Part shown: piece after piece, positions 1 to 64,000 of the stretch
Position numbering within the stretch: position 1 is the first letter of the stretch
Layout: each line of letters opens with the position of its first letter
DNA from: Desulfobulbaceae bacterium
GTDB taxonomy: Bacteria; Desulfobacterota; Desulfobulbia; Desulfobulbales; Desulfocapsaceae
Length of the DNA stretch: 64,000 bases
Direction of reading: 5' to 3'
NCBI GenBank assembly: GCA_026988015.1
Contig: JALSMA010000081.1
Span: 1 to 64,000, forward strand
Program-made: the position numbers and the translations under genes
The notes under the pieces: model-generated
Told to the model about the DNA's origin: nothing
The model's database searches: none
The model's input: only the letters and a program-made list of their open reading frames with translations

Positions 1-1100
1 ACCGTGTCTGGCGGTACAGGTGCTTGAGCTGCAGCAATATGGTTGGAATCAGATACGATAACGGACATATTGCGAGCTGCATCCTTCCAAGGGTCTGAAG
101 CAGGAGGAGGCAGTGGATTTGGGGGGGAGAAGAAGTCCCGTCCGGTAACTGAGTCAAGACCAGCACCAGCAGCATGGGCAGTATTTACGGATTCTGTTAC
201 TTCGTAGGCAAGCCTGTCCAGATCATTTTCAAGAGATGGAATAAACTCATCTCGAATGTGAATAAGCCCTTTAAACTCACCACCGAGATTATTTATACCA
301 ATGGGGCGGGTAACACCGCCGGCATTTAACACTAGATCAACGTCGGATCCGTTTTGAACAGCTTCTATTTCCATGGCAAGATTTCCCTGCACAAGTGGTA
401 GTCCACCAGGAAGCTGTACGGCCATCATTCCCTTGGAGTCGTAGTAGGTTTGCACACCAAGAGAAGTGGCAAGATTTTTAGCAAGCATATCACGACGATC
501 GCGAGCACTGTTGGCAGTTTGCCCCTGAACCTCAATGGTAAAAATACGGTCATTAAGTTCTGCAATTTCTGTGATTTGAGAGTTTACACCATCAACTTTT
601 GAAATAAGGGCGTCGTTGATGTTCTCGGTGACAGTATTAAGTTGGTCGGCGGTCTGGTTGAATTTCTCGGCGAGCAGCTCACCTCTTTGAATGACGATGT
701 CGCGTTCTACAAGACCTGAAGGATTTGCTGACAGTTCCTGCCAGGAGTCAAAAAAACGGTTAATGTCTGTTGATATATTTTCTTCACTGATATTAAAAAT
801 TCTCTCGAGTTCGGCAAGAGAGTTTGTCTGTCCCTGCTGAAGGCCGTAATCGATGGACTTGTCCTGAAGCATGTTGGTTACAAATACATCATGATCACGA
901 CTGACATTTGAAACAACAACTCCCTGCCCAACAAAGAAATCACCAAAATTCATGGAGGGGTAAGGAGAGAGGTCGGCATTCTGGCGGGAATACCCTTCGG
1001 TATTAACATTGGAGATATTGTTACCAATGATTTCGATGGATTTCTGGTTGACGCTGAGTGCGGTTTTACCGGCGTTGAGTGAAGAAAATAATCCTGCCAT
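1..1100 (-). CDS. flgK: Flagellar hook-associated protein 1 (FlgK), partial, runs off left edge
   Basis: Minus-strand reading open from ATG at 1100 to the edge; N-terminus AGLFSSLNAGKTALSVNQKSIEIIGNNISNVNTEGYSRQ is typical of FlgK; next to FlgN/FlgM. Confidence 0.93.
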   Translation of the reverse strand, partial: MAGLFSSLNAGKTALSVNQKSIEIIGNNISNVNTEGYSRQNADLSPYPSMNFGDFFVGQGVVVSNVSRDHDVFVTNMLQDKSIDYGLQQGQTNSLAELERIFNISEENISTDINRFFDSWQELSANPSGLVERDIVIQRGELLAEKFNQTADQLNTVTENINDALISKVDGVNSQITEIAELNDRIFTIEVQGQTANSARDRRDMLAKNLATSLGVQTYYDSKGMMAVQLPGGLPLVQGNLAMEIEAVQNGSDVDLVLNAGGVTRPIGINNLGGEFKGLIHIRDEFIPSLENDLDRLAYEVTESVNTAHAAGAGLDSVTGRDFFSPPNPLPPPASDPWKDAARNMSVIVSDSNHIAAAQAPVPPDT

Positions 1101-1101
1101 G

Positions 1102-1455
1102 TCACACCTTTCCTGAGAGCAGCCTGCCGTTGATTTTTGAATTAATCATACCCGCATCGGCTGAGTAACTAGAGACAACGGTTCGTTTGCCGAAAAATTC
1201 CATTGTTTCTCTGATCCAGCCAAGGGTTGCCTTGTACAGATATGCATTCCGCCGGTTTTCGTGGCGAATTGTGTCTGCGATTTCTTTATCGGCATCGTCA
1301 AGGTGATGCACATGGGCCAATATCTGGATGAGTTCTTCTTTTTCCTGCATGGTGGCAGCAAGCGACGGCATGTCAAGTACTTTGGCATGTTCACGCTCTT
1401 CCAGGATTACATCACGAAGGCGTATCAGATAATCGTGTGTAGTTTTGGTGCTCAT
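1102..1455 (-). CDS. flgN: FlgN-like flagellar export chaperone
   Basis: 117-aa helical ORF between flgM and flgK; position and size typical of FlgN. Confidence 0.7.
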   Translation of the reverse strand: MSTKTTHDYLIRLRDVILEEREHAKVLDMPSLAATMQEKEELIQILAHVHHLDDADKEIADTIRHENRRNAYLYKATLGWIRETMEFFGKRTVVSSYSADAGMINSKINGRLLSGKV

Positions 1456-1457
1456 CT

Positions 1458-1745
1458 CTACTTCTCCTCCATGAGGAACTGAAGAAGATTGGAAGCTACT
1501 TTGTTCAGATCAGGCTCGTATGAACCACTGCTGACCTGCTGCTTGAGTTCGGCTACCCTGGCTGCACGATCGGCATCTTCCGCGGCACCAGCCTGGGCTT
1601 TATTGACATCTTGCAGAACGGAGGAAAATTGAACCTGATCCGCTTCCTGGATTGAACCTGTTTTTTTGTCAGCCTGGGCCTTCTCGCCTTTTTTAATACT
1701 GCCTATCTGGCCGAGACCGCCAACTCCCAAAAATTCAACACTCAT
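1458..1745 (-). CDS. flgM: Anti-sigma-28 factor FlgM
   Basis: 95-aa ORF; C-terminal RAARVAELKQQVSSGSYEPDLNKVASNLLQFLMEEK matches the FlgM core. Confidence 0.9.
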   Translation of the reverse strand: MSVEFLGVGGLGQIGSIKKGEKAQADKKTGSIQEADQVQFSSVLQDVNKAQAGAAEDADRAARVAELKQQVSSGSYEPDLNKVASNLLQFLMEEK

Positions 1746-1766
1746 GCTATCACCTGTATTTCTTAA

Positions 1767-2345
1767 TTACGATTCCTGTTGAGGACTGCCAGCCTCTGCC
1801 CAGGCATCAAGTTTGCTCATTACCGTATCAAGGGTATCGTAGGAAATTTCCGGAAGCCAACCGCCAAAGGCTTCAAAAGCGTCATTAAATCCTTTCTCAA
1901 CCCCTTCCTTAATTGCATCAAGTCTGGATGGGTCATTACCTGCAACTGAGACAGCAAATTCAAAGATACGATCTGAAGTCTGCTCAACACCAAAATAACC
2001 GTCATCAGCTATGAGTTCAACAGCTTCCTCCTGACTGACTGTATTGAGATCAATTTCCTGATCACCAGCTGCAATTTTAAAATCAATCCCCTGCTCCCTG
2101 AGCATACTGGTTACAAGTTCTCTGAGCAGACTATACTGTTGCTGAGCATCTCCACTTTGAATAGTAAGAGAACTGGAGTAGGTCATGGATACGTTACTAT
2201 TCTGGTTCAAAGTAACCGAATCATTTTTGGCTATTACCCCATTACTCTCAGGCCGTTGACCTTCAGGGACTTGTTGCGAATTGTTTGTTTTGTGCTGTAA
2301 TTTCTGTGGGTTAACCAACCCAAAGTCACCGATTCTGTTATTCAT
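1767..2345 (-). CDS. Conserved protein of unknown function in flagellar late operon (C-terminal region recalls DUF5610-type proteins)
   Basis: ORF track 1767..2390; ATG at 2345 (MNNRIGDFG) preferred because GGAGGCGTACA precedes it. Contains EEAVELIADDGYFGVEQTSDRI...GFNDAFEAFGGWLPEISYDTLDTVMSKLDAW. Confidence 0.75.
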   Translation of the reverse strand: MNNRIGDFGLVNPQKLQHKTNNSQQVPEGQRPESNGVIAKNDSVTLNQNSNVSMTYSSSLTIQSGDAQQQYSLLRELVTSMLREQGIDFKIAAGDQEIDLNTVSQEEAVELIADDGYFGVEQTSDRIFEFAVSVAGNDPSRLDAIKEGVEKGFNDAFEAFGGWLPEISYDTLDTVMSKLDAWAEAGSPQQES

Positions 2346-2422
2346 TGTACGCCTCCATGCGATATGTTCTGCATCCTTGCAGAGAACCAAAGCGTTTAAA
2401 AAGATTTCTCTTGTGTACTACT

Positions 2423-2450
2423 TTATCGGAGCGTAAGAGGGATATCTTTA
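2423..2450 (-). promoter_or_regulatory. Candidate sigma-28 (FliA) promoter
   Basis: Minus strand TAAA-N16-TCCGATAA, close to TAAA-N15-GCCGATAA, ~80 nt upstream of the 2345 start codon. Confidence 0.5.
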
Positions 2451-2521
2451 GGATTTTAACAGAAAAACCTGACGATAACAAACAGCAGAGGAAATGTAGT
2501 AAAGGCGGGGAGGAATTAGAA

Positions 2522-2848
2522 CTATTTTTCTACTTTATCAGGGAAATGAGTATTTTTCAGCTGTTCATACATAGCTTTACCTATTCCCATGCCATCACCT
2601 TTTGCGGTTTCCCTCGCCATTTCCATATCCAGCATTTCCTGATAAAGAGTATCTGCCATGTCTTTCTCAAAAAGGCCGGATTCTGGAATACTTTTCCGCA
2701 TGCTTTTATACATTTCGTTGACATAAATGGCCTCAAACTCACGACAGGACTGCCTCAACTTCTGTAATTTGTGGGTTTTGGGGTCTGTGGCATCGTTTTT
2801 GAGACTGGTTGGTGCCAAAGTAGCCCTGGGATCGATTGAAGTGTTCAT
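2522..2848 (-). CDS. flgJ: Rod-binding protein, FlgJ N-terminal type (no muramidase domain)
   Basis: LRQSCREFEAIYVNEMYKSMRKSIPESGLFEKDMADTLYQEMLDMEMAR is the FlgJ N-terminal domain; 108 aa. Confidence 0.88.
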   Translation of the reverse strand: MNTSIDPRATLAPTSLKNDATDPKTHKLQKLRQSCREFEAIYVNEMYKSMRKSIPESGLFEKDMADTLYQEMLDMEMARETAKGDGMGIGKAMYEQLKNTHFPDKVEK

Positions 2849-2869
2849 GGTATTTTCAGTTTGCTGAAT

Positions 2870-3985
2870 TTAAAGGACGATAAGCTCGCCATGCATCGCT
2901 CCTGCGACTTTAATTGCCTGAAAAATGGCAATCAAGTCCCGCGGTGTGGCTCCGATGGCGTTGAGAGCATCAGCAACAGCACCTATGGAGACACCTTCTT
3001 TGACAACCATCAGCTGGCCATCATCTTCAATGACATCAATTTGGGTCTGCGGCATTGCAACGGTTTGTCCCTGAGCTAGAGGATTCGGTTGAGTCACATC
3101 GGTTGTCTCCTTGATAACAAGGGAGAGGTTACCATGGGATACTGCAACGGTGGATAGCCTGACATCTTCCCCCATGACAATGGTGCCTGTACGTTCATTG
3201 ACAACAACCCTTGCGTTTGTATCAGTATCAATCCGCATTCCCTCTATAGAGGCAACAAACTGCACTTTATCATTGAGAAATGGCTTGGGAATTATCACCT
3301 TCACAGTAGCGGAATCGATTGGGTAGGCCGTTCCCGGGCCGTACTTGTCATTTATTTTTTTACTCATATTTGAAGCAGTGGTGAAGTCAGCGCTTCGTAA
3401 CGAGTAGGACAATGTGCCGTTTTTGGCAAAAAGTCCAGGCGGTTGGCGCTCAATTAAAGCGCCTCCAGTAATTCTGCCAACGGTGGGGTGGTTTTTCTGG
3501 GCTTTAGCAGCTTTTCCGCCAAAAGAAAAGGCCCCGATAGTCAATGGCCCTTGTGAAACGGCATAAACCTTTCCATCTGGTCCCATCAAAGGGGTCATCA
3601 GCAGGTTACCACCTGCAAGGCTCTTTGCGTCACCAATTGATGAAACCTGAACATCTATGGTTGAGCCTGGTTTTGCAAATGGAGGCAATACTGCTGTAAC
3701 CATGACCGCAGCGACATTTTTTACTTTGATTTTGTTAAATTCTTCAGGGTTTACTGTAATTCCTTGGCGTACAAGCATGTTGTACAATGCCTGTCTGGTG
3801 AAAAGAACTTTCTGGAGATCGTCTCCGGTTCCGGCAAGTCCAGTGATCAGGCCGTATCCGATAAGCTGATTGTTACGAACTCCTTTTAGTTCAGCAATGT
3901 CCTTAATGCGTGCGGCGCTACCGACAGTGCAGAGGAGAGACAGTAACAGCAGGAATGAAAATAAAAATGTGATTGATCTTCTCAT
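2870..3985 (-). CDS. flgI: Flagellar P-ring protein FlgI
   Basis: ARIKDIAELKGVRNNQLIGYGLITGLAGTGDD is typical FlgI. ATG at 3985 preferred over the TTG at 4003. Confidence 0.95.
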   Translation of the reverse strand: MRRSITFLFSFLLLLSLLCTVGSAARIKDIAELKGVRNNQLIGYGLITGLAGTGDDLQKVLFTRQALYNMLVRQGITVNPEEFNKIKVKNVAAVMVTAVLPPFAKPGSTIDVQVSSIGDAKSLAGGNLLMTPLMGPDGKVYAVSQGPLTIGAFSFGGKAAKAQKNHPTVGRITGGALIERQPPGLFAKNGTLSYSLRSADFTTASNMSKKINDKYGPGTAYPIDSATVKVIIPKPFLNDKVQFVASIEGMRIDTDTNARVVVNERTGTIVMGEDVRLSTVAVSHGNLSLVIKETTDVTQPNPLAQGQTVAMPQTQIDVIEDDGQLMVVKEGVSIGAVADALNAIGATPRDLIAIFQAIKVAGAMHGELIVL

Positions 3986-3999
3986 GATAGGTACCTTTT

Positions 4000-4686
4000 T
4001 CAAAAAGGCCAGATATTGTCAAGTGCCCGGACCAGCCAGCCGGGTTTCTGTTTGTCACTGATTGCACCTTTGCCGGTATAAGAAATCTTAGCATTCAAGA
4101 CATGCTTTGAGTCTACAGTATTATTGGCCATTATATCAGCGGGGCGAATAATACCTGTCATATATATAACCTGAACCTCATTGTTCACCTGCACTTCCTT
4201 TCCGCCACGAATTTTAAGATTACCATTGGCATAAACATCAACTACCTGTGCGGTAAGAGACGCTATCAGGTCTTCTTTTCTTACCGTTGTCCCCGTTCCT
4301 GAAAATTTGTTGTCAAAGTTGGCAGAGACTAGATTATTAAGGTCGATTTCGGGGTGTTCGGTGATCCATTTAGAGTTTTCAAGTCCAAAAAGATGTGGGA
4401 TACCGGCAGTCATACTGGAACTGCGGTCTGTTGAGGTTGATGCTTGTTTGGATGCACTGGCTTTTTCAGAAATTGTTATGGTGACGACATCTCCAACGGT
4501 TCTTGCCTTGTGGTCAGCATAGAGTGAGTGTTGCTCACCAGGCCAAAGTGATCCGTCAGTTCTTTCGGCCTGCCGCTGAATCTGGATTTCTTCAAGGGGC
4601 TCAGGTATTTCGACCACATTTTCTTCAGGTCTGGCACAGGAGCTGAGAAGGGTGAGAGCACATAATAAATAGAATAAATTCTTCAT
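4000..4686 (-). CDS. flgH: Flagellar L-ring lipoprotein FlgH
   Basis: MKNLFYLLCALTLLSSC lipobox; SLWPGEQHSLYADHKARTVGDVVTITI. Start refined from the ORF track (4752) to 4686. Confidence 0.94.
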   Translation of the reverse strand: MKNLFYLLCALTLLSSCARPEENVVEIPEPLEEIQIQRQAERTDGSLWPGEQHSLYADHKARTVGDVVTITISEKASASKQASTSTDRSSSMTAGIPHLFGLENSKWITEHPEIDLNNLVSANFDNKFSGTGTTVRKEDLIASLTAQVVDVYANGNLKIRGGKEVQVNNEVQVIYMTGIIRPADIMANNTVDSKHVLNAKISYTGKGAISDKQKPGWLVRALDNIWPF

Positions 4687-4687
4687 A

Positions 4688-5638
4688 TTATATTTGGACC
4701 TCCACAAGTCCAGGGGCTGCAACTCGGCAGAGAATAATTTTGCGCGAGCCACTGTTCATTACGCGAATGATTTGATCTTGTTTTCCATTCATCGAAGCAA
4801 TTCCGGTCGCAGTAAGATGCATTCCGTTATAATTAATTAATATTTTAACTAACTGTCCCTTGAGAATCAAAGGAGGGAAATCGATGGAGCTGTTGTCTAA
4901 AACTGCACCGGTGCGCAGACTTCTTGTAAGCTTTTTTCCTAAGACTTCGCGAAGACTAGTACATGGGGTCCTTAATCTGGAGAGATCTCTGCTTTGCATC
5001 TGCACCATATCCGGTTGCAGAATGTCACCTCTTTTCACATTACGGGTGAGAGTTGCAACCTGAGCCATTGCCTTTATCTTTCCCCGAATGGAAATATTTT
5101 TTACGATTTTTTCATCAACCTTGTATACCAGTGAAAACCTGCGGCTCCCAATAATTTTCTGGTCAGCAGGTATCACCTCAACTTCAAGGTCTCCAGTGGG
5201 AATAACAAAGGGCAGGGGGAGTTCCCGTGGTATAAATGAATAGTCGGCCAGAGGGATGTCGCCGGCCCGGTCTTCAAGGTAATTAGCGATGGCAAGCTGA
5301 ATTTCATCAGGACCAATGATGAGCCCACTACGGCTGACTTCAACTGTTTCAGACCCTGTCCAGCCGATGTTTTCATTTCCTGGAAAACTGTTTAATAACC
5401 TTTTCTTGAGTAAAACGGACCTGAGGGTGACTTTCTGGCCCGGTTTGGGTGCTGGTGCTACATGTTTACTTCCAAGGGCAATGGAGAGAGGGCTCTCCTC
5501 GTCAAAATGAGCAATGTCATTTAGGGTAATGACTGGAGAGTCCACTTCTGCCTCCGGGATAAAACTGATTACAAGGGCTGATGCTGTATTGGGAATCGTA
5601 AAAAGAAGAGTTGCCAGTAAAAGTATTGATCTAGCCAT
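4688..5638 (-). CDS. flgA: Flagella basal body P-ring formation protein FlgA
   Basis: SAF-like region and C-terminus VKILINYNGMHLTATGIASMNGKQDQIIRVMNSGSRKII; located between flgG and flgH. Confidence 0.9.
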   Translation of the reverse strand: MARSILLLATLLFTIPNTASALVISFIPEAEVDSPVITLNDIAHFDEESPLSIALGSKHVAPAPKPGQKVTLRSVLLKKRLLNSFPGNENIGWTGSETVEVSRSGLIIGPDEIQLAIANYLEDRAGDIPLADYSFIPRELPLPFVIPTGDLEVEVIPADQKIIGSRRFSLVYKVDEKIVKNISIRGKIKAMAQVATLTRNVKRGDILQPDMVQMQSRDLSRLRTPCTSLREVLGKKLTRSLRTGAVLDNSSIDFPPLILKGQLVKILINYNGMHLTATGIASMNGKQDQIIRVMNSGSRKIILCRVAAPGLVEVQI

Positions 5639-5641
5639 TGA

Positions 5642-6427
5642 TTACACCATATTGTTGGTGGTCTGCATCATTTCATCTGATGTCTGGATTGTTTTTGAGT
5701 TAATCTCATAGGCACGCTGGGTGGTGATCATATTGGTCATTTCTTCAACAATATTAACATTTGATCCTTCAAGGAAGTTCTGGAGTAACAATCCGTAGCC
5801 ATCGTCTCCGGGAGTTCCTGTCTGAGGCGTTCCTGAGGCGTCTGTTTCCCTGAAAAGGTTTCTGCCGACGGCCAGCAGTCCACCATTATTGGTAAACGTT
5901 ACGGTTTCAAAGTTTCCTATCTCGGTACTTGTGGTGTCATCGCCAATGATGGCACTAACCACGCCGGTTTGACTTATTGTGACCTGTCGGGATCCATCAG
6001 GAACTGTAATACCGGGACTTATCGGGTACCCATCTGAGTTGGTGAGTCTTCCGTCGCTGTCACGTTTAAATGCACCAGCTCTGGAGTAGGCAGTTTCGCC
6101 GTTGGGAAGTTCAACTTGAAAAAAACCTGCTCCTTCAATGGCCACATCGAGTTCATTCTCGGTTTGAATAAGATCACCTTGGGTGAATATCTTTTGAACT
6201 GCAGCTGGTCGCACACCAAGACCTATCTGAATACCGGTTGGTGCTTCTGTATCCACAGATGTCTGTGATCCTGGAACTTTCATGATCTGATACATGAGAT
6301 CTTGGAAATCGGCCTGACTCTTTTTGAATCCAGTGGTTGAGGAGTTAGCCAGGTTGTTGGCAATTACATCAAGGTTTAACTGCTGGGCGTTCATGCCTGT
6401 GGTGCCGGTCCAAAGTGATCGTATCAT
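5642..6427 (-). CDS. flgG: Flagellar basal-body rod protein FlgG
   Basis: MIRSLWTGTTGMNAQQLNLDVIANNLANSSTTGFKKSQADFQDLMYQ; C-terminal EINSKTIQTSDEMMQTTNNM. Confidence 0.96.
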   Translation of the reverse strand: MIRSLWTGTTGMNAQQLNLDVIANNLANSSTTGFKKSQADFQDLMYQIMKVPGSQTSVDTEAPTGIQIGLGVRPAAVQKIFTQGDLIQTENELDVAIEGAGFFQVELPNGETAYSRAGAFKRDSDGRLTNSDGYPISPGITVPDGSRQVTISQTGVVSAIIGDDTTSTEIGNFETVTFTNNGGLLAVGRNLFRETDASGTPQTGTPGDDGYGLLLQNFLEGSNVNIVEEMTNMITTQRAYEINSKTIQTSDEMMQTTNNMV

Positions 6428-6454
6428 GATATTCCTTTAATATTGGGTACAGGT

Positions 6455-7204
6455 TTAGCCTATTGTTCCAAGTTCGTCCTGCTTCTGACCAAGTGTCGAA
6501 TATGCCTTGATAACTTTCTGATAACTCTCAAATGTCCGCGTGCTTTCAATCATAAGGGCCATTTCTTCGGTCATGTTAACATTGGATATCTCGAGGCTTC
6601 CGACGCTGAGTTGTGGTTCCGGGTTGATGATTTCCTGTCCTCCTTCTTTGAGAGAATAGAGGGTGTCTGACTCCCTTTTAAGGAGCGTGTTGTCATTTAT
6701 GGTGTAAACGGCAACGGTTCCGACTACCTCACGGTTGCCCTCCAATGAGAGTATTGAAATTTCTCCCAAACTGTTTACTGAAATTTTAGAGGTGTCTGAG
6801 TCTGGTATAGTGATGGGGGCATTCCCCTCGTCAAGTACTGGCATGTCGTTGCCGGTGAGGAGGGTTCCGTCCTGGGAAACATGGAAATCACCTCGTCTGG
6901 TATAGCGGAAACCATCCATGCTCTGGACTTTGAAAAAACCATCCTTGTGAATAGCAAGATCAAGAGGGTTGTTGGTGTCTTTGATGACGCCTTCTGAGAA
7001 TTCTGTGAAATTTTCGCGCACTCTGCTGAAGTTAATTCCTTTAGCGGTCGTTGTCTGCTGTTCACCTCGCAAGAGAGATTCAAAACTCATTCGAGATTTC
7101 TTGTAGCCAACGGTATTTATGTTAGCAAGATTAGTTGATATGTTTGCCAAGCGTTGTTCCCGGGATATTGCCCCTGCAAGGGCGCTGTATTTTCCTGATA
7201 CCAT
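6455..7204 (-). CDS. flgF: Flagellar basal-body rod protein FlgF
   Basis: Rod/hook family N-terminus SREQRLANISTNLANINTVGYKK; paired with flgG. Confidence 0.88.
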   Translation of the reverse strand: MVSGKYSALAGAISREQRLANISTNLANINTVGYKKSRMSFESLLRGEQQTTTAKGINFSRVRENFTEFSEGVIKDTNNPLDLAIHKDGFFKVQSMDGFRYTRRGDFHVSQDGTLLTGNDMPVLDEGNAPITIPDSDTSKISVNSLGEISILSLEGNREVVGTVAVYTINDNTLLKRESDTLYSLKEGGQEIINPEPQLSVGSLEISNVNMTEEMALMIESTRTFESYQKVIKAYSTLGQKQDELGTIG

Positions 7205-7417
7205 AGTGTTGGAGCCGTTTTTTTAATGTTTTTGGGTTTGTTTTCTCTTATCTAATCGGTTATTTGCCGTCTGTTCTTTAGGAAAAGATTATCTGCTGTT
7301 TTACCTGAAACCGTAAATGATTGATGTGGTACATCCTGTTCTTTTTGAACACGTTGAATATGGTGAACTATATCAGTAGGTTCAAAGAGAACAGGGGGTG
7401 TCGACAGCGTCAGGTTT

Positions 7418-7870
7418 CTATTCTGTCGTATCTTGCTGAAAACTGGTATCAGCTTTTATGCCTGTTTTGCCAAGATTTGAGAGATTCTGGATCTGCTGGA
7501 TTTCATACCTTGACATACCAAGGGCCATCTCCATTTCTTCTATCTCCATCCCGGCAACAAACATACTTCGCAGGTATTGATATCTTTCAGGTGGTTGTAC
7601 TTTTCGGGTTCTGTTCAAAAAAGCGCTTCTTGGCCTTTGAAGATCAGTGGTGACACTTGCCTGTTGCAAATCATTCAGAAAACGTTGTTGGCGATTGTCA
7701 TTGGCATTTATATTCTCAAGCTTTTCCTGGATGCTCTCCAGGCTTTTGTTCTGAATTTTTAAAAGATTGGACTGAATAGCGAGTCGTTTACGTAAACTAA
7801 TAGTACGGAAAAAAAGGATAATAGTGAGTGTGACCGTGAATCCGAGAAGTGTAAAATTATAATCAGACAT
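7418..7870 (-). CDS. Small membrane-anchored protein of unknown function (DUF2802-like)
   Basis: 150 aa, N-terminal TM, C-terminal helix-turn-helix-like segment (AGMEIEEMEMALGMSRYEIQQI); sits next to fliA. Confidence 0.6.
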   Translation of the reverse strand: MSDYNFTLLGFTVTLTIILFFRTISLRKRLAIQSNLLKIQNKSLESIQEKLENINANDNRQQRFLNDLQQASVTTDLQRPRSAFLNRTRKVQPPERYQYLRSMFVAGMEIEEMEMALGMSRYEIQQIQNLSNLGKTGIKADTSFQQDTTE

Positions 7871-7902
7871 CGTTCTCTCGTATAATTTTATTAGCTGGTT
7901 AG

Positions 7903-8634
7903 TTAGTCTATGGCGCTCTGAACCTTGGTTTTCAGTTTGATTAAGGCCTGGCTGTGAAGTTGGGAAATTCTCCCTTCAGATACACCCAGAACTTCAGAAA
8001 TTTCCTTCTGGGTTAGTTCTTCATAGTAATAAAGAGAGATCACCATGCGCTCTTTTTCAGAAAGCTGCTTGAGAATTCCTGCGACCGTACGAGTGAGTTC
8101 ATGCTGTTCAAGAATATTGACAGGAGAAGATCCTTTTCGGGTGTCTACAAGTGCTTCCTGGAAAGATTTTCCTGTGTCAGTGTGGTCAAGTGTTTCATTG
8201 AGACTGACACATCCGAGATGGCTGACCTGGCCAAGAAGTTTTTGGTAATCATCCAGTGATAATTCCATTTTGTCAGCCACTTCTTGCTCTTCTGGATAGC
8301 GGCCAAGTTCTCTTTCTAGTTCGGTCATGCATCGATTGACGCTGGTCTGTTTTTCTCGAAGGGATCTGGAAAACCAGTCCAGTTTACGCATTTCATCGAG
8401 AATAGCTCCGCGGATCCGATATTCTGCAAAGGTTTTAAAAAGTATCTTTTTTTCAGGACGAAATTTATTGGCAGCGTCTAACAGTCCCATCATACCGGCG
8501 CTTCTTATGTCATCCCAGTTCATGAAAGAGGGAACCTGCGTTACCATCCTACCTGTGATGATGTCCACAAGTGAAAGGTGCTCCTTTATGAGAGTGGTTC
8601 TGTCTTCGGGTAACTGTTGGGGAGTGTATGTCAT
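7903..8634 (-). CDS. fliA: RNA polymerase sigma factor FliA/WhiG family (sigma-28)
   Basis: FRPEKKILFKTFAEYRIRGAILDEMRKLDWFSRSLR and EVLGVSEGRISQLHSQALIKLK. Confidence 0.95.
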   Translation of the reverse strand: MTYTPQQLPEDRTTLIKEHLSLVDIITGRMVTQVPSFMNWDDIRSAGMMGLLDAANKFRPEKKILFKTFAEYRIRGAILDEMRKLDWFSRSLREKQTSVNRCMTELERELGRYPEEQEVADKMELSLDDYQKLLGQVSHLGCVSLNETLDHTDTGKSFQEALVDTRKGSSPVNILEQHELTRTVAGILKQLSEKERMVISLYYYEELTQKEISEVLGVSEGRISQLHSQALIKLKTKVQSAID

Positions 8635-8637
8635 GGC

Positions 8638-9546
8638 CTACCCCCTTCCACCTATATCGAGAAGTCTTTTCCAGAAAAACTGGACACCGCCTTTGGGAGT
8701 TGAAACAGGTTGCTCTGCACAGATTGTTGCTGCTAGATTTGCAAAAGCTGCCGAAATTTTTGAGGCTGGATACAGATCAACAATGACTCTTTGTTTGCGT
8801 ATAGCATCAGTCATCTGCTTTTCAGCAGGAATAGAGCCAAGGAAATCGATGGATATATCGAGGTAGCGATTGGAAACCATAGTCAGTTTTCGGTATACAT
8901 CCAAGGCCTCATTATCATTCTGGACTTGATTAACAACCAGGCTAAATCGTTTTTCATGGTATTGAGTCGAAAGAAGTTTCATTAATGCATATGCATCTGT
9001 TATGGCGGTAGGATCCGGGGTGGTAACAACCAGTATTTCCTGGGCTGCTGTGTTGAAATAGGTTACATTTTCAGATATCCCGGCTTCTGTGTCGATGAGC
9101 ACAAAATCGAAATCATTGTGCATCTGGTCAAGGCCATCAAGGAGCTTCAACTTCTGACTGGAATCAAGGCGAGTGAAGTTCTGAACTCCGGAACCTGCAG
9201 GTAGAATTTTGATACCATGGGGGCCGTCAACCAGTATCGAACTGAGATCTTGGCTCCCGGCAAAGAAGTGGTTGAGATTGAACCTGGGAGCCAGTCCAAA
9301 AACAACGTCAATATTGGCAAGCCCAAGATCGGCATCCAGGATAAGAACTTTTTTATCAGCCTTTGCCATTGCAACAGCAGTATTTGCAACAACAGCTGTC
9401 TTGCCGACCCCTCCTTTACCACTCGTTATTGCGTACACTCTGGTGGCAGATTCCTGACAAGAGTCTGTGGCAGACGAATCTGAAACAGTTCCCATGGTTC
9501 GGAGAGTACTTGCCTGATCCTGCACAGTAGAAGTTGAATTATTCAT
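8638..9546 (-). CDS. flhG: MinD/ParA-like flagellar number regulator FlhG
   Basis: YAITSGKGGVGKTAVVANTAVAMAKADKKVLILDADLG. ORF track start 9957 trimmed to ATG at 9546 (MNNSTSTVQDQ), because the extension overlaps flhF. Confidence 0.92.
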   Translation of the reverse strand: MNNSTSTVQDQASTLRTMGTVSDSSATDSCQESATRVYAITSGKGGVGKTAVVANTAVAMAKADKKVLILDADLGLANIDVVFGLAPRFNLNHFFAGSQDLSSILVDGPHGIKILPAGSGVQNFTRLDSSQKLKLLDGLDQMHNDFDFVLIDTEAGISENVTYFNTAAQEILVVTTPDPTAITDAYALMKLLSTQYHEKRFSLVVNQVQNDNEALDVYRKLTMVSNRYLDISIDFLGSIPAEKQMTDAIRKQRVIVDLYPASKISAAFANLAATICAEQPVSTPKGGVQFFWKRLLDIGGRG

Positions 9547-10858
9547 AAAGTAATCCTTTGCCGGGTGACATGATAAGCTCTGTAAGTATTTTTTTGTCAG
9601 CTTCCATGATGTCTTCAGGGACCTTTTGGCCATTGGTGACAAATGAATAGGGGATATTCTCTTTAATCTGGATGTCAAGCAGGACTCCAAGGCTTGTGCA
9701 CTCATCAATTTTTGTGACAATGGTGTTGTCAAGGCCAAGGACAGAGAAGCGTTGAATGGCATCAAAGAGTTCTCTTTCTCTGGTTGTGGCAGAGAGAACA
9801 AGGTGCTTCTCGATGAACAGATCCGGTTGTAGAAATGTGAGCAGTTCATCGATGCAGTATGTGTCCTGGGGGCTTCGACCTGCTGTGTCAATAAGAACAA
9901 GATCCTTATCCCGCATGTTGAGTAGTGCATTTTCGAGCTGTTCAGGACTAATAACAACCTCCACGGGTATGTTCATAATATCTCCATACACTTTGAGTTG
10001 TTCCACTGCGGCAATTCTATAGGTGTCTATGGTTATAAATCCTATTTTTGATGAGTTGCTACTGAGTTGATTTGCGGCAATTTTGGCTAGCGTTGTTGTT
10101 TTACCGACACCAGTAGGCCCAACCAGTGCAATGCGGTGTTGTTTCTGTTTCTCACCTGAGAGGCTGTTGTTAACGTGTATTAGATCTATAATTGTCTCTT
10201 TCAGAAATTGTTCTTGTTTAAATGGATCTGAAATATCTTCAAGGGTTAAAGATTCTTTGGCGAAAGCGGAAATTGTCCGGGCTGTGTCATCACTGATTCC
10301 GAATTCATTTAAGCGGTTCTGGAGGAGAGTGAGTGGACTGTCTGTGACAGCAGGTCTAGCAGGGTGTGTGGCTTCGTTGGTATCTGGGATGGGTTGGTTC
10401 ATCCGCATCATTTGCTGACCCAGAGTTTTAATCATGCCTTTCAGTTCATCAACTTCGGCCTGGATTAAATCTTTCCCTACGGATGAATCGGAGTCCTGTG
10501 TCTCTATTTTGTCTGTTTTGCGATCTTTTTGTGAGTCTGGTTGAGAGATACGCATCTCGGAATCATAGGTCAGCGCTACATTAACAGAGTCGCTGTTATT
10601 GGTTCTAAGAAGGAGGTTACGTTCAGACTGGAGTGGGTCTGTGGCTTGGGTGTCGTCCGATAGGGCGGAACCGCCCTTGTGAGGCCACATGTCATCAATT
10701 GCTGCGGTAATTTCGAAATAGCTCTTGCCGAGAAGGCCGAGTCTTCCTTTGCGAACGGTTTTTGTAGAAAGAATAAGGGCGTCAGGCCCAAGTTCGTCCT
10801 TAACCATTTTCAGGCCGCTGGCCATATCTGTAGATTCGAATACTTTAACTTGCATCAA
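9539..10858 (-). CDS. flhF: SRP-like GTPase FlhF
   Basis: MMQVKVFESTDMASGLKMVKDELGPDALILSTKTV; IALVGPTGVGKTTTLAKIAA. Confidence 0.96.
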   Translation of the reverse strand: MMQVKVFESTDMASGLKMVKDELGPDALILSTKTVRKGRLGLLGKSYFEITAAIDDMWPHKGGSALSDDTQATDPLQSERNLLLRTNNSDSVNVALTYDSEMRISQPDSQKDRKTDKIETQDSDSSVGKDLIQAEVDELKGMIKTLGQQMMRMNQPIPDTNEATHPARPAVTDSPLTLLQNRLNEFGISDDTARTISAFAKESLTLEDISDPFKQEQFLKETIIDLIHVNNSLSGEKQKQHRIALVGPTGVGKTTTLAKIAANQLSSNSSKIGFITIDTYRIAAVEQLKVYGDIMNIPVEVVISPEQLENALLNMRDKDLVLIDTAGRSPQDTYCIDELLTFLQPDLFIEKHLVLSATTRERELFDAIQRFSVLGLDNTIVTKIDECTSLGVLLDIQIKENIPYSFVTNGQKVPEDIMEADKKILTELIMSPGKGLLYE

Positions 10859-12944
10859 AATTCACGCTGCCGATAGATCTGATTTTAATGGTTGGGATAA
10901 TCTCATTGTGTGAGATAACCACAAGTTGCGGATAGTATCGTTCTGTGAGTTTCCTTACATGAGGGCGAATTTGGGGAGCTGCCAGTAAAGTGGGGCGCTG
11001 GCCTCCTTCAAACAGTGGAATAGCTTCGCCAATGGAATCAAGAATAAGCTGAGCTTTGCCAGGGTCGATGGCAAGATAGCTTCCAGTCTCTTTATGTTGT
11101 ACAGATTTGGAAATTTCCTCTTCAACGGTTTTGTCAAGGGTGATGAGGGGGATCACATTATCTACAGCAAGGTCATGACTGATGGTTCTTGAAAGGGCAT
11201 GGCGTACATATTCTGTGAGGATGTCAGTGTCTTTTGTAACCGGGGCCCAGTCGGCCATAGATTCCAGGATGGTACGAAGATCTCTGATGGAGACGCTCTC
11301 TGAAAGAAGGTTCTGGAGAATGCGCATTATGGTGCCAAGACTGAGCACATCAGGGATAAGTTCCTCAACGAGTTTCGGATAGGTTTTGGCAAGGTTATCA
11401 AGGAGATTCTGTACCTCCTGTCGGCCTATAAGTTCGTGGGCATGCTGTTTGATGATTTCGGAAATATGTGTTGCCATGACAGTGGTGCAGTCAACAACAG
11501 TGTAGCCGGCGATCTGAGCCCTCTCTTTCTTGTCTTCGGTGATCCAGATGGCTGGGAGTCCAAATGCAGGTTCCTGGGTTGGTACCCCTTTAATTTTTTC
11601 GGTTACCATACCCGGATCCATTGCCATAAAATGGCCAGGGAGCATTTCACATTGTGCTATCTCAACACCTTTCAAGGCAAAGGTGTATTGGTTTGGGGCA
11701 AGCTGGAGGTTATCTTTAATGTGGATTGGAGGAACGATAAAACCGTTGCTCATGGCAAACTGACGACGAATGGACTGGATGCGAACCAGAAGTTCACCAT
11801 CCTGAGAGGCATCCACAAATGGTATCAGGCCATAACCTACCTCTAGTTGAAGCAGATCAACATTGAGCAGTTCTTCGTAATTTTCTTCGGGTTTGAGTAG
11901 AGGCTCGGAAGAAACTTCATCTTTAACAACTGCTTCTTCTTTACGTTTGGTTTTGTCAAGCTGGTAGGCGGTAAAAGCAAGGCAAATTGAAAGCAAAAGA
12001 AAGGGAATAAACGGCAATCCCGGGATCAGAGCCAGCATCATTAAAATACCGGATACCACCCAGAACGCAATCGAGTATCTGCTGAACTGTATTTGCAGAT
12101 CAGAACCGAAATCATTGTCTCCTGAAGAGCGGGTGACAAGAAGGCCGGCAGCAGTTGAGATAATAAGTGCCGGGATCTGGCCAACGAGACCATCACCTAC
12201 CGTTAAGATGGTATAGTTGGCAGCCGCTTCTGCCATGGGCATACCTTTTTGAAGGACACCGATGATAAAACCGGCTCCAATATTAACCAGGGTGATGATA
12301 ATACCAGCAATTGCATCACCTTTTACAAATTTGGAGGCACCGTCCATGGCACCGTGAAAACTTGCTTCATTGCTTATTTCTTCCCGTCTGGCACGGGCCT
12401 CAGTTTCATTGATGAGACCAGCGTTGAGGTCAGCATCAATGGCCATCTGTTTACCAGGCATGGCATCGAGGGTGAAACGTGCAGCAACCTCTGCAACTCT
12501 TCCTGCACCCTTGGTGATAACCATAAAGTTAATCAGAACAAGAATGATAAAAATAACAAGCCCTACAACATAGTTACCTCCAACAACAAACTGGCCAAAG
12601 GATTGAATGACAGAACCTGCTGCCGAGGGACCTTGGTCGCCTTTGAGGAGAATTAGACGGGTAGAGGCGACGTTTAAGGAAAGTCTGAAGAGTGTGGTGG
12701 CAAGAAGAACGGCAGGGAAAATTGAAAAGTCGATGGCCTTGACAGTGAAGAGGCTGATAATCAGAATGAGCAGGGCAATGGTGATATTTATGGAAAGAAA
12801 AAGGTCAAGGAGCAGGGAGGGCAGAGGAATGATCATGATCATCAGTATGGCTACCAGGCCAACAGCAGCCATGACGTCTGCGCGCTGCATGAGATCTTTC
12901 CAATGAAGCTTGTTGAATATGCCTCCGGTTCCAGTCAGTTCCAT
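10845..12944 (-). CDS. flhA: Flagellar export protein FlhA
   Basis: 699 aa; LSINITIALLILIISLFTVKAIDFSIFPAVLLATTLFRLSLNVASTRLIL. Confidence 0.97.
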   Translation of the reverse strand: MELTGTGGIFNKLHWKDLMQRADVMAAVGLVAILMIMIIPLPSLLLDLFLSINITIALLILIISLFTVKAIDFSIFPAVLLATTLFRLSLNVASTRLILLKGDQGPSAAGSVIQSFGQFVVGGNYVVGLVIFIILVLINFMVITKGAGRVAEVAARFTLDAMPGKQMAIDADLNAGLINETEARARREEISNEASFHGAMDGASKFVKGDAIAGIIITLVNIGAGFIIGVLQKGMPMAEAAANYTILTVGDGLVGQIPALIISTAAGLLVTRSSGDNDFGSDLQIQFSRYSIAFWVVSGILMMLALIPGLPFIPFLLLSICLAFTAYQLDKTKRKEEAVVKDEVSSEPLLKPEENYEELLNVDLLQLEVGYGLIPFVDASQDGELLVRIQSIRRQFAMSNGFIVPPIHIKDNLQLAPNQYTFALKGVEIAQCEMLPGHFMAMDPGMVTEKIKGVPTQEPAFGLPAIWITEDKKERAQIAGYTVVDCTTVMATHISEIIKQHAHELIGRQEVQNLLDNLAKTYPKLVEELIPDVLSLGTIMRILQNLLSESVSIRDLRTILESMADWAPVTKDTDILTEYVRHALSRTISHDLAVDNVIPLITLDKTVEEEISKSVQHKETGSYLAIDPGKAQLILDSIGEAIPLFEGGQRPTLLAAPQIRPHVRKLTERYYPQLVVISHNEIIPTIKIRSIGSVNFDAS

Positions 12945-12953
12945 AAAATGTTT

Positions 12954-14015
12954 TTATTTTTTCAGTGAGTATACATGGGCCAAAATTTCAGCAACCGCCT
13001 TAAAGAGCTCTTCAGGAATAGCCGCACCTAGATCGATTTTATGCAATAACCGAGCCACAGGTGGGTTCTCAATGAGTGGAATCTTGTTTTCTGTTGCCAA
13101 TTCACGAATTTTCATGGCAACGTGATCAGCACCTTTAGCTATAACTACGGGAGAGTCCATGGTTTTTTGGTCATACTTTATAGCAACTGCAAGATGGGTT
13201 GGATTGGTGACGACCACATCGGCATCAGGGACATCTGCCATCATTCGTTTTCTTGCCATTTCCTGCTGTATGCGTCTGATTTGACCCTTAACATAAGGAT
13301 CACCTTCCATTTCCTTGAACTCCTCCTTCACTTCCTGCTTGGTCATCTTCATTTTCTCTTCCATCTCATGCTTGGTATAGAGAAAATCAATGGCTGCAAT
13401 GAGGATCAGGATCCCACATACCTTGGCTAGGATGAGGCTGGCAACGCGACCAAGATAGAGTACTGTCTCGTATACGCTAGTGTCGACGAGGATAAGAGCC
13501 TGTTCAAAATGTTTTAAAACAGTTGCGTAGGCAATCCACCCGATAAGGACGATTTTGAGAACGGATTTAACAAGATCGACGAGGCTGCGCATGGAAAACA
13601 TTCTCCCAAATCCCTTTATCGGGTTAAGTTTTCCAAAATCGGGGGTGATTGGCTTCGCGGTAAATATCCAGCCAATCTGAAAGACACTGGAGAAAAATCC
13701 TATGACCAGAACAAGAAGAAATAAAGGGGCAAGCAGTATGGCAAGATCTTTTATAACAAACATTGAAAGCCCGATTACATCATTAGATGTTCCCTTAAAT
13801 ATGCCGATGTTTCTCCAGATGGCTGCCATGAACTCAAGTAATCCAGACCAGAATCTGGGCATATAGAAGATCCAGAAGAGAAGGAGCAGGGTGAGCAGGG
13901 CAGCTGTCTGCACCTCTTTGCTCTGGGCGACCTGTCCTTTTTTCTTGAAGTCAGCTCTTCGTTTTGCCGAGGGCGCTTCAGTTTTTTCTCCGCCTGTACT
14001 AGATTCTTCAGCCAT
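12954..14015 (-). CDS. flhB: Flagellar export protein FlhB
   Basis: GEKTEAPSAKRRADFKKKGQVAQSKEV; autocleavage motif VVTNPTHLAVAIKYD. Confidence 0.97.
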   Translation of the reverse strand: MAEESSTGGEKTEAPSAKRRADFKKKGQVAQSKEVQTAALLTLLLLFWIFYMPRFWSGLLEFMAAIWRNIGIFKGTSNDVIGLSMFVIKDLAILLAPLFLLVLVIGFFSSVFQIGWIFTAKPITPDFGKLNPIKGFGRMFSMRSLVDLVKSVLKIVLIGWIAYATVLKHFEQALILVDTSVYETVLYLGRVASLILAKVCGILILIAAIDFLYTKHEMEEKMKMTKQEVKEEFKEMEGDPYVKGQIRRIQQEMARKRMMADVPDADVVVTNPTHLAVAIKYDQKTMDSPVVIAKGADHVAMKIRELATENKIPLIENPPVARLLHKIDLGAAIPEELFKAVAEILAHVYSLKK

Positions 14016-14064
14016 ATTGTATCACTGTTAGAGGGGGGATTGGTTCATACTACAGTAAAAAACT

Positions 14065-14080
14065 TGCAAAAAATTTGCCG
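14065..14080 (-). promoter_or_regulatory. Candidate sigma-54 promoter upstream of flhB
   Basis: Minus strand CGGCAA-ATTTT-TTGCA: GG-N10-GC spacing and full TTGCA -12 element, 50 nt from the flhB start. Confidence 0.6.
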
Positions 14081-14259
14081 GTAACGGCAGAAATGAAAAC
14101 ATGCGACTTCGGTTAGTTGGTGTCAGTTCGAAAATGCATTTTCGCCCAGGTTTTTCGTTATTCTTGAAAAATAATCCTTTAAATATTAACTACATGGCTG
14201 CACTGTATTTTAGAGAGATGTTACGACTTTAAACGAAAAATCTATTTTGGGATAAGCTC

Positions 14260-15039
14260 CTAGTTAAGCATCTGGAGAATGGTCGCAAGTCTTCCGCCAA
14301 GATTGTCAAATTCTCGTCTCAAAAGGATGGTGACAATGGGAAGAGTCAAACCAATGACTGTAAAAGAGATCCCGATATTGAGTGGAAATGAGAGCAGGAA
14401 GACATTCAACTGTGGGAAAACTCTGGCAAGGATACCTAAAATCAGGCCGGAAAGTAAAAGAACAGCAAGAACGGGTGCGCTGAATTGAATTCCAAGGACA
14501 AATATCCGTGATGACAGTTCCATCAGGTAAGGAATTGCTTCCCCGGAAATATTAAAAACACCAGGTGGTAAAAGGGTGTAGGATTTAGCAGCCAACTGAA
14601 GAAAAATATGATGCCCGTCAATGGCAAGAAAGATGAGAATAGCAAAGACGTTCTGAAACTGTGATATCAAAGAGAGCTGTCTTTCATTCTGGGGGTCAAA
14701 AATATTAGCTGCTGCAAAACCCATTTGATAGCCGATTACGGTACCACCATATTCAACAGCGGTGAATATCATTCGGGCGATCAGCCCAATCATTGTTCCA
14801 AGCAATACTTCTGTTACCACGAGAAGCAAAAAACTTGCAGGAGTAAAGGTAACCTGGGGCATAGTTGGTTCCATGACCGGGAAAAGAACTAGGGCAATCA
14901 TGAAAACCAGTCCAGCTTTTATCCTGGCAGGGGTCTGGTTGGCCAGAAGAACAGGGATTGCTGAAACAAATCCGGCAACTCTTGAGAGGCATATAAGGAA
15001 GATCTGAAATTCATTTATGGGGATAAGTTGCAGATCCAC
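14260..15039 (-). CDS. fliR: Flagellar export protein FliR
   Basis: 259-aa multi-TM ORF; EYGGTVIGYQMGFAAANIFDPQNERQ; follows fliQ. Confidence 0.94.
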   Translation of the reverse strand: MDLQLIPINEFQIFLICLSRVAGFVSAIPVLLANQTPARIKAGLVFMIALVLFPVMEPTMPQVTFTPASFLLLVVTEVLLGTMIGLIARMIFTAVEYGGTVIGYQMGFAAANIFDPQNERQLSLISQFQNVFAILIFLAIDGHHIFLQLAAKSYTLLPPGVFNISGEAIPYLMELSSRIFVLGIQFSAPVLAVLLLSGLILGILARVFPQLNVFLLSFPLNIGISFTVIGLTLPIVTILLRREFDNLGGRLATILQMLN

Positions 15040-15045
15040 CGGATT

Positions 15046-15309
15046 TTACAGGGTGCCAATGGCAGTGAAAATACTGGATGTGAATTTAATGATGGTGTGT
15101 ATCATCCAGGGAGTCGTGATCAACATTGTAATAAAGACTGCTACTATTTTAGGAATAAAGGTGAGAGTCTGCTCATTGATCTGTGTGGTGGCTTGGAATA
15201 TGGAAACGATAAGGCCTACAATCATCCCGGCGAGAAGGGTGGGTCCGGCAAGAAGAAGAGTGGTCTGTACAGCACGTCTGCAGATATCTACAACAAATTC
15301 TATGCTCAT
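15046..15309 (-). CDS. fliQ: Flagellar export protein FliQ
   Basis: MSIEFVVDICRRAVQTTLLLAGPTLLAGMIVGLIVSIFQATTQINEQTLTFIPK. Start refined from 15345 to ATG 15309, just after the fliP stop. Confidence 0.95.
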   Translation of the reverse strand: MSIEFVVDICRRAVQTTLLLAGPTLLAGMIVGLIVSIFQATTQINEQTLTFIPKIVAVFITMLITTPWMIHTIIKFTSSIFTAIGTL

Positions 15310-15310
15310 G

Positions 15311-16087
15311 TCAGCCCTTGAAACTTTGAATGAGTGAACCAACAATTAATGCCCATCCGTCAACGAGAACAAAAAGCAGCAGCTTGAAGGGCATGGAGAT
15401 AATAACAGGAGGGAGCATCATCATTCCCATTGACATGAGAATGGAGGCAACAACCATGTCTATCACAAGAAATGGTACGTAGATCATAAAACCCATTTGA
15501 AAGGCGCGTTTCAGTTCGGATAGCATGAAGGCGGGAATCAGGGTCATGGTTGGGATGTCTTTTTGGTCAAACGGCTTATTGTCCATAGTTATTCCGGAAA
15601 GCATGGTGAGTTCAGACTCCTTGACCTGAGAAAACATAAAATCACGCATTGGTTGAACTGCCTTAGTCAGAGCATCATTTTGATTTATTTCCTCATTCAA
15701 ATAGGGTTGCAGGGCTTCGACATTAATGCGGTCGATGGTAGGAGCCATGATGAAAAAACTGAGAAAGAGAGAAAGAGCGATAATAACCTGGGTTGGGGGC
15801 ATGTTCTGGGTACCCATGGCCTGACGTACAAATCCAAGTACAATGACAATACGGGTGAAGCAGGTTGTCATTAGAAGAATGGCCGGGGCAATAGAAAGTA
15901 CAGTGAGAAGGAACAGGATTTGAAGGCCTGTTGAGACCTGGTCCGGGTTGGTTGCGTTTTCCACCCCAAAACTGATAGTGGGCATGCTTACAGCATAAGT
16001 CGCAGTCGGCAGGAATAGAGATAATAAAGCGAGGCAGAGAATACAAGTAGGCTTCCCTGAAGATGCTTCAGTCTTTGTTCTTATCAT
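15311..16087 (-). CDS. fliP: Flagellar export protein FliP
   Basis: TCFTRIVIVLGFVRQAMGTQNMPPTQVIIALSLFLSFFIMAP. Confidence 0.97.
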   Translation of the reverse strand: MIRTKTEASSGKPTCILCLALLSLFLPTATYAVSMPTISFGVENATNPDQVSTGLQILFLLTVLSIAPAILLMTTCFTRIVIVLGFVRQAMGTQNMPPTQVIIALSLFLSFFIMAPTIDRINVEALQPYLNEEINQNDALTKAVQPMRDFMFSQVKESELTMLSGITMDNKPFDQKDIPTMTLIPAFMLSELKRAFQMGFMIYVPFLVIDMVVASILMSMGMMMLPPVIISMPFKLLLFVLVDGWALIVGSLIQSFKG

Positions 16088-16406
16088 TATGTCCGGCTGC
16101 AGAGGTTAGAGTTTCGGAGAAGGACGCTGTTTTGCATCTTTCTATAGGGGAAAGTAATGAGATGGTCTCGTTGCCAATTCCTATCAGATATTCTCGGCCG
16201 TCAACCTCGATCAGGCAAAGTGATTTTTTAGGCATAATATGACGAATTTCACAGATTTTTATCCTTGAGTCAGAGTTGGATTTAGCAAAGGAAAACTTTT
16301 TTCTTACAAGGCCATAAATAATCAGTAATATCCCTAAAACGACAAACAGACCCCACAGCATATTGAAACCGGTGGAAAGCAGAGACGGGTCATTGTTTGG
16401 TATCAT
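16068..16406 (-). CDS. fliO: FliO-like flagellar protein
   Basis: 112 aa, one TM near the N-terminus, LIEVDGREYLIGIGNETISLL; between fliN and fliP. Confidence 0.8.
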   Translation of the reverse strand: MIPNNDPSLLSTGFNMLWGLFVVLGILLIIYGLVRKKFSFAKSNSDSRIKICEIRHIMPKKSLCLIEVDGREYLIGIGNETISLLSPIERCKTASFSETLTSAAGHNDKNKD

Positions 16407-16414
16407 CTCAGTTC

Positions 16415-16834
16415 CTAACCCAACTGTTCAACTCGATCCACGGGACTCACAATATCGGTGAGTCGAATACCGAATTTGTCACCGATCATTACAGCCTCGC
16501 CTTTTGCGATCAGGCGTTCGTTGACATAAAGGTCCAGAGGGTCGCCTGCTAATTTATCGAGTTCGATGATATACCCTTCTCCCATCTTAAGAAGGTCTTT
16601 TAAAAGGATCTTACTGCGACCGACTTCTACAGAAATCTGCAGAGGGACGTCGTATAAAAACTCCAGACCTCGTGCTGTTTGTTCCTGGGCGGTGATGCTA
16701 TCCCCATGTTCTGTTTCTTCTGTACTGGAGTGGGTGTCCATCCCCTCATCGTCAAGCAATTCTTTGATTTCCTCAGGTTGCGGTTTAGCGCTTTCCTGAA
16801 TAGTTTCATCTGACATCTTATTCTCCTTGGTCAT
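16415..16834 (-). CDS. fliN: Flagellar motor switch protein FliN
   Basis: LYDVPLQISVEVGRSKILLKDLLKMGEGYIIELDKLAGDPLDLYVNERLIAKGEAVMIGDKFGIRLTDIVS. Confidence 0.96.
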   Translation of the reverse strand: MTKENKMSDETIQESAKPQPEEIKELLDDEGMDTHSSTEETEHGDSITAQEQTARGLEFLYDVPLQISVEVGRSKILLKDLLKMGEGYIIELDKLAGDPLDLYVNERLIAKGEAVMIGDKFGIRLTDIVSPVDRVEQLG

Positions 16835-17810
16835 AAACGCCTGTCAGGTGGATGGCTCTCTTGCCGTTGATCGTTCCTGGGATGGCGAAAAATTTGAGGT
16901 TTTCTTCAACAAGTATTTTAAGTGGTGAATTGGGGTCGTAATCAATATCTATGACATCACCTTTCTGTAAATTCATAATCCTCTTAACAGGCATGGTAAC
17001 TGTGCCTGACTGGGCTATTACCGTGGCTGACATCCTTTCAAGCTCTCCAAGGATCAGATCCTGCCAGCCTGATTGTCGGACAGTTTTGACTGTAAGAAGA
17101 TCACGCAACGGCTCGCGGATCGGGTCGAGTGTGGCAACCGGAAAAACAAGGTCAAAAGTACCTGTAAGATTACCGGCTTTAATTTGGAAACGTCCGGCAA
17201 GAATATCAGCATCGGCCTCTGCAATGGAAACAAGTCTTGAATTGGACTCGAGTTTGACAATTGACGACTCAAGTTCAATAATCTGAGTGAAGGCCTTGTC
17301 AATGTCAGAACAGGCTTTGGTCATGGTGGTTTTCAGGACATTGAGCTCAATGGTTGTGGGTTTGCGGTCAAGGTGAAGAGGAGCAATTTCAGTGGATGCA
17401 CCAAGCATGATTTCAACCAGAGAAAAACAGAGCTCAGAGCCGAGCACCATGAGGACACCATTTTTTAGTGGCTCAAGGCTCAGGACCCCGATGGCACCGG
17501 CGTCTTTTTGTGAAAGAATGTATTCTTGAAATTCCAGAGTATCAATAGCAGTTCTGGTTATGGTAACAGTTCTCTGGAGCTGATTAGTGAGACTTATGCC
17601 GTAGTTGGTCGCGAAATTATCAAGAACAATGTCAAGATTTGGTATTCTCTGCTGTTTTTCAGATGAGCCGGCCATCTGAAAGATGTTCAAAGGGGAAACA
17701 TTTCTCTGGTCAACAGAGGAACCTTCATCTTTTAGGTCTGTAGATACCTGGCCACTTTTTATCCCAAGCAGCAGCTCTTCGATCTGTTCTTTTGTTAAGA
17801 TAGGTTCCAC
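16818..17810 (-). CDS. fliM: Flagellar motor switch protein FliM
   Basis: LTKEQIEELLLGIKSGQ; GVLMVLGSELCFSLVEIMLGAS; C-terminal SpoA-like domain. Confidence 0.96.
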   Translation of the reverse strand: MEPILTKEQIEELLLGIKSGQVSTDLKDEGSSVDQRNVSPLNIFQMAGSSEKQQRIPNLDIVLDNFATNYGISLTNQLQRTVTITRTAIDTLEFQEYILSQKDAGAIGVLSLEPLKNGVLMVLGSELCFSLVEIMLGASTEIAPLHLDRKPTTIELNVLKTTMTKACSDIDKAFTQIIELESSIVKLESNSRLVSIAEADADILAGRFQIKAGNLTGTFDLVFPVATLDPIREPLRDLLTVKTVRQSGWQDLILGELERMSATVIAQSGTVTMPVKRIMNLQKGDVIDIDYDPNSPLKILVEENLKFFAIPGTINGKRAIHLTGVYDQGE

Positions 17811-17825
17811 TGTACTATCCTGCTG

Positions 17826-18344
17826 TTATTGTACCACAAAATCAGTGAAGTAAATGGCCTTTACCTTGCCGGTCTGGAGGAAAGAGTTGATTTTACTGAT
17901 CAGTTCTGCTTTCAATTGTTTCTTTCCTTGAAGATCCTGTAGCTCTTCATAGGTCTTGTTTCCAACAAGAAGCAGAATGGCATCCCGTATCTGAGGCATT
18001 CTTTTACTTGTCTCTTCAAGTGCCTCTTCTCTGTTGAGTTCAATGGTCAAAGAGGCCTTTACATAATGCCTGTCTTCTTCACTGATGATATTTACAATAA
18101 ATTCTTTGATTTCGACCATGGGGCCAATCACTGTACTCTGAGTGATTTCAGGTATGGGCACATCGAGACCAGGATCAACCTCCTCCTCAACTTTTGGGGT
18201 AGGTTTTAAAAAGAAAAATGCTGCCCCGCCAATGATGAGTAATAGTACCACTGCAGCGGCAATGATAATAATGAGTTTCTTTTTGCCTCCGCCATCCTCT
18301 TCAGAGGAATCAGCATCTTTTTTCTTTTTGTCATCTTTTGCCAT
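17826..18344 (-). CDS. fliL: Flagellar basal body-associated protein FliL
   Basis: N-terminal TM, MVEIKEFIVNIISEEDRHYVKASLTIELN; precedes fliM. Confidence 0.92.
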   Translation of the reverse strand: MAKDDKKKKDADSSEEDGGGKKKLIIIIAAAVVLLLIIGGAAFFFLKPTPKVEEEVDPGLDVPIPEITQSTVIGPMVEIKEFIVNIISEEDRHYVKASLTIELNREEALEETSKRMPQIRDAILLLVGNKTYEELQDLQGKKQLKAELISKINSFLQTGKVKAIYFTDFVVQ

Positions 18345-18360
18345 GGTCTATCCTTTAATT

Positions 18361-19149
18361 TTAAAGTGGGAGCTCTCCCGCCTTGGCACCTTTGGGGCCA
18401 AGCCCTATAATGTTATTGGTGCGAAGAACAAAATCGACTCTTCTGTTTTTAGCTTTATTTTCGGCGCTGTTATTGGGAACAATGGGCCTGTCCGGGCCGT
18501 ATCCAATTGCCGCCATGCGATCCAAGGGGAGCAGATCACTTTTTTTGAAAAATCTCATAACAGCAACTGCGCGATCCACGGACAGATTCCAGTTACTTAT
18601 CTTCCGTTTTGAAATTGGAGTGTTATCGGTGTGTCCTTCAATACGAAGTCGCATTGGAAGAGGCCTTATAATATCAGCAAGCCCACGTAAGGTAGGGTAT
18701 GCGGTCGGAGAAACAATAGCTGTTCCCTGTTGGAACAGGATGGAATCATTGATCCTCAGGATAATGGTATCATCTTCTTTTTTTATCAGTTCAACGTCTT
18801 CAGGGATATTGTCGGACTTTAACTGGGATTGAATTCGTTTATATATTTTTGAAGCCATCTCATTCTGGATGGGAGAAAATTTTGAGATGGGAGGTGACGG
18901 TATGACAGGGATGGAAAACTTACTGGGAGCAGGAAGTGAATGGGCCCCGAAAGCATTTCTTATGGAGGCTGATGCCTCTGCAAATTTCACCTCTTCCATG
19001 TTTGCCATGGAGAGAAGAAGGACAAAAAAAGTGAGGAGCAGGGTTACTAGGTCAGAAAAGGTGACCATCCATGCGGGCGCACCACCACTGCAGTCGCATT
19101 TAGGACATTTTTGTTCTTCCTGAGGAGCCTGTTTTTCTTCGTCAGCCAT
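18361..19149 (-). CDS. motB: Flagellar motor protein MotB
   Basis: GGAPAWMVTFSDLVTLLLTFFVLLLSMANMEE; OmpA-like RIEGHTDNTPISKRKISNWNLSVDRAVAVMRFF. Confidence 0.96.
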   Translation of the reverse strand: MADEEKQAPQEEQKCPKCDCSGGAPAWMVTFSDLVTLLLTFFVLLLSMANMEEVKFAEASASIRNAFGAHSLPAPSKFSIPVIPSPPISKFSPIQNEMASKIYKRIQSQLKSDNIPEDVELIKKEDDTIILRINDSILFQQGTAIVSPTAYPTLRGLADIIRPLPMRLRIEGHTDNTPISKRKISNWNLSVDRAVAVMRFFKKSDLLPLDRMAAIGYGPDRPIVPNNSAENKAKNRRVDFVLRTNNIIGLGPKGAKAGELPL

Positions 19150-19161
19150 TGTAGGAATCTG

Positions 19162-19926
19162 TTATTTAAACGTGGACTCTCTTAATTTCGGGGCAATGAA
19201 TGCATGAAGTTTTTGTTCCATGATTCGAGGGTTTTCACCAGAGAGAATGGACTGCATTCCTTCAATAACAAGGTTCTTGATCAGGGTCTCTGAGGCGGAA
19301 CGGTTCTTGAGCTTCCCTGCCATTGGACTGAAAAAGACGTTGGCAAGGACTGCACCATAGAATGTGGTCAGCAGGGCCACAGCCATGGCAGGACCAATGG
19401 AGTCAGGATCACTCATATTCATAAGCATCTGTACAAGTCCAATCAGTGTTCCGACCATGCCCATGGCAGGGGCATATGCTGCCAGGGAAACAAAGATGTC
19501 CTGTCCTTTGTCATGGCGGTCAGCTATGTATTCTACCTCAGTACTGAGCATGGCCCGGAGGGTTTCAGGTTCCTGGCCATCTACTGCCATCTGCATGGCT
19601 TTTACCAGAAACTCATCTTCAACACTGTCCATCATTCCCTGCAGGGAAAGAATTCCTTCTTTACGGGCCTTGTTGGCAAATTCCATGAGCTGAGTAATTA
19701 GCTCATGGGGTGACTCGTCTTTATTAAGTATGGTTTTTTTGGCAACCGCAACGGCACCCATTATGTCACTGAGTGGGTAATGAACCATGGCAACTCCAAT
19801 GGTTCCACCGCCAACGATTAGGCCAGATGGTATGTTTATAAAAATACTTAATGGGCCACCCTGTATAATGGCCATGAGCATGAGACCAAATGCTATGCAT
19901 ACACCGAGTATTGTTCCAATATCCAA
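19162..19926 (-). CDS. motA: Flagellar motor protein MotA
   Basis: DIGTILGVCIAFGLMLMAIIQGG. Start revised to TTG at 19926 because the track start (19998) lies upstream of the predicted sigma-54 transcription start. Confidence 0.9.
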   Translation of the reverse strand: MDIGTILGVCIAFGLMLMAIIQGGPLSIFINIPSGLIVGGGTIGVAMVHYPLSDIMGAVAVAKKTILNKDESPHELITQLMEFANKARKEGILSLQGMMDSVEDEFLVKAMQMAVDGQEPETLRAMLSTEVEYIADRHDKGQDIFVSLAAYAPAMGMVGTLIGLVQMLMNMSDPDSIGPAMAVALLTTFYGAVLANVFFSPMAGKLKNRSASETLIKNLVIEGMQSILSGENPRIMEQKLHAFIAPKLRESTFK

Positions 19927-19998
19927 AGAAAAATCCCCCGCTATAAAAAATGATAGTAAAGTTTTTTTAATCTTATATTCTAGCGTTTTAAAAAACAA

Positions 19999-20014
19999 TG
20001 CAAAAAATATTCCT
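19999..20014 (-). promoter_or_regulatory. Candidate sigma-54 promoter upstream of motA
   Basis: Minus strand AGGAAT-ATTTT-TTGCA with GG-N10-GC spacing. Confidence 0.55.
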
Positions 20015-20150
20015 GATTCTTTCTGCGGAGCATTGTTGTTGCTAATTACTGTGATGGTGTGGGTTTTTGTGGATGATCGAGGGGGAAGGAAACTCTAGGG
20101 CTATACAGTGAGGTCAGAATATTGACACTTCGGTGGGTGGCTGAAAAACG

Positions 20151-20183
20151 TTTACAAGCCACCTGGGACAGGTGGCTTGTAAA
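20151..20183 (-). terminator. Rho-independent terminator after flgE
   Basis: TTTACAAGCCACCT-GGGAC-AGGTGGCTTGTAAA, perfect 14-bp stem; CGTTTTT follows on the minus strand; 17 nt past the flgE stop. Confidence 0.85.
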
Positions 20184-20199
20184 GAAGTAATACCGGGGG

Positions 20200-21516
20200 T
20201 TAACGTTTGAGGTTGATAAGCATACCTAGCATTTCATCAACAGAGGTGATTATTTTTGAGTTTGCCTCAAAACCTCTCTGAATGGTGATCATTTTCACAA
20301 ATTCTTGACCCATGTCAACATTCGACTGTTCAAGGGAGTTTGTGAAAATACTTCCGAGCTCAGGTCCGGGAAGTCCACTCCGGGCAGCACCGGAGGCGTC
20401 GGTGCCAATAAACATGTTAGAGCCAACCAGTTCCAGGCCACCAGGGTTGTTGAATTTCGCAAGGACAAGATTTGAAACCTTAACCTGCTCGCCATTGGAA
20501 TAGGAAGCAATAACGACACCCTCGCCATCAATCCCGACATTTGTCAGGTTACCGGCGGCATAGCCATTTTGGTCCTGGGAAATAACAGTGGATTCACTGT
20601 TGAACTGTGTGGTGTCAAACGTCAAACTGATGGCAGTGTCAGCAGAACCATTACCCCAGGCGACATCAGCTGCTGCAATAAAGCCCAGGCCGTTAGGTGC
20701 CGGAAGTGCTACAGGGTTGGGAATGGGGTCGGGTAGCGGAGGATCTAATACACCATTAGTTCCAAATGTTACCTGGCCACGGGGTGCAGCACCGGCGGCA
20801 TCACCTAGGGGATTACCATCCACATCTTCTGCACTGTAGTACCAGTTCCAGGTATTTGCCGCCCCATCGTCCTTTCTGAAGTACAGGGTGACCAAGTGCG
20901 GCTCACCTAAGGTGTCGTAGGTGGTGGTCGAGGCAGAATAGTTGAATGTTGTCGGGTCAGCAGGATCAAAGGCAATTGCAGCCGGGATGATATCTGCACT
21001 GGAATCAAGGTTGGTGTTCATTGTGATGAGATCTGTAACCTTTGCTGGTACCAGCCCAACATTCTGGACCTGGATATCAGTGGGGTCACCGGCGATGAGT
21101 TTGCCGTTCTCATCAAAAGGCTTACCTTGAACATGAAAACCTTCAGGGTTTACAAGATAGCCGTCAGCATCAAACCGGAAAGCGCCTGCTCTTGAGTAGT
21201 AAGTGACATCAGAACCGACCTCCTTGAGCATGAAAAACCCCTCACCTTCAATGGCAACATCAGTATCCGATGCGGTGGCCTCGAATGTTCCCTGGCTGAA
21301 AACATTGTCGATCTTGGAGATATTGACACCACGACCTACCTGAGAAGAGCCACCGGAACCCGAGATTGTTGATGAAAGCATGTCAGAAAAAAGTGACCTT
21401 GCTCCTTTGAAACCTAACGTATTGGTGTTGGCAAGATTGTTACCAACAACACTCATTGCCTGTGAATTGGTGTTGAGTCCGCTGACGCCACTGTAAAGTG
21501 CACTGGTGATACCCAT
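20200..21516 (-). CDS. flgE: Flagellar hook protein FlgE
   Basis: MGITSALYSGVSGLNTNSQAMSVVGNNLANTNTLGFKGARSLFSDML; C-terminal EANSKIITSVDEMLGMLINLKR. Confidence 0.96.
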   Translation of the reverse strand: MGITSALYSGVSGLNTNSQAMSVVGNNLANTNTLGFKGARSLFSDMLSSTISGSGGSSQVGRGVNISKIDNVFSQGTFEATASDTDVAIEGEGFFMLKEVGSDVTYYSRAGAFRFDADGYLVNPEGFHVQGKPFDENGKLIAGDPTDIQVQNVGLVPAKVTDLITMNTNLDSSADIIPAAIAFDPADPTTFNYSASTTTYDTLGEPHLVTLYFRKDDGAANTWNWYYSAEDVDGNPLGDAAGAAPRGQVTFGTNGVLDPPLPDPIPNPVALPAPNGLGFIAAADVAWGNGSADTAISLTFDTTQFNSESTVISQDQNGYAAGNLTNVGIDGEGVVIASYSNGEQVKVSNLVLAKFNNPGGLELVGSNMFIGTDASGAARSGLPGPELGSIFTNSLEQSNVDMGQEFVKMITIQRGFEANSKIITSVDEMLGMLINLKR

Positions 21517-21560
21517 GAAAGAATCCTCCCCATATATGGTATGGATTTAGAAGTCAGTAT

Positions 21561-22436
21561 TTATCCAGCTAAGTAATACTGGAGTGTATCCTGTTGGATC
21601 TGTTCTTCATCCGTGGGAGCAGATTCTTCTGTCGGTTGTGATGTTGACGTCCCTGTAACATCTGAAACTACTTCATCGAGCACTTCATCCAGTACTTCAT
21701 CAACGATGGTATTTTCTTCTTCATCTGATGAAGTGCTAAGGGTTGGTATTGTGCTGGGCTGGTAGACTGAAACAATATCGCTTGTGATAATTTGTGCGCC
21801 TGCCATTGTCTGTAGGGTTGCATTTCCTGTTGAATCAGAAAAGTCTATACCTGTGACTTCTGACTGGACAAGAGGAGATATGGCTACACTGGAATCTTCT
21901 CCGGAGGCGGTGGCCTGGAGGACGATTTTATAGTCTCCCTCAGGAACAACATTACCATCCTTATCAAGACCATCCCACTCCAGAAAATGGTTCCCCTTTT
22001 GGAGATCTGTTGGCTTGATTGTTGCGACAGTGGAGCCGTGCTGATCAACAATTGACATATTGACGGAAGCTGCTGTTCCATCGAGCTGATAACCAATATT
22101 TACGGTTTGACCATCAAAGTTGAAACTGGCATCGGCATAGACTACTTCTTTCCCAATGAGTTCAAGGGTAGCTAGGCGATCAGACTGCTTTTGTCCTTCA
22201 GTGAGAGCTGCCATGGAATCATTGAGGTTGTAGAGTTGCTCAAGAGAACTGAATTCTGCCAGTTGAGCGGTAAATTCTGTGGCATCTTCAGGGTTCATAG
22301 GATCCTGGTTCTGAAGTTGGGCAACCAGTAAGGTCAAAAAATCATCTTTCCCCATCATATCACCACTCTCTGAGGAGGTGTAAGTCGGTGTTGGGGTCGT
22401 GCTTGGAGTCTGGAAAATTTCAGATATATCAGTCAT
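21561..22436 (-). CDS. flgD: Flagellar hook assembly protein FlgD
   Basis: GKDDFLTLLVAQLQNQDPMNPEDATEFTAQLAEFSSLEQL; start MTDISEIF at 22436. Confidence 0.95.
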   Translation of the reverse strand: MTDISEIFQTPSTTPTPTYTSSESGDMMGKDDFLTLLVAQLQNQDPMNPEDATEFTAQLAEFSSLEQLYNLNDSMAALTEGQKQSDRLATLELIGKEVVYADASFNFDGQTVNIGYQLDGTAASVNMSIVDQHGSTVATIKPTDLQKGNHFLEWDGLDKDGNVVPEGDYKIVLQATASGEDSSVAISPLVQSEVTGIDFSDSTGNATLQTMAGAQIITSDIVSVYQPSTIPTLSTSSDEEENTIVDEVLDEVLDEVVSDVTGTSTSQPTEESAPTDEEQIQQDTLQYYLAG

Positions 22437-22486
22437 GGTATATAATCCCTTGGCTGGTGGTCTTAACACCTGGGTTCTATTGTTAT

Positions 22487-23929
22487 CTATATAGTAACAT
22501 TTACGCCTGTCTCAGCTGTTGCGATGTCGTAATCATTCTCTTGCGAATCAAGAAGTGCATCAAATGCGTCTGAATCACTCGATGATGAACTGGTGGATGC
22601 AAATTCCTGCTGCTGAGAGTTAAACTGTTCCTGGAAAAGTTCCTGATGGTTGCCGCTGTTGTCATCCATAACAACCTGGAAGGTGTCAATAGTGAAGCCT
22701 TGATTTTCCAGAACGGCTCGAAGTCGCGGCATATTCTTTTCAAGTGTATCAAAAACCTGCTGGCTCTGTGCCACTATGCTGGCTTTGATACTGTCGTCCT
22801 TTACCAGGATATCAATTTTAATGGCACCAAGCTCTGCTGGATGCAACTGCATGGTAAGCTTACTGGTCTGTAAACGCGGATTGACATTAAATCTTTGGAT
22901 AAGGTTGTTCACCATGTCACTTTCTGAAACAGGCAGGTGGGCACCAGGAGCAAGTTTACCTTCAACATTCATAGCTTGAGTTGAAGTTGCTGATGCACTA
23001 TTGAGCTGCTGAGTAAAACCAGGCTCGATAAGTTTTGCGTCTGTAGTAAGGTTTCCCTGAACCTGTGCAGTTATTGTTTCTGATTTTGGCTGCTGCTCAG
23101 TTCCTTTCTGATCTCCACTGTTTTTGGCTGGGCTATCACCAGTCTGTGTTTTTGAATCACCAAATTTAGCATTTAGAAACTGTTCTGTGAAATCCTGATG
23201 TGAACCCTCCAGTTTGGTGTTTTTGGAGCTTGCAATACTAGTGTCATCTGTGGGGATCAAGGAAATACCTATTTGTTTAGTTTGGATGTCAATGCTATCA
23301 GATTTTGCCAGCAGAGGGTTTGATAAATTGTTGAGATCATCGAGGACGGCCGTCTCAGTGTTTGTTCGTGCAGCTCCTCCGGTAATAACAACCGAGCCAC
23401 TATTTTGTCCCTGATCGAGTATCTGTTGTATCTGTTGCAGAAGCAAACTTTCTGCTTTTGCGCTACTTGTCTGGTTGGATTCTGTACCGGGGGGGATTAC
23501 TGGAGCAGGTGGCTTTTGAGCAACTAACGTTTTTTCGGACTCACCAAAGGCTGAGGGTAATACTATTTTCTCGTGAGGCGACAAGTTTGAAGAGGGTATC
23601 TTGGCAGCAACAATTTCGGTTGCAGGCAGTTGGGGTTGAATTCCGGCAATAACTTCAGCTGCAATTTCCTCATTTACACTTGCAGAAGCGTCAGTCTTCT
23701 TACCATCATTATCTCCTGAGGCTCTCGTATCAATAGAAGAATTTGCTGATTCAGTATCGGTATTTTTGTCGCTAGTACTGTCCTGCTGTTTACTGTTCTT
23801 AGTTTTTTGGACAGCTTCTTCCATTATAGGAGAAAAATCATCACTACTCTCATTCTCAACGACAGATTTGCCTGGTTGTGAGGCTGGTTTTTGTGGTGGT
23901 GGGGTCGTGTTAAGAAGTAGTGTTTCCAT
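22487..23929 (-). CDS. fliK: Flagellar hook-length control protein FliK
   Basis: Low-complexity N-terminus; C-terminal SKLTMQLHPAELGAIKIDILVKDDSIKASIVAQSQQVFDTLEKNMPRLRAVLENQGF. Confidence 0.93.
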   Translation of the reverse strand: METLLLNTTPPPQKPASQPGKSVVENESSDDFSPIMEEAVQKTKNSKQQDSTSDKNTDTESANSSIDTRASGDNDGKKTDASASVNEEIAAEVIAGIQPQLPATEIVAAKIPSSNLSPHEKIVLPSAFGESEKTLVAQKPPAPVIPPGTESNQTSSAKAESLLLQQIQQILDQGQNSGSVVITGGAARTNTETAVLDDLNNLSNPLLAKSDSIDIQTKQIGISLIPTDDTSIASSKNTKLEGSHQDFTEQFLNAKFGDSKTQTGDSPAKNSGDQKGTEQQPKSETITAQVQGNLTTDAKLIEPGFTQQLNSASATSTQAMNVEGKLAPGAHLPVSESDMVNNLIQRFNVNPRLQTSKLTMQLHPAELGAIKIDILVKDDSIKASIVAQSQQVFDTLEKNMPRLRAVLENQGFTIDTFQVVMDDNSGNHQELFQEQFNSQQQEFASTSSSSSDSDAFDALLDSQENDYDIATAETGVNVTI

Positions 23930-23931
23930 AC

Positions 23932-24504
23932 CTATTGCTCCACATTAATGGTCGTAAATACCGTGCTGAGTTGTGATGCTTTTACTTTGTCCATTCTATC
24001 CAATATCTTGGCAGCTGATTTAACTTTCATGTTTGCTAAAAGATCGGCTGCTAATTGTTCATCTAGGGCTGCGAGTGCCAATGCGGCTCTGTCTGGACTC
24101 ATTTTGGCATAAATAAGACTGAGCTCTTTGGTTTTCTGCAATTCCTCAGCATCTTTCTCGGCCAGTAGCTGCTCTATTTTTTCTTGTAATTTCTTGAGTT
24201 CAGCTAGTTTATTGTCAAGTAACTCAATTTTCTTATCGGCTTCAATCTGCAGGGTCTTTAGCTCCTTTTCCTTTAATATTAGAACTTTTTTCTCTTCTTC
24301 AAGGTTATCCCGCTCATTCTGGAGAATCGAAAAGAGTCTTCGTTCTTCAACAGATGTGTAGCCTTTTTCCGTTTTATCCTGTGCCGGCATTGTTTTAGGC
24401 GATTGCTCAGAAGCCTTACCGTCTTCAGCAAAACTGGAGATTGGGATGATACATGAAAGCAGAGTTACAATTGAGAGATATAAAGTTATTTTTTTTAAAT
24501 GCAT
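23932..24504 (-). CDS. Exported coiled-coil protein with MgtE-N-like C-terminus (MotE-like)
   Basis: Signal peptide, coiled coil, LIYAKMSPDRAALALAALDEQLAADLLANMKVKSAAKILDRM; between fliJ and fliK. Confidence 0.75.
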   Translation of the reverse strand: MHLKKITLYLSIVTLLSCIIPISSFAEDGKASEQSPKTMPAQDKTEKGYTSVEERRLFSILQNERDNLEEEKKVLILKEKELKTLQIEADKKIELLDNKLAELKKLQEKIEQLLAEKDAEELQKTKELSLIYAKMSPDRAALALAALDEQLAADLLANMKVKSAAKILDRMDKVKASQLSTVFTTINVEQ

Positions 24505-24560
24505 ACGAATTTCCTGTCAGGTGTTGAGGGAATATCAGTCTGGCAAATGTATCGGTTGGG

Positions 24561-25007
24561 TCAACGGGTTTTACGGTCGTGATGGAGAATTGCAATCTCA
24601 TCAAGGATGGCGGCCTCTTTTTTGTCAAGGTATTGTAGCCATGACTTGTTTTGCTGTTCTTTCAGGGTCTTAAGAACTTTGTGGTCTTTTGCCTTTTCGA
24701 GCAAACGCTGCCGCTTCTTAACTGCGATATCCTTTTTTTCCTGAAAAACGTTTTCAAGTTGTTGGATTTCAACTCTTCCAAATTCTATCTTGTTTTCATA
24801 GCGGCCAATCTCCATAGCAAGAATACCAACTCTTTGTTTATCAGCTAACGCACGGGTGAGAGCTTCTATCTCACGTTTTTTATGGTTGAGTCTTTCTAGA
24901 GCTTGTGTTACCGCAAGTTCAGCCAAGGCATATTTTTCCTGGGCAATATTCTCCTGTCGTTTGCGAAATGATAATACAGAATCCATTGAAAATGGTTTAG
25001 GTGACAT
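24561..25007 (-). CDS. fliJ: Flagellar export protein FliJ
   Basis: 148-aa coiled coil, FSMDSVLSFRKRQENIAQEKYALAEL; FliJ position. Confidence 0.82.
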   Translation of the reverse strand: MSPKPFSMDSVLSFRKRQENIAQEKYALAELAVTQALERLNHKKREIEALTRALADKQRVGILAMEIGRYENKIEFGRVEIQQLENVFQEKKDIAVKKRQRLLEKAKDHKVLKTLKEQQNKSWLQYLDKKEAAILDEIAILHHDRKTR

Positions 25008-25280
25008 AGACTTATATATTTTGTGTCGCTGATTCAGGTGTTAATATGAGTTGAGCATTTTGTTATTTGAACTTGAATCTGTGGCTACGTCGTAGTTTTT
25101 ATATATCGTACTGAAATATAGGTGTATAATCTGCAAGTTTGTTCATTGTAACAAACGGTTTCAAAATTGCCAGGCTGTATTAGTCGCATTTAGCCTCACG
25201 GGGTCAGGTTGGATAAACAAATGAAGAGACGGGAAACAGCTTTGGTGACAAGCAGGGTGGGGGGAAGTAACAGAGGACGA

Positions 25281-26645
25281 TTATATTTCATCCTGCTTGT
25301 CACTCTCCCTTCTGTCCTGACGTTCTCCGGAGTCTTCCTTTCTTTCACTGAGCAGCAGTCCTAAAGATTCAACGGTCTGTTTTAACGGGGTTGTTTCGTC
25401 GTAACCCTGGCGGAGAAAGGAGTTGATATCGTCAATTTTACTGATGGCAAAATCAATTTTTGGATTTGACCCACTGGCGTAGGCACCTATATTGATAAGG
25501 TCTTCAGCCTCATTGTAAGTTGCAAGCACATTGCGGGCACGACCGGCAAGCTCAATGTGTCTGGCATGGGTAATTTCTCTCATTATTCTGCTGGCTGAGT
25601 TCATTACGTCGATGGCGGGGTAGTGGTTTTTGGCTGCAAGGGCGCGCGAAAGAACGATGTGACCATCGAGTATGGAGCGTACAGAGTCTGCAACAGGTTC
25701 TGTCATGTCATCTCCATCTACAAGTACCGTATAAAGACCAGTAATTGATCCTTTTCCAGAAAATCTCCCGGCGCGCTCAAGTAGCTTCGGTAATGTCGCA
25801 AAAACGGACGGAGTGTAGCCCTTAGTTGTCGGTGGTTCTCCAATGGCAAGACCTATTTCTCTCATAGCCATTGCAAAACGAGTCACAGAATCCATCATCA
25901 AGAGGACATTTTTACCCTTGTTGCAGAAATATTCAGCAATGGATGTTGCAACGAATGCACCGCGCATACGAAGCAGGGGGGACTGGTCGGAGGTGACCAC
26001 AACAATAACGGATCTGGCAAGACCCTCTTTTCCCAGGTCCCGTTCAATAAATTCCCGTACCTCACGACCACGCTCCCCAATAAGAGCAATGACATTAATG
26101 TCTGCTCTGGCATAACGTGCCATCATCCCGAGAAGAACACTTTTTCCAACACCTGAACCGGCCATTATTCCCAGTCGCTGCCCCATTCCACAGGTGATAA
26201 GACCATTTATAGCACGTATTCCAAGATCAAGAGGTTCGCTGATGTTTTTTCTTTCCATTGGGCCAGGTGGTAGAGAATATATCTGTTTCTCCTCCTCAAG
26301 CAAAGGAACGGCCTGGCTGTCGAGAGGGTTTTCCATGGCATCGATGACACGGCCAAGTAGGTTCGGGCCTACTTTGATGGTGGCACTTGCCTTGATGACA
26401 CGAATTTTGGAACCCGGCCCAAGTCCCCGAAGTTCACCAAGTGGCATCAGTAATGCTCTTGACTCTTTGAAACCTACAATCTCAGCAAGAACCGGTTCTG
26501 ATTTATCAAGGGGGGTGAGCTCACAAAGTGACCCGACAGATGCATAGGGACAGTGTCCCTCGATAATAAGTCCAACGATTCGTGTCACTTTCCCCCATAT
26601 ACGAATGGGATGAATATCATCGATGGATCCAGAAAAAAGTGTCAT
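25281..26645 (-). CDS. fliI: Flagellum-specific ATP synthase FliI
   Basis: GQRLGIMAGSGVGKSVLLGMMARYARADINVIALIGERGREVREFIE. Confidence 0.97.
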   Translation of the reverse strand: MTLFSGSIDDIHPIRIWGKVTRIVGLIIEGHCPYASVGSLCELTPLDKSEPVLAEIVGFKESRALLMPLGELRGLGPGSKIRVIKASATIKVGPNLLGRVIDAMENPLDSQAVPLLEEEKQIYSLPPGPMERKNISEPLDLGIRAINGLITCGMGQRLGIMAGSGVGKSVLLGMMARYARADINVIALIGERGREVREFIERDLGKEGLARSVIVVVTSDQSPLLRMRGAFVATSIAEYFCNKGKNVLLMMDSVTRFAMAMREIGLAIGEPPTTKGYTPSVFATLPKLLERAGRFSGKGSITGLYTVLVDGDDMTEPVADSVRSILDGHIVLSRALAAKNHYPAIDVMNSASRIMREITHARHIELAGRARNVLATYNEAEDLINIGAYASGSNPKIDFAISKIDDINSFLRQGYDETTPLKQTVESLGLLLSERKEDSGERQDRRESDKQDEI

Positions 26646-26690
26646 GAAATGCCCTTATAATCGCACTTTAGTGGTGAGTAAACAACAATA

Positions 26691-27509
26691 TCAGGATTGC
26701 TGATCATGGTCGTGAAGGGTATCTTCTGCAAGCACTGAGTCCTGGATTACTTTGATCTGGCTTGCAATGGTTGCGTCTACAGTGCAGCAGGTTGATTCGA
26801 GCTTGCAACCACCGCGTTCAACGGTCGCATCCGGTTTGAGTACTATGTTATCCAGGCCGCTGATAGAGTCTATTATCTCTTTTTTCCTGGCTTCAACGGC
26901 TTTGAAATCATCAGGATTTATCTGGATCTGAAATGCATCTGATTTCACAGCCAGGTGAATGGCATCCTTGATGGTTGCGACTATTGTCTCTTCCTGTTCT
27001 GTGACTGAATGTCTGATGATTTTTTCGCTTATGGCAAGAACCAGCTCTTTCATCTCTCCAGCGCTGTTCTGGAGAATGGTTTCCCTTAATCTGTCGAGTT
27101 CTGTACAGATTTGAATAAGTGTCTGAGTGCTGTCCTCAAAGTCCTCCTCAGCTTGTTGTCTTCCAGCGGCAACCCCGGCTGTAAAAGCATTTTCACGAAT
27201 AATATCGACATCTATAGTTGGCTCTGCCTGGGGGAAATCAGGTGAGGGCCTGTCAGTAATGACAGCAGCTTCATAGTCGGGAGTAGGGGGCGTATCAACT
27301 GGTTCTGCTTCCATTTCCTGATCTTCTGGGACAGGGGGCATTGTTTCTGGCACAATGTCAGGATGAACCACTTGAGTCGCAGTTGCAGGGGTTTCCTCTT
27401 CCTGTACTATGGATTCCCAGACGGGTTCTCCTGCTGAAGGTGAGCTGTCCCGGAGAACTGCTTTTTTTTGAAAAGCTGTATTTGTCTTGTAAAATCTAGA
27501 CAAGCTCAT
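26691..27509 (-). CDS. fliH: Flagellar assembly protein FliH
   Basis: C-terminal FliH-like region; start MSLSRFYK at 27509 preceded by GGAGGCG. Confidence 0.9.
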   Translation of the reverse strand: MSLSRFYKTNTAFQKKAVLRDSSPSAGEPVWESIVQEEETPATATQVVHPDIVPETMPPVPEDQEMEAEPVDTPPTPDYEAAVITDRPSPDFPQAEPTIDVDIIRENAFTAGVAAGRQQAEEDFEDSTQTLIQICTELDRLRETILQNSAGEMKELVLAISEKIIRHSVTEQEETIVATIKDAIHLAVKSDAFQIQINPDDFKAVEARKKEIIDSISGLDNIVLKPDATVERGGCKLESTCCTVDATIASQIKVIQDSVLAEDTLHDHDQQS

Positions 27510-28500
27510 CGCCTCCTCCGGAGCCAAGTACCAACTTCCCTTCTTCTTCAAGCTTCATTGCAATCTTTACAATAGACTGCTGCATTGCTTCAACTTCTGA
27601 GAGGCGTACTGGGCCCATAGCCTCAAGGTCATCGCGGATCATGTCAGCAGCACGAGCTGACATATTGGCAAATATTTTCTCCTGCATCTCGTCAGAGGCT
27701 GTTTTCAGAGCCATGGTAAGAGAATCGTTGTTTACTTCGCGAAGAATCATCTGAAGCGATCTGCCATCAAGTGCGGTAAGGTTCTCGAAAGTAAACATCC
27801 GTTTTCTGATCTCTTCAACCATGTCAGGATCGTTTTCTTCGATATCGTCAAGGATATCAGCATCAATGCTGTTTTTAAGATTGTTCAAGATATCCACGAC
27901 CTTGTCAATACCTCCAACCTGACTCTGTTTTTTTGTGCCCACCATTCCAATTTCTCTGTGTAACGCATCTTCAATTTTAGTGATCACTTCAGAAGACACT
28001 TTTTCTATTTTTGCAATACGGTATATAACATCGGCACGCATGTTCTCAGGAAGATGCGAAAGAATTTCACTTGCATGCCCAACATGCTGTGTTGAGAGAA
28101 CCAGGGAGACTGTCTGGGGATGCTCTTTTTCCAACAGTCCTGCAACCATTGTTGGTTGCATAAGTGCTATTGTTTCAAGGGGGCGGGTTTCTGTCCCTGA
28201 TATGAATTGATCAAGGAGATCCTCGGTTCTTTTGCCTCCATCTAGGTTCGAAAGGGTCTTTTTCGCAAATTCACTGCCCTTGATAAAGAGCCCTGCAAAT
28301 TGTCTTTGGGCTTCTTCAAAACTGGTGAAAACCTGTTCTTTGATATCTTCCGGGATGTGATCAATGGTGGCAATTGTTCGGGTGACGACTCCAATTTCCT
28401 CATCACTTAATTCTTCAAATATTTTAGCGGCAGCCTCTTCCCCGAGACACATAAGGAGAACAGCAGCTTTGTTCAGTCCAGTGAGGGTTTCAAAACTCAT
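27496..28500 (-). CDS. fliG: Flagellar motor switch protein FliG
   Basis: LTGLNKAAVLLMCLGEEAAAKIFEELSDEEI; MFTFENLTALDGRSLQMILREV. Confidence 0.97.
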   Translation of the reverse strand: MSFETLTGLNKAAVLLMCLGEEAAAKIFEELSDEEIGVVTRTIATIDHIPEDIKEQVFTSFEEAQRQFAGLFIKGSEFAKKTLSNLDGGKRTEDLLDQFISGTETRPLETIALMQPTMVAGLLEKEHPQTVSLVLSTQHVGHASEILSHLPENMRADVIYRIAKIEKVSSEVITKIEDALHREIGMVGTKKQSQVGGIDKVVDILNNLKNSIDADILDDIEENDPDMVEEIRKRMFTFENLTALDGRSLQMILREVNNDSLTMALKTASDEMQEKIFANMSARAADMIRDDLEAMGPVRLSEVEAMQQSIVKIAMKLEEEGKLVLGSGGGDELV

Positions 28501-28503
28501 AAT

Positions 28504-30150
28504 TTAACCTTCGTTTATCCAGTTTTTGATTATGTAGGCAGTTGGAACATGATTATTCATAACTTCATTGCGAAGAGATATTACCGAATCTGAAACAACT
28601 TCTTCCAATTCATCATTTTTCTCACGCTCCTGTTCAGCACGGATTTTAGCCATTTTCATTTCCTGAACAGCTTTTTCGAGTTCCGTAACGGTGTCGTTAT
28701 GATCAGTTACCTCACCTTTCATGGTCTTTATAATAGGCCTGACAAGGAGAAAGTAAAAGAGGAGGGCCCCAAGTGAAAGAAGGCCTATCTTGACTAGAGG
28801 CAGGTATTCATAAAGGAGATTTCCCGGCATTTCTTCAGCAAGAAGCTGGTCGTCGGAAGAAACCATAAATGGCATAGAGGCCACGTTTATGTTGTCACCT
28901 CTTGCAACATTGAGTCCAAGGGCGCTTGAAACCATTGTTTCAATGGCAAGTAATTCTTTTTCACTTCTTGTTATTACTGTGGGTTGTGTTTCGTCATCCT
29001 TTGCAGGGAGTATTTTGTCTGCGAGAAGAACTGAAACCGAGAGGCTTTTTATGGTTCCCACGGGGTTTACGGTCTTGCTGATGGTCTTACTGATTTCGTA
29101 GTTGGTTGTACGTGATGTTTTGGAGGAAGGTGTACCGGTAGAACCACCAATGGCGCTACCATTTCCCTGGAGATTGGACTCAACACCTGGTATTCCACCA
29201 GATGTTACTCCGCCACTGCTTTCTTCCTGAAGCTGTTCGCTGCGGATTACAGGTTCTTCACCATCAAATAGTTCTTCAGTTTTTTCTACTTTTGCAAAAT
29301 CAAGATTGGCAGTAACCCTGACCATTGCCTGGCCATATCCCATGGTTTTATCCAGTAAATCCTGGGCCCTGCTTTCCATTCTCCGTTCAAGTTCCTGCTG
29401 AAAAACCAGCATGTCAACGGAGAAACGCTGTTCGTCGTCTTTTTTGGCTCTTCCCTCAAGAACTTTTCCAGAGCTGTCGATTACAGTAACATTCTCGGGG
29501 GTGAGTCCTTCCACAGAACCTGAAACGAGATGTATGATCCCTTGAACCTGATCACGGTCAAGGGTATCACCTTCTGCAAGAGTCAAAATGATTGATGATG
29601 TGGCCTGTTTCTGTTGATTTTTGAAAAGTCTTTTTTCCGGAAGTGCGAGATGTACCCTGGTAGCTCTGACTGGCGCAAGAGAAGTTATGGTTCTTGCAAG
29701 TTCACCCTGTAATGCCCTTGTGTAGTTAACTTTTTGCACAAAATCAGTGAGTGCAAATGATTGTTTGTCGAAGATCTCAAAACCAACACCGCCTCCTGAA
29801 GGCAGGCCGTTAGAGGCAAGCTCGAGTCTGGTTTCATAAAGTGTATTTGCTGAAATCCAAATATTTTTGCCATTATTTTTGAGCTGATAGTCAATTTTCT
29901 GACCCTTTAACCAGGAAACCACTGCCGCAGCATCTTTTTCTGCAAGATTGGCATAAAGCAACTGGTAATCCGCTGTCCTGGCCTGAATAATAATAACGGC
30001 AAAAACAACAAGACAGATGACCGCTACTGAAACCAGTGCTATTATCCTGGATAAAGGCCATTCTTTAATAATCGCGGTCAGGTTCTTTTTCTCAGGGATT
30101 GAGATTTCCTCTTCAGGTGATCGCTGTTGGGTGATGTCTTCTTCGGCCAT
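28504..30150 (-). CDS. fliF: Flagellar MS-ring protein FliF
   Basis: YQLLYANLAEKDAAAVVSWLKGQKIDYQLKNNGKNIWI; FALTDFVQKVNYTRALQGELARTI. Confidence 0.97.
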   Translation of the reverse strand: MAEEDITQQRSPEEEISIPEKKNLTAIIKEWPLSRIIALVSVAVICLVVFAVIIIQARTADYQLLYANLAEKDAAAVVSWLKGQKIDYQLKNNGKNIWISANTLYETRLELASNGLPSGGGVGFEIFDKQSFALTDFVQKVNYTRALQGELARTITSLAPVRATRVHLALPEKRLFKNQQKQATSSIILTLAEGDTLDRDQVQGIIHLVSGSVEGLTPENVTVIDSSGKVLEGRAKKDDEQRFSVDMLVFQQELERRMESRAQDLLDKTMGYGQAMVRVTANLDFAKVEKTEELFDGEEPVIRSEQLQEESSGGVTSGGIPGVESNLQGNGSAIGGSTGTPSSKTSRTTNYEISKTISKTVNPVGTIKSLSVSVLLADKILPAKDDETQPTVITRSEKELLAIETMVSSALGLNVARGDNINVASMPFMVSSDDQLLAEEMPGNLLYEYLPLVKIGLLSLGALLFYFLLVRPIIKTMKGEVTDHNDTVTELEKAVQEMKMAKIRAEQEREKNDELEEVVSDSVISLRNEVMNNHVPTAYIIKNWINEG

Positions 30151-30217
30151 GAAAAATTCCTTTTTTTACATGGATTAATAATAAAAAACGTCAGATAAAA
30201 GACTGATATTTCTAAAT

Positions 30218-30355
30218 CTGACAAGCTCGTAAAAAGGTCAATTGACAGATGGCTAAATAGGTAAGCGTAGACTCCGAGAAACTCCAGACAAAACCCTGGG
30301 GCCTCTCCCTCATGGGCTTACAACAAGTAAGTGGAGATTTTTTACGACACCATCA
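30218..30355 (-). repeat. Dispersed MITE/REP-like intergenic element, copy 4
   Basis: Minus strand TGATGGTGTCGTAAAAAA ... TCAATTGACCTTTTTACGAGCTTGTCAG; ends match copy 3. Confidence 0.75.
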
Positions 30356-30652
30356 TATCTGCATTCGCATAACTTCTTCGTAGGCCTGCATGGCTTTATT
30401 GCGGAACTGGACCAGCATTTTGAGGGAAATATCAGCCTTTTCAACACTAATCATAACCTCATGCAGATTTTTGGCCTGTCCACTCTGCAAATCCTGAATT
30501 GCCTTATCTCCTTCTGCCTCAGCTTTTACAGCCTGCTGAATAGTTGACTGGATAACTGACGAAAAATCTGCACCAACTTTCGCTATAGCATTCGTTTCGG
30601 CGGGTTGTAATGGAAGGGGGCTGACTGCCCCTGGGTTTGTAATTTGGTTCAT
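30353..30652 (-). CDS. fliE: Flagellar hook-basal body protein FliE
   Basis: VMISVEKADISLKMLVQFRNKAMQAYEEVMRMQI. Confidence 0.95.
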   Translation of the reverse strand: MNQITNPGAVSPLPLQPAETNAIAKVGADFSSVIQSTIQQAVKAEAEGDKAIQDLQSGQAKNLHEVMISVEKADISLKMLVQFRNKAMQAYEEVMRMQI

Positions 30653-30658
30653 TTTTTA

Positions 30659-31078
30659 TTATCTCCCTATCTCAAGCGCTTTAAGTGCCATACGTTTTGC
30701 TGACTTGATTACTGTTGTATTTGCCTCATAAGACCGGGTTGCTGACATCATATCAACCATTTCTTTTATGACGCTGATATTTGGCATGGCAACGTAGCCA
30801 TCGTCTCCAGCATCCGGGTGAGAGGGGTCATATATCCTTTTAGGCTCCTCTTTGTTTTCAACAATCTTTGAAACCTCAACACCTTGAATGGATTGATCGA
30901 GTTCCTCTTTAAAAGAGATGGGTTTTGTCTGAAAATAAACTGATTTCTTTTTATACGGTCCACCTTCCGGCGTGGATGTGGTTTCCACATTGGCAAGATT
31001 GGAACTTATGGTGTTTAAGCGTATTCTCTGTGCTTTGAGTGCCGATGCGCTGATATCAAATGTAGTGAAAATATCCAT
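30659..31078 (-). CDS. flgC: Flagellar basal-body rod protein FlgC
   Basis: FDISASALKAQRIRLNTISSNLANVETTSTPEGGPYKKKSVYF. Confidence 0.96.
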   Translation of the reverse strand: MDIFTTFDISASALKAQRIRLNTISSNLANVETTSTPEGGPYKKKSVYFQTKPISFKEELDQSIQGVEVSKIVENKEEPKRIYDPSHPDAGDDGYVAMPNISVIKEMVDMMSATRSYEANTTVIKSAKRMALKALEIGR

Positions 31079-31096
31079 TGTGGGCCTCAGTATAAA

Positions 31097-31510
31097 TTAT
31101 TTTCCTTCCCTAACGATGTAGCTGAGAAGAGCGATTTTCTTTTTCAAGAGCTGGGCAGCTGTTTCGTAGAGCAGTTCGTTTTCTGACAGCGCAATCATTT
31201 CCATATCAACACTGACACTGTTTTCGTCACCAAGCCCGGTCTCATCCTCTATGGTAATAACCCTGCCAGATACAGAGTTGACGTCGGTTGGAGAAAAGCC
31301 GATATGTTTATTATGGGTTGTGACCAGCGCCCCTGGTTTGTTGGTGATTGCTTGCTGTAATTCCTCTTCAAATTCATAAACTTTTTTTGAATATCCCGGA
31401 GTTTCAGCGTTGGCAATATTACTTGCAATGATCCTTTGGTTTGTTGATCGAAGGTCTAAAACTTTCTGCAATAGATGTATATTGGAATCAAAAGGGTCTA
31501 AAGGATTCAT
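31097..31510 (-). CDS. flgB: Flagellar basal-body rod protein FlgB
   Basis: LQKVLDLRSTNQRIIASNIANAETPGYSKKVYEFEEEL. Confidence 0.95.
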   Translation of the reverse strand: MNPLDPFDSNIHLLQKVLDLRSTNQRIIASNIANAETPGYSKKVYEFEEELQQAITNKPGALVTTHNKHIGFSPTDVNSVSGRVITIEDETGLGDENSVSVDMEMIALSENELLYETAAQLLKKKIALLSYIVREGK

Positions 31511-31542
31511 GGTTTACTTATTGTCCTCAGTCTGATGACTGT

Positions 31543-33948
31543 TTAGAGAATGTTGATTAGTTGAATTTCTTTTCTGGCCAGTTTTATCCATAGGGTATTA
31601 CTACCTGTTTCGACAAGTTCCTTGTAGAGTTTTAGAGCTGTCTTTTTTTCGCCCTTATTCTTATGGAGTTCACCCATACGGTATAGGGCCTGATCGTGAT
31701 GTTCAGATTCTTTAGGGATTCTTGCAAATAAAGTACCCGCTTTATTGAATTCTCCGAGTTGGTAGAAACTTTCTGCTAAAATAAAATTACTGCGGCCCTG
31801 TTTTTCCGTTTTTATGGTGAGAGGTCTGTCGAGAATCTCAACAACCTTTTTATAGTTATCCTCATGGAAGTATAGCGCTGCTGCAAGGAGAGAAAAATCT
31901 TCAGTTGAGGGGATAGAATCAGGAAGAAGATTTATAGCTTGTTTGAAGTTTTCTTCAGCAAGTAGACTTTTTATGCGAAGTATTAGAATTTCAGTAGTAT
32001 ACTTACCGTTTGGATAGCGGAAGCTGTACTGATCTGCATAATCTTCAACTATGTTATAGGCGCCATGTTCATATGATGCTATGATCAGAGGCAGGTAATA
32101 CTGTTCTTTCTGATCTTCAGAGGAAAGTGTAATCAGGTATAAATAGAGTTTTGATGCCTCATTGTAGATTCCAATGGAGTTGTATGAATCTGCTAGTTCT
32201 GCCAGGAGACCGATATCAACCCAGTTCTTCAGAAAAAGTTTTCTGTTTTGTTTCGCAAGCACCAGGGCTTCAACATATTGCTGGTTGGCCACATACTCCT
32301 TTATAACTTTTGGAAATAATTCAATGAGAAGTGCCTGTCCAGTTTGATAGAGTTCGCCCATCCTGAAGTTCCGTAAAAACTTCATGATAAGTTGTACACT
32401 TTTGATATTTTCATTGTTGAGACGATAGATGAGTGCTTCTTTAAAACTTGCCTCTTCGCGAATGGCACGGGTGGCAGACTTTTCTGCAAAGGCATGGTAG
32501 TAGAGAAGGGCATTGCCGCTCCAGTTCTCAAGGGTCAGATACCGGAGATCTGTCTTTTTCATTGCGCCGCGAAATCCGGCTTCGGTACCAGGATACGTGT
32601 TTTCTATCCGTGCGAAATAATCAATCATTTCGGTTGCAGGTGTGTAGTGAAGCTCAGCGAGGTGCTTTCGGTAGTTGACAATGCCAAGCTTGGCTTTGTC
32701 CTGCAGGTGGCTGCTTAATGTTGTGTAACAACGAGATGAATCCGAGAACTGTTTTTGTTGGTAAAGGGTGTCACAGTACCCGTTTAAAGAGAAAATCTTA
32801 TTAAGAAGCAGTTCATATTTTTCAAGCAGCTGATACCCTATGTAGGCTTTTATGAGATCTCCGGTGCCATACCAGTAGTCAGCTTGCCTTAACTCCTTGA
32901 TAATTGAGGTATCTTCCGGGAAAGCTATGTCGTCACGTTTGAGAAGTTCACCCATCCTCGTGTATTGTCCGGTGGCAAGAGCCGTCTCAATCTGAGTAAT
33001 AAGAAAATACGGAGTTAAAGGGTTTGCCTGCGTCATTGACTGCTGCAGTTTGCGGAGTTCAAAATCCGCGATAAACGGGTCTTCAAACCTGGCACGAAGG
33101 AGTATTAGGAGGTATTTGGCAAAAACACCTATTTCTTCGTCTGTATATTCATCTGCAAGGAGATAAAGCTGTTTGTAGGCATCAGTAAAATTGTGGTCTC
33201 GGGACAGAACTTCTCCGTAGGTAAGTGCTAGTTTTTTCTTTATTTCTGGATCCGATTCGACGGTGATTTGCTTAAGGAGAAGGGGGAGGATGTCATTCCA
33301 GAGATTTTTCCTGGCAAGTCCATATATTTCATCACTGAGCAAGAGCCGATTTTCCTGTTTGGCTGGAAGAAGATATCCTATAGCTGGAAAAGGCAGCATA
33401 GTGAACTGTACGGGCATACTTACTTCTATTTTTGATTCGTAGAGTTTAAAAAAACTTTTCCAGTCAGCAGCGTAGGGTGTTGCAATCAACGGGTTAGAGA
33501 AATCCTTCGTTGTTCGTTCAAGAATGGTTAGCCCCTGCAGTTTTGATGAGAAGTTTGGCAGGGCGGAACTGTACGGATTGCCGAGCAGAATATTGACTGT
33601 CAATTTATTCTCAGTCTCACTGGGAGTTACCTCAAAACGTTGCGGCGGATATCTGAAAAATAATGAAAGGATTGTTTTGTTATTTTTATTTTGTGACAAA
33701 ATTTTGACTATCTTGTCGTCAGGGGGGAAAAGTGTGAGTTTTGGGTCTAAGGTTGTTTTTTCAAGGATAAAATCAACACGTTTTCCACGAATGTTAGAGC
33801 GATATCGTGGGAGTGAGGAAAAAGAGCAGTACAGCTCAATGCTGTCTTTGGTATCTATTTTGTTGATCCTGGTGAGAATGCTCCCTGCGTAGATCAGGTG
33901 TGGGATTGTCAGTTGAATAATAAAAAGTATGGTGAAGAATAATTTCAT
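31543..33948 (-). CDS. Large exported TPR-repeat protein of unknown function
   Basis: 801 aa, signal peptide, N-terminal beta-type region, then many TPR-like helices (e.g. RSNFILAESFYQLGEFNKAGTLFARIPKESEHHDQALYRMGELHKNKGEKKTALKLYKEL); 5'-most gene of the flgB operon. Confidence 0.8.
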   Translation of the reverse strand: MKLFFTILFIIQLTIPHLIYAGSILTRINKIDTKDSIELYCSFSSLPRYRSNIRGKRVDFILEKTTLDPKLTLFPPDDKIVKILSQNKNNKTILSLFFRYPPQRFEVTPSETENKLTVNILLGNPYSSALPNFSSKLQGLTILERTTKDFSNPLIATPYAADWKSFFKLYESKIEVSMPVQFTMLPFPAIGYLLPAKQENRLLLSDEIYGLARKNLWNDILPLLLKQITVESDPEIKKKLALTYGEVLSRDHNFTDAYKQLYLLADEYTDEEIGVFAKYLLILLRARFEDPFIADFELRKLQQSMTQANPLTPYFLITQIETALATGQYTRMGELLKRDDIAFPEDTSIIKELRQADYWYGTGDLIKAYIGYQLLEKYELLLNKIFSLNGYCDTLYQQKQFSDSSRCYTTLSSHLQDKAKLGIVNYRKHLAELHYTPATEMIDYFARIENTYPGTEAGFRGAMKKTDLRYLTLENWSGNALLYYHAFAEKSATRAIREEASFKEALIYRLNNENIKSVQLIMKFLRNFRMGELYQTGQALLIELFPKVIKEYVANQQYVEALVLAKQNRKLFLKNWVDIGLLAELADSYNSIGIYNEASKLYLYLITLSSEDQKEQYYLPLIIASYEHGAYNIVEDYADQYSFRYPNGKYTTEILILRIKSLLAEENFKQAINLLPDSIPSTEDFSLLAAALYFHEDNYKKVVEILDRPLTIKTEKQGRSNFILAESFYQLGEFNKAGTLFARIPKESEHHDQALYRMGELHKNKGEKKTALKLYKELVETGSNTLWIKLARKEIQLINIL

Positions 33949-33984
33949 CGTGTACCGGTATTTAGATTATGTTTACGATTGCAA

Positions 33985-34000
33985 TGCAAGAAACATTCCA
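33985..34000 (-). promoter_or_regulatory. Candidate sigma-54 promoter for TPR-flgBC-fliEFGHI operon
   Basis: Minus strand TGGAAT-GTTTC-TTGCA, GG-N10-GC, ~37 nt upstream of the start at 33948. Confidence 0.6.
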
Positions 34001-34165
34001 CATTCTTTTGTCAGATTAATGGAATGTTTTTTTTAAAGTTATTTGATTTTTGGTCTAAAAACCTGATATTCTTTTTCATAGTTGTACCTTTTAAAGGTAA
34101 ATTCTGAATGTTCAGGGTTATGAATGATTTAAATGAAAAAAAAGTAATGTTGCAGGAGGTAACAG

Positions 34166-34537
34166 ATGGGAAAAAATGTATTGCTGGTGGACGATTCCAG
34201 TACTATGAGAAAAATAATCGGCAGGTCATTACGTCAGGCTGGGCTAGACTTTGATAATATTTTTGAAGCAGGAGATGGTATTGAAGCCCTTGAGGTTTTA
34301 GAAAAAGAAGATATTGATATCGTTTTGAGTGACATCAATATGCCTAACATGGATGGCATCAGTTTTCTTCGTGAAAAATCCACTCGTGACGGAATTAAAG
34401 ATATTCCGGTTTTAATGATCTCTACAGAAACTGGGGATGATATTATAGGTGAGGCAAAATCTCTTGGTGCTGTGGGTGCTATAAAAAAACCCTTTACTCC
34501 AGATAAGGTAAATGAGGTCCTTGGGCCACTTCTGTAA
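34166..34537 (+). CDS. cheY: CheY-like response regulator
   Basis: VLLVDDSSTMRKIIGRSLRQAGL...IVLSDINMPNMDGISFL...GAIKKPF; stand-alone receiver. Confidence 0.93.
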   Translation: MGKNVLLVDDSSTMRKIIGRSLRQAGLDFDNIFEAGDGIEALEVLEKEDIDIVLSDINMPNMDGISFLREKSTRDGIKDIPVLMISTETGDDIIGEAKSLGAVGAIKKPFTPDKVNEVLGPLL

Positions 34538-34561
34538 TTAAGCGTGTGAAAGGAGGTTGGC

Positions 34562-35014
34562 GTGGAGATTCAGGATAAAATGATTGAATCTACCAAGGAG
34601 ATTTTCTCTTCTATGGTGATGATGGAAATTAATGTTAAGGAAATAATGGATGTTCATGGCCCTCTCCATGACACCATTACCGGAATGATTGGTCTTGCCG
34701 GGACTCACAAAGGTGTACTTGCCGTTCACATTCCCTATAGTGTTGCAATGGCAATCACCTCAAGTTTTTTAATGATGGATGTTACTGAAATAAATGAAGA
34801 TGTGCATGATGCAGTAGGTGAGATAGCCAATATGCTTGGTGGCAACATTAAAACCATCCTGTCAGAAAATGGTCGAGATATTGACTTATCATTACCCACA
34901 ACCATTGCTGGCAGTGAGTACAGTTTTTCCTCTGACAAGGAAGTAGAAAAAGTAATCGTTGAATTTGACACAGGAAAAGGCTGTTTTATGGTTGAAATGG
35001 ATCTTGAAAATTAA
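34562..35014 (+). CDS. cheX: CheX-type chemotaxis phosphatase
   Basis: DAVGEIANMLGGNIKTIL (ExxN signature) in a 150-aa CheX-like fold, directly after cheY. Confidence 0.85.
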   Translation: MEIQDKMIESTKEIFSSMVMMEINVKEIMDVHGPLHDTITGMIGLAGTHKGVLAVHIPYSVAMAITSSFLMMDVTEINEDVHDAVGEIANMLGGNIKTILSENGRDIDLSLPTTIAGSEYSFSSDKEVEKVIVEFDTGKGCFMVEMDLEN

Positions 35015-35050
35015 CCATTCATGGTGGTTATTCCATCAATGAATATCCGC

Positions 35051-35086
35051 ATAAGGCAGATGGCTTGTCAGAAGCATCTGCCTTAT
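35051..35086. repeat. Intergenic stem-loop between the two cheX genes
   Basis: ATAAGGCAGATG ... CATCTGCCTTAT perfect 12-bp inverted repeat. Confidence 0.7.
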
Positions 35087-35105
35087 AGGGTGATCGGTAA
35101 AAAAA

Positions 35106-35579
35106 GTGAACAGGATTTTGAGCAATATGAATGTTGGTCAGGATATTATAGACAGTACTAAAGAAGTTTTTTCTACCATGCTTATGATTGAACTTGAGGT
35201 GGTGGAAGTCATTGAGGGAAGAGGTGGGGATATTCCTGCGAATATAACAAGCATGATAGGTCTTGGTAAGGACATCCGGGGAATGCTTGCTGTTCATTGC
35301 CCCGCAGCAGTCGCTAAGGGAATAACAGGTACATTTCTCGGCATGGAAGTTGAGGAAATTGGCGAGGATGTTAAGGATGCCATTGGTGAGATTGCCAACA
35401 TGGTTGCCGGAAATCTAAAAGTTTCTTTTGCAGAAGCTGGTAAGGATATAGAGCTTGCCATCCCCACCACTATCATTGGTGAGTCATTTCGTACCAGCGG
35501 TATGTCCGGAGCTCAAAGAGTTGTTGTACAGTTTTCAATGAATGATGATTTATTTATGATTGAATTGAAATTTAGATGA
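35106..35579 (+). CDS. CheX-type chemotaxis phosphatase, second copy
   Basis: DAIGEIANMVAGNLKVSFAEAGKDIELAIPTTIIGES; parallel to the 34562 gene. Confidence 0.85.
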   Translation: MNRILSNMNVGQDIIDSTKEVFSTMLMIELEVVEVIEGRGGDIPANITSMIGLGKDIRGMLAVHCPAAVAKGITGTFLGMEVEEIGEDVKDAIGEIANMVAGNLKVSFAEAGKDIELAIPTTIIGESFRTSGMSGAQRVVVQFSMNDDLFMIELKFR

Positions 35580-35709
35580 TCAAATTGGCTTGATCGCCTG
35601 CTGCCTTTTTTCTCCATTTTCGCTGTTAAGATTTCTATCAAATCAGTCGATACCTTTATTAGGTTGATAAGGTAAAGATTTTCAAAAGATTTTCCAAATC
35701 TGCAAAGTA

Positions 35710-37593
35710 ATGTCTACAAGTAAAGCCAAAAAGAAAATCGATAAAATCCTTGAACATGTTCAGGAGCGTGTTGGTGATGAGGTCGGCGGTCTGATGGGGG
35801 CCACCCTTGTCATGTCTGACTTGAGTACACGACTTATTTCAAAGGAAGACTTCTTTGATGAGCCTTCGGGGAAGCTGGTTTTTTCAGAAATGGAACTCAG
35901 TGGCGAAGTTGAAGGTCAGGGGTGCATTCTAGTATCAATTAAGGATGCCGTTCGCCTTGGTGGTACGCTCATAATGCTTCCGGAAAATGAGCTTGAAGAA
36001 GCAGCTCTTTCAGAAGACTATAGTGAAGAGATTGATGACTCCTATGGTGAGATTGCAAACATTATTGCAGGTGCTTATACAAAAACTTTTGAAGAGATGT
36101 ATCCCAAAAATTTCCGGTTTATTCGTAAAAAACAGGAAATTATTACTCCGGTTAAAGTTGATGTAGAATCGGATCACCCCATACCTAATCAGAATTACTA
36201 TCAGGTCAGTGCCTCAATGACCTTGAATGATGTGAAAATGGGTAAGCTGGTTTTGTTGATTCCCGCGAAAGCTCTTGGACTTGATGAAGATATTTCTGTT
36301 GCTGAAGAGACAGGATCTCATGATGTCGCATCTGACAAGGCGACACCTGAAGAGGCTGTGGGGACAGAAGGAACTGCTGCCGCAGCTTCCTCCGGGAACC
36401 AGCAGGACGCGCCACAGCTTGCTGACTCCTCTAGCAGTGATAGAGGAGAATCAGGTCTGGATGCTGATTCAAAAGAGAAAACCACAGTTGCGAAGCCATT
36501 TGATGTAGAGAAACAGAAAAAACGTGTTGATTCCTGTCTCAAGGAATGTGCCGAACGGATGGGAGATGAAGTTGGGGCTCTTCTTGGTGCTGAGGTAAAA
36601 CTCACTGAACATGCTACGAAGATTGTTAATAAAGAGGACTTCTTTTTTGATGAGGCATCTGGAAAACAGATCCTTGCCCATATGGATGTAGTCGGTGATA
36701 TTGAAGGAAAAAGCTACCTCTATACTGGGTTGAAAGATGCTATCTATATCGGAGGCACCCTTATAATGCTGCCACCATCTGAGCTTGATATTATTGTGGC
36801 GGAAGAGGATTTTAACGAAGATGCTGAAGATGCATATGGGGAGATAACAAATATTATATCTGGTGTTTACACGAAAGTATTTGAAGAACAGTACCCCAGG
36901 AAAATCAGATTTATCAAAACAAGTCTGGAACAGGTAGTTCCCATGAAAGTTGATTCTGAATCTGACGAACCCATGCCGGATGTTCTCTATTATATGGCCA
37001 CGAGTAAGATCGCCATTGGGGATAAGTCCTTGGGGAACCTTCACTTTCTTGTGCCGACCCCTTTGTTTCAACTCGAACAGCTGGGTGTGGAGGGCGTAGC
37101 TGACGATGCTTCTGCTGATACTTTCAATGATGCGTCTGATGATACAACTATCGGTTCAGTTTCTGGGAAAGGTGGTGGTCAGGCAGGATCTGCAACGGTG
37201 GGAGCAAGGGCGGCGAGTGAAGGTGAAAAGAATCCGGAATTTTTGCTTGTCAGTAATGACGAGGGCAAATGTCAGCGGATATGCTCAGTTCTCGATAGCC
37301 GTGGAAATGCATACCGGGTTCTTGATTATAAGGAAAGTATCACAGATTTCCTTCCCGGTGAGGTGAAAGCGGTGATACTGGTGATGGCTGATGTTGATGA
37401 GAAGGCCCTTGGTGTTGCAATAAAAGTCAGTGCTGCCTGTCAGTTACCACTTATTGCTGTCGGCTCTGACTGGACCAGGACCAAGGTCATTAAAGCTGTG
37501 AAGTATGGAGTTGATGATATTTTACTGACCCCTGCATCTGATGGTGACATTAACGCAAAGCTTGATAATATTTCTGCCAAAATAGCCGCCTGA
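35710..37593 (+). CDS. Fusion: two tandem CheX/CheC-like domains plus C-terminal receiver-like domain
   Basis: Repeat 1 ...DSYGEIANIIAGAYTKTFEEMYPKNFRFI...; repeat 2 ...DAYGEITNIISGVYTKVFEEQYPRKIRFI...; C-term FLLVSNDEGKCQRICSVLDSRGNAYRVL...PLIAVGSDWTRTKVIKAVKYGVDDILLTPAS. Confidence 0.85.
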   Translation: MSTSKAKKKIDKILEHVQERVGDEVGGLMGATLVMSDLSTRLISKEDFFDEPSGKLVFSEMELSGEVEGQGCILVSIKDAVRLGGTLIMLPENELEEAALSEDYSEEIDDSYGEIANIIAGAYTKTFEEMYPKNFRFIRKKQEIITPVKVDVESDHPIPNQNYYQVSASMTLNDVKMGKLVLLIPAKALGLDEDISVAEETGSHDVASDKATPEEAVGTEGTAAAASSGNQQDAPQLADSSSSDRGESGLDADSKEKTTVAKPFDVEKQKKRVDSCLKECAERMGDEVGALLGAEVKLTEHATKIVNKEDFFFDEASGKQILAHMDVVGDIEGKSYLYTGLKDAIYIGGTLIMLPPSELDIIVAEEDFNEDAEDAYGEITNIISGVYTKVFEEQYPRKIRFIKTSLEQVVPMKVDSESDEPMPDVLYYMATSKIAIGDKSLGNLHFLVPTPLFQLEQLGVEGVADDASADTFNDASDDTTIGSVSGKGGGQAGSATVGARAASEGEKNPEFLLVSNDEGKCQRICSVLDSRGNAYRVLDYKESITDFLPGEVKAVILVMADVDEKALGVAIKVSAACQLPLIAVGSDWTRTKVIKAVKYGVDDILLTPASDGDINAKLDNISAKIAA

Positions 37594-37647
37594 CAGTTTT
37601 TTTGGGTGTCAGACTTTTTCTAATTGAGTGATGAGTAACTGTAGCAG

Positions 37648-39150
37648 TTAGCTCTCTTCCCACATTCCTTGAAGGTTTTTTTTCTTTATCTTTTCAAGGA
37701 GAGTGGTGCGTTTCAGGTTAAGAAGTTTCGCTGCTTCTTTCTTATTTCCTGCCGTCAGCTTCATAGCCTTGATAATTAACTGTGATTCGTAATCATTGAT
37801 GAGTTCTTTAAAATCGACTTGCCCTTTATTCCATTCACTTTGTGAGGGCAGGGTTGTTCTACTGGGTGGAAGATCGTTCGAGATTATCGTTGTCTCGGCA
37901 GGAGAAGTTTCTGAGACTAAAAGTATCTTATTGACATATTCATAATCGATGACCGCAGGATTGAAATCAGCAATCAGCCGTTCCGGGAGATCTTCAAGGT
38001 GTATTTCTTTACCGCTGCAGAGTATGGCCATTTGTTGGACCAGGTTTTCAAGTTCCCGTACATTTCCTTTCCAGTTATAGGTGAGTAACGCTGCCATGGC
38101 ATCAAGAGAAAGGGTAAATTTCTCCCTCCCTCTTTTTGTGGCATGCATTTCTAGGAAGGCATCAAGCAGTATGGGAATATCAGCTTTTCGATCTTTCAGA
38201 GGGGGGATGTGGATTGGGATAACAGAAAGACGGTAATAAAGATCTTCTCGAAACGTCCCTTCTTCAACAAGCTGTTCCAAATCACAGTGCGTTGCTGCAA
38301 CTATTCGAGTATCAATTGGCGTTGCCTTTAAACCACCAACAGGTTCAAATTCTCTTTCCTGAAGGACACGGAGGAGTTTCGCCTGAAGGGTTGGTTTCAT
38401 GTCGCCAATTTCATCGAGGAATAAAGTTCCTCTGTCAGCGTATTCTATTCTTCCTGTTTTGTTCTTAGTAGCTCCTGTGAACGCTCCTTTTGTATACCCG
38501 AAGAGTTCACTTTCGAGAAGGTCATCAGGGATAGCGGCACAGTTAACCGGGACGAAATTATTGTTTTTTCGTGAAGAATGGCGGTGAATAGCTTTGGCAA
38601 CAAGTTCCTTTCCAGTCCCGGACTCTCCACGAATCAGAACTGTTGCAAAATCATCCTCAGAGACTTTTGAAATGAGGTCGAATAAATTCTGCATTACCGC
38701 GGTCTCACCGATGATGCCATAGAATGCAGGGAGTCGTTCTCTTTTTTCTGTTACTGCATTGGTGGTTGAGGCACCTACCTTTGCAAGGCCGCGTTTGATG
38801 GCAAGCTGGATGTCACTGTTCTGGTAAGGCGTTGTGACGTAAAAAAAAGTTTTTCGATCCAGAATCTGTTGCTCAAGCAGGCGTGCATTCTCAGGTATTG
38901 CTGCAATAATAAGAAGTTCTGGAAATTCACTTTGGATAGAGTCCAGTCTCTCGATACTGTCGTGTTGGTAAATGGTTAGATCCAGAAAAAGAATATTTAC
39001 ATCATTTTCAGCAATAATGCTTGGGATTGCTGCTGAATCAGAGCAGGTGAAGATATCTTCTTCGCCCACATACTGCTTTAATATCTGAAGGCAATCTCCA
39101 TTTTTGGCCGGGTCTTGATTTGCGAATAATATTTTTGGGATCACTGGCAT
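37648..39150 (-). CDS. Sigma-54-dependent activator (REC-like / AAA+ / Fis HTH), FlrC/FlgR-type candidate
   Basis: GESGTGKELVAKAIH, ELFGYTKGAFTGAT, C-terminal NKKEAAKLLNLKRTTLLEKIKKKNL; near flagellar genes. Confidence 0.9.
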   Translation of the reverse strand: MPVIPKILFANQDPAKNGDCLQILKQYVGEEDIFTCSDSAAIPSIIAENDVNILFLDLTIYQHDSIERLDSIQSEFPELLIIAAIPENARLLEQQILDRKTFFYVTTPYQNSDIQLAIKRGLAKVGASTTNAVTEKRERLPAFYGIIGETAVMQNLFDLISKVSEDDFATVLIRGESGTGKELVAKAIHRHSSRKNNNFVPVNCAAIPDDLLESELFGYTKGAFTGATKNKTGRIEYADRGTLFLDEIGDMKPTLQAKLLRVLQEREFEPVGGLKATPIDTRIVAATHCDLEQLVEEGTFREDLYYRLSVIPIHIPPLKDRKADIPILLDAFLEMHATKRGREKFTLSLDAMAALLTYNWKGNVRELENLVQQMAILCSGKEIHLEDLPERLIADFNPAVIDYEYVNKILLVSETSPAETTIISNDLPPSRTTLPSQSEWNKGQVDFKELINDYESQLIIKAMKLTAGNKKEAAKLLNLKRTTLLEKIKKKNLQGMWEES

Positions 39151-39202
39151 AATATAGGCTTACCAAGCATTATGGGGATAGTCACTCACTGGAACAGGCG
39201 GG

Positions 39203-39700
39203 TTATACTGGATAATTGTTCAGGAGGTCTGCAAATTTACTGGATGTTCTTCTCATATTAAGACTGAGTAATCTAGCGATTTTCTGTATGACTTTTATAC
39301 CGGTCAGTGGGGCTTTTTCGGTGAGTTTGTCAAATCCTTTACTGGTCAGGGTGATCATTGTGGTTGGCTGTCGTGATACAACTGTAGCGGATCTCGGGGA
39401 CTTATCAATGAGTGCCATTTCTCCAATGGAACTCCCCTTTGCCAGACGCGCAATGATAACATTCTCACCTGTTGCAGATTTTTTAAGAACTTCAAGGACT
39501 CCCTGAACCACAAATCCCACAAAATCACCTTTGTCTCCTTCTACAAAAAGAAATTCACCTCTTTGCAGGTGAATATAACTCATATGTTGAGAAAGGAGCG
39601 TCAGTTCATCGATATCGAAACTGTCGAAAAGAGAAAGGCTGATCAGGAAATCGCGAGTTTCTTCTTCTGATTGAGAGAGTTCTACTTGCTGGGGTGTCAT
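39203..39700 (-). CDS. Cyclic-nucleotide-binding (CRP-like effector domain) protein without obvious DNA-binding domain
   Basis: YIHLQRGEFLFVEGDKGDFVGFVVQGVLEVLKK...IARLAKGSSIGEMALIDKSPRSATVVS. Confidence 0.85.
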   Translation of the reverse strand: MTPQQVELSQSEEETRDFLISLSLFDSFDIDELTLLSQHMSYIHLQRGEFLFVEGDKGDFVGFVVQGVLEVLKKSATGENVIIARLAKGSSIGEMALIDKSPRSATVVSRQPTTMITLTSKGFDKLTEKAPLTGIKVIQKIARLLSLNMRRTSSKFADLLNNYPV

Positions 39701-40007
39701 AAGGGTTCAGGTATCAGAAGTGAGTTGTTTATGAACTTGTGATATAACTGGTTCAAGGGATCATCTGTATATTTATAATCCTATCATAAGCTGCAAAAAA
39801 ATGACAAGAGGCTTTTCATGTTTTATTTCAAGAAATTAGAAACATCGCTGATTCAGGGTTTGTAAATTATGATATATTGCCAATGTCTTTGCCTGAAGCA
39901 GTGTAGATATTGGGCGCTATTTATGAGTTTTATCAGGACAATTTCATATAGTTTTTACTCAGATATGTCGTGTATAATTAAGAATAACATTTTTCCATAA
40001 CTGAAAT

Positions 40008-40538
40008 GTGGCCAAAATAATGAGACTATTCACGTTTTTCTTTCGAAGTACCCTGGTATTGTCAGCACTCTTTTTAACAGGCGAGGCTGTTGTTTGCAAC
40101 CAGGTATATGCTGTTGAATCAGGAGGCAAAGCTACGGTTATTAAAATTATCGATGGTGATACTATACTTGTCATGTACCAAACCAAAAGCATCAAGGTCA
40201 GGCTGTGGGGGATAGATACCCCGGAGTATAGGCAACCTTTCTCAAAAAAGGCATCAATGTTTACCAGAAAGATGGTCAGTGGCAAGTCTGTACTGTTGGA
40301 CGAGAAAGATAGGGATGATTATGGAAGAATGGTCGCAATTGTAAAGATGGGTAGTGGAGAATCTTTAAATGAGGAATTGATCAAGGCAGGATTTGCCTGG
40401 GTCCACATATACTACTGCAAAGAAGCTATCTGTAGCAGTTGGTATGGATATGAGAAAGAGGCGAGGCTCAAAAAGAAAGGTCTCTGGAGTGAAAGGGATC
40501 CTGTACCACCGTGGGTATGGAAACGGCGCAAAAGGTAG
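40008..40538 (+). CDS. Exported thermonuclease-family (SNase-like) nuclease
   Basis: ATVIKIIDGDTILVMYQTKSIKVRLWGIDTPEYRQPFSKKA...DRDDYGRMVAIV...LIKAGFAWVHIYYC. Confidence 0.88.
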   Translation: MAKIMRLFTFFFRSTLVLSALFLTGEAVVCNQVYAVESGGKATVIKIIDGDTILVMYQTKSIKVRLWGIDTPEYRQPFSKKASMFTRKMVSGKSVLLDEKDRDDYGRMVAIVKMGSGESLNEELIKAGFAWVHIYYCKEAICSSWYGYEKEARLKKKGLWSERDPVPPWVWKRRKR

Positions 40539-40547
40539 ACTTGTGAA

Positions 40548-40593
40548 AACCAAAGGGCCTCATTCTCCATATGGTGGATGAGGCCCTTTGGTT
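40548..40593. terminator. Bidirectional terminator between convergent genes
   Basis: AACCAAAGGGCCTCAT ... ATGAGGCCCTTTGGTT, 16-bp perfect stem between convergent 40538 and 40613. Confidence 0.8.
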
Positions 40594-40612
40594 ACCCTGA
40601 CGAAAGTATTGA

Positions 40613-41437
40613 CTAGGTATTGGCTGGGGTGCGCAACTTAAACTTCTGTTCGTTTAAAATATTATCAACAGAACGCATATTGCCCTTCATGTAGAAAATA
40701 TTTGGTTTGGTGTCATCAGCAGGGCGTAATACCCAGATTGTTTCTTCAAGTTGATGAACGAGTTTGTAAACAATGTTTTCAGGGTCAGTAAGGTTACCAA
40801 ATGTTCTAGCCCCTGTTGGACAGGCAGACGAGCAACCGGTCTGAGTTTCACCTTTGGATAGTCTTTTCTCCCAGCAGAAGTCACACTTGTCAACGGCACG
40901 TCTGCTTGCACTGAAGTAACGGGCATCATAGGGACAGGCAAGCATACAGGTTTTACAACCAATACACTTTTTACTTTCCATGCGTACAATTCCAGTGACT
41001 GGATCTTTGTAGGTTGCCTTGGTGGGACAGGCTCTCACGCAAGGAGCACTATTGCAGTGGTTACAGAGGACAGGGATGAATTCAACCTGTCTGTCGAGAC
41101 TTCCTGTGTATTTTTTTGTGAGAATTCTTGTCCGGTAGCCATATTCGGGGACATCGTTGGTCTCATTACATTTATCTACACATTTTTCACAGTCTATGCA
41201 GAGGGACTGACGAATAACCATACTGTAGTGGGGGTTATACGGGTATTTCTCGACAAGAGTACCGCCGCCAGAGGCATGAGCTGTACCTACGATTGAAGTA
41301 AGCGACAGGACTTTCCCACCGGCATATACACCGGCAATGGCAAGACCAAGTTTTAGGAATTGACGTCTTTCTTTCGGGGTAACAGATGATGTCCCCTCAT
41401 TCTTCATCTTATCAAAATCTATTTTAGGAAATTTCAT
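40613..41437 (-). CDS. TAT-exported 4Fe-4S ferredoxin-type subunit, module A
   Basis: RRQFLKLGLAIAG twin-arginine signal; CIDCEKCVDKC, CNHCNSAPCVRACP, CIGCKTCMLACP, CDFC...CSSACP. Confidence 0.92.
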   Translation of the reverse strand: MKFPKIDFDKMKNEGTSSVTPKERRQFLKLGLAIAGVYAGGKVLSLTSIVGTAHASGGGTLVEKYPYNPHYSMVIRQSLCIDCEKCVDKCNETNDVPEYGYRTRILTKKYTGSLDRQVEFIPVLCNHCNSAPCVRACPTKATYKDPVTGIVRMESKKCIGCKTCMLACPYDARYFSASRRAVDKCDFCWEKRLSKGETQTGCSSACPTGARTFGNLTDPENIVYKLVHQLEETIWVLRPADDTKPNIFYMKGNMRSVDNILNEQKFKLRTPANT

Positions 41438-41531
41438 GGGATAATTATCCTTTTAAATATTCTTTCTTTTTGGTGCTTTAGTCCTCTTCTCATGAGATAT
41501 GTGAACATGAAAAGAGGAACTTTCGCAATTT

Positions 41532-42839
41532 CTACCAGATTCTATGATGGCGTTTCATAGCCTCTTCTTCAGTTTCACCTTCTTCCATGAAATGGATAGC
41601 GCCACAGCCAGGGCATATATAACCACCCTCTGGAACGATTTCATGTTTTTCAAGTTGGTGGCCATTAAGCATTTTTTCACCGGCAAAATAAGCAAATGCG
41701 ATGAAAGCAATTCCGAAGAGTGATGCCATTATTTCATGGAATGAAGGGGTGTAAGTCAACATTTGAGCCGCCTCTTCAACGCCAAGCGAATGGTAAACGG
41801 ATTCCATTTGTCCTGGTATAACGATGTCGTAACGCATGAAGAAAATTCCGACCATCATAAGGCCTGTTGCCCACATGATAAGATTGAAATTGTTCCCTCT
41901 AGATCGAATTAACAGGTACAGCGGTAAAAACATTCCAAGAAAGATTTCAAAAACCCAGAAGTTAATTGCATAACTTCCGGTAAGGAAAGACATGATAACC
42001 AGTTCTTTTCCTTCTGAGACCATTCCGGTGATAATTTTCCAGATTGTGAAAAAGATAATTACAGAGATAAGGAAAATGGTAATTTGGGTAACAGCTTTAA
42101 CGGCACGTTCCATCCTCTGGTTCATGATTTCAGGATTAATTTTCCAACCAAGAGTAGTAAAGAAAAGAATGGCACAACCACCAGACATGGCGGCAGAAAA
42201 GATAAAATAGATTGGCAGGTAGGGACCATACCAGAATGGACGACCATGGAGCATTCCAAAGACAGCACCAAGATTACTATGTGCTGCGATACCAACAAGA
42301 AGACCAAAAAATCCCATTAGCCGGGACAGAGTATGATTTTGTTCAAGGAGGAAAAAGTATTCAATAACCATGAATACAAGATACAGGCCATACAGCGTTC
42401 CCATCCACCACATATTTGAAACAAAGTTTGGTGAAAGGACATTCCAGATAGCCATGCGGAATGGATTCTCAATATCAAAGAAAATGATACAGAACCCTCC
42501 AAACATGAAGACAATGGACATAAAGACAGCACGTTTGGCTATGGGCATAAATGCTTCACCGCCGAACACATGGCCAATTGAAGAAATGATGCAGAGACCT
42601 GTTGAGGTGACCACACAAAAAATATAGGTAGAAATCAACAGTCCCCATGAAATCTCCCTTGTTACACCGTATACATGATGGTATCCCTTGATCATGCCAT
42701 GGAGCCCGACTGTAACCCCGGCAAGAGCGAGGAGCGCAAATATTCCCATTGTGAATTTGTACATGGGACTTGCATTTTTCAAGGCTTCTACGCCGTGAAA
42801 TCCCCATTTTTTTGAAATGTCGACCATCGTTCTACTCAT
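41532..42839 (-). CDS. NrfD/PsrC-type quinone-interacting membrane subunit, module A
   Basis: 435 aa, multiple TMs, NrfD-like; C-terminal YICPGCGAIHFMEEGETEEEAMKRHHRIW. Confidence 0.88.
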   Translation of the reverse strand: MSRTMVDISKKWGFHGVEALKNASPMYKFTMGIFALLALAGVTVGLHGMIKGYHHVYGVTREISWGLLISTYIFCVVTSTGLCIISSIGHVFGGEAFMPIAKRAVFMSIVFMFGGFCIIFFDIENPFRMAIWNVLSPNFVSNMWWMGTLYGLYLVFMVIEYFFLLEQNHTLSRLMGFFGLLVGIAAHSNLGAVFGMLHGRPFWYGPYLPIYFIFSAAMSGGCAILFFTTLGWKINPEIMNQRMERAVKAVTQITIFLISVIIFFTIWKIITGMVSEGKELVIMSFLTGSYAINFWVFEIFLGMFLPLYLLIRSRGNNFNLIMWATGLMMVGIFFMRYDIVIPGQMESVYHSLGVEEAAQMLTYTPSFHEIMASLFGIAFIAFAYFAGEKMLNGHQLEKHEIVPEGGYICPGCGAIHFMEEGETEEEAMKRHHRIW

Positions 42840-42891
42840 TGTATCTCCCCTTGTGTATAAATAAAATATTACAATTTAATGATTGTAGTTA

Positions 42892-42921
42892 CAGGACCTC
42901 CCCCCTATTTCAGAGGTCCTG
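42892..42921 (-). repeat. Intercistronic stem-loop between cytochrome and NrfD genes of module A
   Basis: CAGGACCTC ... GAGGTCCTG perfect 9-bp stem. Confidence 0.6.
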
Positions 42922-42940
42922 ATGGTATTCACTGATATGA

Positions 42941-43888
42941 TCAGTGTCCTCCCTTTGAGTGACCTGACTCAGCTTTTCCCTCGCCGCCGTCTATTTTGTT
43001 GAAACCCTTCACGCCGATGTGACATACCGTACATTTGGTCAGGTACCCAAACGCCTGTGAAGAGTCATGACAGGTACCGCAGTACTTGTTATGAAGAGAG
43101 ACTAGGTGTTCACGCTTTGCATCAGGGTCTTCAGGTAGAACAGTTTCCTCTTCTTCGACAGCGCCTCGTTTCATCGCAAACACATCTTTATGGCAGGATT
43201 CACATGAAATCTCCTGCTGTACCACGTGAATGTCATGGTCAAAGACAACTGATTTAACAGGTTTGTTAAAAACGATTTTATCAGTTGGAGGGAAATGACA
43301 TGATTCGCACTGGGTTGAGGAATCAAAGGCATCATCACCATTATGGCAGGAACCGCAATACTTGCCTTCCTTAAAAGAAGCCATAGTGAAATCATTATTT
43401 GCAGATGCGGCACCTTTTTTCATAGCAAAAGTGCCAGGATGACAGCTGCTGCATTCAAGTGAAAACTCTTCTACATGGAGATCATGACTGAATGCTGCTT
43501 TGGTTGGTTTTTCCCATATGATGGGTTCTTCTGTAGCACCATGGCATGACATGCAGCTGCTGTCTGTCGAAAATGCAGTATCGCCATCATGGCAGGCACC
43601 ACAGAACTTACCTTCTGCCATGGCTTTCATGGTGAATTTCTTAGAATTAACAGCAGTTCCACGTTGCATGGAAAAAATTTCGTCATGGCAACTGGAACAT
43701 TCTAAGCCTGCATCGGCTGTATGTACTTTATGCTGAAAGGTTGCTTTGATGGGTGTGTTCCAGATAATGTCACTTTTAGGCCCATAAGCCTTAACATCAT
43801 AGTCATCACTGGCAAGGCTGTTACCTGCTAAAAGAAGTGATGTGGAAAAGGCTATAAAACTTGCGGTTAACAAAGGATGTCTGTTCAT
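42941..43888 (-). CDS. Exported multiheme cytochrome c, 9 CXXCH motifs (three triheme c7-like modules), module A
   Basis: Signal peptide; CXXCH at CSSCH, CGACH, CMSCH, CSSCH, CGSCH, CESCH, CESCH, CGTCH, CTVCH. Confidence 0.92.
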   Translation of the reverse strand: MNRHPLLTASFIAFSTSLLLAGNSLASDDYDVKAYGPKSDIIWNTPIKATFQHKVHTADAGLECSSCHDEIFSMQRGTAVNSKKFTMKAMAEGKFCGACHDGDTAFSTDSSCMSCHGATEEPIIWEKPTKAAFSHDLHVEEFSLECSSCHPGTFAMKKGAASANNDFTMASFKEGKYCGSCHNGDDAFDSSTQCESCHFPPTDKIVFNKPVKSVVFDHDIHVVQQEISCESCHKDVFAMKRGAVEEEETVLPEDPDAKREHLVSLHNKYCGTCHDSSQAFGYLTKCTVCHIGVKGFNKIDGGEGKAESGHSKGGH

Positions 43889-44018
43889 TTTTTTTGCTCC
43901 GTTAAATAAGGTCAGCGTGAATAATGTGATTTGGTCACCAATAATTGCATCATAAAAATGATGAATGTGGCATTGTAAATCACTTCACGGTGTAGGTCTA
44001 CTACCACAAAATGTGCGA

Positions 44019-44056
44019 CCAGCATCAATGAATGAATGGCCATTCATTGATGCTGG
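44019..44056. repeat. Perfect inverted repeat upstream of module A cytochrome
   Basis: CCAGCATCAATGAATG-AATGGC-CATTCATTGATGCTGG. Confidence 0.7.
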
Positions 44057-44266
44057 GGGTGATGCTTACTGTCTTAATGGCAGAGTGTCAAGTTAAAATT
44101 AGCAGGATCTTGCTTGGTAAACTGGCATACAACTGCTGTTTCCAGAGGGGGCTGCCAATAGTCATAAATGTGAAAATGATGTTATTTTGATATGATGAAT
44201 GTTGTTAAAACAATATATGTCAGAATAAGGTTTTCCAAACATCACACAAATGCACAAAATGTTTTT

Positions 44267-45172
44267 TTAGATCGTTCTGTTCAGCGCCGCGATTTTTTCA
44301 GCGGCTTCGATAATACCTTGGAGAAGCTTTATTTCTTCATTGCCCATGGCCACTTCTCTGTAGGAATCGTTCAGTAACTGCGCATAATTAATAATACCAT
44401 TGGACAAATTATTGCTTTCATTGATGATAGCACCCAGTTTTTCTGTGAGTTGTTCCGGGTCACACTGTCCTGACGGATTTGTCTGGATCTGTTTAAGTAA
44501 AGAATTGACAGAATCGACGAAAATTGTGATCTCTGTACATGTGGTTTCAGCATAACTAAAGCCGGTTGTGTGAATTTCCGGGTTTTTAGATTGGTCACTC
44601 AACTGCAACAATGGTATTAGGGCCTTTTTGTAAAGAAAGAGTAGGGAAAAGCTGATTATGCAGATTATTCCTCCAAGAGCCCCAATCATAACAGTTTGGA
44701 ATTGGACAACCTTTGAGCGAATTTGACTGACAATAATTCTGTCAAATTGAAGAAGGTACTCTGCGATTTGCCTCATTTTATCTTGTAGAACAAGGCTACT
44801 CGCTATTTTATCAGAATCATGAAGAATCTCTTTGGAGGTTATAGCAAGGTCAGCAATGTCGAGTTGTTTTGCCATGTCAAGCCTGTACTCACCAGGGATC
44901 AGAGTGTTTTCCTGAAGTCTGGCAATGGATGAGTTAAGGTGTTTAAGCTGATCTGAGACAGTTACGACAGAGCTCCAGTCCTGCTTGATGAGAAAGGTGG
45001 TTATCTGTTCCCTTATGGTGGAGAATTGGAAAATGACAGCTTCACTTTGGGTAATCACAACGTTGTATCTTTCGGAAAGTTGATATTGACGGAAACCAAG
45101 GATTATCACTAGGCAAAGAAGTAGCGCTACTCCTATAAATGCAATATAACTGGTCTTTTTTAAAGAGCGCAT
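44267..45172 (-). CDS. Two-TM sensor-like protein ending in a degenerate HisKA-like segment; no ATPase domain
   Basis: Two hydrophobic segments flank a ~130-aa periplasmic region; C-terminus INESNNLSNGIINYAQLLNDSY resembles AHEVNNPITGIINFAQLLLDDS of the kinase at 50357..51505 but ends without HATPase_c. Confidence 0.65.
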   Translation of the reverse strand: MRSLKKTSYIAFIGVALLLCLVIILGFRQYQLSERYNVVITQSEAVIFQFSTIREQITTFLIKQDWSSVVTVSDQLKHLNSSIARLQENTLIPGEYRLDMAKQLDIADLAITSKEILHDSDKIASSLVLQDKMRQIAEYLLQFDRIIVSQIRSKVVQFQTVMIGALGGIICIISFSLLFLYKKALIPLLQLSDQSKNPEIHTTGFSYAETTCTEITIFVDSVNSLLKQIQTNPSGQCDPEQLTEKLGAIINESNNLSNGIINYAQLLNDSYREVAMGNEEIKLLQGIIEAAEKIAALNRTI

Positions 45173-45180
45173 ATCTTGTT

Positions 45181-47052
45181 TTAACCTTTGTTTAATTTGG
45201 AATGGATGCAGCTATCGGCGGCAGGACAGTTTTCGCACTGATTGGTTTCTTTTATGCCTGCTGCAATTTTATCTTTGAATTGACAATTCATTATAATAGT
45301 AAACTCTTCATCATCAATGGTTTCAAATTCAAGCAGGATTGCTGCAAGTTGCTTGAGCAGATAATATTGTTGTTTGAGAACCTCCATGGCTTCCTGACTG
45401 CAAGATTCGAGAAGACTTTTAATCTCTTTATCAACTGCTTCAGATGTTCGGTCACTCATCTCCAGACGCTGTGATGCGGGGCCGAGAAAACCTCCATTGT
45501 CCACTATCATGGCCTGTGGTCCAATGGTGTCACTCATTCCCCATTTGCAGATCATGTTTGTAGCAATTTCTGTTGCTTGGACAATGTCACCCTGAGAACC
45601 AGTGGTACGTTGCTGAAAGGCTATTTCTTCTGCTGCACGACCTGCCATCAAAATAACAATCCTGCTTCTTAAATAATTGAAACTGTAACTGCTTCTATCG
45701 TTTACTGACAGTTGCTGTGTCTGTCCAAGAGCCTGTCCTCGAGGAATGATGGTGATTTTATGAATAGGATCGGCATCAGGAAGGTTCATAGCAGCAATTG
45801 CATGGCCTGCTTCATGAAACGCAAGGACTTTACGATCTTCATCAGAGATGATATGTCCTTTTCGTTCAACACCCATTAAAATTCGATCTCTTGCGAGTTC
45901 AAAATGTTCGTGACAAACAGCCGTCTTACCATCACGGGCAGCCATGAGTGCTGCTTCATTGACAAGATTTGCAAGTTCAGCCCCTGTGAAACCAGGAACC
46001 ATGTGGGCAATTTTATCAAGATCCAAATGAGGTGATAGTGCTACTTTGGCGGTATGAACTTCCAGTATTCTTTTTCTGCCCTTGATATCAGGCGGGAGGA
46101 TATTAACCTGGCGATCAAAACGTCCGGGACGCCGAAGGGCAGGATCTAAAATGTCTGGGCGATTTGTTGCAGCTAGAACAACAATGGTGTCGGTGGAGCT
46201 GAATCCATCCATCTCAACCAGTAGGGCATTTAATGTCTGGCTTCTTTCGTCTTGACCACTGGCAGTGGATCCGCCAGCACGATTTCCACCGACTGCATCA
46301 ATCTCATCAATAAAGATAATACAAGGGGCATTGCCCTGGGCCTCTTTAAAAATATCACGAACTCGGGACGCACCAACTCCTACAAACATCTCAACGAAAT
46401 CAGAACCACTGAATGAATAAAAAGGCACCCGTGCTTCTCCAGCTATGGCCCTGGCAAGGAGCGTTTTACCTGTTCCCGGGGGGCCCTGCAACAAAATTCC
46501 CTTAGGGCTTACTGCACCAATCTCACTATATTGTCCAGGGTTTTTAAGGAAATTGACGATTTCCTGTAGCTCCTCAAGTGCCTCAGGAATTCCAGCGACA
46601 TCGGAGAATGTGACAGTGTTATGATTGCTGTCCGGAAATATTAATTTATCTGAGGCGAATTTGTTTTCCTCATCCTCCTGGCGTTTTTTTCTGCTAAGAG
46701 AGATAATAACAGTTAGAAGAAGAAGGATAATGTAGATGATGGCGATTGCTTGGAATATCTGTTCGGAGCGATCTTTTTTGAATATAATCTGAATATTTTT
46801 GTCCTGAAGCTCAGAGATAAGTTTTTCTGGATTCGGGACAGTGGTTTCATAGCTGTCACCGCCTCTGTGGGTTGCTATGACTTTATTGCCAGTAAAAGTG
46901 GTTGACTCAAGGTCATGATTGGCAAGGCAATATCGAAACTCACTATATGTAACCGTACGCAACTGATGCTCTAGTTTCCATAATCCGTAGCTTCCGCCTA
47001 GGATTACCGTGAAGAGAAAAAAAACGAAGAGGTTACGAATTAATATCGCCAT
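45181..47052 (-). CDS. ftsH: FtsH-family AAA+ zinc metalloprotease (paralogue with Cys-rich C-terminus)
   Basis: [30 protein letters not shown]; unusual tail [18 protein letters not shown]. Confidence 0.9.
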
Positions 47053-47075
47053 TATTATCCTTTAAGTATTTATAG

Positions 47076-47251
47076 TTGATAGTGTCAGTGGACACATGAA
47101 AAGCTCATCATCCATTGGGGTACGCCCATGGGGGAAATATTTTATATCTTTTCAACATACCCTGGTATGTTGAAAAGATATAAAATATCGTGTCCACGAT
47201 ATGAAGTCTTAACAACCCCACCCTGGTTTGACATTTTTACGAGGCCATCAA
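47076..47251 (+). repeat. Dispersed MITE/REP-like element, copy 1, containing a 25-bp perfect hairpin
   Basis: Ends TTGATAGTGTC ... TTGACATTTTTACGAGGCCATCAA; inner part aligns with copy 2 (GTATGTTGAAAAG / GTATGCTGAAAAG ... TCGTG). Confidence 0.65.
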
Positions 47252-47404
47252 TGTTCACTAAGGTGCTTAATTATTGTAATAATTTAATAAAGGATCGCAG
47301 GGTCAATGGTAGGTGTAGGCATTAAATGAGACCATAAGAAAAAGTGGATGAGTAAAAAAAATCCAAGATCAACTAACTCTACTGGCATTGTAAGGAGGAA
47401 ATCA

Positions 47405-47442
47405 AAAAAAACCCGGAGGGATCGATCCCCACAGGCTTTTTT
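47405..47442 (-). terminator. Terminator after small membrane protein operon
   Basis: Minus strand AAAAAAAGCCTG..GGGATCGATCCC..CGGGTTTTTTTT; downstream of the stop at 47487. Confidence 0.65.
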
Positions 47443-47486
47443 TGTATTGGTAGTGTGACAGATAATATATGATTCACACTGTTTTA

Positions 47487-47702
47487 TTACATTGTTCCTG
47501 AAATGGCACCCAATAAACTTTTAATTAACGTAACAGGTCCCTCAGATATAAAGGCTGATGAAAGGCAAACGATGGCCCACAGCCCTATGATACCGGCAAA
47601 AGATGCAGTGACTAGTGCACCTACTTTGTACAATTCGCTATCGGTGTGAACTGCTTCGTGAACAGTGGACTGTGAGTTTTGTTTGGTTTCTACGTTGTTC
47701 AT
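47487..47702 (-). CDS. Small membrane protein, paralogue 1 (71 aa)
   Basis: VHEAVHTDSELYKVGALVTASFAGIIGLWAIVCLSSAF...GPVTLIKSLLGAISGTM; close similarity to the 47822 ORF. Confidence 0.85.
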   Translation of the reverse strand: MNNVETKQNSQSTVHEAVHTDSELYKVGALVTASFAGIIGLWAIVCLSSAFISEGPVTLIKSLLGAISGTM

Positions 47703-47821
47703 GGTTTTTTCCTTTTTTAATGAAGAGTGATAGGGCTTTGAAAATTTTAACCGAAAATTATTTTGAACAGGCTGGATATCAGTGAAAATGGGTCATGTGT
47801 ATGGTTATCTCTGGATACTCT

Positions 47822-48046
47822 CTAGGCACCGGTAATTGCATGGTAAAGAGTTTTCAGCATCTCCACAGGGCTGCCATTCTCGAAAACGGCACTGGAAAGA
47901 CAAACAAGCCCCCAGATACCAACAGCGGCCGCAAATGCTGCGGTAGTGTACATCCCGACTTTATAGAGTTCACTGTCAGTGTGTTCAATTTCGTGAACTG
48001 TGGTGTTGCTTTTGTTTGCTTCTTTTGTAGCTGCTTTTTCTTTCAT
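47822..48046 (-). CDS. Small membrane protein, paralogue 2 (74 aa)
   Basis: VHEIEHTDSELYKVGMYTTAAFAAAVGIWGLVCLSSAVFENGSPVEMLKTLYHAITGA. Confidence 0.85.
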   Translation of the reverse strand: MKEKAATKEANKSNTTVHEIEHTDSELYKVGMYTTAAFAAAVGIWGLVCLSSAVFENGSPVEMLKTLYHAITGA

Positions 48047-48087
48047 TAGAGTCTCCTTGGTAGAAAATCACTTTAATTGTTGTATTT

Positions 48088-48300
48088 TCAGCCACCTATG
48101 GCGGTGAACAGGTTTTTTATAAGTTGTCCGGTACCGCCACTACTGGTCATACCCGCAAAAAGACTTGCCGTGGCCCAGCATCCAATAAGACTTGCAATTA
48201 GTGAAATGAAAACAACACTGATCCGTGAAATCTCAATATTACTGTCGATTGTTGCATCTTCATAGCCTTGGGTATTGCGTATTGAATTGGCAGGGGGCAT
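48088..48300 (-). CDS. Small membrane protein, paralogue 3 (70 aa)
   Basis: Start set to ATG 48300 (AGGAGTCCACC-ATG RBS), because the track start 48342 is ~5 nt from the predicted transcription start. IEISRISVVFISLIASLIGCWATASLFAGM...GTGQLIKNLFTAIGG. Confidence 0.8.
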   Translation of the reverse strand: MPPANSIRNTQGYEDATIDSNIEISRISVVFISLIASLIGCWATASLFAGMTSSGGTGQLIKNLFTAIGG

Positions 48301-48356
48301 GGTGGACTCCTGAGTAATATTTACTTGTGTGTTTGGCTGCATTGTTGCTTTGGTCT

Positions 48357-48372
48357 TGCATTTGACGTGCCA
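48357..48372 (-). promoter_or_regulatory. Strong candidate sigma-54 promoter for small membrane protein operon
   Basis: Minus strand TGGCAC-GTCAA-ATGCA: complete -24 TGGCAC and GG-N10-GC spacing. Confidence 0.8.
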
Positions 48373-48499
48373 AAATAAAACGAAAGGGGCAGTAGTTGTG
48401 GTATGGTGGCAGAAGATACGAAAAAACAGCTTGATAGGGATGTTTGGTTCTTTCGTGCTGGAAATGGTACTGATGCAGGGGGGAAGAAATGTGCGGCAA

Positions 48500-48520
48500 A
48501 AGTGTTGCGTTACTGTGGTG
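48500..48520. promoter_or_regulatory. Candidate upstream activator site, copy 1
   Basis: AAGTGTTGCGTTACTGTGGTG, 18/21 identical to 54963..54983; ~130 nt upstream of the sigma-54 promoter. Confidence 0.5.
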
Positions 48521-48552
48521 GTGGGGCGAGGTGCTACGGTTTTGCTACACTG

Positions 48553-50382
48553 TCAAGGGGGGGTGGTGATTTTTGCAATATCGCTGGCTATATTATTACG
48601 TTGCATTCTTCGATAGAGGGTTGATCTGTCAATATTCAACATCCGGGCGGCCTTTGATTTATTACCTCTGGCCCTTTTCAGAATGTCTATTATCTCATCA
48701 CGTTCACTGATATAAGGAGGAAGTGCGGCGAGTGCATTGGAGACAGGGACAGAAAGTGGGGAGAGGTATTGGTTTTGAGGTTGTTGGATTTCATCTGGGA
48801 AGTGATCGAGGGATATGGTTGATCCTTTGCAAAGGATACATGCTCTTTCGATAACATGCCGTAATTCACGAACATTACCAGGCCAGGAGTACTTGGTCAG
48901 GGCCTCCATCGCTTGATCGGAGATACCATGAATATTTCTTCTGAGCTTTTTTCTGAACAGAGAAAGGAAATGATGTACAAGAATTGGAATACCGCCTTTT
49001 CGTTCTCGTAATGGTGGAAGTTTTATCTCCACAACTTTCAATCGGTAATACAAGTCTTCTCTGAAGGACCCTTCCTTAACTTTTTTGGTGAAATCTACAT
49101 TTGTGGCGGCAATTATTCTGACATCTACTTTAACCGGTTGGTCTTGACCAACAGGGGTGAAGGTCTTTTCCTGAAGAAACCTGAGTAGCCGTAACTGCAT
49201 TCGGGGTGAGATGTCTCCAATTTCATCAAGGAATAACGTTCCATTATGGGCAAGGATAAGTCGGCCCTCTCGTGTACGATCAGCTCCCGTGAAGGCACCT
49301 TTGATATGTCCGAAAAGTTCACTTTCTAACAGATCTTCAGGCATGGCTGCACAATCAACTTTAATAAGTGGCATGTCTCTTCTGGGGCTTTCCGCATGAA
49401 GGGCTTCGGCGGCAAGTTCTTTTCCTGTACCGGATTCGCCGGTTACAAGGACTGCCGTGTCTACTTTCCCTACGTTTTCTATAAGATTATACACATTTTG
49501 CATCACTTGACTTGAACCGACATAGCCATGAAACCTATTTCTGGAGTTAGCTCCTATTGTGGGTTCCGGCATGGTGATGTCACGTGCAACCAGAACGACA
49601 CCATTAAATTCGTCCTGTCCATCTTCCAGCGGTGCAGCATTGAGGCTGATAATGCGTAGGTTGCCATCGGGTTTTCTGCATTCGACCTGGTGTTCAAGAA
49701 CTTCCTTCCTTGTTGAAAGTACTTGTCTGGCATCCTCAAGGCATGCTTTTCCCATCTCACTCTGATAGGTTTCCAGTCGCTTAGACCTGTTTGAGTCTGA
49801 TTCCTTGATAAGGAGCCATCTTTTTGCAATTTCATTAAGTTGAACGATATTCATCTTATTGTCTATGGTGATTATTGCATCACGAACAGAGCTGAATATT
49901 GCCTCAAGATATCGTTTGAATTTTTCATTCTCATGTTGAAGGTTTCTCTTTTCATTTTCCAGGTCCCAGTGTTTTAAAGCCTGTCTGACGAATTTTAAAA
50001 GGGTCTCTTTGTTAACAGGTTTGGAGATATAGTCAAAGGCACCGTATCGGACAGCCTCAGCAGCTGAGTCGAGGTTTGGGAAACCGGTTACCATGACTAC
50101 CGGACATTTGATTCCAGATTCTCTTATTTTACAGAGGAGATCGGTTCCTCTTTCACCTTCCAATACAATGTCACTGATTATCAAGTCGAACGAATTACTT
50201 TTTATGGCATCAAGGGCTTCGTCAAGAGTCGAAGCTGTGACAATTGGGCCGTAACCTTCTCTGGCAAGAAACATTTCAAAAGTAAGGCGGATACTTGCTT
50301 CATCATCCACAATAAGAATATGAGTATCTTTTTCCTGTGAAGGTAAGTGTTCCATTTTAAATACCAGAGGTTGGGAGTTCAA
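48553..50382 (-). CDS. NtrC-family response regulator (REC-PAS-AAA+-Fis HTH)
   Basis: ILIVDDEASIRLTFEMFLAREGY, LIISDIVLEGERGTDLL, GESGTGKELAAEALH, HIKGAFTGAD, C-term NKSKAARMLNIDRSTLYRRMQR. Confidence 0.95.
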   Translation of the reverse strand: MNSQPLVFKMEHLPSQEKDTHILIVDDEASIRLTFEMFLAREGYGPIVTASTLDEALDAIKSNSFDLIISDIVLEGERGTDLLCKIRESGIKCPVVMVTGFPNLDSAAEAVRYGAFDYISKPVNKETLLKFVRQALKHWDLENEKRNLQHENEKFKRYLEAIFSSVRDAIITIDNKMNIVQLNEIAKRWLLIKESDSNRSKRLETYQSEMGKACLEDARQVLSTRKEVLEHQVECRKPDGNLRIISLNAAPLEDGQDEFNGVVLVARDITMPEPTIGANSRNRFHGYVGSSQVMQNVYNLIENVGKVDTAVLVTGESGTGKELAAEALHAESPRRDMPLIKVDCAAMPEDLLESELFGHIKGAFTGADRTREGRLILAHNGTLFLDEIGDISPRMQLRLLRFLQEKTFTPVGQDQPVKVDVRIIAATNVDFTKKVKEGSFREDLYYRLKVVEIKLPPLRERKGGIPILVHHFLSLFRKKLRRNIHGISDQAMEALTKYSWPGNVRELRHVIERACILCKGSTISLDHFPDEIQQPQNQYLSPLSVPVSNALAALPPYISERDEIIDILKRARGNKSKAARMLNIDRSTLYRRMQRNNIASDIAKITTPP

Positions 50383-51505
50383 TTATCATCTTAGTGTATT
50401 GATGCATAATGGAGTCAACTTTAATGGTTCCGCCGTGGTCGCTGATTATACCATAGCTTATACTCAAGCCGAGACCAGTTCCTTTTCCAGAGGGTTTGGT
50501 TGTGAAAAAAGGTTCGAATAATCTTTTTAGAATTCCTTGAGGAATTCCAGTACCGGTATCCTTGATTGAGATCCGAATTACTGTTTGGCCTTCTTCTTTG
50601 ATGAATGGGTAGCAGCTTATTTCAATATTTTTCTGAGGTGATGAGTTTGGATAACGGTCGTTGAGTGCAAAACGTGAATTACTGAGTAGATTAAGGATCA
50701 CCTGTTGTAGTTGGTTGTAATTACCGTACACCTGGCAGGATCTTGTGGAATATTCTGTTTTTATTTTTATCCCATCTTTTGTTAGTTGATGAGCAACAAG
50801 AGACAGGCTGTCCTTGATAACTTGACTAATTTCGACAGGTTCATTGCTGTTAACACTTTCCCTTGCAAAGGAAAGAAGGTTTTTGATGATAAGTGCAATT
50901 CGTTCACCTTCGTTGACAATTCTGTCGAGGAGTTCAGCTTGAAGGGAATCTTTTTCAGAATCATCGAGTAATAGTTGGGCAAAGTTGATAATTCCGGTAA
51001 TGGGATTGTTAACTTCATGTGCTACACCGGCAGCAAGCTCACCAATCGCAGCCATTTGAGCAGTTCTGATGGAGTCGGCCTTTCTTACCTCATCACTGGT
51101 AAGCTCCCTTGCGACAAGTAGTATTTTCCGAACCGTGTCATTTGTATCTTTTATCGGTGAGATAGTAAGGAGATATTCGCCGGAAAGGCCGGGGAGTGTA
51201 GTTTCTTCAACCCTAGGTGAGCAGGTTAATAAAAATTCCTCAAGGGGACATTTTATATGTGGCAGACTACCACCATGGATGATGGCACAGATCCCTTTGC
51301 CGATTATGTCAGCCGCTGTTCTTTTGGCAGCTTTCAGTGCGGCATTATTGGCATCAATGATGGTGCCATCAGTAGTTACCACAAGGACAGGATCTTGAAT
51401 AGCTTGGAATAACTCATTTCCGCCACCGGTAATGTGTGAATCTACAAAGGATTGATGCTTTGTTGGGTGCCGGGAATTGGTAATGTTCTTTTTGATATCT
51501 GCCAT
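50357..51505 (-). CDS. Soluble PAS-domain histidine kinase
   Basis: PAS region; AAIGELAAGVAHEVNNPITGIINFAQLL; GTGIPQGILKRLFEPFFTTKPSGKGTGLGLSISYGII. Confidence 0.95.
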   Translation of the reverse strand: MADIKKNITNSRHPTKHQSFVDSHITGGGNELFQAIQDPVLVVTTDGTIIDANNAALKAAKRTAADIIGKGICAIIHGGSLPHIKCPLEEFLLTCSPRVEETTLPGLSGEYLLTISPIKDTNDTVRKILLVARELTSDEVRKADSIRTAQMAAIGELAAGVAHEVNNPITGIINFAQLLLDDSEKDSLQAELLDRIVNEGERIALIIKNLLSFARESVNSNEPVEISQVIKDSLSLVAHQLTKDGIKIKTEYSTRSCQVYGNYNQLQQVILNLLSNSRFALNDRYPNSSPQKNIEISCYPFIKEEGQTVIRISIKDTGTGIPQGILKRLFEPFFTTKPSGKGTGLGLSISYGIISDHGGTIKVDSIMHQYTKMIIELPTSGI

Positions 51506-51622
51506 TTAAATGAGATAGGTGAAGGTTCCAGTATTCTTCATCTGTTTTGAAAACATTAATTTTTCCTCTTTACACTTACCTCTGAATCCGTAACGGTTTT
51601 GTGGGTGGCTTTCTGGTAAAGT

Positions 51623-51798
51623 TTGATGGACTCCTGAAAAACTCTTCATCTCTTTGTTGCGGCTAAATTCTAGTTTTTGCAACAAACCTTAGTATGCTGA
51701 AAAGTTGAGAATATTTCGTGTCTCGGTTATGAAATTTTTTGGAGTCTTCGATTACCTGTAATTCCATCCTGCTTTTGACCTTTTTACGAGTTTATCAA
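51623..51798 (+). repeat. Dispersed MITE/REP-like element, copy 2
   Basis: TTGATGGACTCCTGAAAAACTCTTCATCTCTTTGTTGC ... TTTTGACCTTTTTACGAGTTTATCAA; same 176-nt span as copy 1. Confidence 0.75.
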
Positions 51799-51860
51799 GT
51801 TTGAAAAACAATTGTAGAATGCGTTATCATTTAGGGTAGAAAAAGCATTTTTCTCACTTT

Positions 51861-51965
51861 GGAGTGTTCGCTGGCGATGCATTATTTCTTCTTTGAGTAG
51901 ATTGACATAGAACGCTATAACCAGTGAAGGCAAAAAAAACATGCCTCACCGCAATCGAACACTCC
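51861..51965. repeat. Long-range inverted repeat downstream of module B NrfD gene
   Basis: GGAGTGTTCGCTGGCGATG (51861-51879) pairs with the reverse complement of 51947-51965 (GGAGTGTTCGATTGCGGTG), 16/19. Confidence 0.6.
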
Positions 51966-51985
51966 CGAGATCAAGGTTACCGCTG

Positions 51986-53179
51986 TCAGTGGTGCTCCTT
52001 TTGGGTGAATGTTTTACCAAAAACTCTTTCACCAAGAAGGAAACCAAAACAGACAAGGCTTAAACTTCCTATTACCACGGCAAACTCAAAGAAAGAGGGG
52101 ACATAGTCAAAATATGTTGGGGCATTGTCCCAACCCAGAGTGCCGGGAACCAGCAGGCCACCTGCAATGAGGTTGTAACGGGCCACAAATTGACCGATAA
52201 GGATAAGCAGACCGGCGGTTGCCAACATCCCAGTATTTTTGAGGCGAGAACGAAGTATTAACACAAGGGGAATGATGAGACCGATACAAACTTCAAGTAG
52301 CCAGAAGTTTATGGCCAGAGGTCCGGAAATAAGAGCATCAGCAGCGATACGTCCAAGTTCAGAGCCACCCACAAAATACATTATTAAGCGCCAGAATGTT
52401 GCGACTGAGTATAGTATAAGAACCAGAGTCATTGCTTTACCGGCACTCTTAATTGCATCTTTTACTGACTGGGGCATTTTGTGACCACGAATTTTATAAG
52501 CAAGGTGGTTAATAAGAACTATGGCTGCGGCACCTGAAAGGAATGCTGCTGTAAGAAAATAAATTGGAAGCTGCCCCCCGTACCAATAAGGTCTTGCAGG
52601 GAGTGTCGCGAAAACACCACCAAGACAGCTGTTGGCTAGGACTTCAGCGATGGCTCCGATGGTTCCAAGTATTACGGCTATACGGGCAAGGCCAGTTACT
52701 ATGCCAAAAAATTCGACAATCATACAACCAACGGCCAGTCCGTAAAGAGTTCCCATCCACCAGATATTTGATGCAGGGTTAGGTGAGAGAATGTTATAAA
52801 TAAGCATTCTGTGGGGACTTGCTATTTCTACGCCAATGGTTGCAAATGCACCCAGGATACAGATAATTGACATCCATACCATCCTGTTACTGACAACTGC
52901 CATCTTTGTGCCCCCAAAGATATGTGAGATAGCAGCATAAATACAGAGTCCGGTGGAGGTTATTGCCCAGAAAGCATAAGTGGAAATTAGAAGTCCCCAA
53001 GGGACATCACGGGTATAATTATACATTTTTTCGTGGCCGAAAATGAATGATGCAACGCCACATCCAAGTCCCAGTATAACGATAATTAGAAAAAAGAATG
53101 TAAAGCGGTTCATACGCGGGGTCGCCAAGGAGGGGTCCTCGGTTTGGTTGAATAAGTTTGTTAGAGCGTTGGTTGCCAT
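51986..53179 (-). CDS. NrfD/PsrC-type quinone-interacting membrane subunit, module B
   Basis: Multi-TM; shares MYNYTRDVPWGLLISTYAFWAITSTGLC / ITREISWGLLISTYIFCVVTSTGLC and NIWWMGTLYGL / NMWWMGTLYGL with module A. Confidence 0.88.
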   Translation of the reverse strand: MATNALTNLFNQTEDPSLATPRMNRFTFFFLIIVILGLGCGVASFIFGHEKMYNYTRDVPWGLLISTYAFWAITSTGLCIYAAISHIFGGTKMAVVSNRMVWMSIICILGAFATIGVEIASPHRMLIYNILSPNPASNIWWMGTLYGLAVGCMIVEFFGIVTGLARIAVILGTIGAIAEVLANSCLGGVFATLPARPYWYGGQLPIYFLTAAFLSGAAAIVLINHLAYKIRGHKMPQSVKDAIKSAGKAMTLVLILYSVATFWRLIMYFVGGSELGRIAADALISGPLAINFWLLEVCIGLIIPLVLILRSRLKNTGMLATAGLLILIGQFVARYNLIAGGLLVPGTLGWDNAPTYFDYVPSFFEFAVVIGSLSLVCFGFLLGERVFGKTFTQKEHH

Positions 53180-53267
53180 GGTGATCTCCTGAACTAATAA
53201 TTATCAGGCCTGGGCCTGGATATCGCGAGCGGTTGCTGGTATGAAGATATGTGTGGTATCTTTCTGA

Positions 53268-53945
53268 TTAATGGCCACTTTTTTCTTTGTTATTCTCTTG
53301 AGAATGTGAGGCATTTCCCATCAATCTGTTATAACCTTTCTTTCCAATGTGGCAGGTGTTGCAAAGAGTATTAGATGCAAAAGCTGTTTCTCCGTCGTGA
53401 CATTTTCCACAGTACTGGCCTTTGTAGAGGGATTTCATGGTAAAGAATGGTGACTGTTCGGCAGTGCCGCTTTTCATTGCAAATACTTCATTATGGCAGG
53501 AATCACATTCGAGACCGTATTCATCAGTATGGAGCTGATGATGAAAAACAACAGCCTTAACTGGTTTGGACCATACAATGCGTTCTTCTGGAGGTGTATG
53601 GCATCCGGCACAATTGGTGTCTGAAGCAAACGCAGTATCACCATCGTGACACATTCCGCAATATTTCCCTTCAGCAAGTGATGTCATTGTGAGTTTGCCT
53701 GATCGCATAGCAACTCCACGCTGCATTGCAAAGGGTTCACCATGGCAGGAGCTGCACTCAAGTCCGGCATCTTCTGTGTGTACTCTATGACTGAATTCAA
53801 CCTTTACAGGTGTGTCCCAGATGATTGGGTTTTTTGGCCCAAAGGCTTGGACATCATACTCGTTGGTAGCGTAACCATTGTTGACTGCGAGCGATGTCAC
53901 AGAGATGAAAGTGGCTACACAAGTTATAATAAATCTATTGTTCAT
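53268..53945 (-). CDS. Exported multiheme cytochrome c, 6 CXXCH motifs (two triheme modules), module B
   Basis: Start MNNRFIITCVATF at 53945; CSSCH, CGMCH, CAGCH, CDSCH, CGKCH, CNTCH; strong similarity to 42941..43888. Confidence 0.92.
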   Translation of the reverse strand: MNNRFIITCVATFISVTSLAVNNGYATNEYDVQAFGPKNPIIWDTPVKVEFSHRVHTEDAGLECSSCHGEPFAMQRGVAMRSGKLTMTSLAEGKYCGMCHDGDTAFASDTNCAGCHTPPEERIVWSKPVKAVVFHHQLHTDEYGLECDSCHNEVFAMKSGTAEQSPFFTMKSLYKGQYCGKCHDGETAFASNTLCNTCHIGKKGYNRLMGNASHSQENNKEKSGH

Positions 53946-54046
53946 GTCTGATATTCTCCCGGAAAATTCACATAATACAGTATACAGGTAATTATTGGAG
54001 CCCTGCAACAGGGTAAGGGGTTCTATAAATGACTCATCCACAGATC

Positions 54047-54811
54047 TTACGCGTTCATGTAGAAAACATTCGGTAATGCACCGCATTCTGGACGAATAAC
54101 CCAAATTTTGTTGTCAGGTTCATGCAGTAAACGGTATATCTCGGTAGAAGGGTCTTTGATGTCACCAAAAACACGAACATTCGCGGGACAGGCTGCAGCA
54201 CAAGCTGTTTCCTTTTCACCTTCAGCAAGACGGGTATCAAGGCAAAAGTTGCATTTGTCGATTGCATATCGGTCGTGGTTGAAGTATCGGGCATTGTACG
54301 GGCATGCTGCCATGCAGGTCTTACAACCAATGCATTTTTTGTAATCCATCACAACAATGCCGGTTTCCGGGTCTTTGTAGGTAGCTTTTGTGGGGCATAC
54401 TCGGACACAAGGAGGGCGATTACAGTGGTTGCAGAGTATTGGACGAAATTCCCTTTTTTCGATACCTTCAACAGTTGTAAGCCTCTCTTGTATTGTTGTT
54501 CTCCATGCATCGTGACCAGTTGGGACATGATTGGTGGCCCTGCAGGCGTCGAGGCATTTTTCACAATCGATACAGTTGTTTTGGCGCATAATCATTCCAT
54601 AGTGTTTATTGTATGGATATTGACCAGCAGCGGGTATGACGGAAACGGTATTAACACACAGAGCTTTTTGTGCTGATGTGAGTGAAAGTACAGTCCCACC
54701 TAGAAAGACTCCCGTGACTGTAAGGCCCATTTTTAGGAATTTTCGCCGTTCTTCTGATGGCAGGGTATCAATCCCTTCATTCTTTTCCTTCTCGAGAGCT
54801 TTTATATCCAT
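54047..54811 (-). CDS. TAT-exported 4Fe-4S ferredoxin-type subunit, module B
   Basis: RRKFLKMGLTVTG; CIDCEKCLDAC, CNHCNRPPCVRVCP, CIGCKTCMAACP, CNFC...CAAACP. Confidence 0.92.
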   Translation of the reverse strand: MDIKALEKEKNEGIDTLPSEERRKFLKMGLTVTGVFLGGTVLSLTSAQKALCVNTVSVIPAAGQYPYNKHYGMIMRQNNCIDCEKCLDACRATNHVPTGHDAWRTTIQERLTTVEGIEKREFRPILCNHCNRPPCVRVCPTKATYKDPETGIVVMDYKKCIGCKTCMAACPYNARYFNHDRYAIDKCNFCLDTRLAEGEKETACAAACPANVRVFGDIKDPSTEIYRLLHEPDNKIWVIRPECGALPNVFYMNA

Positions 54812-54962
54812 TCGATTCCTCCTGATAAACTGGCCGCCTCGCGCGTCCTGTTGGTACGATCTTTAGAATACAATGACCGTTATGAAAATAAATGAGGCCT
54901 CATTCATGTGGCATTGAGACCTTGAAAGCAATAAAACGTAAATGATGAAATAACGGTGATAT

Positions 54963-54999
54963 AAGTGTTGCGTATGTGTGGTGCTACACATGTGCAACA
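54963..54999. promoter_or_regulatory. Candidate activator-binding dyad upstream of module B
   Basis: GTTGCGTATGTGTGG-TG-CTACACATGTGCAAC imperfect 15-2-15 dyad; left half matches 48500..48520. Confidence 0.5.
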
Positions 55000-55282
55000 G
55001 TGTTGATTGACAATACAGCAATTTTGGTGGTGGAGTCAAGAGTTATTTAAGGAAATGCTGTGGCAGGTTAAAAAAAGGTGGTACTCGAGGGAGGGGCTTT
55101 GTTAAAATTACTTTAGGGTGATGTTTTCAATGCTGAGATACTGATTTTGGGGCGTAATGAGGTATTCTGAAAAAAGGTTTTTCTATATGTCCATGAGTCG
55201 ATTCTTGACTCTTTTTCCTAAAGTAGGGTATGTTTGACCTTCCAATAATCAGTATTTTAATTAAAAGTTTTTTTGTTCAGGA

Positions 55283-56746
55283 GTGTTCATGTCAAGTTTT
55301 AAAAATTGTGTAAAACTGCCTTTTTTGTTTCTCCTACTGTTTCCTTCAACAGGTGTTACAGAGCAACTCTCGACTTCTACTGCGCTACAAAATAATATTA
55401 CAATTCTGTCCGAATCCAAGAGCTGTCAGGGCTGTGATTTGAGGGGAGCTGTATTGAATAGACTTGATTTATCCGATGCAAACCTTGAGGGTGCCAAATT
55501 AAGTCGTGCTAAAATGTCCCTTACCAACCTGTCAGGTGCAAATCTTCGCAATGCTGACTTACGCGAGGTTGTTTTTAATGGTGCGGATTTGGCAAATGCG
55601 GATCTTCGTGGTGCAGATTTAACAGGTGCCTCTCTCGTCGGAGCATACCTGTCAGGGGCACTCATGGATGGGGAAATGATTACCACTAATCCATATGACC
55701 AAGAGGGGATAGAGAACTTTTCAGAAACTGTTTATGTCGAGGATACGGTCTCCTCGAAAGCTCCCCCTGTTTCTGAGGAAATCATTATAGAAAACAGGCG
55801 TGACTTTGAGGAGACTCCTCCTGTCATCCAGGTGAGTCCGGAGGCTACAACAATCACTGAGTCATCCCAGGGGGAAAATTCAACTCAGGAAGTCAGTGAT
55901 GGTTATGATACCACCGTGTTGCCAAAACAGAGTGCTACGGCACCTGATGTTAAGAGAAATCCTGCAATACAAAATGTAACGATAGCCGAGGAAGTTCAGG
56001 TGACAAATACCAGATCTTCCGGGGGGACACCAGATTCTGAAGAAGTAATGGCCACTGAATCAGAAGTTCAGGTAACAATCAGCAACAAAGCTGATTCATC
56101 TGAAAAAGCGGTTACCGATACTTTTAATGCTACTATTGGTTCAAACATGGCAGAATCCCAAGGTGCATCACCTGACAAAGGAAATATAGAACCAGATACC
56201 TTTGTTTCTGGGGTTGATGTCTCCTCAGATAGCCTGTCTGATGCTAATACAGATGACACAGAAGTGGCGATTGCTTACACAATTGAAGATGGGGCTCCTG
56301 CAGAAGAAAAAGATGCGGAAACAAGTGATACTGCTCAGGTAGCAGACAGTGTCATTGATAGTATTTTTAACGTATTTTCAACTGTTGGCCCGACAACTCT
56401 TATTGATGATAACATTGCTGTTCTTCTTGACACTAACAAATGTTATGGATGTAATCTCTCGGGAGCTGATCTCAGTGGAAAAGATCTGGAAGATGCTGAT
56501 CTCGAGAGTGCCGATCTTTCCTGGGCAAAACTATCCAATGCGGATTTGCAGAACGCTAATCTGAAAAACGCAAATCTTTCTGGAGCAGATCTTACAGGTG
56601 CAGATTTATCAGAAGCAGATTTGTATAAAGCGGTTGTTGAAGGTATGGATTTAACAGACGCAACTCTAGAGAATACTCTGCTTGATGATGTAGACTTAAC
56701 TTCCGTCAAAGGATATAAAACCCAGGCAATAATATTGATGCAGTAG
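55283..56746 (+). CDS. Exported protein with two pentapeptide-repeat domains joined by an acidic linker
   Basis: Signal-like N-terminus; CQGCDLRGAVLNRLDLSDANLEGAKL... and CYGCNLSGADLSGKDLEDADLESADL... Confidence 0.85.
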   Translation: MFMSSFKNCVKLPFLFLLLFPSTGVTEQLSTSTALQNNITILSESKSCQGCDLRGAVLNRLDLSDANLEGAKLSRAKMSLTNLSGANLRNADLREVVFNGADLANADLRGADLTGASLVGAYLSGALMDGEMITTNPYDQEGIENFSETVYVEDTVSSKAPPVSEEIIIENRRDFEETPPVIQVSPEATTITESSQGENSTQEVSDGYDTTVLPKQSATAPDVKRNPAIQNVTIAEEVQVTNTRSSGGTPDSEEVMATESEVQVTISNKADSSEKAVTDTFNATIGSNMAESQGASPDKGNIEPDTFVSGVDVSSDSLSDANTDDTEVAIAYTIEDGAPAEEKDAETSDTAQVADSVIDSIFNVFSTVGPTTLIDDNIAVLLDTNKCYGCNLSGADLSGKDLEDADLESADLSWAKLSNADLQNANLKNANLSGADLTGADLSEADLYKAVVEGMDLTDATLENTLLDDVDLTSVKGYKTQAIILMQ

Positions 56747-56782
56747 TTTTATTCCAGGGATGCTGGCAGTCATAATGAATTC

Positions 56783-56815
56783 AAAAAGAAGTTTTTTTGA
56801 GAAGAACTTCTTTTT
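56783..56815. terminator. Bidirectional terminator between convergent genes
   Basis: AAAAAGAAGTT ... AACTTCTTTTT stem between the stop at 56746 (+) and the stop at 56829 (-). Confidence 0.75.
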
Positions 56816-56828
56816 TATTTATGAATGT

Positions 56829-57404
56829 TTAGCGGATACTTTGGATATTTTTCAAGATCTGAGCAACTCTTTCAGCAAAGTCTAGTTCGTGATTATTGGC
56901 AATACTCTCTATACTGTCAATATGGCTTTGCAACGATGCAGCGGTTATCTCTAAGTTCTGTATTGTTTCAGCTGCTGTACTTTCAGTAACGTCCATTGCC
57001 TGGCGCAGGTCTTGAGCATTTCGTACCAACCCACGCATGGTGGATATTTTCTCAAGCCGCAGGAAAAGTTCGGTGAAATTAATAGGCTTCTCTAAATAAT
57101 CTGAGGCCCCCTTTTTCATAGCTTCTACTGCTGTATCAATTGATGAGTGTGCCGTAATAAGGATCACTTCAATGTTTCGTTCAAGTTCTTTTGCAAATTC
57201 AAGAACTTCTATTCCTCCAACATCACCAGGCATCATAAGATCTGTCAAAACCACATCAACGTGGTTGCTTGCCAGGGTTTCATTGCCGACATATCCATCT
57301 TCTGCCAGGAGGACTTTATATTTCTCCTTTGCTAGGCGCTGTTCAAGTAGTCTTCGAATTACAGGATCATCATCGACAACAAGTATTGTTAGGTTATTCA
57401 TCAC
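56829..57404 (-). CDS. Response regulator (REC plus helical C-terminus)
   Basis: ILVVDDDPVIRRLLEQRLAKEKYKVLLAEDGY...VVLTDLMMPGDVGGIEVL...YLEKPI. Confidence 0.92.
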   Translation of the reverse strand: MMNNLTILVVDDDPVIRRLLEQRLAKEKYKVLLAEDGYVGNETLASNHVDVVLTDLMMPGDVGGIEVLEFAKELERNIEVILITAHSSIDTAVEAMKKGASDYLEKPINFTELFLRLEKISTMRGLVRNAQDLRQAMDVTESTAAETIQNLEITAASLQSHIDSIESIANNHELDFAERVAQILKNIQSIR

Positions 57405-57410
57405 GGTGCC

Positions 57411-58253
57411 TCAGGTTTTTTTCTGGTAGAAAATGGCACGCAAATGCCTTTTGGGGACAAATCGTGGACAGATTCCTGTAAGTGATTCGGTGGAACCTAT
57501 TATTAAAAAACCATCATCTGCCAGACTGTCAGCTAGTTTATTGAAGAGTTTTTTTCTATCGGCAAGGGTAAAATAGATTGCCACATTTCGACAAAAAATT
57601 ATATCGAATTTTCCCAGACCCCCAAAAGGGAGCATGAGGTTCAGTTTCCTGAAGTTCACCATGGCTCTTAATTCGTCTTTTACCTTCCAACTATCACCAA
57701 AGAGAGTGAAATGTTTCTGGAGTGTCTGGCGAGGGAGACCACGTTCTATCTCAAATTTGTTGTACTTGCCATAGCTTGCCTGCTGAATAGCACTGTCTGA
57801 TATGTCAGTTCCGAGGAGCTTGAAGTTGAACTGATCCATCTGGTTGCCTATAAGATCTTTAATAACCATAGCTACAGAGTAAAGTTCCTGGCCAGTTGAA
57901 GAGGCAGCACTCCATATTTTTATGTTGGTTTTGAGTCGTGGCGAACTAGGAGTGCGAAGATCTATGATCTCTGGTAGAAGCTTGTGTTTCAGGAGTTCAA
58001 ACGGTCCATTGTCACGGAAAAAAAGAGTTTCATTTGTGGAAATTGCATCTATTATCTGTCGTTCTATTCTCTTTCCGGCATCTTTTCTGGCCTTTTGATA
58101 AAGCTCTTGATAGGAATTGCAGCCATGTTCTTCGGCAATCGATGAAAGTCTGGTTTCAAAGAGATACGACTTGCTCTGGTCCAGATATATCCCAGATATA
58201 TCGTGGATGTATTGAGCTATTACTTTTAGCTCTGCAGGTTGAATCTTCAGCAT
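57411..58253 (-). CDS. cheR: Chemotaxis protein methyltransferase CheR
   Basis: IKIWSAASSTGQELYSVAMVI; FDIIFCRNVAIYF. Confidence 0.94.
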   Translation of the reverse strand: MLKIQPAELKVIAQYIHDISGIYLDQSKSYLFETRLSSIAEEHGCNSYQELYQKARKDAGKRIERQIIDAISTNETLFFRDNGPFELLKHKLLPEIIDLRTPSSPRLKTNIKIWSAASSTGQELYSVAMVIKDLIGNQMDQFNFKLLGTDISDSAIQQASYGKYNKFEIERGLPRQTLQKHFTLFGDSWKVKDELRAMVNFRKLNLMLPFGGLGKFDIIFCRNVAIYFTLADRKKLFNKLADSLADDGFLIIGSTESLTGICPRFVPKRHLRAIFYQKKT

Positions 58254-58289
58254 ATGGTTCCAGACGTTTGTTGTTTTGAGGGTGAAGTG

Positions 58290-59420
58290 TTAGCGAACAC
58301 TTTTTACAATTTCTTCTGCAATAGCATTCAAAGGAGCAACGATATCAGCTATACCAGATTCTATCGGTTTTTTTGGCATTCCAAAAACAACACAGGTAGC
58401 TTCGTTCTGAGCGATAATGGTGGCCCCTTTTTTCTGGAGGGTCTGCAGGCCTTTTGTCCCATCTGATCCCATTCCAGTCATTATTACTGCGGTGGTTCTA
58501 CCAACATAGTAATCTCCGACTGATCTGAAAAGATAGTCAGCAGAAGGGCGGCACGAATTTTCAGGAGGGTCATTGGTTATTTTAATTTGTCGGTTCTTTC
58601 CGTCTGCGCTGGCGACAAGTTTCATCTGTTTTCCACCGGGAGCAATGTAGACCACATTGTTCTGAATGTTTTCGCGATCCTCAGCCTCCTTGACAGTTAA
58701 TGCACATTTAGCGTTGAGACTGGTGGCGAGAGACTTGGTGAAAACAGGGGGCATATGCTGGACAATGACAATGGGGACACCCAGGTTACCAGGTAACATC
58801 GGAAGCATCTGGGTTAACGCATTGGGCCCTCCAGTGGATATTCCTATTGTGACGATTTCCGATTTGCCTTTTCTAACGGATGATTTTGCTTTGGCGGCTT
58901 TGGCGCTATCCGTCCTTGCTCCCAGTGGTTTCAGTGGGCGTTTGGTGGGTGTTGCTGGCCCCTTTGTGAAGCGACCTTTATTCCCAAGAAGTTTAGAGGC
59001 ATTTCTTGAAGCTTTGAATTCCTTGATAATGGGGGCGAGGGCTTGTTTGAGTTGTTTTTTACTTTCGGCAGCATTCGTTGAACTGGGTTTGAGGATAAAA
59101 TCAAAAGCTCCGAGTTCCAGAGCCTTCATGGTCATCTCACCACCATCTGTGGTAAGAGTGGATACCATGACAGCGCCAATGGTGGGGTACTTTGATTGAA
59201 GTTCTGCCAGAACCTCTATGCCGTTCATCTCTGGCATTTCAATGTCGAGGGTGAGAAGATCGGGCTTGAGGCGGGAGATCTTTGACATGGCAATGTTGCC
59301 ATTGTGGGCTACGCCAACTACTTCAACCCCAGGTATTTCTGCAAGTATGTCCGAAACTGCCTTTCTATAAACGATGGTATCATCAACCACAAGAACGCGA
59401 AGCTGTTTTCCAATGAACAT
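58290..59420 (-). CDS. cheB: Protein-glutamate methylesterase CheB
   Basis: REC VLVVDDTIVYRKAVSDIL, then TIGISTGGPNALTQMLPMLP...VQHMPPVFTKSLA...MTGMGSDGTKGLQ. Confidence 0.96.
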   Translation of the reverse strand: MFIGKQLRVLVVDDTIVYRKAVSDILAEIPGVEVVGVAHNGNIAMSKISRLKPDLLTLDIEMPEMNGIEVLAELQSKYPTIGAVMVSTLTTDGGEMTMKALELGAFDFILKPSSTNAAESKKQLKQALAPIIKEFKASRNASKLLGNKGRFTKGPATPTKRPLKPLGARTDSAKAAKAKSSVRKGKSEIVTIGISTGGPNALTQMLPMLPGNLGVPIVIVQHMPPVFTKSLATSLNAKCALTVKEAEDRENIQNNVVYIAPGGKQMKLVASADGKNRQIKITNDPPENSCRPSADYLFRSVGDYYVGRTTAVIMTGMGSDGTKGLQTLQKKGATIIAQNEATCVVFGMPKKPIESGIADIVAPLNAIAEEIVKSVR

Positions 59421-59881
59421 TAATTTCTCTCTTCAAGACGCAGTACCTTTTCAACATCAAGGATACCTATTAATTTATCTTCGGTTTTGTATACCCCGGT
59501 GAAAAATTCACCTTGAATGCCTCCCATATTCGAAGGAGGGGGCTCAAATTTATCGGTGTTAGCCTGTACAACATCACTGATTTTTTTAACAAGAAGGCCG
59601 ATGTGTTCCCCTTTGGAGTTGACGATTATATTGCGTGGATCATTGGAAAGGTTAGTTTCTCCAAGGCCTAGTTTTTTACTCAAATCGATACTGGTGATAA
59701 TCTGACCCCGTAAATTCAAAATTCCGAGTACATAGCTAGGCGCCTGTGGTACTGTTGTCATATCGATGAGTTTGTTGATTTCCTGGATTTTTAATATATC
59801 CATTCCGCAAAGGGCATCACCTACAAGAAAAGTAGATAATTCTACCAGATTTTTATTTACTGTATTATCGCTGTTTTCCAT
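59420..59881 (-). CDS. cheW: Chemotaxis coupling protein CheW
   Basis: LSTFLVGDALCGMDILKIQEINKLIDMTTVPQAPSYVLGILNLRGQIITSIDLSKKLGL. Confidence 0.94.
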   Translation of the reverse strand: MENSDNTVNKNLVELSTFLVGDALCGMDILKIQEINKLIDMTTVPQAPSYVLGILNLRGQIITSIDLSKKLGLGETNLSNDPRNIIVNSKGEHIGLLVKKISDVVQANTDKFEPPPSNMGGIQGEFFTGVYKTEDKLIGILDVEKVLRLEERN

Positions 59882-59927
59882 TAAACATACTCCTAAATCT
59901 TATTTAAAAGATGGTACTTGTCAAATA

Positions 59928-60086
59928 TTGATGGCGTCGTAAAAACTATTCATCTGCTTCGTTGCTGCATTTCTTGTTCAATCATGACGTACCCTAGTAC
60001 TACGAAATCAAATAAAAAATATGCCTCTCGCATCTGAAGGTTTTTACTTAACCATCTATCAATTGACTTTTTTACGAGATTGTCAA
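59928..60086 (+). repeat. Dispersed MITE/REP-like element, copy 3, flanked by TGTCAAATATT direct repeats
   Basis: TTGATGGCGTCGTAAAAACTATTCATCTGCTTCGTTGC ... CAATTGACTTTTTTACGAGATTGTCAA; TGTCAAATATT at 59919-59929 and 60081-60091. Confidence 0.75.
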
Positions 60087-61801
60087 ATATTAAATTTATC
60101 CACTTCACGTGTAAGCTGGTCTGCCAGATCTTTAATCTTCTCAGAATTTTTACTGACATCTTCACTTCCCTGGTTCATTGACTGGGCAGCATCACTTACA
60201 TCGGTGATATCCCTGGCAACTTCATCAGCAACCGTCGAACTCTGTGCAACGTTTTCAGTTACTTCCTGAATGCCAAGGGAGGCTTGGCTGATATTATCTG
60301 ATATCTCGATGGTGGTTGCCGATTGTTCTTCAACAGCTGATACTATTGTTGTAACAATATCATTTATTTCACTAATGACTTGTGTGATTTGTTGTATCTG
60401 TTCAACTGTGCCACTAGTAGATGACTGAATTCCACTAATCCGGCTTTTAATTTCCTGGGTGGCTTCTGCTGTTTGTTTGGCGAGCTCTTTAATCTCATTT
60501 GCTACTACGGCAAATCCTTTCCCAGCTTCTCCGGCCCTTGCAGCTTCTATTGTGGCATTTAACGCCAGCAGATTTGTCTGCGCCGAAATTTCGGTGATAC
60601 TTTCCGTTACCTTGCCAATTTCATTGGCTGCCCTGCCAAGTTCATCAATTTTTTCAGAAGCACTTCCAGCCTCTGCAACAGCTTCTTCTGTGATCAACTG
60701 GCATTTTTCGGTATTTTTGACAATGGCGTTTATGGTGGTTGTCATTTCATCCGTGGCTGCAGAGACTAGGCCAATGTTTGTTGACGCTTCTTCTGTCGCA
60801 GCTGCCACAGAATTCATATTAGAACTCATCTCCTCAGCTGCCTCTGCAACATTTCGTGATCTGCTAGCAGTATCTTGGCTGGAAGCGTTAAACTCATTCG
60901 CGATATCACCAAGTTCAACCGACGATTGTGAAAGCGTATCAGCATTGCGAGATATAGTACGCATCATGGCGTTCAGATCCTGAGTCATGTTGTTAAGGTT
61001 CTTTGCCATGAGTCCAAATTCATCCTCACCTTTTAATTCCAGTTGTCCAGAAAGATTGCCATTTGCGATATCCTTCACAAAAGAAGAAAAGGAGGCGAGG
61101 GGAGTGATAATGCTCTTGTTGAGAACAAACCATACAGTAACACCTATGAGTGAAAGTAAACCAAGTGTCCATATCACGATGGATACTTTGGCCTGGCTAA
61201 CCTTTGCGTTGGCGGCGTCAAGTGATGTGATTACCTCAAAAGCTCCATACATATCTCCTACACTCAGGCCCTCTTTAGTATATCCGACGACATCCTTACC
61301 ACCTTTAGGGTCTCCGTGACACAGGAGGCATTCTTTAGTTAAATAGACTGAGGAGAAGAAATAGACTTTATCTTTTGAAACGATAATTTTTTCTTTTTTT
61401 GACTCGCTTTCAAGCTCTCTAAGTACCTTGCCTTCAAAATCATTGGGATTGTTATCTGGATTCCTCGGATTAAAATGAGGGGTTTTAAAGACATAGCCAC
61501 CAGCATCAGAATTCATTTTTGCGACATTAATAGCGGTGATAACAGGTACCGCATTGACAACTACTGATGCGTCCAGTTCAGACAGGGGTGGAATAATTCC
61601 GGAGTGAAGCTTTTCGGCCATATCACTTCTTGAGGCCTCAGCCATTTGCACAATTGCCTTACTTTTCGCGATTAATGCTTCTTCGGCACCTGAGCGGATA
61701 TCACTAACACGTTGCCAGGCGAGTATTGAGGCGATAATGATTGGCCCTGAGACTGCTAAAATGAGAAGTTTCCATTTGATGGAGATATTTTGCAAATTCA
61801 T
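60083..61801 (-). CDS. Methyl-accepting chemotaxis protein with heme-type (CLLCH) periplasmic sensor
   Basis: MCP core [38 protein letters not shown]; periplasmic [39 protein letters not shown]. Confidence 0.93.
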
Positions 61802-61835
61802 GAATTATTCCTTTCTAAGGATGACAAGAGAGAGA

Positions 61836-64000
61836 TCAATGTACTTGCTTCACATAGTGATGAACTGAGGCCATGAGTTTTTCTTTATCAAGTTTAATGT
61901 GATACTCATCCACACCCACCGCTTTTCCTTTAGCAACATCCTCTTCGCCGGCAAGAGTCGTCAACGCTATGATAGGTATTGTTGCAAAGCGTGGATCTTT
62001 TCGGATTGTCTCAGTAAGTTCAAAACCATCCATGTTCGGCATTTCAATGTCAGTAACAACTATGGTGACCTCATCGCCATGTTCCTGAAGGAGTTCCCAG
62101 GCAATAGCGCCATCTTCACCTTCGATGACATCATATCCGGATTCAGTCATATAATTTTTAACCTGGTTTCTGAAAAAGTTTGAATCTTCAGCAATCAGGA
62201 TGGTGGGAATCTTACCTTCTTCCGGGGCCTCAAATACTTCCTGGTCTTCAAACCACTCTGGGAAAAGAACTCCTACAATTTCATAAATATCTATGAGCAT
62301 GGTGGTTTGTCCGTCAATAATGGTGGATCCCATAACCCCAGGTTGTTTTAAGGTGACATCATCTATGGATACGGAAATTTCAATGGCATCTATAGGGCCT
62401 ATCGCCAAAAGGCCAACAATCTGATTGGCAATGTTAAATACTATAACCAACAAGTCTTCATTGTCAGCGATAGGCTGAACCATGGCAACATCGTCAACAG
62501 CAATGAGCGACAGGCTGCCACCCCTATATTGCATTACCCGTTTACCGCCTAGCTCCTCAATGTCAGATCGTTTAATTTTCTCAATACGCTCCACCTGATT
62601 CAGTGGCACAGCGAATTGTTCTTTTTCTGAACTTCTAAAGGTGAGCAGGGCTTGTTTGTCTTTTTGGGCTTTGACCAGCTCTTCGGCTGCAAGGGCAACC
62701 TCGCTGGCCCGGTCTGAACCATCCATGGAAGTAAGATCTGCCATAATGGCAAGGTTAGTGACATCAAGGATGAGGGCTATTCGACCGTCACCCATTATTG
62801 TAGCACCGGCATAGCCTTTACAGCCTTGGAGATGTTTACCCAGGGGTTTGATAACGATCTCTTCAGAATCCTGAAGCTTGTCCACGATCAAACCGTATTT
62901 CATTGAACCATTGGAGACAACCACGATATTCAAAGCGCTGGATGGAGTATGCCTTCGGTCATCAAGTTTACGTTCAGCTTCAATGGCATCTTTTTCAGCC
63001 TGTAGAGCTTCTGCTTCCCTGGTATCAAGTGGTGTTTCCTTTCCTCTTCGATCAGATATGCGTTCTCTGCGGTCTTTCTTGAACTCTTCATCAGAAAGAT
63101 CGTAATACGTTCTATCTATGTTTAGGACGTCAGCTAAACGAATAAGAGGAAGGAGGTTGCCACGCAGCCTTACAACTTCGGCATTACCAACACGTTCAAT
63201 ACGGTTCTTTACCTGATTGGCTGGTATGCGGAGGAGTTCTTCAAGATTTACCTGAGGGATGGCATACCGTTCACCTCCTGTCATAATGATTTGACAGGGG
63301 ATGATTGCAAGTGTCAACGGAAGCTTAATGGAGATGGTAGTTCCCTGGCCCACTTCGGAGATGATGTCCACTTGACCACCTAACTGGTCAAGATTGGTTT
63401 TAACAACATCCATCCCGACACCTCTGCCAGAGACATCAGTGACTTCTTTAGCAGTGGAAAAACCTGGTAACAGGATAAGGTTAACCTTTTCTTTCTCAGA
63501 CATGAGCTGAGCCTGTTCAGGTGTAATGAGACCTTTGTTTATAGCAGCTTCAGCAAGGACTTCTCCATCAAGGCCCTTACCATCATCACTGATTTCAATA
63601 ACAACCTGACCGGCTGCATGGTAGGCCTTCAGGATAACGAGACCTTTTGGCGATTTTCCAACTTTGGTACGCTCTTCTGGCAGCTCAATTCCATGGTCAA
63701 CAGAGTTCCTGACAAGATGGGTGAGTGGGTCATTGATTGATTCGATAATAGTTTTATCAAGTTCTACATCTTTACCAACAATGGTCAGGTCTATGGTTTT
63801 GTTTAGCTTGCTGGATAGATCCCGGACAACCCTTGGGAATTTACCAAAGACATTTCCAATAGGCTGCATGCGGGTTAACATTATCGCTTCTTGCAGCTCG
63901 GAGGTAATGAGATCAATGCGTTGTCCGACACTCTCAGCGTTGATGGTGTCGCCTGATGATATGGTTTGAAGCAGTTGATTCCGGCTGAGAACCAGTTCGC
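61836..64000 (-). CDS. cheA: CheA-type histidine kinase with two CheW-like domains and C-terminal receiver; N-terminus outside window
   Basis: Open through the right edge (...ITSELQEAIMLTRMQPIGNVFGKFPRVVRDLS); HLVRNSVDHGIE; DVSGRGVGMDVVKTNL; C-terminal ILIAEDSNFFRNQVKNYMTESGYDVIEGEDG. Confidence 0.95.
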   Translation of the reverse strand, partial: ELVLSRNQLLQTISSGDTINAESVGQRIDLITSELQEAIMLTRMQPIGNVFGKFPRVVRDLSSKLNKTIDLTIVGKDVELDKTIIESINDPLTHLVRNSVDHGIELPEERTKVGKSPKGLVILKAYHAAGQVVIEISDDGKGLDGEVLAEAAINKGLITPEQAQLMSEKEKVNLILLPGFSTAKEVTDVSGRGVGMDVVKTNLDQLGGQVDIISEVGQGTTISIKLPLTLAIIPCQIIMTGGERYAIPQVNLEELLRIPANQVKNRIERVGNAEVVRLRGNLLPLIRLADVLNIDRTYYDLSDEEFKKDRRERISDRRGKETPLDTREAEALQAEKDAIEAERKLDDRRHTPSSALNIVVVSNGSMKYGLIVDKLQDSEEIVIKPLGKHLQGCKGYAGATIMGDGRIALILDVTNLAIMADLTSMDGSDRASEVALAAEELVKAQKDKQALLTFRSSEKEQFAVPLNQVERIEKIKRSDIEELGGKRVMQYRGGSLSLIAVDDVAMVQPIADNEDLLVIVFNIANQIVGLLAIGPIDAIEISVSIDDVTLKQPGVMGSTIIDGQTTMLIDIYEIVGVLFPEWFEDQEVFEAPEEGKIPTILIAEDSNFFRNQVKNYMTESGYDVIEGEDGAIAWELLQEHGDEVTIVVTDIEMPNMDGFELTETIRKDPRFATIPIIALTTLAGEEDVAKGKAVGVDEYHIKLDKEKLMASVHHYVKQVH

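Follow-up and report, generated by a model that had tools for sequence, protein, structure and literature searches.

The window, a stretch of 64,000 nucleotides from a Desulfobulbaceae genome, carries on its minus strand an array of three consecutive small genes, called here P3, P2 and P1 in the order of transcription. The array is placed between the gene of a sigma-54-activating response regulator and that of an accessory FtsH protease, with a histidine kinase and a NarQ-like membrane sensor on the outer sides of these two (Table 1). The regulator/small gene/FtsH block is flanked in turn by two sets of iron-sulfur protein, NrfD-type membrane subunit and c7-type cytochrome (40613-43888 and 51986-54811), the second set being found elsewhere, or not seen nearby, in some relatives.

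Table 1. Genes and sequence features at the locus, in window coordinates.
Feature	Position	Strand	Remarks
4Fe-4S protein, downstream redox set	40613..41437	(-)	
NrfD-type membrane subunit, downstream redox set	41532..42839	(-)	
c7-type triheme-repeat cytochrome, downstream redox set	42941..43888	(-)	
NarQ-like membrane sensor, Asn in place of the phospho-His, without ATPase domain	44267..45172	(-)	downstream, after FtsH
Accessory FtsH (AAA + M41 peptidase)	45181..47052	(-)	downstream of array
Intrinsic terminator	47403..47444	(-)	after P1, before FtsH
P1, 71-aa single-pass membrane protein	47487..47702	(-)	
P2, 74-aa single-pass membrane protein	47822..48046	(-)	
P3, 70-aa single-pass membrane protein	48088..48300	(-)	first array gene; start by AGGAG ribosome site
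Predicted sigma-54 -24/-12 promoter, TGGCACGTCAAATGCA	48357..48372	(-)	from sequence; 56 bp before P3; kept before 81% of arrays
Probable response-regulator binding region (CGCAACAC and similar words)	48490..48550	(-)	from enrichment across arrays
Sigma-54-activating response regulator (receiver, PAS, AAA, Fis-type HTH)	48553..50382	(-)	upstream of array
PAS histidine kinase without membrane domain	50357..51505	(-)	upstream of array
NrfD-type membrane subunit, upstream redox set	51986..53179	(-)	
c7-type cytochrome, upstream redox set	53268..54104	(-)	listed TTG start probably too early
4Fe-4S protein, upstream redox set	54047..54811	(-)	

The small proteins and their family

The three reading frames of about 70 codons described in the first-pass annotation are present on the minus strand, the motifs it quoted can be read letter for letter (VHEAVHTDSELYKVG and VHEIEHTDSELYKVG, IGLWAIVCLSSA and VGIWGLVCLSSA, and LIKNLFTAIGG), and it was correct in assigning one membrane helix to each protein. 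The mechanical reading frame of P3 spans 48088-48342, with an alternative start at the ATG at 48300 (70 aa), which was also the end coordinate of the annotation. The latter is the likelier start, since it is preceded by an AGGAG ribosome site and its distance from the promoter fits, whereas, if transcription starts where the sigma-54 promoter implies, the ATG at 48342 would be only ~4 nt away from that point and is less likely for this reason.

The paralogy proposed for the three proteins is borne out by shuffle controls, with Z scores of 32 overall and 11.6 locally for P1 and P2, 10.1 and 6.5 for P1 and P3, and 10.1 and 7.6 for P2 and P3. For every pair the real score was unmatched by any of 500 shuffles, including those within 8-residue blocks, which keep the hydropathy pattern; by sequence comparison P1, P2 and P3 are homologous beyond chance. 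Moreover, when each is compared with its nearest orthologue in a genome of the same genus, dN/dS is ~0.09 for P1, ~0.09 for P2 and ~0.23 for P3, a level of purifying selection from which the three can be taken as real genes. An AlphaFold2 monomer model of modest confidence (pLDDT 68) places a long helix at residues 16-57 and a second one at 60-72, following a disordered N-terminal tail.

As the annotation had anticipated, the proteins are claimed by no curated family in Pfam, NCBIfam, PHROGs, PADLOC or the PDB, and no description of the module was found among the papers searched; weak matches to Pox_TAP, DUF2105 and CDK4/6 were isolated and taken as chance. With a profile of the five members encoded in the own genome, 129 of the 196 genomes sampled from this Desulfobulbales-like order were found to hold relatives, at up to 15 copies each, and narrow and broad profiles recovered them outside the order in only 11 genomes of a 396-genome phylum sample. 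The five own-genome members occupy two loci, both between a response regulator and an FtsH; the second (L006, contig 1 of G000) holds two of them in a matching gene order of kinase, regulator, two small genes, FtsH, sensor, cytochrome, iron-sulfur protein and NrfD. Named relatives carrying the module, found via the conserved NrfD, are mostly Desulfocapsa, Desulforhopalus, Desulfopila and other Desulfobulbaceae/Desulfocapsaceae, which suggests a Desulfocapsa-like origin for the window; since the relatives were retrieved through NrfD, these loci are biased towards it and were excluded from the neighbour counts given below.

Across 161 sequences the family pattern consists of a polar N-terminal tail, E-L/I-x-K, a hydrophobic helix with G-x-W, a G-G-P turn and, at the end of a short helix, x-A-I/V-x-G. 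The Gly and Trp of the helix motif are conserved in 96% and 99% of these sequences, respectively, a Cys follows four residues past the Trp in 76%, and hydrophobicity peaks at about residues 32-50 (median). The first-pass annotation had read the triplication as a sign of a hetero-oligomer or of stoichiometric subunits. This is unsupported: related loci hold from 1 to 6 copies with the module otherwise unchanged, so that the triplet reflects no conserved ratio, and a fixed stoichiometry was rejected.

Predicted transcriptional control and sensing

Of 73 arrays, 81% have a sigma-54 site ahead of their first small gene; the corresponding share is 8% for inner array genes and 5-6% for other genes, and lone copies, too, have such a site upstream. 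Upstream of the promoter, GCAACAC/GTGTTGC repeats are enriched: of the 35 arrays whose regulator is of the type seen in the window, 63% have two or more and 89% have one or more, the corresponding figures for 466 other genes being 0% and 8%. It is these repeated words that carry the signal, no palindrome considered as an activator site being widely shared. Within the array the intergenic gaps measure 41 and 119 bp, and the hairpin after P1 has a folding energy of -22.9 kcal/mol (z = -4.6) with a T run; a terminator-type hairpin was found in 32 of the 47 array-FtsH gaps of the collection.

Because of the conserved sigma-54 promoter, the upstream repeats and the terminator, P3-P2-P1 looks like a self-contained inducible unit, and the operon organization claimed earlier gains support from the promoter before P3, the short gaps and the terminator after P1. 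The elements of a sigma-54-dependent two-component target can all be recognised in sequence: a -24/-12 promoter, upstream activator sites, a linked activator and sigma-54 itself, encoded in the own genome. The array appears to be switched on by the sensor-regulator pair through the sigma-54 promoter, a regulatory circuit which is well supported at the level of sequence. With high confidence, P1-P3 can be assigned to a large unnamed family of ~70-aa single-pass membrane proteins under sigma-54/two-component control.

The own genome contains 22 TGGCACG-N6-GC sites, versus 6 for a reversed-pattern control. Those beyond the two arrays precede varied genes, including a pilin-like gene and a TSUP-like transporter (both recognised by eye), and almost all of them are without GCAACA/TGTTGC words upstream; a wider regulon of the linked regulator in this genome was undefinable.

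As regards the signal, the PAS domain of the linked kinase contains four residues (Cys73, His77, His83 and Cys86) which are invariant in 34 of 34 sequences, and this Cys/His set suggests a metal or redox site. The membrane co-sensor encoded after FtsH has no match in Pfam. In its model (pLDDT 82) two membrane helices are combined with a helix bundle on the periplasmic side and with a helical hairpin, a predicted architecture like that of the nitrate-nitrite sensor kinases NarQ and NarX, and its top five PDB matches are all NarQ fragments, with weak E values of 0.02-0.08. The hairpin reads N-E-x-x-N-x-x-x-G-I-I-N-Y-x-Q-L-L, to be compared with H-E-V-N-N-P-I-T-G-I-I-N-F-A-Q-L-L in the linked kinase. 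The co-sensor differs from NarQ/NarX in having Asn at the phospho-His position, in 30 of 30 sequences, and in lacking the ATPase domain, and would thus depend on the linked PAS kinase for signalling.

Protease and redox neighbours

Neighbours were counted for 33 arrays from whole genomes with at least 3 kb of flank on each side. FtsH was found near 23 of them and a double-AAA M41 protease near 2; the other neighbours were the regulator (22), the kinase and the sensor (17 each), NrfD (16) and a NapC-like cytochrome (8). The pairing with NrfD suggested in the first-pass annotation is thus supported only in part, by those 16 arrays; more of the 33 have an FtsH or other M41 protease close by (25) or a response regulator (22). 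Of all partners of the family FtsH is the most constant, a linkage which is well supported by gene order; in a distant phylum member (L147) the recognised unit is small-small-FtsH alone, without a recognised NrfD. The 816-870-aa proteins found near arrays in place of FtsH (L061:3589-6201 and L142:9437-11887) combine two AAA domains with an M41 peptidase domain, which is an unusual protease architecture.

The association extends to gene number. Among genomes at least 90% complete, those with the family have a mean of 4.0 M41 (FtsH-type) genes, versus 1.4 in those without, and two or more such genes are present in 94 of 96 versus 14 of 48. Family size and M41 gene number are correlated with a Spearman coefficient of 0.75, shared ancestry being ignored in this value. 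In a tree with six housekeeping FtsH sequences, that of the own genome excluded, the module-linked FtsH split from the housekeeping ones with 100/100 support. The accessory FtsH proteins of the own genome (45181-47052 and L006:10678-12543) have a C-terminal Cys motif, C-x2-C-x6-C; a motif of this kind is shared by 40 of the 63 module FtsH, is absent from all six housekeeping FtsH and is possibly a metal or redox switch.

The downstream NrfD (41532-42839) is 85-92% identical between genera, which is unusually high for such a protein, and its C-terminal tail resembles a zinc ribbon or rubredoxin (YICPGCGAIHF).

A second type of relative, of ~101 aa, consists of a first half like the small proteins and a second half weakly like HmcD (NCBIfam NF045712; best E=5e-4 and 20 bits, the family cut-off being 34), while P1-P3 themselves have no match to that model. 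Relatives of these proteins occur in 100 of 196 genomes. They occupy the regulator-FtsH slot in L153, L248 and L249, and in L234, L236, L243 and L244 their genes alternate with small genes beside operons of FtsH, cytochrome, iron-sulfur protein, a 417-aa protein and sensor, where the cytochrome is of the five-haem type and the 417-aa gene stands at the NrfD position. The small profile matches the ~101-aa proteins modestly (E ~3e-6 against a small set), and a shared ancestry of the two groups is likely rather than certain. Pairs of small and HmcD-like genes have weaker, similarly placed sigma-54 sites, 52% of which are over the same threshold and most others just below; in L243:8312-11540 three such pairs follow one another, each with its own sigma-54-like site.

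Proposed role and alternatives

The gene neighbourhood, taken alone, fits an adaptor, an FtsH substrate or a redox-complex subunit alike. A reading as partner or client of FtsH is favoured because the FtsH link is the most constant feature: P1-P3 would be produced by a signal-controlled sigma-54 unit and would act with, or be turned over by, the accessory FtsH in redox or envelope stress. To this explanation, considered as a whole chain including the FtsH step, we give about an even chance; the FtsH mechanism itself is what we infer. The PAS histidine kinase, probably together with the NarQ-like co-sensor, would detect a redox or electron-acceptor signal, whereupon the response regulator, to judge from the conserved sites, would bind the GCAACAC-type repeats and activate the promoter. 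P3, P2 and P1 would then be made from a short terminator-bounded transcript and are predicted to insert in the inner membrane, each having one helix that follows a flexible polar N-tail and leads, through a Gly-rich turn, into a second, short helix. There they might serve as adaptors through which redox complexes or other membrane clients reach the adjacent accessory FtsH or, alternatively, as short-lived protectors which FtsH would clear once the signal ends.

A comparable case is MgtR of Salmonella, a protein of 30 aa encoded in the mgtCBR operon, which is reported to promote the degradation of MgtC by FtsH (PMC6813294). The likeness is that of a tiny membrane protein tied to membrane proteolysis, in the case of P1-P3 by genetic linkage, gene-number correlation and FtsH grouping; here arrays of ~70-aa proteins stand beside a dedicated FtsH. 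Against the FtsH reading, the arrays L056, L140, L141 and L144 lie near no recognised partner, so that an FtsH acting in trans must be assumed for them, and the terminator between array and FtsH means that co-expression of the two is not a given.

Among the alternatives, P1-P3 could be accessory membrane subunits of the neighbouring NrfD/iron-sulfur/cytochrome complexes, with paralogues for different complexes or conditions, in the manner of HmcD, the small membrane protein beside the NrfD-type Hmc complex of sulfate reducers. The presence of NrfD near almost half of the counted arrays and its identity across genera speak for this, as do the ~101-aa relatives, whose second half weakly resembles HmcD (below the cut-off) and which share the gene slot (L153) or alternate with the small genes. 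Nevertheless, P1-P3 are without the HmcD part, are multicopy (1-6 copies beside the same complex) and keep the company of FtsH, which is the steadier neighbour and is retained in L147 without a recognised NrfD; recognised redox genes are far away from lone copies that have a sigma-54 promoter of their own (L056, L144), and such a promoter together with a terminator would be odd for a structural subunit. We regard this, the main alternative, as unlikely, if worth serious consideration. In the phage shock (Psp) response (PspF / sigma-54 / PspB-PspC), small inner-membrane proteins are driven by sigma-54, and P1-P3, likewise small membrane proteins predicted from the conserved -24/-12 site to be under sigma-54, might be envelope-stress proteins of that kind, stabilising the membrane or limiting proton leak independently of an FtsH that merely shares the stress locus. 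Their tandem arrangement fits, as do the scattered lone copies under a similar promoter, one of them beside a catalase and a kinase-regulator pair (L145:3620-5604). The differences are a two-component system in place of PspF, FtsH and redox genes in the locus, and sequence itself, since neither P1-P3 nor 34 diverse family members match the PspB/PspC models or any other Psp family in Pfam or NCBIfam; by itself, this alternative also leaves the rise of FtsH gene number with family size unexplained, and it is judged a little more doubtful still.

A role as small regulators of the sensors, by membrane-helix feedback on the histidine kinase or the NarQ-like co-sensor, is suggested by the position of the genes beside both and by their apparent expression from a promoter under the control of the kinase's partner. 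Up to 15 copies per genome, many of them without a nearby co-sensor, are nevertheless more than feedback needs, and this role seems improbable. Finally, size and one hydrophobic helix, and nothing else, would suit holin-like or toxin-like pore peptides; the strong purifying selection, the conserved chromosomal loci, the lack of any match to Pfam (holins included), PHROG or PADLOC families, and neighbours which are regulatory and redox genes, with no lysis or antitoxin gene recognised among them, make such an activity very improbable.

For an unannotated family present in about two thirds of the sampled genomes of an environmentally important order, these results supply a regulatory circuit along with a likely partner. 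They also offer a possible reason why genomes with the family have about four FtsH-type genes where relatives without it mostly have one, and a general question becomes testable, namely whether accessory FtsH proteases gain specificity via dedicated small membrane partners. The module points to an undescribed membrane-maintenance system. In a more speculative version, which we hold only tentatively and consider on balance doubtful, redox-type sensing by a PAS kinase and a NarQ-like protein without phospho-His would drive, through sigma-54, the production of interchangeable small membrane adaptors that choose the clients of an expanded, dedicated FtsH set, remodelling NrfD-type complexes when the electron acceptor changes, largely within one sulfur-cycling order.

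Elsewhere in the window, positions 55283-56746 encode a 487-aa secreted-looking protein with two pentapeptide-type repeat blocks around a low-complexity middle.
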